From NCBI GenBank assembly GCA_029762625.1, contig JARVGI010000001.1, positions 1 to 64,000 of the forward strand: DNA of 64,000 nucleotides, given 5' to 3'. The stretch comes from Methanomicrobiaceae archaeon. GTDB lineage: Archaea > Halobacteriota > Methanomicrobia > Methanomicrobiales > Methanomicrobiaceae. A program made the position numbers and the translations under genes. Numbering within the stretch: the first letter of the stretch is position 1; each line of letters opens with the position of its first letter. Below, piece after piece: positions 1 to 64,000 of the stretch. The notes under the pieces were generated by a model that saw only the letters and a list, made by a program, of their open reading frames with translations, was not told the DNA's origin and searched no databases.

Positions 1-348
1 TGCGAGTTTCATCAGGGCGTAGTTCTCCTCGTTGGAGGTACGCGCCGATGAGAGCACGGCGATTTCATCGGGTTTGTATCCCTTGAACTTCTCGGCGATG
101 AGGTCGTATGCCTCATCCCACGTTGCCTCGACAAACTCACCGTTCTTCTTGATGAGCGGCTTGGTGAGGCGGTCCTCGCGGTTCACGAACTCGTGGGCGT
201 AGGTCCCCTTGGGGCAGACCTTGCCCTCGTTGACGGGCGAGCGGTGGTAGGGAGCGACCCCTGCCACTTTGCCGTCCTTGACCACGAGGTTGAATGTGCA
301 TCCTGTCCCGCAGTAGGGACAGGTTGTCTGTACGTACTTCATGTCCAT
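1..348 (-). CDS. fdhA: Formate dehydrogenase alpha subunit, N-terminal part (runs off left edge)
   Basis: Only the first 116 residues are in the window; the gene continues past base 1. The product oxidises formate to CO2 at a molybdenum/tungsten pterin centre and passes electrons to F420 with FdhB. The N-terminus carries the [4Fe-4S] motif Cys10-x2-Cys13-x3-Cys17 (CPYCGTGC) and the fourth ligand Cys45 in VCPKG, as expected for the Mo/W-bisPGD oxidoreductase family. The wording around the cluster ([19 protein letters not shown]) fits FdhA better than formylmethanofuran dehydrogenase FwdB. The ATG at 348 follows a GAGGTTAG ribosome site; a second ATG two codons in is an alternative. The catalytic Cys or Sec lies outside the window. 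Confidence 0.9.
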
Positions 349-699
349 AGTCTAACCTCGAACAGAAGTTGTTCACTTGGTTCAATTATTTAAATGAATC
401 CAATTAATGGATGCTTACAGGGAGATTATTGGTGGAAAATTAGATGGTTGCAGTTTTTCTATGGGGTGGGGAAGAGCTGGTGATAGAGAATTGCAGTTGA
501 CATTCTTTATTTGTTAAAATGGGTTTTATGTTCCTCGTAACCTCGGTCCGGTGCGGCCTGCGAGGTGCCCGTGATCGCGCCGGCAGGGGTTTGCGTCTCA
601 TACGCAGATCCAAATTGCATTCATCGTGCTCTTTTACATGATAGACAGGCAATGGTATGTTGGTTGATGAAGAACATCCGGGGGAGGTGAAGAGCGGTC
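349..699. other. Intergenic region between fdhA and the zinc-ribbon gene
   Basis: About 350 bases with no convincing gene on either strand. The left third is AT-rich and holds the fdhA promoter. A second AT-rich patch (about 505-530) may serve the rightward gene at 700. The rest is GC-rich with no clear repeat. Confidence 0.5.
386..395 (-). promoter_or_regulatory. TATA box for fdhA
   Basis: On the minus strand the sequence reads ATTTAAATAA, 38-47 bases upstream of the fdhA ATG, in an AT-rich stretch. This is the expected archaeal box A position for a short 5' leader. Confidence 0.55.
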
Positions 700-1344
700 G
701 TGCCACGCATTCGGGTGCCGTCGATGCTTTCCGATCTCGTGTACGGCGCGGTGGTGTCGCTGGATGGTGCCATGTATGCCGGCCTTGATGCATGCCCGCA
801 TTGCGGCGGAGCAGTGAAAGCGCATGATATCCGGAAGAAACGCTTTGCCACGGTGGGAGACGATCGGCAGCAGAGGACGATATGCATATTCGTGCAGCGC
901 TATTACTGCACCGCGTGCGGGAGGCTGTGCTATGCGGAGTCGCCTTTCTATCCCGATACCCGCCTCGGTGCGCCTATCATAGATTTCTGTGTGGTGAATG
1001 CCCGCCTTTTCCCCTATCACCATGTCAGCAAACTGCTCGAGCGCATGCACATCCTGCTGGATCGCGGCAGCGTGCGGAATTATGCGACAAGGAACTTCGG
1101 GGACGTCCCGTTTCTGGATATGTACGGGATGAGAATCCCCCTATCCCTTCTCTCCCTCATCGAATCCGCGTTCAGTACCGGCAAGGAGGGCCCCGTCATA
1201 GGGGCAATACCGTTCGGCTCCGGTCGTCTCCCACCCGCAGACCGGGCACTTCTTTCGCTGTTTGGGGGGCTTGCAGAGGGGAAGAAACGGAATAAACAGG
1301 AAAAAAAAGAAAAAGGGGGACCCTGCGAGAAAGGCCAGCAGTGA
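700..1344 (+). CDS. Zinc-ribbon transposase-like protein, possibly a fragment
   Basis: A 214-residue frame from a GTG behind GGAGGTGA. The N-terminal half has a zinc ribbon, CPHCGG near residue 31 and CTACG near residue 71, followed by a helical stretch (residues about 80-130) resembling the DNA-binding N-terminus of IS-type transposases; no DDE catalytic core is visible. Confidence falls after about residue 150, because the last 204 bases lie antisense to a separate zinc-ribbon membrane gene and become low-complexity (Lys/Glu/Gly rich). It is either a truncated transposase whose frame runs on by chance or a stand-alone DNA-binding protein. An ATG at 724 is an alternative start. No terminal inverted repeats were seen. 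Confidence 0.5.
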   Translation: MPRIRVPSMLSDLVYGAVVSLDGAMYAGLDACPHCGGAVKAHDIRKKRFATVGDDRQQRTICIFVQRYYCTACGRLCYAESPFYPDTRLGAPIIDFCVVNARLFPYHHVSKLLERMHILLDRGSVRNYATRNFGDVPFLDMYGMRIPLSLLSLIESAFSTGKEGPVIGAIPFGSGRLPPADRALLSLFGGLAEGKKRNKQEKKEKGGPCEKGQQ

Positions 1345-1440
1345 GATCAGAAGGGATCCTGCAAGCAGGATCAGGGTGAGCGTCCAGCGTTTCGTAATGC
1401 CACCTCCCGTACGGCGAATGCCGGGAATGCATCGCTCCAT
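1141..1440 (-). CDS. Small membrane protein with C-terminal zinc ribbon
   Basis: A 99-residue protein of unknown function. One strong hydrophobic segment (about residues 20-52, rich in Leu, Ala and Phe) is followed by a basic stretch and a zinc ribbon, CPVCG then YCPYDG, at about residues 65-85. This looks like a membrane anchor with a cytoplasmic zinc-binding tail. It follows mfnF on the same strand and overlaps its 3' end by about 70 bases if the ATG at 1440 is used. A GGAGGTGG sequence lies inside that overlap but no ATG, GTG or TTG follows it in frame, so the start is uncertain. The gene lies antisense to the 3' part of the gene at 700-1344. Confidence 0.55.
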   Translation of the reverse strand: MERCIPGIRRTGGGITKRWTLTLILLAGSLLISLLAFLAGSPFFFFFLFIPFLPLCKPPKQRKKCPVCGWETTGAERYCPYDGALLAGTERGFDEGEKG

Positions 1441-2303
1441 ATCCCGAGTTCCTCTCCAAGATCCGTCGCGCCTACGGCCCCCGCGATTACGGCAGACCCG
1501 ATGCCGGCGGCAAGTGTCGATGTTGCTCCTTGCGTCTTCATCACCCGCACGACCTGAGATGTAATCTGGCTTTTCTGTGCATCCCAGGCCTGGCGGGCGA
1601 TATCAAGTGCGGCATCCCGCCCGATCTCGTGCAGGTCCGCACAGACCATGCGCGCGAGGCGCTGGAGCGAGGCATCACCGCTCCTCTCCCCGTTGTCGGG
1701 GGTCGGTACCGTGTACCGGTCTTCGGTGATATGCCCGAGCGCCCGGTGGACGTCGGCAGCGATTGCAAACCTCTCGCTGCTCACCAGCGTCTTGGTCCCG
1801 TCGATTGCCACGCTCCGGACGAGGGAGGATACCGGCGTCCTGAGAAGTCCCGAATAGACGAGATAGCCGGTCTGAAGGCGCCTGAGATCGGACAATCCCC
1901 GCAGGTGGTCGAAGTCCGTGAGCGGGATGATGTCCGTCGTGGTGCTGCCCATGTCCACCAGCACCGCACCCGGGTGGCGCGTCCGGAGGAAATCGGCCGA
2001 AACGAGCCAGTTGGCGGCGGACAACTGTGGCATGGCTGTTGTGTGGAATGCGCCGTCCATGCCGTAGAAGAGCGCCTGCGGAAAGGTCGCCCTGACGGCC
2101 CCGACGATAAACGCTATTCCGGCTTCTTTTGATGCAAAACTGTCTGCCTGCTCTCCGCTCATCACCACGGCTGCAGGCTGCCCCGCATAGGGCTCGAGGA
2201 TATCGGGGAGCGGGGCATGCTCCCAGAGCGGGCAGTAATGAATAGAGACGCCCTCCTCGGTGGCGATCTTCACGTTCGCGCCACCGATGTCGATGCCTAT
2301 CAC
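1371..2303 (-). CDS. mfnF: MfnF, methanofuran synthase step (H4MPT-linked C1 transfer pathway protein)
   Basis: A 310-residue protein of the hydantoinase/oxoprolinase-like ASKHA family. The family member in Methanocaldococcus joins the aminomethylfuran diphosphate unit to gamma-glutamyl-tyramine in methanofuran synthesis. Visible ATPase-fold motifs are GIDIGGANVK at residues 3-12 and a second phosphate-loop-like DMGSTTTDI in the middle. The GTG start at 2303 overlaps the mfnD stop codon (GTGA), so the two are translationally coupled. A longer frame upstream lies inside mfnD and is rejected. The partner gene in the same pathway, one codon upstream, supports the call strongly. Confidence 0.85.
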   Translation of the reverse strand: MIGIDIGGANVKIATEEGVSIHYCPLWEHAPLPDILEPYAGQPAAVVMSGEQADSFASKEAGIAFIVGAVRATFPQALFYGMDGAFHTTAMPQLSAANWLVSADFLRTRHPGAVLVDMGSTTTDIIPLTDFDHLRGLSDLRRLQTGYLVYSGLLRTPVSSLVRSVAIDGTKTLVSSERFAIAADVHRALGHITEDRYTVPTPDNGERSGDASLQRLARMVCADLHEIGRDAALDIARQAWDAQKSQITSQVVRVMKTQGATSTLAAGIGSAVIAGAVGATDLGEELGIWSDAFPAFAVREVALRNAGRSP

Positions 2304-3184
2304 GAGGGGATCACCTTCCCGTGCGTGTCGAACGTCGCGTGGCCGGACAGGGTGACGGCATCGGGCAGCCTGCCGTAGGACGCGTCTACGAGCAGGGCGG
2401 CGATCTCCTCGCTCATCACCGATGCGATCCCCACGAGGCTTGAGGTGATGCGCGGGTTGACGTCCACCACATAGACCCGGTCGCCGACCACCACGTCCAC
2501 TCCCGCGTAGCCCTGGCAGCCGAGGACCGTCGCCGCCCGCGTGGCAACATCGAAGATCTCCGCGGATCGCGGGTGATCCACCGGGGTCTCTCCTCCGCAG
2601 TAGCAGAACCGGCCTTCGACAATCTCGATATCCTGGCTGTTGAGCGAGAGGACGAGGGGCGTCGCGCCCGAATAGTAAAGGCATGCCTCGCCCACCACAC
2701 GGCTCCCGATGAGGCTCACGCTCAGGTGCTCGCCCTCGATGAACTGTTGCCCGAATTCACCCGGCGAGGGTTCTTCGTCCGCGAGCCGCATGTTCTGGGT
2801 GCCGCACCCGCACACCTCCTTGATCACGCGCCTGCCGGCTGTGACCGCATCCGGCACTGCGATGCCGTGTGCGGAAAGGATGGCGGCAGTACGCTGTTTG
2901 TTTGCGCAGACGGCCACACTCATGCTCCCGCACCCGATGTTATGGGTGCGTTCTTCGAGAATCCTCGTGAAGCGTGCCAGCAGGTGGTCCGGCGCGATGA
3001 CGAGGCCCACATCGCATTCCGGCGCGAGATTGCGCAGCTCCTCCTCGAAGTCCCCCGCCCGCGGCGAGACCGTTTCGTACCCGCATCGCTCGAAGCTCTC
3101 GATGAGGACTCTGAGCATCGCTTCTCCTTCCGGCGCCAGTGCCGGGTCGTGAAAGACCGAATATTCTGCAAGCAGTGCCTTCAT
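2300..3184 (-). CDS. mfnD: MfnD, tyramine--L-glutamate ligase
   Basis: A 294-residue ATP-grasp enzyme predicted to link glutamate to tyramine through its gamma carboxylate using ATP, an early step of methanofuran synthesis. The start MKALLAEYS and the C-terminal ATP-grasp signature, with GYAGVDVVV followed by VVDVNPRITSS (acidic and Asn metal ligands), match the family, and the length is normal. It is first in a leftward operon with mfnF. The upstream 84 bases are shared with the divergent surE and contain a perfect inverted repeat. Confidence 0.88.
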   Translation of the reverse strand: MKALLAEYSVFHDPALAPEGEAMLRVLIESFERCGYETVSPRAGDFEEELRNLAPECDVGLVIAPDHLLARFTRILEERTHNIGCGSMSVAVCANKQRTAAILSAHGIAVPDAVTAGRRVIKEVCGCGTQNMRLADEEPSPGEFGQQFIEGEHLSVSLIGSRVVGEACLYYSGATPLVLSLNSQDIEIVEGRFCYCGGETPVDHPRSAEIFDVATRAATVLGCQGYAGVDVVVGDRVYVVDVNPRITSSLVGIASVMSEEIAALLVDASYGRLPDAVTLSGHATFDTHGKVIPS

Positions 3185-3204
3185 TGCTCATGAGGTTTCT
3201 TTGC

Positions 3205-3236
3205 AGAATTCATCAGTCTGACGATCGATGAATTCT
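3205..3236. repeat. 10-bp perfect inverted repeat between mfnD and surE
   Basis: AGAATTCATC (3205-3214) and GATGAATTCT (3227-3236) are exact reverse complements separated by 12 bases. They sit in the middle of the 84-base divergent promoter region, 21 bases from the mfnD start and 33 from the surE start. A T-run follows on the plus strand. The position suits an operator better than a terminator, since no gene ends here. Confidence 0.55.
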
Positions 3237-3268
3237 TTTTTCTACAATCCGATCTACCTGAGGGAACA

Positions 3269-4048
3269 ATGGCACCGAAAATACTCCTGACCAATGACGA
3301 CGGGATCACCTCGGTGGGGCTCTGGGCGGCATATGATGCCCTTGCCCCGCTGGCCGATGTCACCGTGGTCGCCCCCTCCGCACAGCAGAGTGCGGTGGGA
3401 AGGTCGATTTCCATATTCGAGCCCATCAGGGTCCAGAAGGTCATGATGCACGGGACCGATGCGTACTCGATTGGAGGAAAGCCGACAGATTCTGTTATTA
3501 TCGGGCTCTATGCGTTGAAGCTCGATCCGGATATTGTGGTGAGCGGCATCAATATCGGGGAAAACCTCTCGTACGAGTCCATTATGACCTCCGGAACCGT
3601 CGGTGCGGCGCTCGAAGGGGCCAACCAGGGGACGCCGGGAATTGCGTTTTCCCTGCAGGTCGAGGACCAGGGCGACAAATTCGCGGATCCCCAGTTCTCC
3701 GACTATGATTTCAGCGAGGCCGGATCCGTTGTCCGGGATGTCTGCGCGAAGGTGCTCGAGCGGGGCTATCCCGATCATGTGGACGTGATCAACGTGAATA
3801 TTCCCTCGGAAGTGAAGGGCGGCTACGAGATAACCCGGCTCGCGGAAAAGCTCTTCCACACGGGGGTGGAGATGCGGCTGGATCCCCGGGGAAGGCCGTA
3901 CTACTGGATCGATGGCCCGCTCTACGACGATGCCGGGGAAGGGACCGACGTGCACGCGGTGCGAAAAGGCAACATCTCTGTCACCCCCGTCACGCTGGAC
4001 TGCACGGCGTTTCGCGGAAGCGGGATCCTCAGGGATATCTTCAGCTGA
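3269..4048 (+). CDS. surE: SurE 5'/3'-nucleotidase
   Basis: A 259-residue metal-dependent survival protein SurE that removes phosphate from nucleoside monophosphates. The family's metal-site residues are visible: Asp10 and Asp11 in TNDDGI, Ser41 in APSAQQSAVG and Asn95 in SGINIG. Length is typical. The ATG follows TGAGGGAAC. It is transcribed divergently from mfnD. A T-run at 4101-4106 probably ends the transcript. Confidence 0.92.
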   Translation: MAPKILLTNDDGITSVGLWAAYDALAPLADVTVVAPSAQQSAVGRSISIFEPIRVQKVMMHGTDAYSIGGKPTDSVIIGLYALKLDPDIVVSGINIGENLSYESIMTSGTVGAALEGANQGTPGIAFSLQVEDQGDKFADPQFSDYDFSEAGSVVRDVCAKVLERGYPDHVDVINVNIPSEVKGGYEITRLAEKLFHTGVEMRLDPRGRPYYWIDGPLYDDAGEGTDVHAVRKGNISVTPVTLDCTAFRGSGILRDIFS

Positions 4049-4100
4049 TCCGGTCCTGCCGCCCCCTTTCAGGGCGTCAGTCGTTCGCACCATCCATACC

Positions 4101-4106
4101 TTTTTT
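4101..4106 (+). terminator. T-run after surE
   Basis: Six consecutive T residues 53 bases after the surE stop, before the broken gene at 4133. Archaeal termination typically uses such T-tracts without a hairpin. Confidence 0.3.
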
Positions 4107-4132
4107 GTACGGCCGCGAAACGGTAGTCGCAT

Positions 4133-4443
4133 ATGGCGACCCGGCGACGACTGAATGCCACGGCGGATCTCCTGAGTCTGCTCTCAAGTATCCCCGTTGC
4201 GGTTTCGGGAATGGTACTTTTTTTGTATTCCCCGGTGGCGGTTTTCAGGGCGGAAGAAACCCCCTCTCCAATGAAGTGTTCCTCGATCTTTCGAGAAATG
4301 ACTGGATTGCGGTGCACGATTACCCCGGGATGGCCTTCATCGTGCTCATGGGGGTCCATATTGCGCTGCACTGACGCTACTTCCGGCATATCAACCGGTA
4401 CCTCGGCCGCGCGAAGGAACGGGAAGCCGGAGGGGCCGAATGA
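4133..4443 (+). pseudogene. Broken DUF4405-type membrane protein gene
   Basis: The frame opens with ATG at 4133 and encodes a first hydrophobic segment (LLSSIPVAVSGMVLFLYSP). Similarity then continues in the next frame with GGGFQGG, NDWIAVHDYPGMAF and VLMGVHIALH, the membrane helix with conserved histidines typical of DUF4405. Restoring one C in the C-run near 4229-4232 would join the frames. The second frame then meets a TGA at 4372, exactly where the family has Trp (HW-RY), and continues for 22 sensible residues (RYFRHINRYL...) to a stop at 4441. Two independent lesions argue for a true pseudogene. The intact protein would have been about 100 residues with two helices. Confidence 0.75.
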
Positions 4444-4510
4444 CAATACACATAATCGAACAGTGCACAGGAATGAGTGAACGGGATCGCCCCGGATGAG
4501 GGAGTCTGAG

Positions 4511-5209
4511 ATGGCAGAGCAGATACAGGATGAGGGGAAACGCCTTGCCGGACGCCATGCGGCGGACCTGGTCGAGGAAGGGATGATTATCGGGCTGGGA
4601 ACCGGATCCACGGTGCTCTATGCGATGGAGCGGCTTGCCGAGCGAATGAACGAGGGTCTCTTTTTCTGCGGGGTCCCGACATCGTACCAGGCCGAACTGC
4701 GGGCACGGGCGTTCGGGATACCCCAGACCAGCCTTGCGGACTGCTGCGAGCTGGATCTTGCCATCGATGGCGCGGACCAGGTGGACCGTTCATTGCGGCT
4801 CATCAAGGGGCGGGGTGCTGCCCAGACGCGCGAGCGGTGCATCGCCGAAGCGGCTCGCCGCCTGGTAATCGTCGTCGATGAAGGAAAACTGACCGATACG
4901 TTTTCAGCCCCGGTCCCGGTGGAGGTCCTTCCCTTCGCCGTGCCGCTCGTGGCACGCAGGCTTACCGGAATGGGTGGATCGCCGGTCATTCGCGAGGGGG
5001 TTGCCAAGGACGGCCCGGTGATCACCGACAACGGCAACTGGGTGATCGACTGCACGTTTTCGTCGATGGATGACCCCGAAGCTCTCGAGACGGCAATCAA
5101 TACACTCCCGGGAGTGCTCAGCTGCGGGCTGTTCTGCGAATTTGCCGGGAAAACAACTGTCCTAATAGGGGAAAAAGAGGGTATCCGCACCCTTCAGACC
5201 GAGATATAA
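4511..5209 (+). CDS. rpiA: Ribose-5-phosphate isomerase A
   Basis: A 232-residue enzyme interconverting ribose 5-phosphate and ribulose 5-phosphate. Motifs include the phosphate-binding GLGTGSTV, the catalytic-region DGADQVD and KGRGAA, and the late GMGGSP. The ATG at 4511 was chosen because GAGGGAG lies at the right distance; an in-frame ATG at 4496 has no ribosome site. Together with Fae-Hps at 34-35 kb it supplies pentose phosphates by the ribulose monophosphate route. Its last 16 bases overlap the convergent regulator gene. Confidence 0.92.
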   Translation: MAEQIQDEGKRLAGRHAADLVEEGMIIGLGTGSTVLYAMERLAERMNEGLFFCGVPTSYQAELRARAFGIPQTSLADCCELDLAIDGADQVDRSLRLIKGRGAAQTRERCIAEAARRLVIVVDEGKLTDTFSAPVPVEVLPFAVPLVARRLTGMGGSPVIREGVAKDGPVITDNGNWVIDCTFSSMDDPEALETAINTLPGVLSCGLFCEFAGKTTVLIGEKEGIRTLQTEI

Positions 5210-5571
5210 TCACGGACTTTGTGAATCAGGTCGAGCTGGGTTTCCACTTCTTTTCGCTTTTCCTTCTCGATGATGTCCATGATCTCCTCGATGGGGCGGG
5301 AAAGCGTATAGATCTTGACGGGGCGTCCTTTGCTTTCAGCCTTGCTTTCCCTGCTCTCGATCCAGCCGTTTTCTTTCAGGGTGCGCATGGCGATGCTCAC
5401 TTCCGGCTGGCGGAGGTCGGTGCCGCGCTCGATGTCGCGGGAGGTTGCATCCGTGGTGTTCGCCAGATAAATCAGGACTTTTGCTACATTCCTCTTCAGA
5501 CCAATGTCCATGAGAAGCTGCGCAAATTCCTCTTCTCTGGGAGTGAAGTACATTACTTTCTCTGATCTCAT
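5194..5571 (-). CDS. Winged-helix (TrmB/ArsR-like) transcriptional regulator
   Basis: A 125-residue DNA-binding protein. Residues about 8-85 form a winged helix: a helix around AKVLIYLANT, the recognition region SRDIERGTDLRQPEVSIAMR, then a wing with SKGRPVKIYTL. The C-terminus (about 90-125) is a charged helix likely to mediate dimerisation. Such one-domain regulators are common in Methanomicrobiales; the target is unknown. The ATG at 5571 follows AGGTGAAAGG. AT-rich promoter DNA lies just upstream, and a perfect palindrome at 5646-5662 could be its own operator. Confidence 0.8.
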   Translation of the reverse strand: MRSEKVMYFTPREEEFAQLLMDIGLKRNVAKVLIYLANTTDATSRDIERGTDLRQPEVSIAMRTLKENGWIESRESKAESKGRPVKIYTLSRPIEEIMDIIEKEKRKEVETQLDLIHKVRDYISV

Positions 5572-5645
5572 CCTTTCACCTGATTGTACAGTATATATTT
5601 TTTACTAAAGTATAAAAGTATTATTATTTGGGCCGGGAGCAAATC

Positions 5646-5662
5646 AGACCAGAATCTGGTCT
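5646..5662. repeat. Perfect 17-bp palindrome upstream of the winged-helix gene
   Basis: AGACCAGA-A-TCTGGTCT, an exact 8-bp inverted repeat around one base, 75 bases upstream of the regulator start and behind its AT-rich promoter. The size and symmetry fit a dimeric winged-helix operator. Confidence 0.55.
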
Positions 5663-6089
5663 GGTTAATCGAACACTCCATTGTTATTTTCTATTTTGCT
5701 CCAGCATATTAAAAATATTATGAAATTGTATGGCCTCGCTCGCTGACACCCCCGGGGGCATCCCACTCCGTGAGGGCCCGTATTCATCGTCGCACCTGCG
5801 GTGTGGCGTCATCCGGGATCCCTGTACAGAGCCCCACCCCTGAAAGATGTGCATGCCTGCCACGCATCCCGGAGCTGTGAAATGCCTGCATGCTCATGTT
5901 CCTGCCTTCATCCACGAAATTTCTGCTCGGTGGCATGGAGAAGCGACAGGGAAAACATCCAGACCCGCCGGATATGCCGGGATATGGCCATTGTTTGCCG
6001 ATTCGAGGTTTGTTCTCCAGCGAGCGCGGTTCGAAACGCATATATTTATAACAAAATAGAAAATGCACTAATATAAGGAGAAAAAAACT
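5663..6089. other. Intergenic region between the regulator and the TPR gene
   Basis: About 430 bases without a convincing gene. The left end is AT-rich; the middle (5740-5990) is GC-rich with no recognisable product; the right end holds the TATA box of the TPR gene. Confidence 0.45.
6041..6050 (+). promoter_or_regulatory. TATA box of the TPR gene
   Basis: TATATTTATA lies 40-49 bases before the ATG at 6090, with a clear ribosome site (AAGGAGA) between them. Confidence 0.6.
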
Positions 6090-6380
6090 ATGACCCCGAA
6101 AGATGAGACCCGGAGCATGCCCCCCGAAGGATGGCTGAAGGCGGGAAATGTCGATTTCCTTTTCGGACGCTATGAGGAGGCAATCAAGGCGTATGATCAG
6201 GCGATGGGGCTGTACCCGAGCAACGACGTGGTCAAGGCCAACAAAGCGATTGCCGAGTACAGGCTCAAAAACCCGAAACCTGCACGCCAGGAGCCCGTGG
6301 CCGAGCCCGCTCCCACCGCGCAACCGGCACCCGCTCAAGAGGGATTTTTCGGCAAAGTACGTTCATGGCTCGGGTTCTGA
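6090..6380 (+). CDS. Small TPR-repeat protein
   Basis: A 96-residue protein. Residues about 12-58 form one to one and a half tetratricopeptide units (WLKAGNVDFLFGRYEEAIKA, then YDQAMGLYPSNDVVKANKA), which normally bind partner peptides. Residues about 62-82 are a Pro/Ala-rich linker and the end is an amphipathic FFGKVRSWLGF. No signal peptide or membrane helix is visible. The start is well supported by AAGGAG and a TATA box. Function is unknown beyond a probable adaptor role. Confidence 0.8.
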   Translation: MTPKDETRSMPPEGWLKAGNVDFLFGRYEEAIKAYDQAMGLYPSNDVVKANKAIAEYRLKNPKPARQEPVAEPAPTAQPAPAQEGFFGKVRSWLGF

Positions 6381-6638
6381 CACGGTGATGCGTCCCTCAT
6401 GCATGAAATCAGGGCGGTCGCACGTACCGGAGGATTGTACTGCACGCGATGCCGTATTGTTCAACGAAGCGGCGTACAATCCCCTCCCGGCATGTTCCGC
6501 GAATGCCCAATCGCATCTCTTTCGGGAACAGTAGCCGTACATGAGCCTCCTTCTTCTGCGGTACAATCGCGGCGGTGATGCCGGGCCCGTGCCGCCGGCC
6601 GGTATGCCGGTGGCCCCGGATGAGGATTGCTAAAAAAG

Positions 6639-7199
6639 TTACATTAAGCCGAGGTTTGAAAGGTCCGCAAGGATCTTCTGTACGGCTTTTTTTGCATCTT
6701 CCGGCTTTTTTCCGCCGGTGATGATCAATTTTCCGGACCCGAAGAGGAGCACCACGACTTTGGGCTCCTCAAGCCGGTAGACCAGTCCGGGGAACTGCTC
6801 CGGTTCGTATTCGATACGGTCGAGGTTGAACCCCACCGCGATTTTATTGAGGTTGATGGGTGTTCCAAGGTCTGCGGAGGTCACGATATTCTGGATTTTA
6901 TAGGTGAGTTCTTCGGGAATATCAACATCGAGGGAGCGCAGTTTGTCACCCAGTATTTCCAGCCCTTTGCTAAGGCTGTCGATGCTCTTCGCCCCCGTCA
7001 GGACGACTTTTCCCGACCCGAATACGAGTGCGGCGATCTTCGGATCCTGCATCCGTAATACAACTCCCGGGAACCGCTTTTTATTGTACTCTGCATCCGG
7101 TATCCTGGAGGAAAGCATCTGTAAATCCAGAGAATCGGTTACTTTCGCTGAGGCGACAATATTTTCTATCTTGAGTGATTCCTCAGGGTGAGCATCCAT
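6639..7199 (-). CDS. tbp: TATA-box-binding protein
   Basis: The archaeal general transcription factor TBP, 186 residues, which binds box A and recruits TFB and RNA polymerase. The two-fold repeat is clear: residues about 8-92 (IENIVASAKV ... FPGVVLRM ... VFGSGKVVLTGAK) and about 99-182 (IQNIVTSADL ... FPGLVYRL ... LFGSGKLIITGGK). Its own TATA box lies only 22-31 bases before the ATG, so the mRNA is probably leaderless. It is downstream of acs on the same strand with a 42-base gap that holds this promoter. Confidence 0.97.
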   Translation of the reverse strand: MDAHPEESLKIENIVASAKVTDSLDLQMLSSRIPDAEYNKKRFPGVVLRMQDPKIAALVFGSGKVVLTGAKSIDSLSKGLEILGDKLRSLDVDIPEELTYKIQNIVTSADLGTPINLNKIAVGFNLDRIEYEPEQFPGLVYRLEEPKVVVLLFGSGKLIITGGKKPEDAKKAVQKILADLSNLGLM

Positions 7200-7220
7200 G
7201 TTTATAAATCCCTTAAAAAC

Positions 7221-7230
7221 TATATAAAGA
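7221..7230 (-). promoter_or_regulatory. TATA box of tbp
   Basis: TCTTTATATA on the minus strand, 22-31 bases before the tbp start and directly after the acs stop codon. Spacing predicts transcription starting at or next to the ATG. Confidence 0.6.
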
Positions 7231-7241
7231 GTTGGGTATTT

Positions 7242-9134
7242 TTATTCTTCGAGGGTGGAAATATCTCCCAGATCCATGCCCAATTCCTGCGCTTTGAGGA
7301 CTCTTCGCATGATTTTTCCGCTCCTCGTCTTGGGGAGCGTATCGACGTATTCGAGTTCGGCGGGAACAGCAATGGGTCCGAGGGTCTGGCGCACGTGGTA
7401 CTTGAGCTCCTGGGTGAGACGGTCGGAGGGGTGCGCACCTTCGACCAGCGTGACGAATACCTTGATGATGTTTCCTTTGATGGCGTTGGGTTTGCCGATC
7501 GCCGCGGCTTCCGCCACTGCCTTGTGGGAAACGAGTGCGCTTTCCACCTCTGCGGTCCCGATATTGTGGCCCGCGACGAGAATGAGATCGTCTGAACGCC
7601 CCAGGAGCATGATATAGCCGTCATTGTCCCTGACCGCAAGGTCTCCTGCCGTATAGCAGTTCTTGATGGTGCTCCAGTATTTTCTGTACCGCTCCTCGTT
7701 CTGGTACACCATGCGCATCATCGAAGGCCATGGCTCTTTGATGACCAGGAATCCGCCCGTGCCCGGGGGGACGCTATTGCCGTCTTTGTCCACGACATCG
7801 ACCACGACGCCGGGGATCGCTTTGCCCGCGTATCCCGGCTTCATCGGTTCGCCGATGAGGGTGGTGATGATATGCATCCCCGTCTCGGTCTGCCACCATG
7901 TATCGAGGATGGGGCACCGATTGCCTCCGATGTGCTCGTAGTACCACTCAAAGGCTTCGGGATTGAGCGGTTCGCCGACCGAGCCGAGAATGCGCAGGGA
8001 AGTGAGATCGTATCGGGCGGGCCATTCCTCGCCCACCTTCATGAACATGCGTATGGCGGTCGGTGCAGTGTAGAAGATGTTGATGCCGTACTCCTCGATC
8101 AGCTTCCAGTAGATGCCGTTGTCCGGGTAGTCGGGCGTGAGCTCGGTGAGAAATATCGTTGCGCCGGTAAGCAGCGGTCCGTACACGACGTAGGTGTGTC
8201 CGGTAATCCACCCCGGGTCTGCCGTGCACCAGTAGATGTCGTTGTCGGTGACATTGAAAATCTTCCTGGTGGTGTAGTATGCGCCAACCATGTACCCGCC
8301 GCAGGTATGGATGATGCCTTTTGGTGCGCCCGTGGTTCCGGAGGTGTAGAGAATGAAGAGGGGGTCTTCCGCATCCATGATCTCGGGTTCGCAGACCGCC
8401 GCCACATCTTCCATCAGTTCATGGAAATCGACTTCGATGTCGGAGACGAGCTCCACGGGGGTTTCCTGGGTGCCCAGCACAACCACATAATCCACGGAAG
8501 GGGCATCGATGAGTGCTTCCTCGACGGTGGGTTTCAGGGGAATGGTCTTGCCGCGTCGCCGTGACACATCGGCGGTCACCACGACCTTTGCCTGTGCCCC
8601 GTTGATGCGCTGGTTGAGCGCCGATGCGCCGAACCCGGCAAACACCACGCTGTGGAGCGCGCCGATGCGTGCGCAGGCGAGCATGGCGATGACCTGTTCG
8701 GGGACCATGGGCATATAGATGCAGACGGTATCGCCCTTTCCGACGCCGAGTTTTTTCAGGCCGTTTGCAAACCTCATGACCTCCTTGTAGAGGTGTTCGT
8801 AGGTGTAGATCCGCTCCCTGTTATTCTCGCCGCGCCAGAACAGCGCGACCTTGTTCCGCCTGCTGTCGTGAACATGCCGGTCGAGACAGTTGTAGGTGAT
8901 GTTGAGTTGTGCACCTTCAAACCACCGGGCAAACGGGTATTCCCAGATTTTCACGTGCTCCCATGGTTCGTACCAGACGAGCTCGGAGGCGATCCGGTGC
9001 CAGAAGCCGTCCTGGTCGTGGAGAAACTCCCGGTACGCACTTGTATAATCCTTGAATTCTGCATTTTCCCGGTATTCGGGGTCGGGCAGGTATATTTTAC
9101 CTTCTTCAAGAGGTACTTCAAAATCCTCAGGCAC
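7242..9134 (-). CDS. acs: Acetyl-CoA synthetase (AMP-forming)
   Basis: A 630-residue enzyme activating acetate to acetyl-CoA with ATP through acetyl-AMP. Motifs: A3 loop [11 protein letters not shown] at about residue 264, WWQTETG, GRSDD, and the C-terminal [11 protein letters not shown] with the adenylation Lys near residue 607. An ACS N-terminal domain is present. In hydrogenotrophic methanogens this supplies acetyl-CoA for biosynthesis from external acetate. The GTG start at 9134 follows GGAGGTCA. The upstream region is AT-rich with a TATA box. Confidence 0.95.
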
Positions 9135-9160
9135 GTAGTGTGACCTCCATCTGTTCCAAA

Positions 9161-9170
9161 ATTATAATGA
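9161..9170 (-). promoter_or_regulatory. Probable TATA box of acs
   Basis: TCATTATAAT on the minus strand, 27-36 bases before the GTG start, within a longer AT-rich block (9160-9185) that offers alternative boxes. Confidence 0.4.
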
Positions 9171-9319
9171 TTAATTATTAATAACCTTTCTCAGATCAAA
9201 AAAATGGCCGGCAGACCCGCGTTCTCATGGAGATGCAAAACGAAGGTGCTGTTGCGGCCACGGATTTTTTCTATCGGAATTCGGGGGTGCAGGTCCCGAA
9301 AAGGGGATGTGTTTTTTCT

Positions 9320-9634
9320 TCAATCGTATTCCCGCCACGTGTACTTGCATTTCACGCAACGGAAGAATCGAACCTCGCTTTCATCGGCCGATCGCAGCTG
9401 GCGCAGCCACCATTCGGCCGTATCATGGCCGCAATCGGGGCACCGTACACGGGTGGTGGGAAGCGTCCGGGTCTCCTGCGTATCGTCGACGATGGTGATC
9501 TCCTTTTCCACGCGCCGGGATTTCTTCATCATCCGTTCGTCGCCTTCGACCTCACGGATGTGACCGCACTTCCTGCACTTCAACTGACCGCCGGATGACA
9601 CCATGAGGCTCTTGCAATGTGGGCAGAACATCAT
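9320..9634 (-). CDS. tfs: Transcription factor S (TFS, TFIIS-like)
   Basis: A 104-residue RNA polymerase cleavage factor that rescues backtracked complexes. It has two zinc ribbons: Cys4/Cys7/Cys20/Cys23 and Cys65/Cys68/Cys93/Cys96. The C-terminal ribbon carries the catalytic RSADE loop (Asp84-Glu85), so this is an active cleavage factor rather than an inhibitory paralogue. Length is normal. It begins MM; the second Met is an equally good start. Confidence 0.93.
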   Translation of the reverse strand: MMFCPHCKSLMVSSGGQLKCRKCGHIREVEGDERMMKKSRRVEKEITIVDDTQETRTLPTTRVRCPDCGHDTAEWWLRQLRSADESEVRFFRCVKCKYTWREYD

Positions 9635-9762
9635 CCTGTATGAATGGGATAATGATGCTGATTAACCCTTGTGTAGCGGTTATCATGGTCGCTATCCTCC
9701 GGCCCCGCCCGTCCGGGCGTATCACATAACTCTTTTTTCTCCCGGAGTTCAATGATTTATGG

Positions 9763-10572
9763 ATGGAAACACTCCTCGTCACCATCTCCTGCGTCGCGTT
9801 TTTCGCATTCCTGCTCCCCCACGGGTACAGGAAGTACTGTGCGGTGCTCGGGTGGACGAGCATTATCGCGGTCCTTTTCCTGCAGATACCCTATTTCCTG
9901 AGTGAAAATAACTTCTTCTACCCCTCGATTGCGCTGCTCTCGGTGCCATTTCTCGGCATCACCGCGCGGCTGCTGTGGCAGGAGAACGAGGCGGCATTCC
10001 AGCTGAGCCGGGCTGCGGCGGTTGCGTTTCTCATATACGTCCCGTTCGGGTTTTTCGAGCCGCTCGGCAATGCTCTTATCGGGCTGGTAGTCGGCCAGCT
10101 GGTGTGGGCATTCGACCTGATCGGCTACCCCGCCGTGCTTGATGCCGACCATATCATCGCCAGCAACGGGTTCCGTGTCGAGATCATCCTCGCCTGCACG
10201 GGCATCCAGAGCATCGCGATCATGCTCGGCGTCGCGGCGGCGGTCCCCACGACCACGAGGCAGAAAGTGCTCGCCCTGCTGGTCGTCGTACCGGTGATCT
10301 ATCTCCTGAACCTCGGCCGCAATGTATTCGTTATTCTCGCCTACACGGGGCAGTGGTTTCCCTATCTCCCGGAAATTGCATCGAATGGGGAATATGGATT
10401 TGAGAGTTTCTTCTGGGCCCACAATGTCATCTGCGAACTCCTTGCGCTGGTAGCCCTTATCGCCATCGCCTATGGGCTGTTCCTGATCATCCCCCGCCTC
10501 GGATCGTTGGCGGACGACCTCTTCTCCCTCTACCGGGCCGAGCTTATGAGAGTTGCCGGTAAAGGTAGATGA
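9763..10572 (+). CDS. artA: Archaeosortase A
   Basis: A 269-residue polytopic membrane transpeptidase-like enzyme of the exosortase/archaeosortase family, which processes PGF-CTERM surface proteins and links them to a lipid anchor. About seven membrane segments are visible. The catalytic triad positions are Cys145 (ACTGIQS), Arg186 (NLGRNVF) and His220 (FWAHNVICE). No PGF-CTERM substrate is encoded in this window. Its 3' end overlaps by 29 bases the convergent CDP-alcohol phosphatidyltransferase gene, a notable neighbour because ArtA-dependent anchoring needs polar archaeal lipids. Start ATG at 9763 follows CCGGAG. Confidence 0.9.
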   Translation: METLLVTISCVAFFAFLLPHGYRKYCAVLGWTSIIAVLFLQIPYFLSENNFFYPSIALLSVPFLGITARLLWQENEAAFQLSRAAAVAFLIYVPFGFFEPLGNALIGLVVGQLVWAFDLIGYPAVLDADHIIASNGFRVEIILACTGIQSIAIMLGVAAAVPTTTRQKVLALLVVVPVIYLLNLGRNVFVILAYTGQWFPYLPEIASNGEYGFESFFWAHNVICELLALVALIAIAYGLFLIIPRLGSLADDLFSLYRAELMRVAGKGR

Positions 10573-11176
10573 TCCGCTGGATCGCTGAGAGATTGGTGCA
10601 GAGCGCAATGATCAGGATGGAAACCCACATCAGCCCGGTCACCCCGCCGACGATCAGGACGAGAAGTGTTTCCGGGCGCCCGAAAAACCCGACGCCTTCG
10701 AGCGGATCGTTGATTTTGCCCTGTACCCGTTCTGAATATCCCACTTCCGCGTAGACGACGGGTTTGATGAAGGTATTCATCATCGATCCGATGATGGCCA
10801 GCGCCGCCACCCCCGCATCCGCGGTTTCGGCCACGGGCAGGATGAGGCTGATGCTGGCCATCCCGGAGATGCCGATGCCGAGGAGTGCGAGGCCGTCCAC
10901 GTACTTGTCCACAATCCAGTCAAATACCGCCCCGAACTGGCTTTCCCTGTCCATTTTCCGGGCGACGGTCCCGTCGACAAGATCGAGGATCCCGGAGAGG
11001 AACAGCAGGATGCTGCCCGCCAGAAATGCCTGGATGGAGAAGAGGTACGCGCAGCTGATGCCGAAGAGAAGGGAGATGAGGGAGATCTGGTTCGGGGTCA
11101 TCCCTATCCTGATGAAGACTCCGGCAAGCGGCTCCAGACGCTCAATGACGTAGGGACGGAGGGCGGTAATATTCAT
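10544..11176 (-). CDS. CDP-alcohol phosphatidyltransferase (archaetidylinositol phosphate synthase-like)
   Basis: A 210-residue integral membrane enzyme that transfers a CDP-activated archaeol to a polar head group. The family signature D-x2-D-G-x2-A-R-x8-G-x3-D-x3-D is complete: Asp65, Asp68, Gly69, Ala72, Arg73, Gly82, Asp86, Asp90. About six membrane segments follow the usual plan. Length and the C-terminal region suggest archaetidylinositol phosphate synthase, but archaetidylserine or glycerol synthase cannot be excluded. A TATA box with an adjacent inverted repeat precedes it. Confidence 0.85.
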   Translation of the reverse strand: MNITALRPYVIERLEPLAGVFIRIGMTPNQISLISLLFGISCAYLFSIQAFLAGSILLFLSGILDLVDGTVARKMDRESQFGAVFDWIVDKYVDGLALLGIGISGMASISLILPVAETADAGVAALAIIGSMMNTFIKPVVYAEVGYSERVQGKINDPLEGVGFFGRPETLLVLIVGGVTGLMWVSILIIALCTNLSAIQRIIYLYRQLS

Positions 11177-11195
11177 GCGTCTTCATTGCATAAAT

Positions 11196-11218
11196 TGGCG
11201 TAAACGCCATTAAATATT
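11196..11218 (-). promoter_or_regulatory. TATA box with abutting inverted repeat before the phosphatidyltransferase gene
   Basis: On the minus strand AATATTTAAT (11209-11218) is followed at once by TGGCGT-TT-ACGCCA (11196-11209), a 6-bp inverted repeat around two bases, 20-33 bases before the ATG at 11176. A protein bound here would overlap the transcription start, so a repressor site is plausible. Confidence 0.45.
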
Positions 11219-11291
11219 GTTTTATTTTTGTCTCCCTGCACGTTCCGGGCGCAGAGCGGTGCGCCGGTTCCGGACTGCGCTGCAGAACTAC

Positions 11292-11300
11292 TTTAAATAT
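11292..11300 (+). promoter_or_regulatory. TATA box of the riboflavin-pathway reductase gene
   Basis: TTTAAATAT lies 30-38 bases before the ATG at 11330, implying a very short leader. No ribosome site is obvious except AGGGG close to the start. Confidence 0.5.
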
Positions 11301-11329
11301 GCACAATATACCCTTAAGCAAGGGGTTCT

Positions 11330-12013
11330 ATGTCATTCCAGCGCAACAGGCCGTACGTTCTCATCATGTCGGAAATCACCGTGGACGGCAAGCTTACCTT
11401 GCAACGCGGCGCATCCAGCAAAATTCTCATGCAGTACATGGATCATGAGACCGAACTCCTCCTTCACGCGACGCGTGCGGAGTACGACGCCATCATGGTC
11501 GGGTCACGCACCATTGCCATCGACAACTCGTATCTCACCGTTCGTCTCGTCGAAGGAACGCAGCCGGTGCGGGTCATTCCGAACAGCATGGCCGACATTT
11601 CCCTCGACGCCAACGTCCTGAACCCTGACGCACCCACCCTGATCGCGGTGTGCGCGCAGGCGCCTGCCGACCGGGTCGGGGCGATCCGGGAGCGGGGTGC
11701 CGACGTGGTGGTGGCAGGCGAGACGAAGGTCGATCTGCCGCTCCTGATGCAGATCCTCGCCGAGAACTACGACGTGAGGAGTCTTATGGTGGAAGGCGGC
11801 CCGACCCTGAACTACCACATGCTGCACCACGGGCTTGTGGATGCGGTCCGCCTCATCCATCTCCCCTTTATCGTGGGTGGAGAGGATACGCCTTCACTGG
11901 TCGGCGGACCGCATATTGAGTCCGTGGAGGAGATGTACCGCCTCCAGCTGACGGCCCACTACCTCTGCGGCAGCAATCTGGTGACAGAATATTCCGTCCT
12001 GTACGGGGAGTGA
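11330..12013 (+). CDS. arfC: 2,5-diamino-6-ribosylamino-pyrimidinone 5'-phosphate reductase (RibD C-terminal type)
   Basis: A 227-residue single-domain reductase of the RibD C-terminal/dihydrofolate-reductase fold. It reduces the ribosyl side chain of the early riboflavin and F420 (Fo) precursor with NAD(P)H. Landmarks are the N-terminal MSEITVDGK, VGSRTIAIDN near residue 65, the strand LMVEGGPTLNYHML and the late FIVGGEDTPSLVGG. Archaea use this stand-alone form, so lack of a deaminase domain is normal. The gene is followed after 4 bases by sppA. Confidence 0.88.
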   Translation: MSFQRNRPYVLIMSEITVDGKLTLQRGASSKILMQYMDHETELLLHATRAEYDAIMVGSRTIAIDNSYLTVRLVEGTQPVRVIPNSMADISLDANVLNPDAPTLIAVCAQAPADRVGAIRERGADVVVAGETKVDLPLLMQILAENYDVRSLMVEGGPTLNYHMLHHGLVDAVRLIHLPFIVGGEDTPSLVGGPHIESVEEMYRLQLTAHYLCGSNLVTEYSVLYGE

Positions 12014-12017
12014 CCCG

Positions 12018-12842
12018 GTGGCATGGCTCGATGACGAAGCCCGGCGCATACAGTCCCGCGCGAAAGGAAAAAAGCGCAGAAAGCTGATTGCTGCACTCGC
12101 GGTTGTACTCGTGATCATCGTCGGACTCGCGATCGCCGGACTCCTCGTCACCTATGCCGATGAGCGAAAGATCACGGTGATCAGGATCGAGGGAACGATG
12201 GTCACCGGCAATTTCTACGGTGACGGCTATGTGGGGAGCGAGTTCGTGGGGATGGAGCTCAGACGAGCCGCCGACGATCCTCTCGTCGAGGCCATCGTGC
12301 TCAGGGTGAACAGCCCGGGCGGGTCGCCAGCGGCGGCACAGGAGATTATCCGTGATCTCGAGTACGCAAGGACGCGAAAACCGGTGGTCGTGTCCATGGG
12401 GGATATGGCCGCATCGGCAGCTTACTATGTCAGTTCCCACGCCGATCGCATTTATGCCAGCCCCGATACCATCACGGGGAGCATCGGCACTGCCTGGACG
12501 TTCTACGATCTCAGCGACTACCTCGAGGAGGAGGGGATTGGTGTCGATGTGGTGAAATCCGGTTCGAAAAAGGATATGACGTCGGGCTATCGCCCTCTCA
12601 CCGATGAGGAGCGCGCATATGCCCAGGAGATCGTCGATCAGAGTTACGAGGCGTTTGTGGCGGATGTCGTGGCGCAGCGGGAGGTCTCCCGCGATATTCT
12701 CGAGGACGCCCGGATCTTCCGGGGCGAGGAAGCACGTGCCGTCGGCCTCATCGACGATCTGGGCAACCTCTACGATGCCATCGAGGGTGCGCAGGTCCTT
12801 GCCGGGACCGCTAGATCATCGCTTTCGGCGGTGCTTTCATGA
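12018..12842 (+). CDS. sppA: Signal peptide peptidase SppA (S49 family)
   Basis: A 274-residue membrane-anchored serine protease that degrades leftover signal peptides. One N-terminal membrane helix (about residues 22-44) follows a basic stretch. The catalytic nucleophile Ser133 lies in GDMAASAAYY and the general base is probably Lys185 in GSKKDM, matching the Ser/Lys dyad spacing of the short archaeal and Bacillus enzymes. RVNSPGGS precedes it. It starts with GTG 4 bases after the previous stop. Its last 32 bases overlap convergent truD. Confidence 0.92.
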   Translation: MAWLDDEARRIQSRAKGKKRRKLIAALAVVLVIIVGLAIAGLLVTYADERKITVIRIEGTMVTGNFYGDGYVGSEFVGMELRRAADDPLVEAIVLRVNSPGGSPAAAQEIIRDLEYARTRKPVVVSMGDMAASAAYYVSSHADRIYASPDTITGSIGTAWTFYDLSDYLEEEGIGVDVVKSGSKKDMTSGYRPLTDEERAYAQEIVDQSYEAFVADVVAQREVSRDILEDARIFRGEEARAVGLIDDLGNLYDAIEGAQVLAGTARSSLSAVLS

Positions 12843-14079
12843 ATTCCCTGCACACCGTGGTGGCGTAGGTTCCGGGGGGGAGGGTAAACCGGAGCCCGAG
12901 GGTGCGGTCCGCCGCATCGACGCCGATCTCAGTTGTGATCAGCGCGGGGCGGAACGCTCCTGCGAACCGCACGTCCACCACATCGGAGATGCGCGCAAAA
13001 TCGCTCTTCTGTACGCCGTCATTCTCCATAATGCCCTCCGAGAAATCCTCCATGCGGCCTCGCGCTGCCGGCGCCTCCGCGCCCGGGATGCCGAGGGCGA
13101 TGACGCAGCGTTTGCGGCGGAGGTGAACGGCGGCGGTGTGCCGGTTCTGTTCGGTGACGAGATCTGCCTTGCCGTGGGCAAAGAGTAACACATCGCCCGG
13201 GACGGGCTCTTCCATGGGCCATGCCTCCTCCATCCTCCTGCTGAGCGTCTCGTTGAACAGGTACGACTGGTAGGCGCTCACGAACATGGACCGCAGTTTG
13301 GGAGGGAGGGTCTGCAGGGCCCCCGTGTAGTCGTCCGGGTGGCCGACAAGGTGGTGCAGCAGGGCCCGCTCGTACCTGAGCTGAACGGGAAACACCCTGA
13401 GCACCTCCCGCGCATCCATGGTCTCCGCATAGAGCGTCCGTGCCGTTCTCGTCTCTTCGGGCTCGATTGCATGCGCCTCCCCGACGTATACCCGCACTGC
13501 CTCCTCGAATTCGCCCCGCAGCATGTGAAGACCAACCGTGTGGGTGACCGGGCGAAGGCCCCCGAACCGCTGGATGCCGAAGTAGTTGGGAAGGCCGGAT
13601 GCCGCGGCAGCCGCGACCATCGCAGCCTCCGCTTCGAGCTCCTCCGCCCGGCAGTCGCGGACGGTGATGGCAAAGCGGTTGCCCTCGAGGTCGCCGAGGT
13701 TGAGAGGGGTGCGGGCGCGGCCCACCGCCTCGATCCCAAGATCGCGCAGGGTGATCCGTTCGAGGTCGTCGGGCGATGCGTCGTAGATGGAAATATACTG
13801 GGTCGTCACCGCGCGCCGGTCTTTGGTGCCCGCCCAGCCGATGCGGCGGTGGCTGATCCCGAGCGCCCGGGCAATTTCCTTGACCGCCCGCTGGGTCTCC
13901 CAGTTTCTCTTGGTCAGGCGGCAGATGAGGTGGGCCCCCTCGTTGCCGATGGCGAGCGGGAGTTCCTCGACCACGAAATCCTCCGGCGCGGTGCGGAGCA
14001 CTCCCCCGATCCCGGGCGTTTCGGTTGCGTAGTAGCGCATGCCGAGGTCGTGCTCGAGGGGGTAGGGCGTGGGTTTCAT
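12811..14079 (-). CDS. truD: tRNA pseudouridine synthase TruD
   Basis: A 422-residue TruD-family enzyme making pseudouridine 13 in tRNA. The catalytic Asp87 lies in GWAGTKDRRA, and NYFGIQRFG and the insertion domain are present as in archaeal TruD. The ATG at 14079 overlaps the pth2 stop (ATGA), so pth2 and truD form an operon. A longer reading upstream lies inside pth2 and is rejected. The stop overlaps sppA convergently. Confidence 0.93.
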   Translation of the reverse strand: MKPTPYPLEHDLGMRYYATETPGIGGVLRTAPEDFVVEELPLAIGNEGAHLICRLTKRNWETQRAVKEIARALGISHRRIGWAGTKDRRAVTTQYISIYDASPDDLERITLRDLGIEAVGRARTPLNLGDLEGNRFAITVRDCRAEELEAEAAMVAAAAASGLPNYFGIQRFGGLRPVTHTVGLHMLRGEFEEAVRVYVGEAHAIEPEETRTARTLYAETMDAREVLRVFPVQLRYERALLHHLVGHPDDYTGALQTLPPKLRSMFVSAYQSYLFNETLSRRMEEAWPMEEPVPGDVLLFAHGKADLVTEQNRHTAAVHLRRKRCVIALGIPGAEAPAARGRMEDFSEGIMENDGVQKSDFARISDVVDVRFAGAFRPALITTEIGVDAADRTLGLRFTLPPGTYATTVCREFMKAPPKAMI

Positions 14080-14444
14080 AGCAGCGAGAGACCGCCGCAT
14101 ATCCGGTCGAGCTCCTCGGATTTCGCCGGCCCCAGCCCGAGTGCGGTCACGGTGCCCGGGGGGATCTCCGTCAGCCCTGCATCGGTGACGAGGGACGCGG
14201 CGATGCCCGCCTGTTCTGCAATGACCTTGAGCTCGTAGAGCTCCCGCGCACTGTTCACTTTCAGCACCACTTTTTTCTGTCCCTCGGCAAGCCATTGCTT
14301 TTTGAGCATCCTGTCCGCCTTTTCACAGGCGCCGACCGATGCATGGGCGATCTGTGCGCATTTTTTCCCGCAGCTCATTTTAATATCGTTTCTGATGATA
14401 AGGCACTGCTTCCACCTGAATTCGGGATCGGTTGTCATCTCCAT
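14076..14444 (-). CDS. pth2: Peptidyl-tRNA hydrolase, archaeal Pth2 type
   Basis: A 122-residue enzyme that releases tRNA from peptidyl-tRNA. The Pth2 signature is visible near the N-terminus (KMSCGKKCAQIAHASVGA), followed by KVVLKVNSARELYEL, LVTDAGLTEIPPGT and LGLGPAKSEELD, giving the standard fold. The start is either ATG 14444 or ATG 14438; neither has a strong ribosome site. The intergenic gap to the divergent reductase gene is about 60 bases. Confidence 0.92.
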   Translation of the reverse strand: MEMTTDPEFRWKQCLIIRNDIKMSCGKKCAQIAHASVGACEKADRMLKKQWLAEGQKKVVLKVNSARELYELKVIAEQAGIAASLVTDAGLTEIPPGTVTALGLGPAKSEELDRICGGLSLL

Positions 14445-14506
14445 ATGATGTGAGGACTTCTGCATCAAATAGGTTATTTGGCTCCTTTGCGAACCTTGAG
14501 GTACGG

Positions 14507-15673
14507 ATGGACGGGCGACGGGTGTACGATGTGGTCGTGGTCGGTGCAGGGCCCTGCGGGAGCGCAGCGGCACGGGCATGTACGGAACAGGGGCTGGCGA
14601 CCCTTGTCGTCGAGGAGCACGCCACCATCGGCCATCCCGTCCAGTGCGCCGGCCTGCTCAGCTGCGCGGCGTTCGCCGAGTGCGGGGTGTCCGGGCGATC
14701 GGTGATCCAGCAGGTGCGCGGGGCCCGGGTGGTCACGGAATCCGGCTCTGAGCTGGTATTCGATGCCGGGGCCCCGAAGGCGGTGGTGGCAGACCGCGGG
14801 CAGCTCGATCGGGAGATGGCGGAAGCGGCGGCCCGGGCGGGCGCGGAGATCCGGCTCAAGACCGCGGTGGTGGGCAGACACGACCGGGAGCTCGTCACGA
14901 GAGGGGTCGACGGGACGGGGCGCATCCGGTCGCAGCTGGTGATCGCCGCCGACGGGCCCCGGAGCAGCATCGCGCGCATGCTGGGATTGGAGCGGTCGCC
15001 GGTCTTTCTCGCCGGGATCCAGGCGGATATCGTGCGCCCCATGGACGGGCGCTACGTTGAGCTCTATCCCGACTGCTCGCCGGAATTCTTCGGGTGGGCC
15101 ATCCCCGCAGGGCATCACCGCGCCCGGGTCGGGCTCTGCGGGACGCAGCACGTGAACGAGCGGTTCATGCACCTTCTCAAGACCGCCGGGGGGGATGGCT
15201 GCCTTCATCTTGTCACCGGGACCATTCCCCTCGGCGTGATGCCGCAGACCTATGGGGGGCGCACCCTGTTCGTCGGGGATGCGGCCGGGTTCGCGAAGCC
15301 CACCTCGGGGGGCGGGATCTACACGGGGGTGCGGTCGGCGAAGCTTGCCGCAGAGGTCGCCGTACGCTGCTGCGATGAGGGAGACTTCTCCAACGAGGCC
15401 CTTCGCAGGTATGAGCGTCGCTGGAAGGAGGATTTCGGGCACGAACTTGCCCTCGGGTTCCGCATTTTCAAGGTACGGCAGCGCTTCGGCCCGGCCCAGA
15501 CAGATGTGCTGGTCCGCACCCTCAACGATCCCGACCTGATCGCGGAGATCGTGCGCCATGGCGATATGGACCGGCCCGGGGTGCTGGTGCGCCGCCTCGC
15601 CAGAAATCCCGTACTGTTCAAACAATTTTTATCATTCTGTGGGAACGAATTAAAAAATGTAATAATAAAGTAA
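14507..15673 (+). CDS. Geranylgeranyl reductase family FAD enzyme
   Basis: A 388-residue flavoprotein of the digeranylgeranylglycerophospholipid reductase family, which saturates the isoprenoid chains of archaeal lipids. The FAD-binding [14 protein letters not shown] is at the N-terminus, [18 protein letters not shown] in the middle, and an N-terminal substrate-side motif [10 protein letters not shown] follows. Methanogens usually carry several paralogues, so the exact substrate (lipid, quinone-like or other) is open. ATG 14507 was chosen because GAGGT lies just before it; the upstream extension overlaps pth2. Confidence 0.82.
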
Positions 15674-15728
15674 CACTGTTAATAGCTTTTAGCACACAGG
15701 GTAAGATATATAAACAATTATGTGTTAC
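15670..15728 (+). promoter_or_regulatory. cbiM promoter: TATA box flanked by inverted GTAACAC / GTGTTAC heptamers
   Basis: The TATA box ATATATAAA is at 15706-15714, 34 bases before the cbiM ATG. GTAACAC (15670-15676) lies upstream and its exact reverse complement GTGTTAC (15722-15728) downstream, 45 bases apart. The heptamer resembles NikR half-sites reported for some bacteria, although the order here is reversed. Metal-dependent control of this transporter would be logical. Confidence 0.5.
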
Positions 15729-15747
15729 TGATCGTTCAGGTGTATGT

Positions 15748-16389
15748 ATGCATATTCCTGATGCGTTTCTACCGATTGGCCAGGCGATCGTCTACTGGAT
15801 TATCGCCCTCGTATTTTTTGCGCTTGCCCTGCGATGGGCGAAACGTGAACTGAATGAAGCCCGGATCCCGCTGGTAGCCGTTCTGGCGGCGGGCATTTTC
15901 GCCCTGCAGGCGTTCAATCTCCCCATCGCCATGGGGACCAGCGGCCACCTGGTGGGCGGAGCGCTCGCCGCAATCGTGCTCGGTTCGCCGTACGGGGCCG
16001 TGTTCATCCTGACCCTGGTGCTAATCATCCAGGGATTCATCTTCGGCGACGGCGGCATCACCGTCATGGGGGCCAACATCATCAATATGGGGGTAATCGG
16101 CGGTTTTGTCGGGTTTTATTCGTACAAGGGCCTGAAAGCCGCCCTCGGCTCGCCGTACATTTCCGCGGGGATCGCCGCATGGCTTGCGTGCGTTATCCCC
16201 GCCCTCGCTGCATCGGTGGAACTGTTTATCGCCGGCACATTCCCGCTCGTCCCGGGACTGATCGCCATGGGAACGTACCATGCGGTCATCGGGGTCATCG
16301 AGGGCGCGATCACGGCGATTGCCCTCTACCTGATAGCAACCGTGCGCCCGGACATCCTTGAACTGCCGGCGGGGGCGGTGGCATCATGA
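15748..16389 (+). CDS. cbiM: CbiM-type substrate-binding membrane subunit of ECF metal transporter
   Basis: A 213-residue polytopic membrane protein, the substrate-specificity subunit of a cobalt or nickel ECF transporter. It begins with the invariant MHIPDAF, where His2 and the free N-terminus coordinate the metal ion, and has seven or so membrane segments with GTSGHLVGG and [12 protein letters not shown]. The stop overlaps the next gene (ATGATGG). First gene of cbiM-N-O-Q. Co2+ versus Ni2+ cannot be decided from sequence; methanogens need both. Confidence 0.9.
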
Positions 16390-16721
16390 TGGAGATCCGG
16401 CAGCTGGTCATTGCCGGGGTGGCACTCGCCCTCGTCATCGGTGTTGCGGCGGTATTTTTCGCCTCCGGGGATCCCGACGGCCTTGAGAGCACGGCGCTGT
16501 TCGTCCAAGGGGAAAAGACCCTGACCGGTGACTCTCCCGAGGAGGGAGACCCGGAGGCCATCGGTGCGGGGACATTCGAGTACGAGGCGCCGATGCCGGA
16601 CTACACGCTCGGGGAGGATGCAGGAAAGCCCGGGGAAGTCATGGCGATAATTGCCGGTATCGTGATATCGTTGGTTGGGGTCTTCGCCATTGCCAGAGTT
16701 GCATCGGCAGGAAAGGCCTGA
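16386..16721 (+). CDS. cbiN: PDGLE-domain (CbiN-like) membrane subunit
   Basis: A 111-residue protein with two membrane helices (about residues 8-27 and 83-105) and an external loop starting DPDGLE, the hallmark of the CbiN/NikN-type accessory subunit that assists metal loading by CbiM. It overlaps cbiM by 4 bases and is followed by a T-rich tract (16723-16732) 20 bases before cbiO, which could lower downstream expression. The short loop is acidic. Confidence 0.85.
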
Positions 16722-16751
16722 CTTTTTCTTTTCCGGGACATACCTGTATCC

Positions 16752-17585
16752 ATGCACATCCTCGAGACGAGGGATCTCTGCCACTCCTACGGAGAGGGAA
16801 TACACGCGTTGCGCGGGGTGAATTTCATCGCCCCGAGAGCCTCGACCATAGCCGTGCTGGGGCCGAACGGCGCGGGCAAGAGCACGCTGTTTCGGCATTT
16901 CAATGGCCTGCTGTTTCCGACATCGGGGGGGGTGTTCTATCGCGGCGAGGCGGTCTCCCGGGCAACCGTGCGCGAGGTGCGCAAGCAGGTGGGCATCGTC
17001 TTCCAGAATCCCGATGACCAGATCTTTTCGCCGACGGTCCGGGAGGATGTGGCGTTCGGCCCGGTGAACCTCGGGCTTGATGCCGAGACCATCGAGCACC
17101 GGGTCGATGAGGCCCTCTCCCTTCTGGGGGTCGAGCATCTTGCTGACCGGCCTCCCCATCATCTCTCGGGCGGGGAGAAGAAACGGGTCGCCATCGCAGG
17201 GGTCATCGCCATGGAACCGCAGGTGCTCGTCCTCGACGAACCGAGCTCGGGACTCGACCCGCAGGGGGTGGACACCCTGACGGCGTTCCTCAGGACCCTC
17301 CCCCGGCGGTTCGGGATGACGATCATCTTCTCCACGCACCACGTCGATCTCGTCCCCGAACTCGCCGACTATGTCTATGTGCTCGACCGTGGAGCGGTCA
17401 TCGGGAAGGGCTCTGTGGAGGAGATCTTCTGTGAAGACGACCTTCTGCGCAGGGCGCGGCTGCGCGAACCCCTGTTGCTGCGGCTCGTCCGCATCCTGCG
17501 GGAGCATGGCGTCGAACTCGCCTCCGGGTATGGGCAACAGGAGGTCGAGGATGCAATCGTGAACCTGATTCGGGAGAAGGAATGA
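16752..17585 (+). CDS. cbiO: CbiO energising ATPase
   Basis: A 277-residue ABC ATPase of the ECF cobalt/nickel transporter. Walker A is GPNGAGKST (about residues 37-45), the Q-loop FQNPDDQIF, the signature LSGGEKKRVAIAG, Walker B LVLDEPSSG and the H-loop STHHVD. The C-terminal extension is typical of CbiO. It overlaps cbiQ by 4 bases, so subunits are translated together. Confidence 0.93.
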   Translation: MHILETRDLCHSYGEGIHALRGVNFIAPRASTIAVLGPNGAGKSTLFRHFNGLLFPTSGGVFYRGEAVSRATVREVRKQVGIVFQNPDDQIFSPTVREDVAFGPVNLGLDAETIEHRVDEALSLLGVEHLADRPPHHLSGGEKKRVAIAGVIAMEPQVLVLDEPSSGLDPQGVDTLTAFLRTLPRRFGMTIIFSTHHVDLVPELADYVYVLDRGAVIGKGSVEEIFCEDDLLRRARLREPLLLRLVRILREHGVELASGYGQQEVEDAIVNLIREKE

Positions 17586-18400
17586 TAGAGCTTCTCGCCT
17601 CCATCGAGCGCGACGCGGGGGGTTCCAGCATTATCCACGGCATTGATGCACGCATCAAGCTGCTGGTATCGATTGCGGTCATCGTCGCCGCGGTCGCCTA
17701 TCCCTATGCGGTCTCGGTATACTGGTTCGGTCTGCTATTTGGCGGTGTTCTGGTCATTCTCTGGGCGGCGTCGCGGCTCTCCCCGCGCACGTACCTCCAG
17801 CGTTTTCTCATGGTCCTGCCCTTCGGGTTTTTCCTGATCGTCTTCCAGATATTTTTCAAAAATCCCCATTACGAGTCATTCTCCCCGCTGTTCGTTCTTC
17901 CTGCCGGGATGACGATCTGGACGGAATCGGTGGAGTTTGCATCGATCCTCATGGTGAAGTTCGTCATCTGCATCTCCTGTGTCATCCTCCTTTCGTCCAC
18001 CACACCTATCCACGATCTCCTCCGGGGGGCACGCAGGCTGGGCCTCCCCTCGGTCGTAGTGCTCTCGCTCGGCATGATGGTACGCTACCTCTTCGTCTTC
18101 GCCGGCATGTACGACCGGGTGGGTGCAGCCCTCGCCGCGAAGAATTTCCACCCTCTGGATGCATCCCTCCCCTACCGCTACCGGATCAGGACGCTCGGGT
18201 ATACAATCGGGATGTTTTTTATCCGGAGCTACGAACAGGGCGAACGGACCTACGCGTGCATGCTCTCCCGCGGGTACGGTGCGGACTGCCTTGATGCACT
18301 CCCCCCGAAACCGTTCACCGCACCCGAGCGTGCGGCATTGCTCTTCTCGTTCCTCTTCGTGGTTGCAGGCGCGGTTGGCTGCTGGGTGATGACCGCATGA
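17582..18400 (+). CDS. cbiQ: CbiQ transmembrane coupling subunit
   Basis: A 272-residue T-component of the ECF transporter. Hydrophobic segments alternate with the two Arg-rich coupling helices, LLRGARRLGLPSVV near residue 145 and LSRGYGAD near residue 227, which dock onto CbiO. Its N-terminus (ERDAGGSSIIHGIDAR) fits CbiQ from methanogens. It closes the operon and is followed by a T-run. Confidence 0.92.
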   Translation: MIELLASIERDAGGSSIIHGIDARIKLLVSIAVIVAAVAYPYAVSVYWFGLLFGGVLVILWAASRLSPRTYLQRFLMVLPFGFFLIVFQIFFKNPHYESFSPLFVLPAGMTIWTESVEFASILMVKFVICISCVILLSSTTPIHDLLRGARRLGLPSVVVLSLGMMVRYLFVFAGMYDRVGAALAAKNFHPLDASLPYRYRIRTLGYTIGMFFIRSYEQGERTYACMLSRGYGADCLDALPPKPFTAPERAALLFSFLFVVAGAVGCWVMTA

Positions 18401-18422
18401 GATCGAGAACCCGGATGCACCC

Positions 18423-18428
18423 TTTTTT
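18423..18428 (+). terminator. T-run after cbiQ
   Basis: Six T residues 22 bases after the cbiQ stop and 27 bases before the next gene, a plausible archaeal transcription end. Confidence 0.35.
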
Positions 18429-18454
18429 GTAGATCGCCGCACAAGTGCACTAGC

Positions 18455-18763
18455 ATGGAGAGCCAGTTCGGACGCGGTTTTGTCACCAATCTCGTGCTGA
18501 TCGCCAAACATTTCGGCCTTCCTCCCGATGAGGCATGGGTCGGGGTCGCCGACCATATCACCGAGATGGAGCTGCCCGACCGGTTCAGGGGGACCCCTGT
18601 CGAGGAGCTGACCATGAATTTGCGCAAGCGCATTCTCTGGCACCAGGCCGGGGTGATGGATAAGGAGGACGCGGCCGAGGTGGTCAGGGCCCTGAACCGT
18701 CTCGTGGTTGCCATCGACAGGGAACTGGGCATACAAGACCCGCAGGTGGGCAAATATGACTGA
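18455..18763 (+). CDS. Conserved hypothetical protein (about 100 residues)
   Basis: A 102-residue soluble protein with no recognised domain. It is helical and acidic (LIAKHFGLPPDEAWVGVADH, EELTMNLRKRILW) and ends ELGIQDPQVGKYD. Codon use and length look like a real gene. It lies between the metal transporter and gyrB, all on the plus strand, with no close coupling to either. No Cys, signal peptide or membrane helix. Function unknown. Confidence 0.7.
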   Translation: MESQFGRGFVTNLVLIAKHFGLPPDEAWVGVADHITEMELPDRFRGTPVEELTMNLRKRILWHQAGVMDKEDAAEVVRALNRLVVAIDRELGIQDPQVGKYD

Positions 18764-18835
18764 GGCGGAACCTCTTTCCACAGATTAATGGTGTGGCAGA
18801 ACCAATTACTACTGTGATTGTCTATCCGAACGTAA

Positions 18836-23288
<4,453 letters not shown>

Positions 23289-23295
23289 TCCCTTC

Positions 23296-23300
23296 TTTTT
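23296..23300 (+). terminator. Pyrimidine/T-run after gyrA
   Basis: Five T residues inside a C/T-rich tract 8 bases after the gyrA stop. Confidence 0.3.
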
Positions 23301-23376
23301 CCCCTCCCCCGGTCCGGCGCCCACCGTCACACCTATTAGGACGCAGCGGGTCTCATACTCCCGTGGAGTGTGTGGC

Positions 23377-23793
23377 ATGTACCAGACAGACATTTCCCTG
23401 ACGACGCACGGGGAGGGCGATATCATTGACCTGACGCCGGAGGTGCGCTCGGCGGTTGCGGAGAGCGGGGTGCGTGAGGGGCTCGTGAACCTCTTCATCC
23501 CCGGGTCGACCGCGGCCCTGACCACCATCGAGTTCGAGCCGGGCGTGCTCAGTGATCTCCGACGCGCCCTCGCGGTACTGGCGCCGGACAGCATTTCCTA
23601 CGAGCACGACCGGGCATGGGGCGACGGCAACGGCCGGTCACATGTAAAAGCGGCTCTCGTCGGCCCGTCGCTGACCATCCCGCTCCGGAATGGATCGATG
23701 CTCACCGGAACGTGGCAGCAGATCGTGCTGCTGGAGCTTGATGTACGCTCGACGCGGCAGCGGACGGTGCACGTCACCGTGCTGGGGCCGTAA
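23377..23793 (+). CDS. YjbQ family protein (UPF0047)
   Basis: A 138-residue beta-sandwich protein of the YjbQ family, members of which show weak thiamin-phosphate synthase activity. Landmarks: REGLVNLFIPGSTAALT, SYEHDRAWGDGNGRSHVKAA with the conserved His, and GTWQQIVLLELD near the end. ATG 23377 follows GGAGTG; the longer reading overlaps gyrA. Stand-alone gene. Confidence 0.85.
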   Translation: MYQTDISLTTHGEGDIIDLTPEVRSAVAESGVREGLVNLFIPGSTAALTTIEFEPGVLSDLRRALAVLAPDSISYEHDRAWGDGNGRSHVKAALVGPSLTIPLRNGSMLTGTWQQIVLLELDVRSTRQRTVHVTVLGP

Positions 23794-23850
23794 CCAACCT
23801 GGCCGGAGGGTGGGCGCAAACGCGAAAGTTGGGTGGGAGAAAAAAATCAG

Positions 23851-24114
23851 TCAGTCAAGCGGCACTGTTTCGAGCTGGGAGACCAGCTCCCAAATCCTGG
23901 TCCGTGCATGGACCGGCATATTGGGGTCGTTGCTTATCTCATCGATCATGGATATGGCGGTTGCTGCACGCAGGCCGAGCCCCTGCGAATCATCCATAAG
24001 CACCTTGCGTGTTTCATCTGCAACTCGGCGGATATTCCGCGGAATGGTGCTATCCTCCATAATATGCTGCAACATCTGGATACACGTATGTATTGTGTTT
24101 TCCGGATTTGTCAT
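23851..24114 (-). CDS. UPF0147 family protein
   Basis: An 87-residue all-helical protein of the archaeal family UPF0147. Recognisable segments are [40 protein letters not shown] and [12 protein letters not shown]. The ATG follows GGGAGGG, and AATTAATAC about 20 bases upstream provides a TATA-like box. Function unknown. Confidence 0.85.
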
Positions 24115-24150
24115 AGGTACAACCCTCCCAGTATTAATTAGGTACAGCCC

Positions 24151-24158
24151 TATATAAG
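24151..24158 (+). promoter_or_regulatory. TATA box deciding the start of the p27-like gene
   Basis: TATATAAG centred 31 bases before ATG 24186. Transcription should begin near 24180, which excludes the upstream in-frame GTG at 24159 and implies a nearly leaderless mRNA. Confidence 0.6.
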
Positions 24159-24185
24159 GTGATTGAGAATTCCGGTGATTTGTGC

Positions 24186-24545
24186 ATGAAAAAGCCCGAT
24201 GAGATTATGGCCGATTACCTCCTGAAGGGAGGAAAAATGCTGTCGAAAGCGTGCAACGCCTGCGGCTCCCCCCTCTTTGAGTACAAGGGGGAGACCCTCT
24301 GCGTGGTCTGTGCCGAACAGGGCGGGGAGATTACAGAAGCGCCCGCCGCCCGCGCCCCAAACGAAGCGCCCCCTGCTCCGGAACTGCCGACGCCCGCGGG
24401 CAGCGGGGTATCGGCCCTTGCCGAGGAACTCGACCGCACGCTCGTGTACCTCTGCGAGCGCATCCGCAGCGAAGCGAGGGCCGAGGACTGCCTCATGCTC
24501 ATGGAGTGCGTGGCGCAGGGCATCGAGGTGCGCCGCCATCTCTGA
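24186..24545 (+). CDS. Zinc-ribbon protein of the Sjogren/scleroderma autoantigen p27 family
   Basis: A 119-residue protein. Residues about 5-45 match the archaeal p27-like family: [14 protein letters not shown] followed by a zinc ribbon Cys23-x2-Cys26 ... Cys39-x2-Cys42 ([13 protein letters not shown]). A Pro/Ala-rich linker leads to a C-terminal helix region ([19 protein letters not shown]). Function is unknown in archaea. Start chosen from the TATA box position. The convergent hef gene ends 10 bases downstream. Confidence 0.85.
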
Positions 24546-24555
24546 GCCGGTTTCC

Positions 24556-26796
24556 TCACCCGCAGGTGCGCCGCGACAGTTCCCAGATGGTACGGGCGGT
24601 CTTCTCCCCGATCCCCGGCACATTCTGCAACTCTTGCTTCTCAGCGTTGATGACGGCGTGGAGGCTCCCGAAGTGGGCGAGCAGCAGGCGGGCGTGGCGG
24701 GGCCCGATCGCGGGATAGGCCGAAAGGATGTATTCGATCTGCTCCTGCTCCGACCGGTATGACTTTTTCGGGTGCGCGCTTCCCTCTGATCTGCCGCCCT
24801 CCGCCCGCCGGGCGAGCACGAAGATCATCTCGGCGGTCTCCTCGGCCGATGCAGTGAACAGCAGGGTGACCCCCATATCCACGGCGATTGCTGCGAGGGC
24901 CCCCCGCACGGCGTTGGGGTGGATGTTGCGCTGCCCGTAGAGGTCGTCGCCCTCGATGATGAGGACGGGGCGCGGGGCGGCGTCGGCGAGGCTCCGGATC
25001 TGCCCGAGCAGGTCGCGTTCCACGAGCGTGTCCATGAAGTCCCGCGTGGTCTTCCGCTCGATGAGGATGCGGTCGCCGACGGCATAGTCCCCCTGCGCGA
25101 GCCGCCGGATCTCGAGGTTTGCCCCGATGGCGTGGAGCCGCTCGACCACCCGCGATGAGGTCTCACGGTCGTCGGCCGCGATACGCGGCCCTGCAGCAAC
25201 GAACCGGTCGATGGAGGTCTGGCCTTCCGGTGCCTGCGGCGCAGGCGGAGCCTTCGAGGCGCCTGCCATGCTCTTAATCCCGCTCTGCATGGCCTTTTCG
25301 CGGGAGATGCTGACGTAGCTGAACGCTTCATCGGAGGTCCCGGCGGTCACGAGCACCACGATCCTCCCGCTCCCGTGCCTGCCGGTCCTCCCCTTTCTCT
25401 GGATGCTCCTGATCTCGGAGGGGACGGCTTCGTAGAAGATCACCATGTCGGTCGAGGGGACGTCGAGCCCCTCCTCGCCGACCGAAGTGGCGATCAGCAC
25501 CTTGAACGCGCCCTCCCTGAACTGCTGCAGGGTTTCCAGCTGTTTCTTCTGGGTAAGGCCTTTTTCGGCGTCGCGGGATGCCTGTCCCACGAACCGCCTG
25601 CACTCGATCCCTCCGGCGTTGAGGTGGTCGACGAGCACCTGGACCGTGTCCCGAAAGGTCGCGAAGATGATGATGCGGCTCTCGGGGGAGGAGGCGAGCT
25701 GGATGCGGACGAGGTTCTGGGCGAGGTTCAGTTTCGGGTGGAGTTCCTCCTCCCACCCGACCGCGGCATGCAGGATCTGCTGGAACCGGGTGTCCTGCAC
25801 CAGCCGTTTGCTGGCTTTGGTGGCCGCGGCGCTGCCTGCCTCGGAGGATATCTTCTCCAGGTAATGGCGCAGCGAAGTGCTCCCCTGTGATTCTGCGAGG
25901 GAGACGGCATGGCGCAGTTTCATGATTTCGGCGTACACCGACGCGGCCATGTACCCCGATGCGTCCCGCTGCTGTATGCGGCGCTGGATCGATGCGTTGA
26001 GGGCGTTGAGCGCTTTCATGGAGAGTTTTTCCGCGGGGGGGACCTGATAGCCGACGCCGGAGAGTTTTTTGAGGCGGGCGTCCATGAGCGCAAGCAGCGT
26101 GTCCCGCGCGTGCACCAGCGCCGCAGGCAGCTCGACGCTCATGTATTGGATATCGCGCTCGTGGATATAGGGGCGGACGTCGGCATCGTCCTCGGTCCGC
26201 GATTCGATGGCGGCGATAGCCAGGTGCTCGCAGACCTCGTCCACCCGTTCGCGGTTGCTCCCCGGCGACGCGGTCATGGCAAGGATCAGGGGGGCGGTTG
26301 CCGTCTCCATATAGTGGCGCCCGAGGAAGACGTACGAATAGTTGCCGACCGCACGGTGGCATTCGTCGACGATGAGCAGGCTCACATCCGCGAGGTCATA
26401 GCGTCCGGCGATGCAGTCGTTTTTCACCACCTGCGGGGTTGCGCAGATCACCCGCGTCTCCCGCCAGAGGCGCGTGCGTTCCTCGATGCTGGTCTCGCCG
26501 GTGAACATGGCGCACCCCGACCCCGCGCCGTCACCGGTTCCGGGATCGAGAAGATAGCCGTCGAAAAAACGGTGGTGCTGCTCCACCAGCGGTTTGGTGG
26601 GGGCGAGCATCAGGATCTTGCCGCCCCTGTTGTGGAGCCGCGATGCGGCCGTGAGCAGGGCGACAGCGGTCTTCCCGAGGCCCGTGGGGAGTACGACCAT
26701 CGTGTTGCCGTCGAGGGCTTTGATCGCGATGGAGATCTGGTAGGATCGCTCCTCGAGGGAATCGGGGGCGATTAAGGGGTGGCGGACATACGTCAT
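24556..26796 (-). CDS. hef: Hef helicase/nuclease (archaeal FANCM/XPF homologue)
   Basis: A 746-residue enzyme for processing stalled forks and branched DNA. The N-terminal helicase has Walker A PTGLGKT (about residue 38), motif II DECH, and motif VI QRKGRTGR; the helicase insertion region is helical. The C-terminal XPF-type nuclease has ERKTTRDF (ERKx3D site) and ends with a helix-hairpin-helix VPGIGEKTA. Domain order and length match Hef. The ATG at 26796 overlaps the glyS stop (ATGA), so both are co-transcribed. Confidence 0.95.
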   Translation of the reverse strand: MTYVRHPLIAPDSLEERSYQISIAIKALDGNTMVVLPTGLGKTAVALLTAASRLHNRGGKILMLAPTKPLVEQHHRFFDGYLLDPGTGDGAGSGCAMFTGETSIEERTRLWRETRVICATPQVVKNDCIAGRYDLADVSLLIVDECHRAVGNYSYVFLGRHYMETATAPLILAMTASPGSNRERVDEVCEHLAIAAIESRTEDDADVRPYIHERDIQYMSVELPAALVHARDTLLALMDARLKKLSGVGYQVPPAEKLSMKALNALNASIQRRIQQRDASGYMAASVYAEIMKLRHAVSLAESQGSTSLRHYLEKISSEAGSAAATKASKRLVQDTRFQQILHAAVGWEEELHPKLNLAQNLVRIQLASSPESRIIIFATFRDTVQVLVDHLNAGGIECRRFVGQASRDAEKGLTQKKQLETLQQFREGAFKVLIATSVGEEGLDVPSTDMVIFYEAVPSEIRSIQRKGRTGRHGSGRIVVLVTAGTSDEAFSYVSISREKAMQSGIKSMAGASKAPPAPQAPEGQTSIDRFVAAGPRIAADDRETSSRVVERLHAIGANLEIRRLAQGDYAVGDRILIERKTTRDFMDTLVERDLLGQIRSLADAAPRPVLIIEGDDLYGQRNIHPNAVRGALAAIAVDMGVTLLFTASAEETAEMIFVLARRAEGGRSEGSAHPKKSYRSEQEQIEYILSAYPAIGPRHARLLLAHFGSLHAVINAEKQELQNVPGIGEKTARTIWELSRRTCG

Positions 26797-28514
26797 TGCA
26801 CCAGGGCGTTGAACTCGATTGAGCCGTCGAGCAGCGACGCCAGCATGACGGGCAGGTCGTCGATGCCGCATCGGATCTGCTGCATGGTGTCGCGGTCACG
26901 GACGGTCACCGTGCGGTCGTCTTTCGTCTCGTAGTCCACCGTCACCGCAAACGGTGTCCCGATCTCGTCCTGGCGCCGGTAGCGGCGTCCGATGGCACCG
27001 TTGTCGTCGTACTGGGTGAGCACCCCCCGCCCACTCAGCGTCTGCACGATATCGCGGGCGATTGCGTCGAGCCCGTCGCGCGTCATGAGCGGAAAGACCG
27101 CTACCTGGACGGGTGCGATGCCCGGGGGAAGGCGGAGCACACGGCGGATCTCCCCTTCCACGATCTCCTCGTCGTAGGTGTGCTCGAGGATGCTGTAGAA
27201 GATCCGGTCGATGCCGTAGGAGGGCTCGATCACGTGAGGCATGACCTCTTCGCCCCGGACCTCCACCTCCTCCTCCCGCACCTCGTAGGTGTCCGCAGGG
27301 ATGAAGATGCGCTCCCCGTCCACGGTAACCTCGACCCCGTCCTCGCCCGGGTCTGCGTCGGCGAGGGCGTCGGCGATAGCTTTCGCTTTGCCGCGGTACT
27401 TCGGGCCGAGCACGCCCATGTCGGGGACGATGCGCGTGCGGGTCTCGTAGCGTACCCCGTCGTAGGGGACGAAGACTGTGAAAGAATCGCCGCTGTGCCC
27501 GGCATGCGCCCTGAGGTCGTAGTCGGTCCTGTCCGCGATCCCCACCGTCTCCACCCAGCCGAAGCGGCCCGAGTGGATCTCGGCATCCCAGCAGTCCTCC
27601 GCGTAGTGGGCGCGTTCGTCGGGCAGGTGCTGCCGGAATCTCATTTTTGCCGGGTCGACCCCGCTGTGCACCATGAAGTCGTGGGTGAGGGCGACGTAGT
27701 AGGCGACGTACTCGTTTGCCACGAGGCCCGCGTCTACGGCTTCCCGCATGGTGGCGACCACGGGCTCCCGTCCCTTCTCCTGCTGCTCGATGCCCAGAAG
27801 CGGCACGCGGTAGTCTGCATAGGTGCCGAAGGTGGGGTGCTCCTTTTCTTCGGGATGCACGAATATCTCCGCCTCAGCCTGCGAAAACTCCCGCAGGCGG
27901 ATGACGCCCTGGCGGGGCGAGATCTCGTTGCGGTAGGACTTTCCGATCTGCACGGCGCCGAAGGGGAGTTTGTTGCGGTAGAACCGGAGCAGGCGGGCAA
28001 AGTCGGTGAATATGCCCTGCGCGGTTTCCGGCCGCAGGTATCCTTTTCTCTGCGATCCGGGGCCGATGGTGGTCTCGAACATCAGGTTGAACTCGAAGAC
28101 CTCCGTAGACCCGATCTGCTCCTCGCAGGCAGGGCAGGGGAGTTCCTGTATCACCCTGGCGAGCGCCTCTTTTGAGAGTGTCGCTGCGTTTTCCGAGCCG
28201 TGCGCCTCGGCAATGTGGTCGGCCCGCGCGTACTCGCCGCAGTGCGGGCACAGGATCATTTTGTCGGCGAATCCCTTTACGTGGCCGGAAGCGACGTAGA
28301 TCGCTTCAGTGCCCACGGTCGGGCACTCGATCTCGTAGTAGCCTTCGCGGATGATGTAGAAATCTCTCCAGAGGTTTTCGACCCGCCGCTTCATCATGGC
28401 ACCGAGGGGGCCGTAATCGATGAACCCCGCAACTGCCCCGTAGACTTCCGCACTCGGCCAGATGAACCCTCTGCGCCGTGCCAGTTCCATGACGTTATCG
28501 TATATATCGCCCAT
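26793..28514 (-). CDS. glyS: Glycyl-tRNA synthetase (archaeal/eukaryal dimeric type)
   Basis: A 573-residue class II synthetase charging tRNA-Gly. N-terminal ELARRRGFIWPSAEVYG, motif 2 region YRNEISPRQGVIRLREF and motif 3 PSYGIDRIFYSILEHTY are visible, with a zinc-binding style pair CPHCG and CPAC in the first third and an anticodon-binding C-terminus. ATG 28514 gives MGDIYDNVM; the longer upstream reading has no similarity. A 10-bp perfect inverted repeat lies 34-60 bases upstream. Confidence 0.95.
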   Translation of the reverse strand: MGDIYDNVMELARRRGFIWPSAEVYGAVAGFIDYGPLGAMMKRRVENLWRDFYIIREGYYEIECPTVGTEAIYVASGHVKGFADKMILCPHCGEYARADHIAEAHGSENAATLSKEALARVIQELPCPACEEQIGSTEVFEFNLMFETTIGPGSQRKGYLRPETAQGIFTDFARLLRFYRNKLPFGAVQIGKSYRNEISPRQGVIRLREFSQAEAEIFVHPEEKEHPTFGTYADYRVPLLGIEQQEKGREPVVATMREAVDAGLVANEYVAYYVALTHDFMVHSGVDPAKMRFRQHLPDERAHYAEDCWDAEIHSGRFGWVETVGIADRTDYDLRAHAGHSGDSFTVFVPYDGVRYETRTRIVPDMGVLGPKYRGKAKAIADALADADPGEDGVEVTVDGERIFIPADTYEVREEEVEVRGEEVMPHVIEPSYGIDRIFYSILEHTYDEEIVEGEIRRVLRLPPGIAPVQVAVFPLMTRDGLDAIARDIVQTLSGRGVLTQYDDNGAIGRRYRRQDEIGTPFAVTVDYETKDDRTVTVRDRDTMQQIRCGIDDLPVMLASLLDGSIEFNALVQ

Positions 28515-28547
28515 TGCGATCACATTGCTCCATTCTTGGCATGCCCC

Positions 28548-28574
28548 CGGAGCGCACGGCAGATGTGCGCTCCG
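28548..28574. repeat. 10-bp perfect inverted repeat upstream of glyS
   Basis: CGGAGCGCAC (28548-28557) and GTGCGCTCCG (28565-28574) with a 7-base spacer. A TATA-like CCAGTATACAGG lies just upstream on the minus strand (about 28579-28590), so the repeat covers the expected transcription start or the start of the leader. It could be an operator or a leader hairpin. Confidence 0.5.
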
Positions 28575-28803
28575 CAGTCTCCTGTATACTGGTTTGCATT
28601 TCAGACGAGTTAAGCATTCCAATACGGGATGGTGCGTTCCGGGTTCATTCCGGCTGCCGCGGCATCCTGCAGCCCCGTCCCGGGCCCTCCCGCCATGGTG
28701 CCGGACGAAATGAACCTTTTTCTCGACCGAAGGCGAACTTTCTCGTGGAGATGGCGGGGACGGGTCTGTCCCCCGCCGCACAGAGGGACAGGGATAGTTG
28801 GGC

Positions 28804-29703
28804 ATGGCAAGGAATACCAGAGGCCGGGGCACAAAAACCAGTACATTCGGATCGTCGGCACGGATCAATCACGATTCTTCAGAATTTTACGGGTCCCGCC
28901 TCTACGCCGAGCTCTCGCAGGAGGCGGGGGCTGCCGAACGCGAAGTGCCCGTGGACGAGTGCATCCTCGATACCGTGCAATGCGCATCGAGCGAATCGAT
29001 GGATGCCCTGCCTGCGTCCTCGGTGCACCTGATGGTCACCTCGCCCCCGTACAATGTGGGCAAGGTCTATGACGATGATCTCTCCCTTGCTGAATACCGG
29101 GCGTTTCTGTCCCGCGTCTGGCAGGAGACGTACCGGGTTCTGGTGCCGGGCGGGCGGGTGTGCATCAACATCGCCAATCTCGGGAGAAAGCCCTACATCC
29201 CCCTGCATGCCTATGTCATCGAGGATATGGCGAAGCTGGGATTCCTCCTCAGGGGCGAGATCATCTGGAACAAGAGTTCCAGTTCCGGGGTATCGACGGC
29301 ATGGGGGAGCTGGATGTCGGCCGCCAACCCAACGCTGCGCGATGTGCACGAGTACATTCTCGTCTTTTCCAAGGGGCAGTTCGGCCGCAAAAAGATGCCC
29401 GAAGCGGTAAATACCATCACGAAAGAGGAATTCCTCGAGTTCACCAAGAGCATCTGGTCGTTTCCCACCACGTCCGCAAAAAAGATCGGCCACCCCGCCC
29501 CCTTCCCCGTGGATCTCCCCTACCGGTGCATCCAGCTCTATACCTTCGCCGACGATGTCGTGCTCGATCCGTTCATGGGAAGCGGCCAGACCGCTATCGC
29601 CGCCCTCAGGGCCGGGCGCCATTTCGTCGGCTATGAGACGAGCGAGGAGTATGTCTCCCTCGCGAGAAAGAGAATTGAAGACGAATATACGACCCGGACA
29701 TAA
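28804..29703 (+). CDS. Solitary DNA methyltransferase (N4-cytosine/N6-adenine, beta-type)
   Basis: A 299-residue SAM-dependent DNA methyltransferase. The catalytic motif IV is TSPPY (residues 79-83), the form usual in N4-cytosine enzymes; the SAM-binding motif I FMGSGQT follows near residue 258, giving the circularly permuted beta order. No restriction endonuclease, specificity subunit or helicase is adjacent, so it is an orphan. The target is not readable from sequence; CTAG is one candidate because that tetramer seems rare here. ATG 28804 or TTG 28798 may be the start. Confidence 0.87.
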   Translation: MARNTRGRGTKTSTFGSSARINHDSSEFYGSRLYAELSQEAGAAEREVPVDECILDTVQCASSESMDALPASSVHLMVTSPPYNVGKVYDDDLSLAEYRAFLSRVWQETYRVLVPGGRVCINIANLGRKPYIPLHAYVIEDMAKLGFLLRGEIIWNKSSSSGVSTAWGSWMSAANPTLRDVHEYILVFSKGQFGRKKMPEAVNTITKEEFLEFTKSIWSFPTTSAKKIGHPAPFPVDLPYRCIQLYTFADDVVLDPFMGSGQTAIAALRAGRHFVGYETSEEYVSLARKRIEDEYTTRT

Positions 29704-30100
29704 AGCATCCGGCGAACCGGAAACGCAGGGGCGGAGATGAAAAGCACCCGGTGATATTCCGATACTTTTTACATATTTTTTATAATGGCTCATCAACGCG
29801 GTTCGTTTGCCATCCAGCGCCCTTTCGTCTGTTTGTACGGGTTGGCGTGGCTGGCAAAAAACGAGAATTTTCAATTTTAATGGCATAATGCTGCAATTCT
29901 GCGTATTAATCATGATAAATTTCCAGAAAGCCGAAAAGGCTGCCTGCAGGCTCCTGAAGCAAATCGTCACCGTAGCGTATTCTGACAGAGTAAATATTGT
30001 ATATTCTCCCGTAATTCGGGCAAATGGCGCTGTATGGTAATAAAGCAATGTATTTATAATATGAAGGGTATTCTAATGCTAATTTCGCGTGGGAAGGATA
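29704..30100. other. AT-rich intergenic region with promoter of the next gene
   Basis: About 400 bases without a convincing gene on either strand. It is distinctly AT-rich compared with neighbours. TATTTATAAT at 30051-30060, 41 bases before the ATG at 30101, is a good TATA box. The stretch 29780-30040 could hide a small RNA but no box motifs or clear hairpin were found. Confidence 0.45.
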
Positions 30101-30709
30101 ATGAAACCAGAAAGAAAGAAGAAGAAGCTCCTCGAGCTTTTCACAAATATCACCAGCAAAACGACAATTGTTGAGCCGATGAAAAAGATCCACGGGACGC
30201 TCCGCGACCGTGAGGCAATCGAGCGGGAAATCGCCCTGATCATGCGGGAAGTTGTCGATCATGGCATCTTCTCGACCAAGCTGACCCCGCGGCAGCTGGC
30301 AAAGCTCGTCATCCTCTACCATGACGGCAAAAACGATACCGAGATCGCCCGCGAGATGGGCAATGAGAAGCTGGCCAAAACGGTGGCACGGGCGAGGGTC
30401 CGGATCAAGCTCTTCAGGGATTCTGACTTCAAGATGCCCTTCGAGCGCGAGGTGCTCGAAGGCCTTCTCGCCTCAGGCAAGACCATGAACGAGGTCAGTG
30501 AGATACTGGGGATAAGCAGTTCGTCGCTGCGGGAGTACCGTCATGTCATCGCTATGGAGGAGGATACCACCCTCGACCCGTACCTGGAACGCATCCAGTA
30601 CGTGATGGAGGATAAGGATCTCAGCGAACAGATGACGAGCAGCGTTACCGAGGACGGGCTCCGGGAGGCCATCGACACCACTGAAGCAGAGCTGATAGAT
30701 ATCTCCTGA
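30101..30709 (+). CDS. Conserved methanogen protein with HTH regions
   Basis: A 202-residue soluble protein of unknown role, resembling the group annotated as conditioned-medium-induced protein 4. A basic N-terminus (MKPERKKKKLLELF) precedes two helix-turn-helix-like segments: residues about 65-100 (LTPRQLAKLVILYHDGKNDT, then EIAREMGNEKLAKTV) and about 115-145 (LLASGKTMNEVSEILGISSS). This suggests a DNA-binding regulator. The C-terminus is acidic. ATG 30101 sits right after GGGAAGGATA with a TATA box upstream. Confidence 0.75.
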   Translation: MKPERKKKKLLELFTNITSKTTIVEPMKKIHGTLRDREAIEREIALIMREVVDHGIFSTKLTPRQLAKLVILYHDGKNDTEIAREMGNEKLAKTVARARVRIKLFRDSDFKMPFEREVLEGLLASGKTMNEVSEILGISSSSLREYRHVIAMEEDTTLDPYLERIQYVMEDKDLSEQMTSSVTEDGLREAIDTTEAELIDIS

Positions 30710-30724
30710 AAACCCGGATCCCTT

Positions 30725-30735
30725 CTTTTTTATAC
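30725..30735 (+). promoter_or_regulatory. T-run merging into TATA box before the UPF0173 gene
   Basis: TTTTTTATACTA follows the previous stop by 16 bases and precedes ATG 30759 by about 25 bases. The T-run can end the upstream transcript while TTTATACT serves as TATA box for a nearly leaderless downstream mRNA. Confidence 0.4.
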
Positions 30736-30758
30736 TATTTCCGACACATCCTGCAAGC

Positions 30759-31415
30759 ATGAAACTAACCTGGCTCGGGCATGCGTGTGTTTCCCTCGAG
30801 GGTTCGAAATCCATTCTTATCGATCCCTTCGTCCCATCCGGGGAGATCGGGATCGATCCCGATATCGTGGCGATCACCCACGCCCACGCCGATCACGTGG
30901 GCGAAGCGCTCGCCCTGAAGAAAACGACTGTGGCAAACAACGAGATCGCCAAGTACCTGGCGGGGAAGGGAATCGATGCAGTCGATATGAATCCGGGCGG
31001 CACCGTCGAGGTGGAGGGCGTGCGGTTTACGATGACGCAGGCCATCCACTCAAGCTGGCTGGAGGCCGAAGGACCGGGCTATTACGGCGGCCTTGCTGCC
31101 GGCTTTGTCATAGCCTTCGACGGGGTTTCCGTGTACCATGCCGGGGACACCGCCCTGTTTTCGGACATGAAACTGATAGGGGAGCTCTACCACCCCGAGG
31201 TTGCAATCCTGCCGATCGGGGGCCGGTTTACCATGGGCCCTGAAGAGGCGATGATGGCCGCGCAGTTCGTGGGTGCGCCGCTTGTCATTCCGGTGCACTA
31301 CGGCACATGGCCGAAAATAGAACAGGATCCCGTCGCCTTCAAAGCGGCGGTCGAGCGTACGACGGATATCCGTGTGGCCGTGCTCAAACCCGGCGAGAGC
31401 ATCCACATCGGTTGA
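30759..31415 (+). CDS. UPF0173 metal-dependent hydrolase
   Basis: A 218-residue metallo-beta-lactamase-fold hydrolase. The metal site is HAHADH (about residue 44-49), with HSSW near residue 91, HAGDTALF near residue 130 and the late PVHYGTWP. Length and motif order match UPF0173/YtkL. Substrate unknown. Stand-alone gene. Confidence 0.88.
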   Translation: MKLTWLGHACVSLEGSKSILIDPFVPSGEIGIDPDIVAITHAHADHVGEALALKKTTVANNEIAKYLAGKGIDAVDMNPGGTVEVEGVRFTMTQAIHSSWLEAEGPGYYGGLAAGFVIAFDGVSVYHAGDTALFSDMKLIGELYHPEVAILPIGGRFTMGPEEAMMAAQFVGAPLVIPVHYGTWPKIEQDPVAFKAAVERTTDIRVAVLKPGESIHIG

Positions 31416-31483
31416 GGCGGCTCGAGACGGCGGATTGGGCTGAGAGGGGGGCAAGGGGGTCCCTGCTTCCGGGCGCATCCCCG

Positions 31484-31864
31484 CTACCAGGGTGCGAGGC
31501 CTCTATCGATCCGGTACTGGTTGATCGCCCTCCGGATGGCGTCCTCTGCCAGTACGGAGCAGTGGAGCTTTGGCTCGGGCAGGCCGCCGAGGGCGTCCGC
31601 GACGTCCTTGCGGGTCAGCTTCCATGCCTCCTCAAGGGTCTTTCCCTTGACCAGCTCGGTTGCCATGCTGCTCGAGGCGATGGCGGCGGCGCACCCGAGT
31701 GTCTGGAATTTCACATCAGCGATCCGGTTGTCCCGGATCTTGAGATAGATTTTCGTGATGTCGCCGCATCCGGGACTGCTGGTTTCCGCAACGACATCCG
31801 CATCCTCGATCACGCCCACGTTCCGCGGGTTGGTGAAATGGTCCATTACCGTCTCATTGTACAT
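31484..31864 (-). CDS. nifU: Fe-S cluster scaffold NifU/IscU
   Basis: A 126-residue scaffold on which [2Fe-2S]/[4Fe-4S] clusters are assembled. The three ligand cysteines are Cys33 (SPGCGD, with Asp35), Cys58 (LGCAAA) and Cys102 (HCSVL). Only the N-terminal IscU-like domain is present. ATG 31864 was chosen for the strong AAGGAGG just upstream; an ATG at 31885 overlaps nifS. Second gene of the nifS-nifU pair. Confidence 0.93.
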   Translation of the reverse strand: MYNETVMDHFTNPRNVGVIEDADVVAETSSPGCGDITKIYLKIRDNRIADVKFQTLGCAAAIASSSMATELVKGKTLEEAWKLTRKDVADALGGLPEPKLHCSVLAEDAIRRAINQYRIDRGLAPW

Positions 31865-31881
31865 ACGCAATCCTCCTTCTG

Positions 31882-33060
31882 TCATGCCGGGCGGGGCGAC
31901 ATCGCCCTGAGGCGCTCCACGATCCCGGGCAGGACGTCGAGCACGTAATCGACGTCTTCATCGGTATTCAACTCGCCGAGGGTCAGGCGCAGGGAGGCGC
32001 CGGCACGCCGCGGCGGCACCCCCATCGCGGTGAGCACATAGGACGGCTCGCCCGATGCGGAGCTGCATGCGCTCCCCGTAGATCCGTAGATCCCCTCTGC
32101 GTCGAGCATCAGGAGCAGCGCCTCGCCATCGATACCTGCAAACGACATGCTGGCGTTGCCGGGCAGCCGCAGTGCGGGGTGCCCGTTGAGGGTGCTGTGC
32201 GGCACCGTTCGCAGGACACCGTCGATGAGCCGGTCGCGCAGGCGCCGCAGGCGGGCCGCGTGCCCCTCGATATCCCTGCAGGCGCGCTCGATTGCGGCGC
32301 CGAGGCCGATGATCCCGGGGGTGTACTCGGTGCCCGCCCGCTGTCCCTTCTCCTGTGCGCCGCCGTGGATGAACCGCTCGATCGCCACGCCGTCTCGTAC
32401 GAACAGCGCGCCGATCCCCTTGGGCCCGTAGAACTTGTGGGCGGAGAGGGAGAGCAGGTCGATGTGCATCTTCTCCACGTCGATGGGAACATGGCCGATC
32501 GCCTGCACCGCGTCGGTGTGAAAGAGGATGCCGTGCCGGTGCGCGATCTCACCGATGGCTTCGACGGGCTCGATGGTCCCCACCACGTTGTTCGCCATCA
32601 TCACCGAGATGAGGATGGTGTCGTCGCAGATTGCATCCGCCACGGCGTCCGGGTCGACGAGGCCGTACCGGTCCACGGGGAGGTAGGTGACGCGGAACCC
32701 CTGTTTTTCAAGGTACTCGCAGGTATGGAGGACCGCGTGGTGCTCGATCGCGGTGGTGATGATGTGGCTGCCACGACCCCTCTGCGCAGAGACCGCGCCT
32801 TTCAGGGCCCAGTTGTCCGCCTCGGTACCCCCTGCGCAGAAGAAGATCTCGCCCGGCGCGGCGCCGAGCGCCGCCGCCACCTGCATGCGTGCGCCCTCCA
32901 CGGCTCTCCTCACCTCCCGGCCGATGGAGTAGAGGGAGGAGGGGTTGCCGAACTCCTGCGTGAAATAGGGGAGCATGGCCGCGAGCACGTCGGGGTGCGT
33001 CGGCGTGGTCGCCGCATGGTCCATGTACACCTGCCTTTTGTGTGCAGAGGACCCGTTCAT
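31882..33060 (-). CDS. nifS: Cysteine desulfurase NifS/IscS
   Basis: A 392-residue PLP enzyme releasing sulfur from cysteine as an enzyme persulfide for Fe-S assembly. N-terminal VYMDHAATTP, substrate His in TTAIEHHAVL, PLP Lys in SLSAHKFYGPKG and the catalytic Cys loop STGSACSSASGEPS are all present. ATG 33060 is used; an ATG at 33024 with GGCAGGTG before it is a good alternative. Co-transcribed with nifU. Confidence 0.94.
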   Translation of the reverse strand: MNGSSAHKRQVYMDHAATTPTHPDVLAAMLPYFTQEFGNPSSLYSIGREVRRAVEGARMQVAAALGAAPGEIFFCAGGTEADNWALKGAVSAQRGRGSHIITTAIEHHAVLHTCEYLEKQGFRVTYLPVDRYGLVDPDAVADAICDDTILISVMMANNVVGTIEPVEAIGEIAHRHGILFHTDAVQAIGHVPIDVEKMHIDLLSLSAHKFYGPKGIGALFVRDGVAIERFIHGGAQEKGQRAGTEYTPGIIGLGAAIERACRDIEGHAARLRRLRDRLIDGVLRTVPHSTLNGHPALRLPGNASMSFAGIDGEALLLMLDAEGIYGSTGSACSSASGEPSYVLTAMGVPPRRAGASLRLTLGELNTDEDVDYVLDVLPGIVERLRAMSPRPA

Positions 33061-33247
33061 TCCATGTATATTTCGCCGGCGGTTACATGGGTCTTTTGCT
33101 TCCGGCATGGGACGTCGAAATCGCCTTCCGGGAGTTTTCCGGCGGGTTGCCGCACCGGATATTCGATACGGTGGGGTTTGTCGGCGTTCCGGGGCAATCC
33201 CCGCCGCTCCGCTGAGGGGGAGGGGCTCCCCCAAACCTATTCAACGG

Positions 33248-34042
33248 ATGAGCGCGAGAGCAGGGGCGATGCAACTGGATGAGGTGTATGACGATCGATA
33301 CCGCAAGGGATACCGGGAGCGCCTGTCGGGGTATGAAATTGCCCGGTACCGGGCCCTTGAGCATTTTATCCCCCCGTTGCTGCGCGATACGACACCCCCC
33401 CTGAAGGTGCTGGACTACGGCTCCGGAAGCGGCCTCTACATCGAATTGCAGAGGGCGTTATTTCCTGGCTCTGATCTGTATTTCTGCGATATCAGCAGCG
33501 TTGCACTCGAAAAGCTGGGGGAGACCTATCCGGAATATCGATCGCAGTGTGCGCCTGTCTCGGAGAACCGAGCACAGTTCGACGCGGATTCGTTCGATGT
33601 CGTTCTCAGCATCGAAGTCATGGAGCATGTGGAGGATCTGCACGCGTATCTCCGCGATATCCGGCGGTTGTTAAAGGAGGGCGGGGTCTTTCTATGGACG
33701 ACGCCGTGCGGGAATCCGTTTTCCATCGAACATATCTTTTCGTACCTCACAGGCCAGATCGAACCCACCGGCGAGGGATTTCGGCGGTGGAAATGGGAGG
33801 ATCCCACCCATGTACGCCGGCTGCAATCCGGCGAGATCGCGGACATCCTCACACGGAGCGGGTTCCATCACCCGGAAATCAAATTCCGATCCCATTTCTT
33901 TTCGTTTTTCTGCACATATCTTTTCAGAATACCGTGGCCCGGCATACGGGAACGGCTGATGTGCCTTGACTATGCGCTCTTCCGGAATTTCGAAAACGGC
34001 GCGTCGATGATCGGCGCGGCACGAAAGGCTTCGCTGCCATGA
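33248..34042 (+). CDS. Class I SAM-dependent methyltransferase
   Basis: A 264-residue methyltransferase of the type-11 group. SAM motif I is VLDYGSGSGLY (about residues 55-65), the acidic residue follows in LYFCDISS, and the post-I VLSIEVMEHVEDL is clear. The C-terminal part is aromatic-rich (FRSHFFSFFCTYLFRIPW) and may touch membrane. Such genes often act in surface polysaccharide or lipid modification, but the substrate is unknown. ATG 33248 or 33269. It lies between nifS and fae-hps without coupling. Confidence 0.82.
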   Translation: MSARAGAMQLDEVYDDRYRKGYRERLSGYEIARYRALEHFIPPLLRDTTPPLKVLDYGSGSGLYIELQRALFPGSDLYFCDISSVALEKLGETYPEYRSQCAPVSENRAQFDADSFDVVLSIEVMEHVEDLHAYLRDIRRLLKEGGVFLWTTPCGNPFSIEHIFSYLTGQIEPTGEGFRRWKWEDPTHVRRLQSGEIADILTRSGFHHPEIKFRSHFFSFFCTYLFRIPWPGIRERLMCLDYALFRNFENGASMIGAARKASLP

Positions 34043-34105
34043 GAGCGTGCAGGCAATGCGTTGAAAAAAAAGCAGGGGGGGGAACGGTATGGGAAGGGCC
34101 ACCGA

Positions 34106-35296
34106 TTAAAAATCGGTCATAACCCTGAACTGGTCGATCTCGGGATTGTTCATTTCGTCGAGGAAGCCTTCCGCGGCGTTCTGGATATTCTTGCTTGCGG
34201 TGATGGCGCGGCCCACCACGATGATGTCGGCGCCCGCCCCGAGGGCGTCCTTGACCACGTGCTGGCGGATGCCGCCGGCGGTGGCGATGAGGATCCTGTC
34301 GTCCGCCGCCTTCCTGATGGCGGGGATGTCACCCCAGTTATACTCCTCGCCCTCGGCATCGATGGCGCGGTGCATCTCGACGACATCCGGCAGCACGCCG
34401 CGTTCTGCGAGGGCGCTGACGATGTCGACGGGGTTGGGCACATTGAGCATGTCGATGACCGAGTAGATCCCGGTCTTTTTCGCCTCGGCGATGGCTTTCT
34501 CAAGGGTGGCGATGGGAGCGAGCCCGGAGATGACGACGGCGTCGGCGGAGGAATTGGCCGCCATCCGCGCCTCCAGGTTGCCGGTGTCGAGCGTCTTTAA
34601 GTCGGCGATGATGAAGGCATCGGGGCGCATCCTGCGTATCTCGGCGATGATGGAGAGGCCGAACTGCTTGATCAGGGGGGTGCCGGCCTCGATGAGCAGG
34701 TGGTCGTTCTTCGGCAGTGCGGTGAGCACGGCTTCCACCTGTTTCATTTCCACGAGGTCCATGGCCACCTGCAGGTAGGGCGGGTCCCAGAGGCGTGCGA
34801 CCTTGAAGCCCATGACGGCGTGCGCCGCTCTGTCCTTCTCCTTGATCAGCGTGGCAGTGTCCGGGAACCCGCCGAACGCGCGTGCTATCGCCAGTTTGGT
34901 GGCCCCGTAGTTGTAGCGGTAGATCCGGTTGTAATCGGATGCATCCGGGTGGAGGAACGCGCTTGCCAGGATGACGACATCCTCGACATCCACGTCCTCG
35001 AATACACCCTCCTCCAGTGCGTCGGCGACCGCCTTTGCCACCGCCGCCTGCACCGGGCCGAACATCTGATTGACCTGCTGCTCTTTTTTGAGGGTGACCT
35101 TGGGGATGACCAGCGTCGCCGGCTTGGTCAGCAGGTTCGGGCGGACCACCGCCAGCAGGGGTGTGTGGCCGGCGGACATCTGGGATGCCGCATTCGCGAA
35201 CGCCGTTCCCACGGGCCCTGATTTATCGCCGATCAGCAGATCGATATGTGCCAGTTCAGCGCCTTCTCCTACGAGTGCTTCTCCGATAAAATACAT
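34106..35296 (-). CDS. fae-hps: Bifunctional formaldehyde-activating enzyme / 3-hexulose-6-phosphate synthase
   Basis: A 396-residue fusion. Residues 1 to about 160 are Fae, which condenses formaldehyde with tetrahydromethanopterin; His17 in AHIDL is the family's catalytic residue. Residues about 170-396 are Hps (ADLKTLDTG, HRAIDAEG, ATAGGI), which in archaea mostly runs backward to give ribulose 5-phosphate and formaldehyde. Fusion makes sense because Fae captures the released formaldehyde. ATG 35296 follows AGGAGA; a longer frame to 35335 lacks support. RpiA at 4.5 kb is the downstream step. Confidence 0.95.
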   Translation of the reverse strand: MYFIGEALVGEGAELAHIDLLIGDKSGPVGTAFANAASQMSAGHTPLLAVVRPNLLTKPATLVIPKVTLKKEQQVNQMFGPVQAAVAKAVADALEEGVFEDVDVEDVVILASAFLHPDASDYNRIYRYNYGATKLAIARAFGGFPDTATLIKEKDRAAHAVMGFKVARLWDPPYLQVAMDLVEMKQVEAVLTALPKNDHLLIEAGTPLIKQFGLSIIAEIRRMRPDAFIIADLKTLDTGNLEARMAANSSADAVVISGLAPIATLEKAIAEAKKTGIYSVIDMLNVPNPVDIVSALAERGVLPDVVEMHRAIDAEGEEYNWGDIPAIRKAADDRILIATAGGIRQHVVKDALGAGADIIVVGRAITASKNIQNAAEGFLDEMNNPEIDQFRVMTDF

Positions 35297-35359
35297 GAAC
35301 GTCTCCTGTGTTGCATAATAATGGTTGAACTTCATAAAAAAACGATACGCAAAAACCAG

Positions 35360-35531
35360 TGGGGTCGGTGAGATTTGAACTCACGATCGACGGGTCTCTC
35401 CGACATGCGAGAGAGCGCTGCAATTTGCATCAGTGCTCCAACGGATCCTCATGTTGTATCAGGAGACCCATTGTTCATCATTCGCAAAGACCGCTGGAGC
35501 CCGTCGCCATGCCGGACTAGGCCACGACCCC
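35360..35531 (-). tRNA. tRNA-Trp (CCA) with intron
   Basis: Two exons: 35494-35531 and 35360-35395 (74 bases after splicing). Acceptor stem GGGGTCG pairs with CGACCCC; T-arm GTGAG-TTCAAAT-CTCAC; the spliced anticodon arm is ACGGG-CTCCAGA-CCCGT, anticodon CCA. The 98-base intron lies between positions 37 and 38, the canonical archaeal site. CCA 3' end is not encoded. It is 64 bases upstream of fae-hps on the same strand. Confidence 0.93.
35396..35493 (-). ncRNA. C/D box guide RNA within the tRNA-Trp intron
   Basis: Read on the minus strand the intron holds C box ATGATGA, D' box CTGA after GGGTCTC, a C'-like ATGAGGA, and D box CTGA after TTGGAGCA. Counting five bases upstream of each CTGA, the D guide places 2'-O-methylation on C34 (TGGAGC pairs with GCTCCA) and the D' guide on C39 (GGGTCT pairs with AGACCC across the spliced junction). 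This reproduces the tRNA-Trp intron guide known in Haloferax and Pyrococcus, with C rather than U at 39. Confidence 0.85.
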
Positions 35532-35621
35532 CTGAGCCTGTAATATAACGCCTCCAGCGGACTTAAAAATTGTGATGTGGGATGATTAACCATAAAATAA
35601 TGGACAACCCATTCTGTAAGG

Positions 35622-37322
35622 ATGGTACAGCGGAGTTACGCGAGCGGGACCTCTGATGTGAACCTGATCGGCCAGACGATCGGTGAGATGATGCATGAGA
35701 TCGCGGCGAAATACCCCGACAACGAGGCTATCGTCGATATCCACCAGGGGCTCCGGTACACCTACCGGGAGTTCGAGGAGACCGTCGACGAGGTCGCACG
35801 GGGCCTGATGGCGCTTGATGTGGGAAAGGGCGACCGCGTCGGGATCTGGGCGCTGAACTTTGCGGAATGGGTGCTCGTGCAGTTCGCCACCGCCAAAATC
35901 GGGGCCATCATGGTCAATATCAACCCCGCCTACCGCACCTATGAGCTCGAATACGTGCTGAAGCAGGCCGAGGTGCACACGCTCATCCTCATGGGACGGT
36001 TCAAGACATCCGACTACGTGGGCATGTTCTACGAGGCCTGCCCGGATGCGATCGAGGCGCGGGCGGGGCGGATCAACAGCGAGAAATTCCCGTTCCTCAA
36101 AAACGTCGTCTTTTTGGGCGATATCCCCTACAACGGTATGTACACCTGGAGGGAGATGCTGGACATGGGGGCCAATATCAGCAGGGACGAGCTGATCGAG
36201 CGCGGGGAGTCCCTCACCTTCGACGACCCCATCAATATCCAGTACACCAGCGGGACGACGGGGTTTCCCAAGGGAGTGGTGCTCACCCACCACAATGTGC
36301 TCAATAACGGGTATACCATCGGCGAAGGGATGAAATTCACCGAAAAAGACCGCCTCTGTATCCCCGTGCCGTTCTACCACTGCTTCGGCATGGTGCTCTC
36401 CAACCTCGCCTGCGTCACCCACGGGGCGACCCTGGTGCTCCCCGCCCCGGTGTTCGATGCGGAAGCGGTGCTGCAGGCGGTGCAGGAGGAGGGGTGCACG
36501 GCGCTGCACGGGGTGCCGACCATGTTCATCGCCGAGATCAGGCACCCGAACTTCACCAAATACAAGCTCGACACCCTGCGTACCGGGATCATGGCCGGTT
36601 CCCCCTGCCCCATCGAGGTGATGCGGGAGGTGAGCACCCGCATGCACATGTCCGAGATCGTGATCGTCTACGGGCAGACGGAGACTTCGCCCGGGGTGAC
36701 CATGACCACGACCGGCGACCCGCTCGAGCGCCGCGTCACCACGGTGGGCCGAGCGTTTCCCCACGTGGAGCTGAAAGTCATCGACCCGCTGACCCAGAAG
36801 ATCGTGCCGCGGGGGATGCCCGGCGAGATATGCGCCCGTGGCTATGTGGTGATGAAGTGCTACTACAACAACCCCAGCGCCACCCACCAGACCATCGATG
36901 CCGACGGCTGGAACCATACCGGCGATCTCGGGGTGATGGACGAGGAGGGGTACGTGAAAATCGTGGGGCGCCTGAAGGATATGGTGATCCGGGGCGGGGA
37001 AAACATCTACCCCCGGGAGATCGAGGAGTTCCTCCACAACCACCCGAAGATCGACGACGCCTATGTGATCGGCGTGCCGGACGAAAAATACGGCGAGGAG
37101 CTTATGGCATGGATCAAGACGAAAGGAGACGAGCCCCTCGCCGAAAAAGAGATCCTGGAGTTCTGCAACGGGCGCATCGCCCGCTTCAAGATCCCCCGCT
37201 ACTTCAAGTTCGTCGATTCCTTCCCGATGACCATCTCCGGCAAGATCCAGAAATTCAAGATGCGGGAGATCTCCATCGAGGAACTCGGTCTCGAGACCGC
37301 CTCCTCTATTGAGACCGCCTGA
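35622..37322 (+). CDS. AMP-binding acyl-CoA synthetase
   Basis: A 566-residue adenylate-forming ligase, probably activating a medium-chain or branched acid to its CoA ester. Motifs: [11 protein letters not shown] (about residue 204), [34 protein letters not shown] and the C-terminal catalytic Lys in [10 protein letters not shown]. It is more like bacterial fatty-acyl-CoA ligases than Acs. Substrate is unknown. Its 3' end overlaps convergent dadD by 17 bases. Confidence 0.88.
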
Positions 37323-38622
37323 CCAGGTCTTCGGCCTGCTCCTCCGCTTTTTCCCGGATTTCCTCTTCTCCGGGGATCGTTTTCTCGAACATCAGGATTC
37401 TCCCGTCGCAGAGCACGGTATCTGCGGCGTGTCCGCTGCAGGCATAGACGATGTTGGAGGTGACGTTGTGCAGCGGTGTCATGCACAGGCTGCGCCGGTC
37501 CAGCAGGACGATGTCCGCCGGTGCTCCCTGCTCGATCCTCCCGGGCCCGAAGCCGAGCGCCTGCGCCCCCGCCGAGGTCGCCATGGCGAGCGCCTCCCCG
37601 GCGGGGAGCAGGGTGTCGCTGTTCCAGAAAAATTTCTGCAGCAGGGCGGCGAACTTCATCTCCTCGAAGAGGTCGAGATTGTTGTTGGAGGCGCACCCGT
37701 CGGTCCCCAGCGTGACCCGGACGCCCGCCCGGTGCAGCCAGTGGTAGGGCATCGCACGGTTGACCGCCAGCTTCATGTTGCTTGCCGGGTTGTGGGAGAC
37801 GCTGACGCCGCGCTCGCCGAGGAGGGTGCATTCCTGCTCGTCGAGCCAGCAGCCGTGCGCGGCGAGGGTGCGGGACGATAAGCAGTTGCACCAGTCGAGC
37901 AGGGCGACCGGACGCATCCCGGTCAGTTCAACGCAGTCCCTGACCTCCTTCTCCGTCTCGGCAAGGTGGACGTGGATGCCGATATCCTCCGCGTCGGCAT
38001 AGGAGGCGCACCATTCCAATCCCTCCACCGAGACGGTATAGGGGGCGTGCGGGCCCACGGCAGGTACGATGCGCGGATTGTCCAGCGCCCTGATGGCCCT
38101 GACCAGCTTCTCCGTCGCCTGTATCTCCGCCTCCCGTTTGTCGGCGTCGCCGAGGTCGATGAACCCGTAACACAGCTGCGCTTTCATGCCCGTCTCATCG
38201 ACCGCCCGGGCGGCCTCCTCCATGAAAAAGTACATGTCGTTGAAGCCGATAGTCCCGGTGCGGATCATCTCCAGGCAGGCGAGTTTCGTCCCCCAGTAGA
38301 CGTCTTCCGCGGTGAGATGCGCTTCGAGCGGCCAGATCATGTCCGCCAGCCATTCCTGCAGGTGCATGTCGTCGGCATACCCCCGCAACAGTGTCATGGC
38401 CGCGTGGGTGTGGGTGTTGACGAGCCCGGGTATGGCCACCCGGCCGGAGGCGTCGATGATGAATTCGGCCTCGCCCCGGCATTCTTTCCAGATGTCTTCC
38501 CCGATCGCCCGGATGGTCCCTTCTTCGTCGATAGAGATGTCCGCGATGCGCCCGTCGAGGAGTGCGCCGACCACGAGAAGCGACGCCCCCCCTTCAAAGA
38601 TATCGCTCGTTTCCTGGTTCAT
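37306..38622 (-). CDS. dadD: 5'-deoxyadenosine deaminase / SAH-MTA deaminase
   Basis: A 438-residue amidohydrolase that deaminates 5'-deoxyadenosine, methylthioadenosine or S-adenosylhomocysteine to the inosine forms. Metal ligands: NTHTHAAMT (about residue 68-72), HVHLAET, AHGCWL and GTDGCASNN. The neighbour mtnP, whose stop overlaps its ATG (ATGA), phosphorolyses the deaminated product, which is the known archaeal salvage route for radical-SAM by-products. Confidence 0.9.
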
Positions 38623-39290
38623 TCCATGGCCTCCAGAATGTGCTGCAGGATGGTTTCGGTGCGTTTCCTGTGCTGGCGGGACGTTTCGAGGATATGGGCG
38701 TAGGTAAGCACCCCGTCACCGATCCCGTGGGCGTAGTTGTCCACGGTGCAGAGCGCCGCAAACTGCATGCCCAGCTCGCAGGCGAGCGTTGCTTCGCTGG
38801 CGAGCGTCATCCCCACGATGTCCGCCACGCGGGCGAGCACCTGCACCTCGGCCACCGTCTCGATCCGCGGGCCCTTTGTCTGCACGTAGGTCCCGCCGGG
38901 GATTGCGTCGGGGACGAGGGCGGTGAGTTCACGGATAAGCGCCGGATCGATCACCGGGCTGACGTGGTCGATCGCGTGGTCGTGGATGGAGGGGATGTCG
39001 CTCGTGCTGATATAGTCGTCGGGCACCATGAGCGATCCGGGTGCGATCTCCGGCTTCAGGGAACCCGCCGAGCCGAACGCCACCACGCGGTCCACGCCGA
39101 GGATGGTGAGGGCGGCGAGCGAGGCGCGGTAATTGATCCGGTGCGGGGGGCGGCCGTACTGGTGGCGGAGCAGCAGGGCGCATTCACCGACGTATACCTC
39201 CGCCGGGCCGTACGGGGTCGGGATGCGGCGCTTCTCAAGGGGCGGGAGATCGGAGAAGCGCAGGCTCGTCCCCCCGATGATGCCGAGCAT
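38619..39290 (-). CDS. mtnP: Methylthioadenosine/methylthioinosine phosphorylase
   Basis: A 223-residue purine nucleoside phosphorylase-family enzyme. Phosphate-site IGGTSLRF at residues 4-11, PPHRINYRA, FGSAGSLKPEI and TKGPRIET are visible. It follows the archaeal route in which MTA is first deaminated by DadD and then cleaved as methylthioinosine, so the inosine form is the likely substrate. ATG 39290 follows GGGAGGATA. First gene of the pair. Confidence 0.88.
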   Translation of the reverse strand: MLGIIGGTSLRFSDLPPLEKRRIPTPYGPAEVYVGECALLLRHQYGRPPHRINYRASLAALTILGVDRVVAFGSAGSLKPEIAPGSLMVPDDYISTSDIPSIHDHAIDHVSPVIDPALIRELTALVPDAIPGGTYVQTKGPRIETVAEVQVLARVADIVGMTLASEATLACELGMQFAALCTVDNYAHGIGDGVLTYAHILETSRQHRKRTETILQHILEAME

Positions 39291-39664
39291 CAGGCGTATC
39301 CTCCCTTTCCGCGGCACATCGCATGGCGGGGCATCCGGCGCGTGGCCATGCGCAGGGCATCCCATGCTGCCATCCGGTATGGTATCATGAATAGCGTTTC
39401 GCGGTCGTTCTGAGAAATGTTTGGATTTTCATCTCTCCGCAGGGGGGTATCCGGGGGCTTTCAATCGTCCCGGACGAGCGGGGCCCGGCGGGAGCGGGCG
39501 GAATGCCGGGACGCAGGAGGATCCGCCCGGGGTGGGTCACGGGGCAATGCAAAATCGCAATTGCCTCACTATTCACCGGGTTTGACGAACGGATGGCACA
39601 TGGGTTCGATTTTTTTCGTACTCTACCATTCATTTATCCCTCACGTTCGCCTATATGCTGGCAT
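39291..39664. other. Intergenic region between mtnP and the META protein gene
   Basis: About 370 bases that must contain the leftward mtnP promoter and the rightward META-gene promoter. It includes a G-rich, purine-rich block (39440-39535) and an AT-rich right end with CCTATATG close to the ATG. No gene recognised. Confidence 0.4.
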
Positions 39665-40873
39665 ATGGCACCGACCAGAAGAAGGAATACACCCGATAGC
39701 CTCGCGTGGGTGTCGATTGTCGTCATTGTCGTGGCGTGCGTCGTTGGCGCGGGATGCACGGCGGGCACGTCGACGCCCGCATCGGTGGCTGCTCTCACCG
39801 GGCCCTGCTGGTACCTGGACGCATACCTCGGCGAAGACGGCTCGCTCGTTGCGGTCCTGCCGGGAACGGAGATCTCCGCACGGTTCGACAACGGCGGTAG
39901 GGTTACCGGCAGCGCCGGGTGCAACGGGTATGGCGGCGACTACCGGCTCGACGGTAGGGTTCTTACGGTCTCTTCGGTTGCCCGCACGCTGATGCTCTGC
40001 CTGGAGCCCGACGGCATCATGGAGCAGGAGGCGCGGTTCATCGACCTGCTCGGCTCGGCGGCAGGATGCCGGATTGAGGACGACCGGCTCATCATCACCG
40101 ACGCTGCCGGCACGACGACGCTCGTCTTCGTACAGGAGACCGCACCCGATGCGCTCGCCGGAACGTCGTGGACGCTTGCGGGCCTCGCCGGCGAGGACGG
40201 CGGCATGGAGCCGGTGCTTGACGGCACGACGATCACGGCGGCTTTCGGTGGCGACGGCAGGGTCGGCGGGTCGGCCGGATGCAACCACTACGGCGCCGAT
40301 TATACCGTGGATGAAGCGTCCCTCAGCATCGGGCTGGCCGTCAGGACCGAGATGTACTGCATGAATCCGCCCGGCGTCATGGAGCAGGAGGGGCGTTACC
40401 TTTCGCTCCTCGCCGACGCTGCCTGCTGGCGGATGGAAGACGGCCTGCTGATCCTCGCGGACCGGGAGGGTGCCGACCTGCTGATCTTTGAGCAGGTTGT
40501 CCGGACACCCGACCTCCCGCTCACCAAGACACAGTGGACGCTTACGTCCATCGGCCGGAGCGGTGATGCGGTCTCGTCGCTGATCGCCGGAACAGCAATC
40601 ACCGCAACGTTCTCGCCGGACGGAAACGTCACCGGCAGCGCCGGGTGCAACCGCTATGGGGCCGCCTACCGCACCGGGGGCACGAGCATCAGCATCGATC
40701 CGCCCATCAGCACGAAGATCTTCTGCACCGGGCCGGAAGGCGTCATGGAGCAGGAGGCCGTGTATCTCTCCCTTCTCGGGTCGGCCGCAGGCTACCGCAT
40801 CGACGGTGATCGGCTCGAAATCCTCGACGACGAAGGAAGGGCCGTGCTGTGGTTCCGTGCGGAGCGGCCCTGA
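39665..40873 (+). CDS. Triple META-domain lipoprotein
   Basis: A 402-residue secreted, lipid-anchored protein. N-terminal basic residues, a hydrophobic segment and the lipobox-like VVGAGC place the anchor Cys near residue 35. Three META (HslJ-like) domains follow at about 42-158, 162-278 and 284-400. Each has W-x-L near its start, a GSAGCN-x-YG-x2-Y block, and a late Cys with VMEQE or IMEQE. In E. coli HslJ this domain is linked to novobiocin resistance and heat shock; here the role is unknown. Three tandem copies suggest duplication. Confidence 0.85.
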   Translation: MAPTRRRNTPDSLAWVSIVVIVVACVVGAGCTAGTSTPASVAALTGPCWYLDAYLGEDGSLVAVLPGTEISARFDNGGRVTGSAGCNGYGGDYRLDGRVLTVSSVARTLMLCLEPDGIMEQEARFIDLLGSAAGCRIEDDRLIITDAAGTTTLVFVQETAPDALAGTSWTLAGLAGEDGGMEPVLDGTTITAAFGGDGRVGGSAGCNHYGADYTVDEASLSIGLAVRTEMYCMNPPGVMEQEGRYLSLLADAACWRMEDGLLILADREGADLLIFEQVVRTPDLPLTKTQWTLTSIGRSGDAVSSLIAGTAITATFSPDGNVTGSAGCNRYGAAYRTGGTSISIDPPISTKIFCTGPEGVMEQEAVYLSLLGSAAGYRIDGDRLEILDDEGRAVLWFRAERP

Positions 40874-41099
40874 TCCGCCCTCTCCCGGCTACAGGCGCTG
40901 ACCGGGAAGGGCGACACCTCTCCGGGTCGCAGGGGGACGGATTACGTTTCACATCGACAGTGGCCCCGTCGCTGCGACCGAATATGCCGGATGCGCGGGA
41001 ACGGGTGCTCTCCCGCCCCCCGGGCCCGGGGGAGGAGGGATGGGGGCGGCCTTTCCCAATCATTATTATGGATTTGCGATCAACACTGTAGGGTAACAG

Positions 41100-41171
41100 G
41101 GGCCGATAGATCAGGGGAAGATCGCTACCTTGGCATGGTAGAGGCCGCGGGTTCAATTCCCGCTCGGTCCA
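41100..41171 (+). tRNA. tRNA-Ala (GGC)
   Basis: A 72-base cloverleaf without intron. Acceptor GGGCCGA pairs with TCGGTCC (one G-U), anticodon arm CTACC-TTGGCAT-GGTAG gives anticodon GGC, T-arm GCGGG-TTCAATT-CCCGC. Discriminator A; no encoded CCA. A T-run follows at 41176-41180. Confidence 0.95.
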
Positions 41172-41175
41172 TCTG

Positions 41176-41180
41176 TTTTT
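41176..41180 (+). terminator. T-run after tRNA-Ala
   Basis: Five T residues 4 bases after the tRNA 3' end, followed by five A residues; consistent with termination of the tRNA transcript. Confidence 0.45.
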
Positions 41181-41210
41181 AAAAATACTATTGAATGGCG
41201 AATTCAACTT

Positions 41211-41324
41211 CTAATCAAAGTTCGCATAGGGACATTCTTCTGGAGTTTCCCACTCACAAGTGTCTGTACCGTAATACAGGCATGATTCGCAGATTTCATC
41301 GAAATATTCCTGCGTGTCACCCAT
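41211..41324 (-). CDS. Tiny four-cysteine acidic protein (37 residues)
   Basis: Reads MGDTQEYFDEICESC..., with Cys12, Cys15, Cys23 and Cys31 and many acidic residues. The Cys pattern C-x2-C-x7-C-x7-C could hold zinc or an Fe-S cluster. The ATG is preceded by AAGTGAT, a good match to the ribosome site. It is too short to be sure from sequence alone, but the composition is not that of random DNA. It is followed upstream on the same strand by another tiny zinc protein (41442-41600). Function unknown. Confidence 0.5.
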   Translation of the reverse strand: MGDTQEYFDEICESCLYYGTDTCEWETPEECPYANFD

Positions 41325-41441
41325 TTTTATCACTTCAAAGAGGAAATCTGCAGGGTGATATGATAAACATAGCGATGGACTGGATATACAGGTCTTCGTT
41401 GATCTGAATGTTCAACTGCGCGTGCATTCAGAATTGTTCAT

Positions 41442-41600
41442 TCACCCCATATGGACCTCACTTTCCTCATCACATTCGAGAATGAACGCTCCATTATAGC
41501 CGCATTTCCGACAATGATGGAGCGTCGATTGCGGGCCACGGGCGTCCCAATAGATGTCGGTGCTCCGGCACATCGGGCAGTGGATAATCTTTCCTGTCAT
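41442..41600 (-). CDS. Small zinc-ribbon protein (52 residues)
   Basis: Reads MTGKIIHCPMCRSTDIY..., ending GAFILECDEESEVHMG. Cys8-x2-Cys11 and Cys30-x2-Cys33 (CPMC, CRKC) form a classic zinc ribbon. Start ATG 41600 is preceded by GGAG and, further up, by the AT-rich GAATATTTTTTA as a likely promoter. The family of small zinc ribbons in methanogens is large and poorly understood; it may be a nucleic-acid or protein-binding adaptor. Confidence 0.65.
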   Translation of the reverse strand: MTGKIIHCPMCRSTDIYWDARGPQSTLHHCRKCGYNGAFILECDEESEVHMG

Positions 41601-41680
41601 TCGTTCATCTCCGGGTTTCGATGGTAAAAAATATTCTCAAGCATTCCTTCCTCGGTGTTACCAACCAGTTTGCCGAACCA

Positions 41681-41690
41681 TTTTATAATT
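41681..41690 (+). promoter_or_regulatory. TATA box of the VOC gene
   Basis: TTTTATAATT ends 19 bases before the ATG at 41709, so the mRNA is expected to start at or beside the ATG. Confidence 0.5.
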
Positions 41691-41708
41691 ATCCTGATAT
41701 GGGCAACT

Positions 41709-42101
41709 ATGAAAATCATACTAACAAGTGTATTTGTAAATGATCAAGCCAGGGCTCTGAAATTCTACACCGAAATGTTGGGCTTTGTGAAAAAGAATGA
41801 TATTTCTGCTGGAGAGTACAGGTGGCTTACCGTCGTTTCTCCTGACGATCAAAACGGGACCGAGCTTCTGCTTGAGCCGAACAACAATCCGGTAGCACAG
41901 GCATACCAGAAAGGAATATTCGAACAGGGTATCCCTGCCACGTCCTTTGGTGTTGAAGACATCCGTGCAGAATATGAAAACCTAAAAGAACAGGGTGTGA
42001 AGTTCACGATGGAGCCAACGAAAGTTATTGGCCAGGTGACCATAGCTGTCTTTGACGACACCTGCGGCAATCTCATTCAAATGCAAACAATGCAAAAATA
42101 A
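41709..42101 (+). CDS. VOC (glyoxalase/extradiol-dioxygenase fold) protein
   Basis: A 130-residue protein with the paired beta-alpha-beta-beta-beta units of the VOC superfamily: TSVFVNDQARALKFYTEMLG at the N-terminus and ATSFGVEDIRAEYENLKEQG in the second half, ending FDDTCGNLIQM. The single-domain form is common in bacteria and may have been acquired. Substrate unknown. AT-richer codons than its surroundings. ATG 41709 is set by the TATA box; the longer frame to 41655 is rejected. Confidence 0.85.
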   Translation: MKIILTSVFVNDQARALKFYTEMLGFVKKNDISAGEYRWLTVVSPDDQNGTELLLEPNNNPVAQAYQKGIFEQGIPATSFGVEDIRAEYENLKEQGVKFTMEPTKVIGQVTIAVFDDTCGNLIQMQTMQK

Positions 42102-42189
42102 TCTATTCTCATTGAGGCGGCCATCTCCTGAACGGTTGGAACTCTCTCATTTTTCCACCGGGTCGCCCGTGTGCAACATTGTAATTATC

Positions 42190-42470
42190 GTAAGCACTTA
42201 CACTACCGCCATGGCTGAAGGCCCTCGAGAGTATCCGGAGCCTCAGCGAAAAGAGCCGGCGGCTAGTCATGGAGAAGCTGAAAAACTCTTCAGGAAGATC
42301 CGTCTCCCAGCGGCGGCAGCGACAGGGAACGCCTGCGTGTGCACGGGCGGGAAGACACCTGCCGGCTCCACATCGGCCGTACGTATACGGCCTTCTATCG
42401 CATCCATGAGACGGTGAGGGAGGTGCATATTCTTGCGGTGATGTCCGCCGGTCAGGCGCACAAGCGATAT
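42190..42470 (+). pseudogene. Decayed RelE/ParE-type toxin gene
   Basis: Fragments of a RelE-family toxin in three frames: TYTTAMAE, then ALESIRSLSEKSRRLVMEKL after an extra base near 42220, then LQEDPSPSGGSDRERLRV and CRLHIGRTYTAFYRIHET with late MSAGQAHKRY after an extra base near 42287. The last fragment carries the basic and aromatic residues typical of the RelE fold. No intact start codon and no antitoxin gene are visible on either side. Confidence 0.7.
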
Positions 42471-42590
42471 TGCCAAAAAATCCCACCTTCTCTGATGCTT
42501 CCGTTCACCTACAATGGTCCGATCATCGAGAGGTGAGAGAGAAAACCGCTATCATTATCGGAACGGTCACTCCACTGGATCTGGATTGCT

Positions 42591-43298
42591 ATGCGACGAC
42601 GGGAAGTAAGTATCCTCCAGCATGCAAAGAACGAACACGGCGGCCTTTTCGAAGAATATATCCGGGAACGGGGGATGGAACTCCGCCACGTACCGATCTA
42701 TGAAACGAACGAGATCCCATCCATAACTACGAGCCACCTTCTTCTCATGGGCGGTCCGATGAGTGTCAATGACGAGGAAGAGCTTCCCTGGCTGAAGACA
42801 GAGAAGCGGATTATCCGGGAGTGGGTGACGAAGGGGCGGCCTGTTCTCGGGATCTGCCTCGGTGCACAACTGATCGCCTCTTCATTTGAAGCTTCGGTCT
42901 ATTCCTGTGAGGCAGAACTGGGATGGTCGTCTGTTGCTGCAGTGAATAATGAGATTTTTCCTGGATTACCCGAACGGTTCAGGGTGTTTCAAATGCACGG
43001 AGAAACTTTTAGCATTCCACACGGTGCAACCCTGGTGTATCGTGGAGAGAGAGTGGCCAACCAGGCAATGTGTATGGGGAGTGCGCTCGGTCTGCAATTC
43101 CATATCGAGCTGACCATTGAAATGATCCAGGACTGGATTTCTGATCGCCCCTTGAATGAGCAGTCATACGTTCTCTCGCAGAGCAGACAATATCTTCCAG
43201 AAAGCCAGAGAATCTGCAAGGTTATTGCAGATCGTTTCCTGTCCGCTCCCTCCGGTAATTTTTCATGGATGCACCCTGAAGAGCATGGCAGCTGGTAA
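42591..43298 (+). CDS. Class I glutamine amidotransferase (GMP synthase-like)
   Basis: A 235-residue stand-alone GATase1 domain. The triad is Cys89 in GICLGAQLIA, His171 and Glu173 in QFHIELT. MGGPMSVND is typical of the GMP synthase-like group, often annotated as gamma-glutamyl hydrolase or amidotransferase acting on small metabolites. No synthetase partner is next to it. ATG 42591. It sits in the accessory strip with AT-richer codons. Confidence 0.87.
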   Translation: MRRREVSILQHAKNEHGGLFEEYIRERGMELRHVPIYETNEIPSITTSHLLLMGGPMSVNDEEELPWLKTEKRIIREWVTKGRPVLGICLGAQLIASSFEASVYSCEAELGWSSVAAVNNEIFPGLPERFRVFQMHGETFSIPHGATLVYRGERVANQAMCMGSALGLQFHIELTIEMIQDWISDRPLNEQSYVLSQSRQYLPESQRICKVIADRFLSAPSGNFSWMHPEEHGSW

Positions 43299-43715
43299 AA
43301 AGAAGAAATCTCACCCCGTTCACCGGGCATCCTGAGGCCGGATATACGGCAGAGTGATGGGGAACGGCCAGGCCGCCCCCGTTGATGTGGCGTCCCCGGC
43401 GGGAAACACCGTCAATCTGTTCACCCCGTCCGGTTCCTGTGCGTGCGGTGCCTTACAGACCTTTGCTGAGGTACGATTCAGACCGCCGTCGAAATGGATG
43501 TCCCCGGGTGCGGCATGCTCTGGGAGCCCGCGGAACGTTGGCGGCCCCACCGGGGGGAGCTGCGCCAGATCACAGAATCCTTCTGCAACCACAGGACCGT
43601 GATCGAACCGGTGTGGAGCTCCATCGCACCCTCGAGAAGGGACAAATCCAAAAACTATATTTGATGTGAAATAATTATACGCGGGTCCTGAATCCGCAAA
43701 AATTGGAGCAGAGTT
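43299..43715. other. Intergenic region, GC-rich, no gene recognised
   Basis: About 415 bases. The middle (43380-43640) is GC-rich and open in several frames but no fragment matches a family I recognise; a decayed gene is possible. The right end (43655-43680) is AT-rich and carries the promoter of the ferritin-like gene. Confidence 0.4.
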
Positions 43716-44171
43716 ATGAATGCTGAAGAGTTTAAAGATATTCTTTCCATCGCCATTGACCGGGAAGTAGAGGCGTACACCTTCTATCGCGACGTTGCTG
43801 AGAGGGCAAATGATGTAAACCTGAGAAAATTGTTCAATGAGCTTGCCGGCGATGAGCAACAACACCGTGAGACGCTCGAGGACATGCTCACCAAGGGCGT
43901 TTCATCCGTGAAATTCGATCCGTCCAGAGATTACAATGTTGTGGAGACGCTCGATGCGCCCAAACTCACCCTTGATCTCAAACCGATCGACGGGCTGATT
44001 ATCGCCATCCGGAAAGAGCTCGAGGCGATGCAGATGTACACGCAGCTTGCAGCCGTACAGGGCGATGAAGAAAAGAATAAGGTGTTTTTGGAGCTCGCAA
44101 ATATGGAACGCGGGCACAAGGCCCGGCTTGAGGATATCTATACTAACATGGCATTTGTCGAAGCCTGGTAA
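43716..44171 (+). CDS. Rubrerythrin/ferritin-like diiron protein
   Basis: A 151-residue four-helix diiron protein. Ligand pattern: Glu in IDREVEAYTFY, E-x2-H in GDEQQHRE, Glu in RKELEAMQMYT and E-x2-H in NMERGHKA. There is no rubredoxin domain, so it resembles the short rubrerythrin or ferritin-like proteins that handle peroxide or iron in anaerobes. GGAGCAGAG precedes the ATG. Confidence 0.87.
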   Translation: MNAEEFKDILSIAIDREVEAYTFYRDVAERANDVNLRKLFNELAGDEQQHRETLEDMLTKGVSSVKFDPSRDYNVVETLDAPKLTLDLKPIDGLIIAIRKELEAMQMYTQLAAVQGDEEKNKVFLELANMERGHKARLEDIYTNMAFVEAW

Positions 44172-44500
44172 GGGGGAGAAACGGACCATCCCGGGCATCC
44201 TTTTTTCTGGACTATTCAGATTGCAATCGAATCCATCGGATTGACAGGGGTGCTGCCGCAGGCAAGCCAGCCGACTTCAAGACGCCCGCACGGGAGGGTG
44301 GGGGAGAGCGGTGGCTGCATATCATTCCATCGCCGATACTTCTCCGGCGATGCTTCCTTCGAATCCCCGATCCGATCCCCGAAAATTTCAATCCTGCCCC
44401 TTTCCTCACCGTGAATCAACTGAACTTCCTGCGCTCAATTGACCTCTGGCAATCGAGGCATTCAGGTGATATTTTCCGGTATGGATCTAAGGATGTGCCA
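44172..44500. other. Intergenic region before the esterase remnant
   Basis: About 330 bases with no recognisable gene. A T-run (44202-44207) shortly after the ferritin-like gene may end its transcript. The remainder may include lost 5' sequence of the decayed esterase gene. Confidence 0.35.
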
Positions 44501-45076
44501 CTCCCGCCGTGCGGTACGCAACGCTCGCACGGCAGTTGGTGAACTATCATGCCGAGGTGGCAACGCCGGGTGCAGGCGAACGGATCGTCCGGCTTCTCGG
44601 TATGCGCGAGGCGATGATGGCGGATAATCTGGCGTACATCGTGTCCGTTGAGCGCGGTCGGGGGAAGGTGCTGGCCTTTGCGCACAACAGCCATCTTCGG
44701 CGCGGAAAGGCGGAATGGCAGCTGGGTACGCCCTCGCCTGGTGGACGGCGGGCGCCCACCTCGGTGCGATCGTAGGCTCCGGGTATACGCTCGTCGGACC
44801 GGCGGTGATCGCTTCCGATGCCAACGGCATCGGCCGCCCGAGGCCGACACGCCTGAGGTACTATTGTATGCCGTGCCCGGGCCGGTGCGGGTTATTCCTA
44901 TGCACCGGGGCCGCGGGCTTCCTGCCGAGGCGATCGCCGCTCTTCCGACCCGCTCGGGCAGCACGAAGAACTCGACCTTCTTCCCTCTCACTTCACAAAG
45001 CCTGACCGATTTCGACTGGCTGGCGGCCCTGGATGCCACGGCATATGCCAGCGGTGACCCGCCCCCGCAGCAGTGA
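44500..45076 (+). pseudogene. Decayed erythromycin esterase-family gene (3' part)
   Basis: Pieces in three frames align to one family. Frame one (44509 to about 44727): YATLARQLVNYHAEV, MREAMMADNLAYIV, LAFAHNSHLRRGKAEWQL, with the conserved AHNSH. Frame two (to about 44838): ALAWWTAGAHLGAIVG, ASDANGIGRP. Frame three (to 45076): EADTPEVLLYAVPGPVRV, PTRSGSTKNSTFF, LTDFDWLAALDATAY. The second shift is consistent with loss of one C in a C-run. The N-terminal half is absent. Intact relatives are hydrolases of the EreA/ChaN-like group. Confidence 0.7.
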
Positions 45077-45224
45077 GACACCAGCCCCGGCAGCAAAATC
45101 TTTGACGATCTCGCAGCCGCACGTACGACGGGACATTCAGGTCGAAGAGACGGGCGGGTGTCTGCATACAGGATGGTGCCCGCCTGGCAGGAATCGAGGG
45201 GAGACGGCAGAGAGATCTGCCCCT

Positions 45225-46466
45225 TCACTCCTCCGGTTCAAGCAGGCGCTTCATCAGGAGTATCGCACAGAAATCCCCGCACATCGTGCAGCGGTCGTCT
45301 TCTGCCGCCAGCCTTCGTGCCCGCTCGCTATCGAAGGAACCGTCAATCTGGCCCGCTTTGTCGAATTTCGCCCGTCGCAGGGCCATTGTCCGATCCTGAC
45401 CATCCATGCCGTATTTGACCGTGTCACCGATATGGGCTGCAATTTTGCAGGCAATCAGCCCCTCTTTGACATGCTCCGGTGATGGCAGCCCGAGATGTTC
45501 GGCAGGGGTGATAGAGCAGAGGTAATCTGCTCCGGCGGCGCTGGCGGCACTTGCCCCCGCACAGGCTGCACTATGATCGTAGCCGAGGGCGATGTCGGTG
45601 GGGAGCGGGCCGGCGACAAAGAGGGGGAACGCTGACTGTTCTTTATAATACCGCACCTGCTCGGCAATCCGATCGAAGCGGATATGCCCGCCCGCCCCCT
45701 CGATGATAACCTGGACGCCATGCTGGTGCGCATATCGTGCAATCTCAACGTTCTGCCTGATCTCTTCCCTGTGGGCTCTGTCCCACCCATCGTGGATGCA
45801 GCCGCTCCTAGCGGTATTTCCGACGGAAAGTACGATATCGTGCTTTGCAAAGATTGCGATTATCTCGTCAATATGATCGATAAACGGATTTTCACACCTG
45901 TTCCTGTGCATAAAAACGCTCGTGATAGAACCGCCTTTTGAGACCACGCCCATGATCCGCCTTCTCTTTTTCAGGAGATCGAGCACGCCGGCGGTGACGC
46001 AGTGGAGAACCATCGAGCTCACACCCTCTGCCGCTTGCCGCCGGATCGTCGCGATGATCTCCTCCACGGTCATCGTTCCCAGGCCGATCTCGGCAGCAGT
46101 CTGGTATATCGGTACCGTGGTTATCGGAAGGGTCGTGTGCCGCATGATCGCCCGGCGGATTGCCGGAATGTCTCCGCCCATCGAGAGGTCGGAGAGGGTA
46201 TCCGCACCGAATTTTTCCGCAATCAGCGCTTTTTTCACCTCTTCGCCGGGGGAGATGCTGAGGTTCGATGTTCCGAGGTTCACATTGACTTTGGTTCGGA
46301 GCCCGGATCCGATACCGACGCTGCGGTCTCCCCTTTGCATGATAACGACGCTGCCGTCGGCTATCCTCCTGCACAGGAGCGCAGGATCGATCCCTTCGCC
46401 GTCAGCCACCGCGTTCATCTGCGGCGTCACGGTGCCTGCTGTTGCGGATTCGACAAGTGTTGCCAT
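45225..46466 (-). CDS. thiC: Phosphomethylpyrimidine synthase ThiC
   Basis: A 413-residue radical SAM enzyme turning aminoimidazole ribotide into the thiamine pyrimidine. Core motifs: VNVNLGTSNL, SDLSMGGDI, EGAGGHIRFDRI and the C-terminal cluster site CTMCGDFC (CX2CX3C, the spacing seen in archaeal forms). ATG 46466 follows GGGGAG. A longer open frame to the right is not supported. No TPP riboswitch-like structure was seen upstream. Confidence 0.93.
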   Translation of the reverse strand: MATLVESATAGTVTPQMNAVADGEGIDPALLCRRIADGSVVIMQRGDRSVGIGSGLRTKVNVNLGTSNLSISPGEEVKKALIAEKFGADTLSDLSMGGDIPAIRRAIMRHTTLPITTVPIYQTAAEIGLGTMTVEEIIATIRRQAAEGVSSMVLHCVTAGVLDLLKKRRRIMGVVSKGGSITSVFMHRNRCENPFIDHIDEIIAIFAKHDIVLSVGNTARSGCIHDGWDRAHREEIRQNVEIARYAHQHGVQVIIEGAGGHIRFDRIAEQVRYYKEQSAFPLFVAGPLPTDIALGYDHSAACAGASAASAAGADYLCSITPAEHLGLPSPEHVKEGLIACKIAAHIGDTVKYGMDGQDRTMALRRAKFDKAGQIDGSFDSERARRLAAEDDRCTMCGDFCAILLMKRLLEPEE

Positions 46467-46798
46467 ATCTGTCGGGCTCCCCGGAATGTTTCCTGAGTCT
46501 TCGATGCCGGACACAATGAAGGTTGGCGCACGGCGGTGGCAACAACGTTCAGGAGGTGGGGCACCACCCCGTGCCGTTCCGGCACCCGGTCTCGGTTCAG
46601 CCAGACCCGCTCCCCCGGCATACACGTCGGGGGCCAGGTGGGGTGGATCCGGGCGCCGGGAACACCCGCAAGCGCAATCGGCACCGCCGCCCATCAGCCC
46701 AGCAGGATCCTGCTTCAGAGCCCGACGGCCCGCAGCGGCAGCGCGGTGTTTCGCGCATAGACGCTCAGGGGATTGCAGGCCACTGGATCCGCCTCCCC
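46467..46798. other. Intergenic region upstream of thiC
   Basis: About 330 bases, GC-rich. The minus strand is open (PTWPPTCMPGERVW, then VPHLLNVVATAV) and looks protein-like but matches nothing I recognise; it may be a decayed gene. No TATA box for thiC stands out. Confidence 0.35.
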
Positions 46799-47863
46799 TC
46801 ACAGCACCAGGTACTCGAAGATCGCGAAGCCGAACTCCAGTGCGATCAGGATGATAATCACCCACTCGAGGAAGTACGAGTGCTGGATGCGCACTTCGTC
46901 GGAGAGCATCGAGTAGTTGTCCCTGAGCATCTCGATCTTTCTGGTGACGCTCTCGCTCCACTGGTCGGCGCGAAACACCGAAAGCGCCTTCGCATACACC
47001 CTGGCGTAGTGGATATCCTCGGTGACCTTGATCAGGTTGTTGACCTTCTCGATCACGTCGGTGATCTCGGCGTTGGTCTCCATGACCCGGCCCATGATGG
47101 TGTGGTACTGGTTCATGCGCCGGAACCACGACATCCGGTCGGCGTGCTCGATATCATCGAACATCTTCTCCACCTGCCGCATGAGGAGCCGGTCGTAGTA
47201 GCGGAGCTCGAATACCTGCACGTTGGCGTACTCGAGGAGATCGAGCAGGTCGTTGGGGGGGTCCGGGCTGCAGATGAGGGAGCTGTCGTAGGAGAGAATG
47301 ATCCGGTCCTGCAGGCTGTAGCTCAGGGTGTACTTGAGCGTCTCCTCCCTGACCTGCGCGGCCACGGGGGTGGCGTCGCCGAGGAGGAGCGGCAGGGGGT
47401 CCGCCGGGTCGTCCATTCTGTCGGTGGTAAAAATCGTATAATCTTCAAAGAAGTCCGTCTCGGCGTTCAGGCCGCTGATATGCGCGGAAAGGATCTGCTG
47501 GATCGATCCGAGGCGCTCCTCGAACAGGGGGTCCAGCCCCTGCTGCGCCGCGAACGCCAGGCCGAACCTCTCGAGCTCGCCGGGCTGCGCCCCGGGATTT
47601 TCGAAGACAAAACAGAGGCTGATGACCCCGATGTCATAGAGCCGCACGAATGCCGCCATGTCGATGACGCTGCCGTCTTGTTCGGCCCGGACGGGATCCA
47701 TCCTCCACTGGAGGGGGGGCGACGCCATCAGGATCGATCTCGGCTTGATGCGCTCGAATGCAGGCCTCGAGGTGGGTATGTTCCGGGCCAGCGCCTCCTG
47801 CAGGCGGTCGAGGTCGAGGTCCCTTCCTGTATCGTACATCCGGTAGAAACGGACTGTGAACAT
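46799..47863 (-). CDS. RMD1/DUF155 family membrane-tethered protein
   Basis: A 354-residue protein of the RMD1/YagE (DUF155) family. The N-terminal region is mixed alpha/beta; from about residue 200 come long helices (RYYDRLLMRQVEKMF, NAEITDVIEKVNNLI) and the end is the family signature, a C-terminal membrane helix HSYFLEWVIIILIALEFG. Eukaryotic relatives are mitochondrial; prokaryotic function is unknown. ATG 47863 follows GGGAGACTTC, with TATA-like AGTATAAAT at 47917-47925. Confidence 0.75.
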   Translation of the reverse strand: MFTVRFYRMYDTGRDLDLDRLQEALARNIPTSRPAFERIKPRSILMASPPLQWRMDPVRAEQDGSVIDMAAFVRLYDIGVISLCFVFENPGAQPGELERFGLAFAAQQGLDPLFEERLGSIQQILSAHISGLNAETDFFEDYTIFTTDRMDDPADPLPLLLGDATPVAAQVREETLKYTLSYSLQDRIILSYDSSLICSPDPPNDLLDLLEYANVQVFELRYYDRLLMRQVEKMFDDIEHADRMSWFRRMNQYHTIMGRVMETNAEITDVIEKVNNLIKVTEDIHYARVYAKALSVFRADQWSESVTRKIEMLRDNYSMLSDEVRIQHSYFLEWVIIILIALEFGFAIFEYLVL

Positions 47864-47916
47864 TCCAGAAGTCTCCCTGAAGGGGTGAATTTCCCGTACA
47901 GTATTGGAGATGGATG

Positions 47917-47925
47917 ATTTATACT
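47917..47925 (-). promoter_or_regulatory. TATA box of the DUF155 gene
   Basis: AGTATAAAT on the minus strand, 54-62 bases before the ATG at 47863. Confidence 0.45.
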
Positions 47926-48140
47926 CTTGGAGGAGCGCAGTGTGCTGACCGTCGCACACACTCTCCCGGCGCGTGTCCGGGGCAGGGCGGGCGCGGGTGA
48001 TCCGGCATGGTGCGGTTTTTGTGCTCTCGTGCGTGGTTGGCCGATTACGCCCACGCACCGGCCCGCAAATCCCCCGGGCATGGATATGGGTAATTCCGGA
48101 TGGTTTTTTGTCTCTCATGGTGACATTGTACTGATGCGGT

Positions 48141-48770
48141 GTGGGTGTTAGAGAATGGATTGTCCCTCAGGAAAAGTTGTTTTTTGATCTCTTCGAGAAA
48201 CAGGCAGCAGTACTGGTCGAGGCCTCCGATCACCTCGTTTCAATGATCGAGGACTACCGTGATATCAAAAACAAGGTGCACAAGATGAAACAGCTTGAGC
48301 ATCGCGGTGACGAGATCACCCACTCGATCTACGAGCACCTGAACCGGACCTTCATCACACCCCTTGAGCCTGAGGAAATATCCAGCCTGGCATCCGCGAT
48401 GGACGATATCCTCGACTATATCGATGGCACCGCCCAGCAGATGCTCGTCTACGGCATCGACGAGACCGATGACCATATGACCGAATTTTCCAAGCTGATC
48501 GCCCTCTGCGTGATCGAGATCCAGGGGGCCGTTCACGGGATCCGGGACATGAAAAACCCGAAATATATCGAGCAACGGTGCATCGAGATCAACCGCCTGG
48601 AGAACCTCGCCGACGACGTGCTCGGCCATGCCCTCAAAGAACTGTTCCAGAGCGATGATGCGATCACGATCATCAAGTTAAAGGACATCTACGAAAACCT
48701 CGAAAATGCCACCGACAAATGCGAAGACGCCGCAAACGTTCTGGGCGATATCGCCATCCGCCATTCCTGA
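48141..48770 (+). CDS. DUF47 (PhoU-like) Pit accessory protein
   Basis: A 209-residue all-helical protein of the DUF47/PhoU-like family, which modulates or couples to PiT phosphate transporters. Repeated acidic E/D-x3-D segments (HRGDEITHSIYEHLN, DDILDYIDGTAQQ, NRLENLADDVLGHAL) are the likely metal ligands. The GTG at 48141 gives the expected N-terminus; its ribosome site is weak. pit starts 6 bases after its stop. Confidence 0.9.
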   Translation: MGVREWIVPQEKLFFDLFEKQAAVLVEASDHLVSMIEDYRDIKNKVHKMKQLEHRGDEITHSIYEHLNRTFITPLEPEEISSLASAMDDILDYIDGTAQQMLVYGIDETDDHMTEFSKLIALCVIEIQGAVHGIRDMKNPKYIEQRCIEINRLENLADDVLGHALKELFQSDDAITIIKLKDIYENLENATDKCEDAANVLGDIAIRHS

Positions 48771-48775
48771 GTACC

Positions 48776-49957
48776 ATGGACCTCCTCGTTATTGCCGCGG
48801 GAATTCTCCTCGCCCTCCTTTTCAATTTTGTCAACGGCCTCAATGATGCGGCAAACTCCATTGCCACCGTCATCGCCACGAAAGCTCTCTCGCCGTTCAA
48901 GGCAGTCGTCCTCGCATCGTTTTTCAACCTCGTGGGACCGCTGGTCTTTACCACCGCCATTGCCAGGACCATCGGCAAAGGCATCGTCGATCCGCTCTTC
49001 CTCACCCCCCATGTCCTCCTCGCTGCGATGTTCGGCGCCGTGCTCTGGGTCTTTTTGTCATCCTATTTCGGTATTCCCGTGTCCAGCAGTCATGCCCTCA
49101 TCGGCGGCCTGCTCGGGGCGGGAGCTGCGGTCGGGGGGGCCGAAGCAATTCTCTGGCCTGCGGTGGAACTGGTCCGGCAGGTCGTGGTGTACGCCCTCCT
49201 CGGGGGCGTCCTCGTTGCCGCCGGCTACGGCCTGCTGCGGTGGTGGAAAGACGGAGAATGGAAAAACACGGTGGGCATCGGGTTCGTCACGGGAGTCTCC
49301 CTCACCGTCCCCCTCCTCATCATCACGGGGATCGTGGAGATCAAGGGGATCTTCGCCGTGGTGCTGTTCATCCTCGTGTCCCCGATGCTCGGATTCGTCG
49401 TCGCCTTCGTGTTCGGGCTTTTGATCATGCGCGTCTTTTCTTCCGCAAACCCGACCCGGTTAAACCGCGCCTTCAAACCCTTACAGATCGTCGCGGGGTC
49501 GTTTCAGGCCATCGGGCATGGCTCGAACGACGCCCAGAACGCCATGGGGGTCATCACCGCCATTCTCGTGTCTGCCGGGATCCTTTCGGATTTCACGGTC
49601 CCCCTGTGGGTGATTCTGGTGTCCTGCGGCGCCATAGCGCTGGGGACGCTCCTTGGCGGGTGGCGCGTGGTCGACAAGATGGCAAATAAAATCACCAAGA
49701 TCCGGCCGTACCAGGGATTCTCGGCGTCGACCGCGGGGGGAGGGGTGCTCTCGCTCATGACCGCGTTCGGTGTCCCTGTCTCCACCACCCACGCGATGAC
49801 CGGCTCCATCATGGGGGTGGGGTCGACGCGGGGGTATTCCGCGGTCAAGTGGGGGATTGTGCGCGAGATCGTCGCGGCATGGATCCTGACGATCCCTGCA
49901 TCCGCCATCGTGGCGTGGATCTGTTATATTCTCTATGCGAGCGTGCTGCTCCCCTGA
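48776..49957 (+). CDS. pit: PiT family inorganic phosphate transporter
   Basis: A 393-residue membrane transporter with about ten helices. Both inverted PD001131 signatures are present: FVNGLNDAANSIATV near residue 17 and IGHGSNDAQNAMGVI near residue 245, with VSSSHALIG and VSTTHAMTGSI. Predicted to bring in phosphate with Na+ or H+. ATG 48776; co-transcribed with the DUF47 gene. Confidence 0.94.
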   Translation: MDLLVIAAGILLALLFNFVNGLNDAANSIATVIATKALSPFKAVVLASFFNLVGPLVFTTAIARTIGKGIVDPLFLTPHVLLAAMFGAVLWVFLSSYFGIPVSSSHALIGGLLGAGAAVGGAEAILWPAVELVRQVVVYALLGGVLVAAGYGLLRWWKDGEWKNTVGIGFVTGVSLTVPLLIITGIVEIKGIFAVVLFILVSPMLGFVVAFVFGLLIMRVFSSANPTRLNRAFKPLQIVAGSFQAIGHGSNDAQNAMGVITAILVSAGILSDFTVPLWVILVSCGAIALGTLLGGWRVVDKMANKITKIRPYQGFSASTAGGGVLSLMTAFGVPVSTTHAMTGSIMGVGSTRGYSAVKWGIVREIVAAWILTIPASAIVAWICYILYASVLLP

Positions 49958-50608
49958 TCACGCGCCCCGTGTTTCCCGGAAATAGCGGCACCGGGCGCGG
50001 ATGATGCAGCGCTCGCATGCCGGGTTCCGGGCTTTGCAGATGCTCCGCCCGTGCAGGATGAAGAGGTAGTTGATCATCTTCCAGCACTCGTGCGGGAAGA
50101 TGGCCATCAGGTCGCGCTCGATCCTGTCGGCGTCGGTATGATCGGTGAGGCCGAGGCGGCGGGAGACGCGTGTGACGTGGGTGTCCACGGCGATCCCCTC
50201 GTGGATGCCGAAGGCGTGGTTCTGGACGATGTTGGCGGTTTTCCGGCCCACCCCCGGAATGGTGAGGAGTTCTTCCATGGTCGACGGCACCCTGCCGCCG
50301 AACTCCTCCGCCACCGCCGCGGCTGCTGATGTGATGTTCTTCGCCTTGGTGCGGTAGAGGCCGATCCTCCGCAGGATCCTCTCGAGATCCTGCCGCTCTG
50401 CCGATGCCAGCGCCTCCGGCGTCGGGTACCGGGAAAAGAGCGTCTCTTTGATCTCGTTGACCGCCCGGTCGGTGGTCTGTGCGGAGAGAATGGTGAGGAT
50501 GAGGGACTGGAAGGGATTTTCAAAATGAATGAACGGGCGGGGCTCTTTTCCTGCGGCGTATTCGGTTGCGAGGGCGCGATAGATGGCGCAGGCGTCTTCC
50601 CGTTTCAT
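49958..50608 (-). CDS. nth: Endonuclease III
   Basis: A 216-residue base-excision glycosylase/AP lyase for oxidised pyrimidines. HhH with Lys123 (GVGRKTANIV), Asp142 (VDTHVTR) and the [4Fe-4S] loop Cys191-x6-Cys198-x2-Cys201-x5-Cys207. It starts 5 bases after tRNA-Pro on the same strand, so the two share a transcript. Its stop abuts that of pit, with no gap. Confidence 0.95.
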   Translation of the reverse strand: MKREDACAIYRALATEYAAGKEPRPFIHFENPFQSLILTILSAQTTDRAVNEIKETLFSRYPTPEALASAERQDLERILRRIGLYRTKAKNITSAAAAVAEEFGGRVPSTMEELLTIPGVGRKTANIVQNHAFGIHEGIAVDTHVTRVSRRLGLTDHTDADRIERDLMAIFPHECWKMINYLFILHGRSICKARNPACERCIIRARCRYFRETRGA

Positions 50609-50612
50609 GGAA

Positions 50613-50687
50613 TGGGGCAGGGCAGATTCGAACTGCCGTCAAAGCGTCCCAAACGCTCTAGGATGGACCAGGCTACCCTACTGCCCC
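50613..50687 (-). tRNA. tRNA-Pro (TGG)
   Basis: A 75-base intronless tRNA. Acceptor GGGGCAG pairs with CTGCCCC, anticodon arm GAGCG-TTTGGGA-CGCTT gives TGG, T-arm GGCAG-TTCGAAT-CTGCC. Discriminator A, no encoded CCA. Only 4 bases separate it from the nth start codon. Confidence 0.93.
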
Positions 50688-50725
50688 GGTGTGTCACTAA
50701 ATATGCGCCTGCCCCTTAAAAATAC

Positions 50726-51448
50726 TTAACGTCTCCCGTCTCCCGAAACGGAGAGTGGATTCTGTCTCGATTCGCTGACCACGGTCCCCGAGAACTCGCC
50801 CTGCAGGACTGCCGTTTTCAGGGTTTCCGGGTCGCGCCCATCGATCACCACGAGCGGGATGCCGCTGCGCTGGATGACCTTGGCGGCGACGATGTCGATG
50901 ACCGTGTTGGCCCCCGCATCGAGACGCGAGCCGATGATGATGCGGAGCAGCTCTTCCGGCGTCAGGTACTCAAAACGGCGGGCATCCGGATCTTTTCTGG
51001 GATCCGCGCTGTAAATGCCGTCCACCGAGGTCGCATTGATCATGACATCGGCATGCACGCTCTCGGCGAGCACCGCGGATACGGCATCGGTGGTCTGCGC
51101 CGGGGTGACCCCTCCCATGACGACGATCCTGCCCTGCCCGGAGAACGTACGCGCCTCCTCGTAATTCGTGGCGATTTTCGGGTATGCTGCCTCCCCGAGC
51201 GCCCCGATGAGCAGGGCGGCATTGAGGCGGGTGACGGCGATCCCCAGTTCGTCCGAGAACGCCTCGTCGATTCCCAGTTTGCGCGCCGCGGTGATGTACC
51301 TCCGGGCCTCCCCGCCGCCTCCGATCACCACGTACAATGCACACTCCCGGGAAATATCGATCAATGCTTCCCGGTAGCGCTGGATGGTATTGGATTCAAG
51401 AGACGGGACGAGGACCGAGCCACCGAGTGAGAGCACTATGGTTTTCAT
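50726..51448 (-). CDS. pyrH: UMP kinase
   Basis: A 240-residue amino-acid-kinase-family enzyme making UDP from UMP with ATP. LSLGGSVLVPS at residues 6-16, VVIGGGGEARRYI, VVMGGVTPAQTTDAV and NATSVDGIYSADP are typical of the archaeal UMP kinase. ATG 51448; leading stretch further right overlaps the divergent SLOG gene region and is rejected. It is transcribed toward tRNA-Pro/nth. Confidence 0.93.
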   Translation of the reverse strand: MKTIVLSLGGSVLVPSLESNTIQRYREALIDISRECALYVVIGGGGEARRYITAARKLGIDEAFSDELGIAVTRLNAALLIGALGEAAYPKIATNYEEARTFSGQGRIVVMGGVTPAQTTDAVSAVLAESVHADVMINATSVDGIYSADPRKDPDARRFEYLTPEELLRIIIGSRLDAGANTVIDIVAAKVIQRSGIPLVVIDGRDPETLKTAVLQGEFSGTVVSESRQNPLSVSGDGRR

Positions 51449-51622
51449 TCCACCTAAGTATGGCGCGGGCTGTGCTATATGTGTAGTGCTGCCCCGAATG
51501 CCTGGATCTGGGGCGGCATGCCCACCGTAGCCTGCCTGTCGGACGGGCCGGCGCCGGGCGGAGAGGGCCCGTCCGGGGCCAAAAATTACATCTCTCCTCA
51601 CAGCGACCAATTGTTGCAACAG

Positions 51623-53260
51623 ATGGATATACCTCCCGGAATTACGGATCTGCGGCTCGATTCTTTGAAGATCCCGGTGACGGTGCGCATCGGGGTGACC
51701 GGCCAGCGGAGCGTGAAGGACCAACCGGCCATCCGGGCCAGCCTGCGGCAGGTGTTCTCCCGTCTTGACCAGATCCTCGCCACCACCCCTCACCGGTACA
51801 TCGCCCTGACCTCGCTGCTGGAGGGCGGAGACCGCCTTCTCGCAGAGGAGGTGCTCCGATGGCCCTCGCAGGAGATGGGGGAGGGATCGGAGCTGCACCT
51901 CGTTCTCCCCCACCCGGCGGAGGCGTATATAGAAGAATGCGCCACCCACGAGTCAAGGGAGCGCTGTGAGCTGATCCTCAGGCAGGCCTCGAGGATCGAG
52001 GTCTCAAAGGTGAAGGGACCCCGGGAGGCCGTCTGCGAAGATGTCGGCCGGACCATTGTCCAATCGTGCGATGTACTGGTCGCCATCTGGGACGGCGAGT
52101 CCTCCGCAACCCGGGGCGGGACGGGGGAGATGGTCCGGTACGCCCGGGTGGTGGGCAGGTCGATCTTCTGGATCCACCTCAATACCGGCAAGATCGTCGA
52201 GGAGCGCCACGGGGACGGGATCCTGGAATCGCTCGAGTACCTCGACGGCTTCAACCGGGAGCAGATCGACGCGAATGTCCTGAAACAGGGTTGCATCGAT
52301 CGTTTCGAGCGATTCTCGCTCAAAGCCCGTATGTGGGGCCTTGCAGGCGACATCCTCAACCCGCTGGGAGAGACGCTCCTGCCCCATTTCGTGATGGCGC
52401 ACCTTCTCAAGCGCCGGTACGAGCGCCTCTACACATGGGGGGGCGCGGCGGTCTATGCGCTTGCGGCGGCGGCGGTGGCCACCGTGACCATACAGACGCT
52501 GTTCTTCCCGGCGTACCACGAGCTGGTCTGGCTGGAGGTTGCGGAAATCGCCGCCATTCTGGCGCTCCTGATGCTCTCGCGGATCGGCGACTGGCACCGG
52601 AAATGGATCGACTACCGGTTCCTTTCAGAGCGGCTGCGGACCGCGATCTTTCTCTCGGTGTTCTGCGTGCCGGTGGAACGGCCCGCGCTGCCTCCCCATC
52701 TCAGCCTCTCGCATACGCCCAACGACTGGCTCAACACGGCATTCGAGGCGATACTCGAAAAGCGCCCCCTCGAGTACTGCAAGCTCGATATCCCCTTCGA
52801 ACCCCTGAAAAATTTCCTGATTTCCGCATGGATCGACGAGCAGATCTCCTTTTATGCCACGAACAGCACCTGGAACCGGGGCCGGTTCATGCTGCTCTCG
52901 GAGGCGGGCGACGGGCTGTTCACCCTGACGCTGATCCTTGCGGCGATCCATGCGATGGGGCTGGGGGACGGCTCCTCTGTGGGCCCCCTCGATACGACCG
53001 CCCTGCTTGCCGCCCTGACCATCATCCTCCCCGCCGTCGCCGGCACGATGGGCGCCATCCGGATCAAGCGGGAATACCTGAGGAATTCCGAACGATATGC
53101 CCACATGGTACGCCATCTCTCTGTCATCGGCAACCAGATCAAGCGGTCGGGGAACCATGCCGAGCTGATACGGACGCTGCGGGAGGCAAACGAGGTCACC
53201 CTCCGGGAACAGCAGGACTGGCGGGTGGTGTTCCGGTTCAGGGAGATCGATACTCCCTGA
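51623..53260 (+). CDS. SLOG-SLATT fusion: predicted nucleotide-sensing membrane effector
   Basis: A 545-residue protein. Residues about 15-190 form a Rossmann-like SLOG domain: VRIGVTGQRSV with the nucleotide-binding loop, ALTSLLEGGDRLLAEEVL, LVLPHPAEAYIEE and VLVAIWDGESS followed by GGTGEMVRYAR. The rest has two pairs of membrane helices (about 270-290 with 300-320, and 432-450 with 458-476) separated by a soluble stretch, as in SLATT/DUF4231 proteins. Such fusions are predicted from comparative genomics to sense a nucleotide signal and act on membranes in conflict systems. No cyclase lies nearby. The start is uncertain: ATG 51623 lacks a clear ribosome site and the frame opens at 51479. Confidence 0.7.
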   Translation: MDIPPGITDLRLDSLKIPVTVRIGVTGQRSVKDQPAIRASLRQVFSRLDQILATTPHRYIALTSLLEGGDRLLAEEVLRWPSQEMGEGSELHLVLPHPAEAYIEECATHESRERCELILRQASRIEVSKVKGPREAVCEDVGRTIVQSCDVLVAIWDGESSATRGGTGEMVRYARVVGRSIFWIHLNTGKIVEERHGDGILESLEYLDGFNREQIDANVLKQGCIDRFERFSLKARMWGLAGDILNPLGETLLPHFVMAHLLKRRYERLYTWGGAAVYALAAAAVATVTIQTLFFPAYHELVWLEVAEIAAILALLMLSRIGDWHRKWIDYRFLSERLRTAIFLSVFCVPVERPALPPHLSLSHTPNDWLNTAFEAILEKRPLEYCKLDIPFEPLKNFLISAWIDEQISFYATNSTWNRGRFMLLSEAGDGLFTLTLILAAIHAMGLGDGSSVGPLDTTALLAALTIILPAVAGTMGAIRIKREYLRNSERYAHMVRHLSVIGNQIKRSGNHAELIRTLREANEVTLREQQDWRVVFRFREIDTP

Positions 53261-53307
53261 CACCCCCGGCATGGCGGTTCATGCACCCCTCCGGCGGTGC
53301 GGTGTGC

Positions 53308-53315
53308 CTATATAG
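53308..53315 (+). promoter_or_regulatory. TATA box of amrS
   Basis: CTATATAG lies 39-46 bases before the GTG at 53354, shortly after the SLOG-SLATT stop, so amrS has its own promoter. Confidence 0.55.
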
Positions 53316-53353
53316 AAGGCCATGCAATAGAGGTTTCTGAGGGGGAACGACCC

Positions 53354-54370
53354 GTGCACGAGGCGCGTTTATACGAGAAACTCGAGGACGATGCGGTGCA
53401 GTGCTCGCTGTGCAGCCACCGCTGCCGTATCAAGGACGGGCGGTTCGGCATCTGCGGGGTGCGAAAGAACGTCGAGGGAACGCTCTACGCAATGACCTAC
53501 GGTAAAATCAGCGCGGAAGCGGTGGACCCCATCGAAAAAAAACCGCTCTTTCACTTTCTCCCCGGCAGCCTTTCGTACTCGCTGGGCAGCGTGGGGTGCA
53601 ATTTTCACTGCAAACACTGCCAGAACTGGCATATCTCCACGAAAACGTACGAAGAGGGGATCCTCCGTGACCTGAGCCCCCGGGAGGGGGTGGCACGGGC
53701 GCTCGACCGGGGGTGCGCGAGCATCGCGTGGACCTACAACGAGCCCACGATCTGGCACGAGTACGCGCTGGACATGGGCGCCCTCGCCCGCGCGCGCGGA
53801 CTTGGGACGGTGTATGTGACGAACGGGTATGCCACCGAAGAGGCATTGCGGGAACTGGCGCCCATGCTCGATGCGTTCAGGGTCGATATCAAGGCGTTTT
53901 CCGATTCATTCTACCGTGAGGTCGCCGGCGCCCGCCTCCAGCCCGTGCTCGATGCGACCGTGACCGCCCACGAGCTGGGGATGCATATCGAGACCGTCAC
54001 GCTGGTTATCCCGGGCCTCAACGACTCGATGGAGGAGATGGACGCCCTCATCCGCTGGGTGTACGAGAACCTCGGGCCGGACACCCCGATGCATTTTACC
54101 CGGTTCCATCCCGACTATACAATGCTCGATCATACCGCGACCCCGGTCAAGACGCTGGAGAAGATCTACGAGCATGCACGCAGCGTCGGGATCCGGTTCC
54201 CCTACCTCGGCAATGTCTTCGGCCACCGTTACGAAAACACCTGCTGTCCCGTCTGTGGCGCCCTTCTTATCGAGCGCAGCGGCTACGGGCTCCGTTTTGT
54301 CACCATGGAAGAGAAGCACTGCACGGAGTGTGGAGAGGCAATCCCCTATGTCGACCACATCCCGGACTGA
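53354..54370 (+). CDS. amrS: AmrS-type radical SAM enzyme (AmmeMemoRadiSam system)
   Basis: A 338-residue radical SAM protein. The cluster motif is CNFHCKHCQN (near residue 86-95), with an N-terminal Cys cluster CSLCSHRCRI and CGVRKN and a C-terminal zinc-like CCPVCG ... CTECG. This is the AmrS/PflA-like member of the three-part system with Memo and AMMECR1, neither of which is in the window. GTG 53354 follows GAGGGGG. The Mut7-C gene starts within its last 23 bases. Confidence 0.9.
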   Translation: MHEARLYEKLEDDAVQCSLCSHRCRIKDGRFGICGVRKNVEGTLYAMTYGKISAEAVDPIEKKPLFHFLPGSLSYSLGSVGCNFHCKHCQNWHISTKTYEEGILRDLSPREGVARALDRGCASIAWTYNEPTIWHEYALDMGALARARGLGTVYVTNGYATEEALRELAPMLDAFRVDIKAFSDSFYREVAGARLQPVLDATVTAHELGMHIETVTLVIPGLNDSMEEMDALIRWVYENLGPDTPMHFTRFHPDYTMLDHTATPVKTLEKIYEHARSVGIRFPYLGNVFGHRYENTCCPVCGALLIERSGYGLRFVTMEEKHCTECGEAIPYVDHIPD

Positions 54371-54866
54371 CGATCGGCCGGTGCGGTTCCTCGCCGACCG
54401 GATGCTGGGCACGCTCACCCGCTACTTGCGGTTCATGGGCTTCGATGTGCTCAGCGCAAACAGCCTCCGGCCCGGGAGCCGCCGTGAGGATACCACCCTT
54501 CTCGAGATCGCCGGCAGCGGGCAGCGCATCCTGCTCACGCGGGACCGCGAACTCGCCCGGCGGGGTGCGGACCGGGCGGTGCTGATCGAGTCTGAAGATG
54601 TCCTCGATCAGGTGCGCCAGCTCGTGCGGGCCGGGCTGATCGACCCGGACATCCGGCTGCGGATGCGGCGGTGTTCGCTCTGCAACGCCTGTCTCCGGCG
54701 GGCGAGCGAGGAGGAGATCAATAAGACCGAGTATGCCCCGGCAGAGCGTACCGGTCTTGCGTTCTACTGGTGCCCCCGGTGCAGGAAGCTCTACTGGATG
54801 GGATCTCACGGACGGAACCTCTCCGAGCGCCTGGACGAGGTGCGGGCCTTCGTGCAGCAGGACTGA
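54348..54866 (+). CDS. Mut7-C RNase domain protein
   Basis: A 172-residue protein with a Mut7-C PIN-like nuclease core: VRFLADRMLGTLTRYLRFMG with the first acidic residue, LLTRDRELARRG in the middle, and a C-terminal zinc ribbon built from CSLCNAC and CPRC (WCPRCRKLYWMGSHG). The fold suggests a metal-dependent RNase. It overlaps amrS by 23 bases, so the two are coupled. Confidence 0.88.
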   Translation: MSTTSRTDDRPVRFLADRMLGTLTRYLRFMGFDVLSANSLRPGSRREDTTLLEIAGSGQRILLTRDRELARRGADRAVLIESEDVLDQVRQLVRAGLIDPDIRLRMRRCSLCNACLRRASEEEINKTEYAPAERTGLAFYWCPRCRKLYWMGSHGRNLSERLDEVRAFVQQD

Positions 54867-54876
54867 GCGGTGCCTC

Positions 54877-55566
54877 TCACGGGAGGGCGTCCCAGCCCGC
54901 CCGCTCCCAGACCTCGTACTGGTGCGGCCAGTCATCTTTGTGGGCGCGCACCAGGTACTGCATCCGCTCCCGCATGGCTTTGTGGACGGCTTCCTGCTCG
55001 GGGATGACCTCTTTGGTGATGATGGCGTTTGCGAGCCGCGCGCCGAGTGCGTGCGCCTGCTGTTCTGCGGCGGGAAGCGAGGCAGCATCCGAACCCAGCA
55101 CCGCGTCGACGGCGCCCACGCTGGTGGCCCCGAGGATGGTGAGCACCTCGTTGAGGTAGGCTGCCACCCGGTCCGCCTGCGACCCGCCGGCGGTTGCCAC
55201 CGCACAGCCGTACTTCCCCGTGAATTGCTGGCAGTGGATCGCGTCGGCCATGCGGTCGATCAGGGCTTTGATCTGGGCGGTGGGCCCGTTGATGTAGTTG
55301 GGCGATCCCATGACGATGCCGTCGGCGTCGAGCATGGTGTCAAACACCCAGCCGAAATCGTCGTCACGGATGCACTCGCCCGTCGCGTAGCACACGCTGC
55401 ACCCGGTGCAGTACTCGATATCGAGTTCGCAGACGTCGATGAGCGATGTCTGCGCCCCCTGCTCCTTCGCGCCGTCGAGCACAGCCTGCACGAGCCTGCG
55501 CGTCCGGCTCTCCGCACCTCTCGGGCTCCCGTTCAGCCCGAGAATGGTGATCGTGGTCGTCTCCAT
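54877..55566 (-). CDS. Iron-sulfur flavoprotein (Isf-like)
   Basis: A 229-residue flavodoxin-fold NAD(P)H-FMN reductase-like protein. FMN site GLNGSPRGAESRT, PNYINGPTAQIKALIDR and GGSQADRV are present. Cys53-x2-Cys56-x2-Cys59-x5-Cys65 is the compact [4Fe-4S] motif of methanogen Isf, which reduces O2/H2O2 or shuttles electrons. Convergent with the Mut7-C gene, 10 bases apart. Confidence 0.87.
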   Translation of the reverse strand: METTTITILGLNGSPRGAESRTRRLVQAVLDGAKEQGAQTSLIDVCELDIEYCTGCSVCYATGECIRDDDFGWVFDTMLDADGIVMGSPNYINGPTAQIKALIDRMADAIHCQQFTGKYGCAVATAGGSQADRVAAYLNEVLTILGATSVGAVDAVLGSDAASLPAAEQQAHALGARLANAIITKEVIPEQEAVHKAMRERMQYLVRAHKDDWPHQYEVWERAGWDALP

Positions 55567-55650
55567 ACATTCCTGTTCGCGGCCCGACCATAATCTCTTT
55601 TGTGTGGGGAGGAAGGGGGGACGAAAAGAGGGCCCGGGGATACCTTTGGA

Positions 55651-56091
55651 TCACCGGTCGTACTGGGATGAGAGGATCTCCACTTCAGCCCGGTACTGGC
55701 GGCCTTTCTCCCCGTAGAGTTTAACGGTGTAGGTCTTGTGGTCGCCGGCGGAGATGCGCTCGAAGCTCTCCGTGGTCCATGTTCCCTGCGTCCCGTCCTC
55801 CTCATCGATGAGCCGGACGCGGGTGATGACGTGGTAGGCATCGATGGCCCCTCTGTTGTCCACGCGCACCGTCACCATCCAGTAGGGCGGGGTCGTAATA
55901 TGCTGCTGCATGCTGAGCACGCTGGCGGAGAGGGATGCACTGACCGGTGGCGTCGCCGTCGCAGCAGGGGTGGGTGCCGGCGGAGCGGGGCTGGCTGCAG
56001 GATCTATCAGGACCGCCTCTTCGGTGCATCCGGCGGTCAGGAGCAGTGCTCCGGCGAGGAGCAGGCTGATAAGGAGTAGTGCGGTTCGCAT
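55651..56091 (-). CDS. Lipoprotein with C-terminal beta-sandwich
   Basis: A 146-residue secreted lipoprotein. The signal segment ends in a lipobox LLTAGC (Cys21), followed by a Pro/Ala/Thr-rich linker (about 30-55). Residues about 60-146 look like a small Ig-like/FxLYD-type sandwich: YWMVTVRVDNRGAIDAYHV, then KTYTVKLYGEKGRQYRAEV. Common at the archaeal cell surface; partner unknown. Confidence 0.78.
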   Translation of the reverse strand: MRTALLLISLLLAGALLLTAGCTEEAVLIDPAASPAPPAPTPAATATPPVSASLSASVLSMQQHITTPPYWMVTVRVDNRGAIDAYHVITRVRLIDEEDGTQGTWTTESFERISAGDHKTYTVKLYGEKGRQYRAEVEILSSQYDR

Positions 56092-56298
56092 GGCTGGTCA
56101 CCATTCGGTATGCAGTATTTCTCTCCGGGGATAATGAATGCCCTGTTTTGTTTGCTCACCCCAATGCCGGATCGGCTCCTGGGAGGCGCGGTTTTGAGGA
56201 ATAACCGCACGCGTGCGGCAGCGCCGCTGCACCGCGATGCATGTTTAAGGCATCTGCGTCCAAAACCTTATCGTCGCAGCCGGAAAGAGGGGGTGGAA

Positions 56299-56916
56299 AT
56301 GCAGGAACTGTTCGCGTACGGTGCTCTCGCGTTCGTGATAGGTCTCACCGGCGCCGTTGCCCCGGGCCCCATGCTTGTGGCCACCATCCACGCGTCCGTC
56401 AGGGACGGGTGGAAGGCGGGGCCGATGGTCGTCGCGGGGCATATGGCCATCGAGATAGTGCTGTCCGCGCTGGTGCTGCTCGGATTTGCCGCGATCGCCC
56501 TGCAGTATTTTTCGCTGGTGGCCGCCGCGGGAGGGGTTGCTCTCATTATTTTCGGGGTGCTGAGCATCAGCAGCGCCTCTGCGCGGCAGACCTCCCCGGA
56601 GGATGCACCGCCGGCGGTCCACCCGGTCGTCGCCGGGGTGGTGACGAGCGCCTCGAACCCCTATTTCTGGATCTGGTGGCTCAGCATCGGGAGCGCGTTC
56701 ATCCTCTCCGGTTACCAGACGGGCATGATTATGGTGGTGGCGTTTCTGGGCGGGCACTGGATGGCGGATCTCGGGTACTATACACTGGTGGCCGCGGCGA
56801 CCGAACGGGGGCGCGAGCTGCTCCCGGAGAAGGGGTACCGCGTGGTTCTCTCGGCGACCGGGGTCTTTCTCATCGGATTCGGCCTGTACTATCTCTCCTC
56901 GGTGATACCTCGCTGA
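56299..56916 (+). CDS. LysE family translocator
   Basis: A 205-residue membrane exporter with about six helices, of the LysE/RhtB type that exports amino acids or derivatives. The N-terminus has GLTGAVAPGPMLVATIHASV, and SNPYFWIWW occurs in the middle, both typical. ATG 56299 follows GAGGGGGTGG. Stand-alone; substrate unknown. Confidence 0.88.
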   Translation: MQELFAYGALAFVIGLTGAVAPGPMLVATIHASVRDGWKAGPMVVAGHMAIEIVLSALVLLGFAAIALQYFSLVAAAGGVALIIFGVLSISSASARQTSPEDAPPAVHPVVAGVVTSASNPYFWIWWLSIGSAFILSGYQTGMIMVVAFLGGHWMADLGYYTLVAAATERGRELLPEKGYRVVLSATGVFLIGFGLYYLSSVIPR

Positions 56917-57093
56917 TTGTGGCGCGCGGACTCGTGCATCCCGCAGGGTGCGGGCGTCCTGCCGGGAATGTGAAAATAAAACGTTTATGTGCCCCTGCAC
57001 GAGAGTGTTGTTCAATCCGAACATTCTCGTTCCGGGATGGCGTGCCGGGCGGCGGTCGCTCGTCGTCCCTGCCCGCGAGGAGCGCACTACTCT

Positions 57094-60000
57094 ATGGCAG
57101 TATTCGATTTTTTCAAGTCACCGTCAAAGCTCACGAAGAAAGCGTGTCCTGAAGAGGAGGCGATCGGTCGCATACTGTCGGGCAACGCCGAAGCCCGGTG
57201 CGAGGCCGCGCGTTCGTGCCTTGCGATGGACGGTGCGGCACTCGCGCGCGTGTGCGGTCTCATGGCGCAGAAGGGCGAGGAGGAACGCCGCCGCATCGCC
57301 CGGGCGCTCACCACCTGCGATCCCGACCGTGTCCCCGCGCTGCTGCCGGTGATTGCGGATGCGCCGCCGGAGACGCAGGAGGCATGTGCGGAGGCCATCG
57401 GCCGCATGAAGATCTCGGTGCTCGATGCGCTCTTCCCGGCGATGGTGCACGAGGATGCCGCGGTGCGGCGGGGATCGGTCATCGCCCTCGGCGGCATGAT
57501 CCGGAGAAATGCCGATGCATTGTCCGCGGTCTGCCAGATGCTGGGGGATGCCGACCGCAGCGTGCAGACGGCCGCCGCAGAGGTGCTGCGCAGGGCGGAA
57601 TGGGAGCCGACTGAAGGCCCTGAAAAGGCTTCCTTTTACTTTCTGCTCGAGGACTGGACCCGCCTTGCCAGGATGAAGAAGCGCGCGCTCCCGCTGCTTC
57701 TCGGGGAGGTTCGGTCAGGTGATCCGGGCACGCGGGCGGCGATTATCCGGACGCTTGCCGACATCCGCGACGCACAGGCCCTGCCGGTCCTCATCGGGCT
57801 GCTGGAGGACGCGGAGACTGCCATCCGGGCCGCGGCGATCGAGGCGCTGGGGGCGATGGGCGATGGACGCGCCGTTCCCGCCCTCGAGCCGCTGTTGCAG
57901 GACCCCTATCCGCAGGTGCGCATGGAAGCCGCATGGGCGCTCGACCGGCTCGGGTGGCGGCCGGCGGATCCTCCACAGGCGGCGGCGTACCTGGTCGCGC
58001 TCGAGCAGTGGAACCGGCTTGCGGAGATGGGGGCGCCCGCCGTGCAGCCCCTGATCGGGGCTCTCCGGCAGGATCATTCGGGGGTGCGGGCGGGCGCCGT
58101 CGAAGCGCTGCGCACGATGGGGGCGCCGGGCCGCGAGGCCCTCTCCCGCGCCGCCCGGTCCGGGGATCCCGCGCGTGCCGGGGCCGCACGCGACGCCCTG
58201 CGGGTGATCGGGGAGAAGAATGCATCTGAGGCGCGCCGGCAGCCCGCGCAGGAGGACGACGCGCAGTTCCAAAAGGAGTACGAGGAGGGGATGGCGGCAC
58301 GGACCCTTCATGCGAAGGAGCACCCCTGTGACCCGCGGGGCCGGCGCACTGCGATTTCGCGGGAAGAAAATGGGCGCTCCCGCGCCCCCGGCCCCGATCC
58401 CGAAGGCCCCGAGTTGGAGCGCCTGGTGGCGGAGAGCGGGCGGAAGGTGCGGGCCGGGTTCAGGGAGGCCGGCGCGGCGTCCCGCGCCTCCCCTGCGAAG
58501 GCCCGGGCGCACAGCGGCGACGAGCGACGGGGAGAGACGGTGACCGCCGACGAGATTGCCGCCAGCGAACGCGCTGTTCGGGAGGGGCTCGCAGCCGTGC
58601 GCCGGGGCGCCCGTGCGGATGGGCAGACGGACGCGCCGGGTCCCGACGACGGTGATGCCGGAACGACCGGTCCCGCCCCTGCGGACGACGCGACCCTCGC
58701 CGAAGCTCTGCGCACCGCCGCGGCTCCGCACGTGGGCACCGGTCCCGGAGACGGTCTCGCTACCCCCGATCCCCTGCGCGATCTCCTCCGGGCACTGCAG
58801 CACCGCGACGAGGAGGTCCGGGCGGCGGCGATCGAGTCGCTGCGCATGAAGGGGGAGGAGGCGGTCGAGTATCTCCTCGAGGCCCTGCACGACGAGAGCC
58901 ACGCGGTCAGGCAGGCCGCCGCGGAAGCGCTGGGGCACATCGGCACCCAGAAAGCCGCAGGTCCCCTGATCAGCATGCTGCGAGATCCCTACGAGGACGT
59001 GCGGATCGCCGCGGCGGGGGCGCTCGGAGCACTGAAAAATATGCTCTCCATCCGTTTTCTCGCGGGGCTTTTCGAGGACGGGTACTGTGGGGTCCGCATC
59101 GCCGCCGCCGATGCCCTCGCCGCATTCGGGGAGCCCGCCCTTTCCGCCCTCACCGAGGCGCTCGGATCCCCGTCGGTCGTCGTCCGGATCACGGCGGCGC
59201 GGGCGCTGGGTACGCTGGGCCATGCCGGGGGCATCCCGTCCCTGGTCGAGGCCCTCGCCGACGAGGTTGCGGAGGTGCGCCGGGGGGCGGCGCATGCCCT
59301 CGGGGAGATCGGGGGCCCGGCGATTCCGCCGCTTGCGTGGATCATGCAGCACGGCGGGGTGGCGGAGAAGCTCGCCGCCCTCGATGCGCTGGGTGCCATC
59401 TTCGACGACCGGGCGACCGACGCCATCATGTCCGCGCTGCACGATGATGACCCCGATGTGCGGGAGAAGGCCGCGAAGGTTCTCCGGCGGAGGGAGCTGT
59501 TGCATGTGTGGCGCAGCGCATGGCTCGCGCGGGTGGCAACGGAGGAGGAGCCCGCTTCAGTCGGGACGCTCCATGCCGAGGATGAGCACGCGTTTGCCGA
59601 TTCCGGGGCGAAAGAGATCGATACTCTCATTACGGCGCTGAAAGAGCGGAAGGGCACGGCACAGGTCGCCGCGTCGATGCGGCTGATGATGATGGGCCGG
59701 CCTGCGGTGGAGGGGCTGATCCGGGCGCTCCGGAACGAAAACCGGGCGGTGCAGATGGCGGCGGCGGAACTGCTCGGCGAGATGCGGGACGTGGCGGTGG
59801 ACCCGCTCATGGGTGCCCTGCAGGATGCCGATCCCTTCGTGCGCTCCGTGGCGGCCCGCAGTCTCGGCAAGATCGGGAGCGATCGGTCGGTCGAGGCGCT
59901 GATCGCGTCCCTGCACCGCGAGACGACCACCCGGGTCCGGGCCACCGTGGCCGAGGCGCTGGGGTACATCGGCCACCGCCGGTCCATCGATCCGCTGGTC

Positions 60001-60522
60001 ATCGCCCTGCGGGACCGCGACGAGGAGGTGCAGATCGCCGCCGCCTCCTCGCTGGGCTATATTGGTGACCGGCAGGCGATTGAGCCGCTTATCCAGGCCC
60101 TCAACGATGTCGATTACCGGGTGCGGCGGGTGGCCCTGCAGGCGCTGAACGATTCGTCGGGCCTGCCCCAGGAGCACCTCGTCAATGCCCTGAAGTACGG
60201 GGAGAAGGAGTTCAAGCTGGGGGTTGCCGAGGCGCTCGACCAGGTCGGCTGGAAACCGGGCGACCGGCAGGAGGAGGCCTGCTATCTTATCGCGAAGGGC
60301 CGGTGGGGCGAGCTGGAATATCTGGGGTCCGCGGCGGTCGGCCCCCTCCTCGAGGTGTATGCGGATGCGGCGAGCGACCTGCGGTTCGAGGCGGTCCGGG
60401 CCATCGCCCGCATCGGGGGAGACGAGGCGGACCGCGCCCTTGCACGCGTCCTGCAGGACGACAACCCCGTCCTCAGGAAACTGGCGGAACGGGCACTCGG
60501 GCAGCGTGACGGGGGATCCTGA
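57094..60522 (+). CDS. Giant HEAT-repeat protein
   Basis: A 1142-residue protein built almost entirely of HEAT/PBS-lyase-type repeats (pattern such as AVxALGxIGDxRAVxPLxxxLxD). A first array occupies about residues 20-375, a charged Arg/Glu/Asp/Pro linker about 380-560, and a second array about 560-1140. Three WxP-type inserts (WEPTEGP near 169, WRPADPP near 289, WKPGDRQ near 1051) each lead into a W-x2-L helix. Long HEAT solenoids scaffold protein complexes. ATG 57094 follows GCGAGGAGCG. No signal peptide or membrane helix, so probably cytoplasmic. Confidence 0.85.
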   Translation: MAVFDFFKSPSKLTKKACPEEEAIGRILSGNAEARCEAARSCLAMDGAALARVCGLMAQKGEEERRRIARALTTCDPDRVPALLPVIADAPPETQEACAEAIGRMKISVLDALFPAMVHEDAAVRRGSVIALGGMIRRNADALSAVCQMLGDADRSVQTAAAEVLRRAEWEPTEGPEKASFYFLLEDWTRLARMKKRALPLLLGEVRSGDPGTRAAIIRTLADIRDAQALPVLIGLLEDAETAIRAAAIEALGAMGDGRAVPALEPLLQDPYPQVRMEAAWALDRLGWRPADPPQAAAYLVALEQWNRLAEMGAPAVQPLIGALRQDHSGVRAGAVEALRTMGAPGREALSRAARSGDPARAGAARDALRVIGEKNASEARRQPAQEDDAQFQKEYEEGMAARTLHAKEHPCDPRGRRTAISREENGRSRAPGPDPEGPELERLVAESGRKVRAGFREAGAASRASPAKARAHSGDERRGETVTADEIAASERAVREGLAAVRRGARADGQTDAPGPDDGDAGTTGPAPADDATLAEALRTAAAPHVGTGPGDGLATPDPLRDLLRALQHRDEEVRAAAIESLRMKGEEAVEYLLEALHDESHAVRQAAAEALGHIGTQKAAGPLISMLRDPYEDVRIAAAGALGALKNMLSIRFLAGLFEDGYCGVRIAAADALAAFGEPALSALTEALGSPSVVVRITAARALGTLGHAGGIPSLVEALADEVAEVRRGAAHALGEIGGPAIPPLAWIMQHGGVAEKLAALDALGAIFDDRATDAIMSALHDDDPDVREKAAKVLRRRELLHVWRSAWLARVATEEEPASVGTLHAEDEHAFADSGAKEIDTLITALKERKGTAQVAASMRLMMMGRPAVEGLIRALRNENRAVQMAAAELLGEMRDVAVDPLMGALQDADPFVRSVAARSLGKIGSDRSVEALIASLHRETTTRVRATVAEALGYIGHRRSIDPLVIALRDRDEEVQIAAASSLGYIGDRQAIEPLIQALNDVDYRVRRVALQALNDSSGLPQEHLVNALKYGEKEFKLGVAEALDQVGWKPGDRQEEACYLIAKGRWGELEYLGSAAVGPLLEVYADAASDLRFEAVRAIARIGGDEADRALARVLQDDNPVLRKLAERALGQRDGGS

Positions 60523-60539
60523 CCGCCGCTACGGCGGGG

Positions 60540-60755
60540 TCACTCCAGATCGTAGTAGTTGAGGGCCTTCACGAGCGCGAGAAAGTCGGGAAGGCTGTCG
60601 CCGGGTTTTTCGCAGAAAAGGTCCCAGAGGTCGCGGGGGAGGCGCACCTCGTTTCCGCAGCGGCTGCAGCGGAGGCCCACGCTGTCGCTGTCGCGGCTCA
60701 TCAGCGCAAGCGACCGGGTGCTGCACGCGGGGCATTCATACGCTCTCTGGTTCAT
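60540..60755 (-). CDS. Small zinc-ribbon protein (71 residues)
   Basis: Starts MNQRAYECPACS. Cys8-x2-Cys11 and Cys30-x2-Cys33 (CSRCG) make a zinc ribbon; the C-terminal half (LPRDLWDLFCEKPGDSLPDF, then LALVKALNYYDLE) is helical and acidic. It is convergent with the HEAT gene and ends 18 bases beyond it. Function unknown. Confidence 0.7.
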   Translation of the reverse strand: MNQRAYECPACSTRSLALMSRDSDSVGLRCSRCGNEVRLPRDLWDLFCEKPGDSLPDFLALVKALNYYDLE

Positions 60756-61084
60756 CGGTTCACCGTGCTCCGGCGGGAAGGTCCTGTGCAGGCGTACGAT
60801 GCGATGACAGAAAAGCGCGCGGGTTTTCGCACGGGGGCATCCCGGGCCGGATCCTTCCGGGCGATGGCCGATCCGGGAGAGCACCAGGGTACGGAGGGCG
60901 CCTGCAGCCGACCCTCGCCGGGACGGGGACTGCATGCGTTCGTGGCCGAAAATCCCGGCGGCGGCATTCCCGCGGGAACCACACTACAAGGGGCCTGAAT
61001 TATTTATTATTTTTTACAAAATATATAATGCAAATAATTGACAATGCGGCAGTATCATACCACCGTCCCTGGAGGGAGGTAGCA
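60756..61084. other. Intergenic region with AT-rich promoter of the next zinc protein
   Basis: About 330 bases. No gene is convincing. The right part turns AT-rich (61000-61040) and has AATATATAAT at 61020-61029, about 56-65 bases before ATG 61085. Confidence 0.45.
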
Positions 61085-61285
61085 ATGACCGATGGATTGT
61101 GCGACATCTGCAAAAAGAGAGAGCGGCGTCTGGTCGCGGTGGTGAGCAAGGCACGAATTTTCCACGTGTGCCCGGACTGTTTTTTCGAGCGGTTCACGGC
61201 CAGAAGGGAATTGGGGGTTTCCATCTTCGAGGAAGTATCGCCACCCCGGGTACGGGAATCGCGCCTGCTGGAATACCTGCGGTAG
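61085..61285 (+). CDS. Small Cys-pair protein (66 residues)
   Basis: Reads MTDGLCDICKKRERR..., with Cys6-x2-Cys9 and Cys29-x2-Cys32 (CDIC, CPDC) as a zinc ribbon, followed by a helix (FFERFTARRELGVSIFEEV). The ATG follows the strong GGAGGGAGGTAGC. The basic first half may contact nucleic acid. Function unknown. Confidence 0.75.
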   Translation: MTDGLCDICKKRERRLVAVVSKARIFHVCPDCFFERFTARRELGVSIFEEVSPPRVRESRLLEYLR

Positions 61286-61575
61286 CGGGGAGGTATCCGC
61301 CCGGCGGCGATCCGCTCCGTTGTGCGCCTGGATTGCGGTACCGCTCCAGCAGCATTGTTTTTCCGGACTGTCGCATGCGCTCGGGCCGGGGGCGCCGCGA
61401 GAGGAATGCCCCACGAAAAGCCCGGCACCACGGGGGATCCGGACCTGCCGGTCCGGGACGGCGCCAGCATGGCGGCCCGAGATTCACCGCTCGTCTGTCC
61501 CGTTTCATGGATCCCTGGCCCATCCCTCGCGTTTATCTCCTTCCTTTTTCCATAGTTCTCTCTCCAGGAGTTCTC

Positions 61576-62439
61576 ATGCAGGTCGTTTCGTCCGTCCACG
61601 CGCTCAGGCACCCGTTCACGGTCCCGGTGGCGCCCGGCATCGCCCTCGACCGGTTCGTGTACTCGTATCTCGTGTACGGGGAGACGATCACCCTCGTTGA
61701 CACGGGGGTGGCAGGGTGCGAGGCGCGGATATTCGCGTACCTCCGGTCCACCGGCCGCGATCCGTCGGAGATTGCGCTCATCGTCCTGACCCATTCGCAC
61801 CCCGACCATATCGGGGCGGCAGGGGCGATCCGGCAGGCCACCGGGTGCGACATTGCCGCGCATCCCGCCGAGCGGGCATGGATCGAGGATGTGGAACGCC
61901 AGAACCGCGAGCGGCCGGTGCCGGGGTTTGCGGGGCTCGTCGGCGGGCCGGTGCAGGTCGATTTCGACCTCGCCGACGGCGATGCCATCGAGCTCGATGC
62001 TCCCGGCGGGGGGGAGCTGCAGGTGTTCCACACGCCGGGCCACTCACCCGGATCGATCGCCCTGTTCATGCACGGCACGGGAGCGCTCTTTGCCGGTGAT
62101 GCGGTGCCCGTGGCAGGCGACCTGCCGGTCTATGACGACGCCCCCGCCTCGATGCGGTCGGTACAGCGGCTCCGGCGGCTATCCGGCATCCGGGTGCTCC
62201 TCTCGGCATGGGACGAGCCGCGCAGGGGTGAGGAGGCGTACCGGCAGATGGACCGGGCGGTTGCGTACCTCCGGAGGATCCACGCGACCGTGCTCGCCTG
62301 TGCCGGTGCCGGGTCGCCTGACCCGATGACATTGACGCAGGATGCCGCTGCTGCGCTCGGTCTTCCTCCTGCGGCCGCGACCCCTCTGCTCGCCCGGACC
62401 TTTGCCGCGAACCTGCGGGCCCGGGAGCAGGAATGGTAA
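61576..62439 (+). CDS. Metallo-beta-lactamase-fold hydrolase
   Basis: A 287-residue hydrolase with THSHPDHIGAAG (about residue 72-83), the third histidine in FHTPGHSPGSI, Asp in FAGDAVPV, and a C-terminal helical extension (from about 215). It resembles glyoxalase II-like or quinolone-hydrolase-type MBL proteins. Substrate unknown. ATG 61576 follows CAGGAG. Confidence 0.85.
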   Translation: MQVVSSVHALRHPFTVPVAPGIALDRFVYSYLVYGETITLVDTGVAGCEARIFAYLRSTGRDPSEIALIVLTHSHPDHIGAAGAIRQATGCDIAAHPAERAWIEDVERQNRERPVPGFAGLVGGPVQVDFDLADGDAIELDAPGGGELQVFHTPGHSPGSIALFMHGTGALFAGDAVPVAGDLPVYDDAPASMRSVQRLRRLSGIRVLLSAWDEPRRGEEAYRQMDRAVAYLRRIHATVLACAGAGSPDPMTLTQDAAAALGLPPAAATPLLARTFAANLRAREQEW

Positions 62440-62615
62440 CAGGTGTACGACGGGTGACGGGGGCCCGGGACCCCGGTATGCCCTGCCGTGGCCGCGTGGA
62501 CCTGTGCGGACGGATACCGGTGTGGCATGCGCATCTGGTATCGGCCGGCAGGGCGATCGGAACACGCGGAGAATGGCCCTCGCTCCGGGAAAAAGGATGA
62601 GATAATTGGTTTTTA

Positions 62616-62688
62616 TGCTGCTATGGGGATTTGAACCCCAGTCGTCGGCGTGAAAGGCCGACATGATTGGCCCCTACACTATAGCAGC
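62616..62688 (-). tRNA. tRNA-Glu (TTC)
   Basis: A 73-base intronless tRNA. Acceptor GCTGCTA pairs with TAGCAGC, anticodon arm TCGGC-CTTTCAC-GCCGA gives TTC, T-arm TGGGG-TTCAAAT-CCCCA. Discriminator A; no encoded CCA. Confidence 0.94.
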
Positions 62689-62853
62689 AATTCGATTGCG
62701 TGCACCGAGGTGCTATACAACTTGGGTGTGGGCGGATAAAAACGTTATGCCTGTAGATTGCGGTTCGCATCAATCGTGAACCGGCATTCCCCCGAATCCA
62801 TGCGTGGAGCCGATGCCGCCGCGTGCCGGGCACCGCGCTGCGGGGCCTCGCAC

Positions 62854-64000
62854 CTACCCGGGATCCCCGCACCGGCGGCGCTGCTGTCTCGCCAGGAGGT
62901 GCATGAGGTGGTCGGCGCCCTGGAAGCCGAGCGTCTTCTGGCTCCCGTGCATCATGTCGAGGTGCTCGATGTCGAGCGATGCGGCAATGGGCCTCTCGAG
63001 CATGCCGCCGATGAGGAGATCGACCCGGCGCTCCCTGAGTGCCTCGACAATCCGCTCCTGCTCCGGCTCGATGAGGACCTCACACCCCGGGCCGACAAGT
63101 TTCTCGAGCTTCGCCCCGGTGCCGGCATCGAAGTCGACGACGATCAGGGCCGGCTCGAGACCGAGCTCGTTGAAAAACCGGGCCATGGCGATGGCCCGCG
63201 TCGGCCCGCTCACGATCGCCACCCGGCGGCCGCGCAGGGCCTCGCCGCAGGTACGGGAAGTATCGGGGATCTCCCCTGCATACGGCGGCATGCCGAGCGA
63301 TCCGGCGACGCGGTCGAGGAAGCGCACCGCGGCGGCGTGGCCGATGGGCACCTCCTCGACGATGAACGGCGTTTTGCAGACCTCCTGCAGCTGTTCCGCA
63401 GCTTCCTTCCCGGCTGGTTCGCAGACGACGATGTTGAGCGCCGCAGCGCCCATCCGCTCGATCTCTCCGAGCGTGGCGTCTGCGGTGAGCGTCGCGTTGA
63501 CCCGGACGCCGATGCGATCGAGCATGCGCCGGAGCTCGCGAAGGTCGGGCCCGCCCCGGAGGAGGCCGATCAGGTTGACGCCCCTCTCATCGACGGCGTC
63601 CGGTGTGTGCACGAACTCTTCGACGAGCCTTCTCAGGGTTTCGCTGTACCCGGTCCGGAAGTCTCCCTCGAAGCCCCCCGCCTCGATCCCGATGACCCGC
63701 GAGGCAGTTTTCGCCGCCTTCACGGCGCTGGCGATGTCTTCGCCGATGATGCCCGAGACACAGCAGGAGAGGACCGCGATGAGCTCGGGCTCCAGCGCCG
63801 CATCGAGCTCTTCGATCGCGCGCGTGAGCCTGTCGCCGGCGCCGAAGATGACATCGTGCTCGTCCAGGCACGTGGAGTAGATCTCGGAGGGGGCATCGCC
63901 CCGCATGCCGAGGATATAGTTGATATGGTAGACGCAGCCCTTCGGCCCGTGCACGAGGATTGCGCTCTCTTTGATGGTGGCGAGCGCCTTGATCGCGCCG
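62854..64000 (-). CDS. cfbD: Ni-sirohydrochlorin a,c-diamide reductive cyclase catalytic subunit CfbD (runs off right edge)
   Basis: At least 382 residues; reading from base 64000 it continues in frame (GAIKALATIKESAILVHGPK), so the true start is a short way outside. It is a NifD-like protein of the coenzyme F430 pathway that, with NifH-like CfbC, reduces and cyclises the nickel tetrapyrrole. Cluster cysteines lie in HGPKGCVYHIN and LSCCVSGIIGED, and the C-terminus has GSQKTLGFQGADHL. The call is by family and motif; a related nitrogenase-like paralogue cannot be ruled out without a search. Confidence 0.8.
   Translation of the reverse strand, partial: GAIKALATIKESAILVHGPKGCVYHINYILGMRGDAPSEIYSTCLDEHDVIFGAGDRLTRAIEELDAALEPELIAVLSCCVSGIIGEDIASAVKAAKTASRVIGIEAGGFEGDFRTGYSETLRRLVEEFVHTPDAVDERGVNLIGLLRGGPDLRELRRMLDRIGVRVNATLTADATLGEIERMGAAALNIVVCEPAGKEAAEQLQEVCKTPFIVEEVPIGHAAAVRFLDRVAGSLGMPPYAGEIPDTSRTCGEALRGRRVAIVSGPTRAIAMARFFNELGLEPALIVVDFDAGTGAKLEKLVGPGCEVLIEPEQERIVEALRERRVDLLIGGMLERPIAASLDIEHLDMMHGSQKTLGFQGADHLMHLLARQQRRRCGDPG

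Follow-up and report, generated by a model that had tools for sequence, protein, structure and literature searches.

We examined the tRNA-Trp(CCA) gene of a Methanomicrobiaceae archaeon within a contig stretch of 64,000 nucleotides (the window). Judged by its sequence, the intron of this gene is orthologous to the box C/D sRNA encoded in euryarchaeal tRNA-Trp introns, and represents a known system in one more organism. Our explanation, in which we place high confidence, is that the intron encodes a C/D sRNA that directs formation of Cm34 and Cm39 on its own tRNA while this is still unspliced, and that splicing follows. Comparison of 207 distinct introns supplies covariation that points to the unspliced precursor as the target phylum-wide, places U39 in haloarchaeal-type introns instead of C39 being the change, and reveals guide losses in several families.

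The two exons join to give a 74-nt tRNA with the anticodon loop CUCCAGA (Table 1). The exon-intron boundaries form a bulge-helix-bulge (BHB) motif, in which residues 32-35 pair with intron bases -6 to -3 (4/4) in a 4-bp central helix flanked by 3-nt bulges, with the cut after base 37. ARAGORN, as run, did not call this gene. The same-strand gene downstream, at 35335-34106, encodes Fae and OMPdecase/HUMPS domains. Read on the reverse complement of 35396-35493, the boxes start at intron positions 13 (ATGATGA), 32 (CTGA), 42 (ATGAGGA) and 61 (CTGA), spaced as in archaeal C/D sRNAs, and a 34-nt 3' extension follows box D. The initial annotation had proposed a 98-base intron holding C, D', C' and D boxes in this order, and had suggested a covariance-model search as a check. 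Searching Rfam with cmscan returned sR3 (RF01133) at 35428-35485 on the reverse strand, covering the whole model with 58.6 bits (E 5.4e-12) relative to a gathering score of 41 bits, which together with the sequence bears out the proposal.

Table 1 Parts of the tRNA-Trp gene and its intron in the window.
Feature	Position	Strand	Basis
Intron-containing tRNA-Trp(CCA) gene; no 3' CCA tail in the precursor	35360..35531	-	RF00005, 47.7 bits (cmscan); sequence
5' exon, ending CUCCAG (32-37)	35494..35531	-	Sequence; stem 27-31 pairs with 39-43
98-nt intron at 37/38, containing the C/D sRNA	35396..35493	-	Sequence
3' exon, starting A38 C39	35360..35395	-	Sequence
C box ATGATGA	35475..35481	-	Sequence; sR3 alignment
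D' guide N9-N1, N5 opposite C39; partners intron -3 to -1 and tRNA 38-43	35463..35471	-	
D' box CTGA	35459..35462	-	Sequence
C' box ATGAGGA; TGAGGA form shared with congeners L275, L276 and with L029	35446..35452	-	
D guide N11-N2, N5 opposite C34; partners tRNA 31-37 and intron bases 1-3	35435..35444	-	
D box CTGA	35430..35433	-	Sequence
GGAG, intron strand of BHB central helix; partner CUCC 32-35	35398..35401	-	4/4 pairs
UUUGCG, 5' strand with two possible 3' partner strands	35483..35488	-	
UGCAAA, following box D; closes the C/D fold with a 6-bp terminal stem	35424..35429	-	
UCGCA, close to 3' splice junction; competing 5-bp partner that overlaps on 5' strand UUUGCG	35406..35410	-	
CAAUGG (D' N11-N6), complement of D-guide CCGUUG	35468..35473	-	
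CCGUUG (D N11-N6), partner of CAAUGG	35439..35444	-	

Against the unspliced precursor, the D guide (N2-N11) makes 10/10 pairs, one of them G.U, with G31..G37 and intron bases 1-3, and the D' guide (N1-N9) makes 9/9 pairs, also with one G.U, with the three bases at the 3' end of the intron and residues 38-43. The box-plus-five rule then selects C34 for the D guide and C39 for the D' guide, in agreement with the targets named in the initial annotation. Dinucleotide shuffles of the intron, 20,000 in all, were scored for standard pairing to the unspliced precursor, and not one reached 10 (D) or 9 (D'), nor 8 and 7 jointly. Given this result, the sR3 E value and the RF01133 matches in 235 of the 392 genomes of the phylum, we count as refuted the idea that an ordinary tRNA intron has come to hold C/D-like motifs by chance.

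In the proposed mechanism the intron would be bound by L7Ae, Nop5 and fibrillarin. The D guide, lying across the 5' exon-intron junction, would direct ribose methylation of C34 and the D' guide, lying across the 3' intron-exon junction, would direct that of C39, after which the endonuclease would cleave the BHB motif. The genome encodes fibrillarin (205 bits), two L7Ae-family genes and, in the ORF adjoining fibrillarin, a Nop domain (141.8 bits), and thus the RNP can be built. For the methylation itself, its order and any action in trans, we infer from work on Haloferax. The window sRNA is a complete and probably working member of the known system.

For the comparative sample, named genomes were scanned with a pattern, giving at least 119 loci among the matches listed; at least 109 of these, plus the window locus, could be parsed as an intact pre-tRNA-Trp containing this intron. 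RF01133 matches 80 of the 83 genomes of the order, the window's own genome counted. For the 157 genomes of the phylum without a match, a tRNA-Trp pattern was run on sets of 80 and 75 (67 and 70 matched) and two genomes were examined separately; 107 tRNA loci from RF01133-negative genomes were read. The pooled loci comprise 310 parsed precursors, 236 of them distinct and 208 with both guides by script, reduced to 207 on removal of L307, a mis-parse with a gap at the 3' junction. The other 28 distinct precursors include 16 that are intronless and five in which the script's D'-box expression missed the guides (L156/L190/L200; L313; L328; L329; L330). Further script failures were an assembly gap (L188), a decayed intron (L186) and short ones (L243, L263, L264, L265, L267). 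Loci L055 and L088 begin within the intron, and L099 passed the first parser and failed the second, and so stands outside the 207. Since the locus pattern and RF01133 do not reach haloarchaeal introns, early samples were biased to C39, and the U39 introns were gathered by the independent tRNA pattern. The Haloferax volcanii control matched RF01133 at a lax threshold only, and no U39 intron came from a model match.

The initial annotation had the guides pairing across the spliced anticodon loop, and here the comparison speaks against it. Throughout 208 introns, D N3-N7 lie opposite residues 32-36 and are paired in all rows, with N5 on C34. Beyond the exon, N9 forms a Watson-Crick pair with intron base 1 in 207/207 (G-C 138, T-A 67, A-T 2), and in all but a few introns N10 and N11 lie opposite partners at intron positions 2 and 3. 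Intron base 3 and N11 are both altered in L361, and in L099, outside the 207, the intron start UUA and guide bases N9-N11 (A, G, U) are altered together. At the other junction D' N3 is paired to the final intron base in 205/207 (C-G 140, A-U 65), the remaining two being the C-U combinations of Methanothrix L086 and L095. The guide duplexes therefore span the exon-intron junctions, as d'Orval and colleagues are said to have described in 2001. This covariation with intron bases at both splice junctions indicates that evolution has kept the unspliced precursor as the substrate and, because intron bases join both duplexes, both predicted methylations most likely precede splicing.

The excised intron might instead act in trans on the spliced tRNA, after splicing. 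Most of each window duplex survives splicing (D N2-N8, D' N2-N9); the D pairing is gone from N9 on (G versus A38) and D' N1 comes to lie opposite C35. In L086 and L095, where D' N3 is a C facing a terminal intron U, the spliced tRNA is the better fit at this position, and passages in the reviews PMC11408192 and PMC4090602 state that the excised intron can work in trans. However, the bases that covary are intron bases, and the spliced partners fail often: D N9 is unpaired with A38 in 141/208, D N10 with residue 39 in 208/208 and D' N3 with position 37 in 70/208. A section of PMC2584109, which places the arrangement in at least 29 archaea, likewise holds that methylation must precede splicing since intron sequence enters the pairing. 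We consider action on the spliced tRNA improbable, and retain the unspliced precursor as the preferred substrate.

Residue 39 and D' N5 form three combinations across the 207 introns, C39:G (142), U39:A (57) and U39:G (8). The initial expectation that the guide had co-varied with the tRNA is thus upheld at the scale of the phylum, but C39 is not special to this organism, as had been supposed. The textbook state, U39, is confined to 65 haloarchaeal-type introns, C39 occurs in 142/207, and the RF01133 consensus guide CGGGUCU itself implies C39. The covariation mainly follows one split, between the haloarchaeal-type introns and the rest, and the window has the common pair. A recent compensated change to C39 in the window's lineage is ruled out, C39 being the common state. 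Two introns (L023, L211) have C39 beside haloarchaeal features, namely A as intron base 1, the CUCCAGA decoy described below and the CUGAUCA loop. Judging by their tRNA and intron sequences, the U39 genomes are presumably Halobacteria.

We compared the window intron to the nearest known systems. Haloferax and Pyrococcus had been put forward as examples of the same logic, and both provide close counterparts. The Haloferax volcanii pre-tRNA-Trp intron (Cm34, Um39) shares the tRNA, intron position, box order, target positions and guides reaching into the intron. Introns of the haloarchaeal type have U39 with guide A or G, A as intron base 1, U as last base, D boxes that are often CCGA and a D'-C' hairpin with the loop CUGAUCA, whereas in the window C39 faces guide G, the intron begins with C and ends with G, and the D'-C' spacer is short. 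Relative to RF01133 sR3, the Pyrococcus tRNA-Trp intron sRNA, few positions differ; the window has UGAGGA as C' in place of the model's UGAUGA and has the 3' extension after box D. Part of PMC7994747 calls the Pyrococcus intron sRNA sR50, which we take to be the same RNA as sR3. The sR49-type C/D guide for Cm34 of archaeal tRNA-Met also targets residue 34 using precursor intron bases, according to a passage in PMC2584109, but is encoded outside the target intron.

The D'-C' spacer varies among relatives. The CUGAUCA loop of the apparent D'-C' hairpin is found in 64/65 U39 introns and also in the two haloarchaeal-type introns with C39, on a flanking stem that varies (L211-L242, L313-L361). In several Methanomicrobiales (L181, L183, L187, L189, L190, L308) the spacer is enlarged, apparently by hairpins, to give introns of 129-207 nt that retain the C/D boxes and guides. 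One genome of haloarchaeal type, G323, has two pattern-matching tRNA-Trp genes (L321, L343) far apart on one contig.

Loss of the guide is documented elsewhere in the phylum. Among the fetched loci, 21 have a tRNA-Trp gene that lacks an intron (16 distinct sequences; families f10, f11 and f19), and in 5 loci the intron is reduced to 23-39 nt: family f16 has 32-39 nt and no boxes, and genome G007 has 23 nt with a leftover ATGATGA. These losses agree with the dispensability of the Haloferax intron reported in parts of PMC7714728 and PMC11408192, and the guide is dispensable in nature. Loss of the boxes in a close relative that keeps the intron, which the initial annotation had named as evidence against itself, does occur in the same order: L186 (G237) retains a 96-nt intron with a C box, while guides and D boxes are decayed. 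Being 1 of 83 genomes, this case reads as local decay. The order's other genomes without a match are G352, with an assembly gap at the locus, and G168, in which no tRNA-Trp exons were found.

We searched for free-standing replacements of the missing guide in 37 genomes with two patterns restricted to exact canonical boxes, which would miss divergent replacements; they matched in 4 and 0 genomes, none convincingly. Three of the matches (L272, L273, L274) lie inside long open frames and were rejected; the fourth (L271) falls in no long frame, but its second guide is very short and it has no Rfam match.

With guide loss common elsewhere, and with deletion of the intron tolerated in Haloferax (Joardar 2008, as cited in a part of PMC7714728), the window intron could be a decayed relic, its boxes inherited and no methylation taking place in this organism. 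Against this, the boxes and both guides are complete in the window, the congeners depart from it chiefly in the tail of the intron and the D'-C' spacer, with the guide kept in both congeners examined, and the RNP genes are present. A relic is therefore very unlikely, and we favour an intron that still guides methylation of its own precursor.

Next, we considered pairing between the guides. In the 65 U39 introns, the stretch immediately preceding the D' guide faces no target and is a complement of the D guide; the mean duplex energy is -12.3 kcal/mol versus -3.8 with these free bases shuffled, and lower in 65/65. The usual decoy is ACUCCAGA, an octamer directly before the D' guide that is identical to the D guide's target (31-37 and intron base 1). 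Variants pair with the D guide in a shifted register (e.g. L212, L214, L242, L327), and rewritten decoys also still pair (CUUCGAGGG in L213/L315/L316; ACUCCAGGG in L317/L318). The C39 group commonly has a six-pair helix, CAAYGG:CCGUUG, with a mean duplex energy of -10.2 versus -8.1 shuffled and lower in 126/141 (including the mis-parsed L307), although this is a weak test, four of the six pairs being already forced by the two targets.

We folded a set of 138 + 2 + 65 introns, omitting those above 170 nt or with N. In the naked precursor the predicted probability of guide-guide pairing is 0.71 (C39), 0.69 (U39) and 0.80 (window), versus 0.19 (C39) and 0.04 (U39) for pairing of the D guide with its cis target. 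RNAfold predicts the BHB central helix weakly, with a mean pair probability of 0.13 in the window and 0.09 in the C39 group, and the low values in the C39 group count against a simple splicing-fold reading there. It is possible, though we lean towards doubting it, that the intron may be a self-masking guide, its C34 guide covered by guide-guide pairing until the C/D proteins open it. The mask would be the decoy in Halobacteria and the shorter CAAYGG:CCGUUG helix in the clade of the window. If true, the masking would determine in which order folding, methylation and splicing occur. If the pairing is real, the conflict between a splicing fold and a methylating fold would be testable by point changes outside the target-pairing bases. 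In 2003 Bortolin reportedly described a methylation fold and a splicing fold that exclude each other. Our literature search, which was not aimed at such pairing by name, met nothing on guide-guide pairing, and we make no claim that it is unpublished. A further potential switch, the terminal-stem strand UUUGCG with its two 3' partners, is present in the window and in several relatives with a 3' extension, and its 5' strand is nearly invariant.

Finally, a second tRNA-Trp copy was observed in the Methanoregula MAG LacPavin_0920_SED3_MAG_49_39 (L024, about 5130-5260, reverse strand) and also as L306 in G406; the two carriers, G392 and G406, are ~99% alike there. In L024 this pseudogene has lost the anticodon and much of the 5' exon and lies ~1.1 kb from the intact gene (about 6290-6516, reverse strand), with a 263-aa ORF between the copies. 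It retains an intact sR3 (59.4 bits) and adjoins a Fae-HUMPS-like ORF, as the intact gene does in the window.
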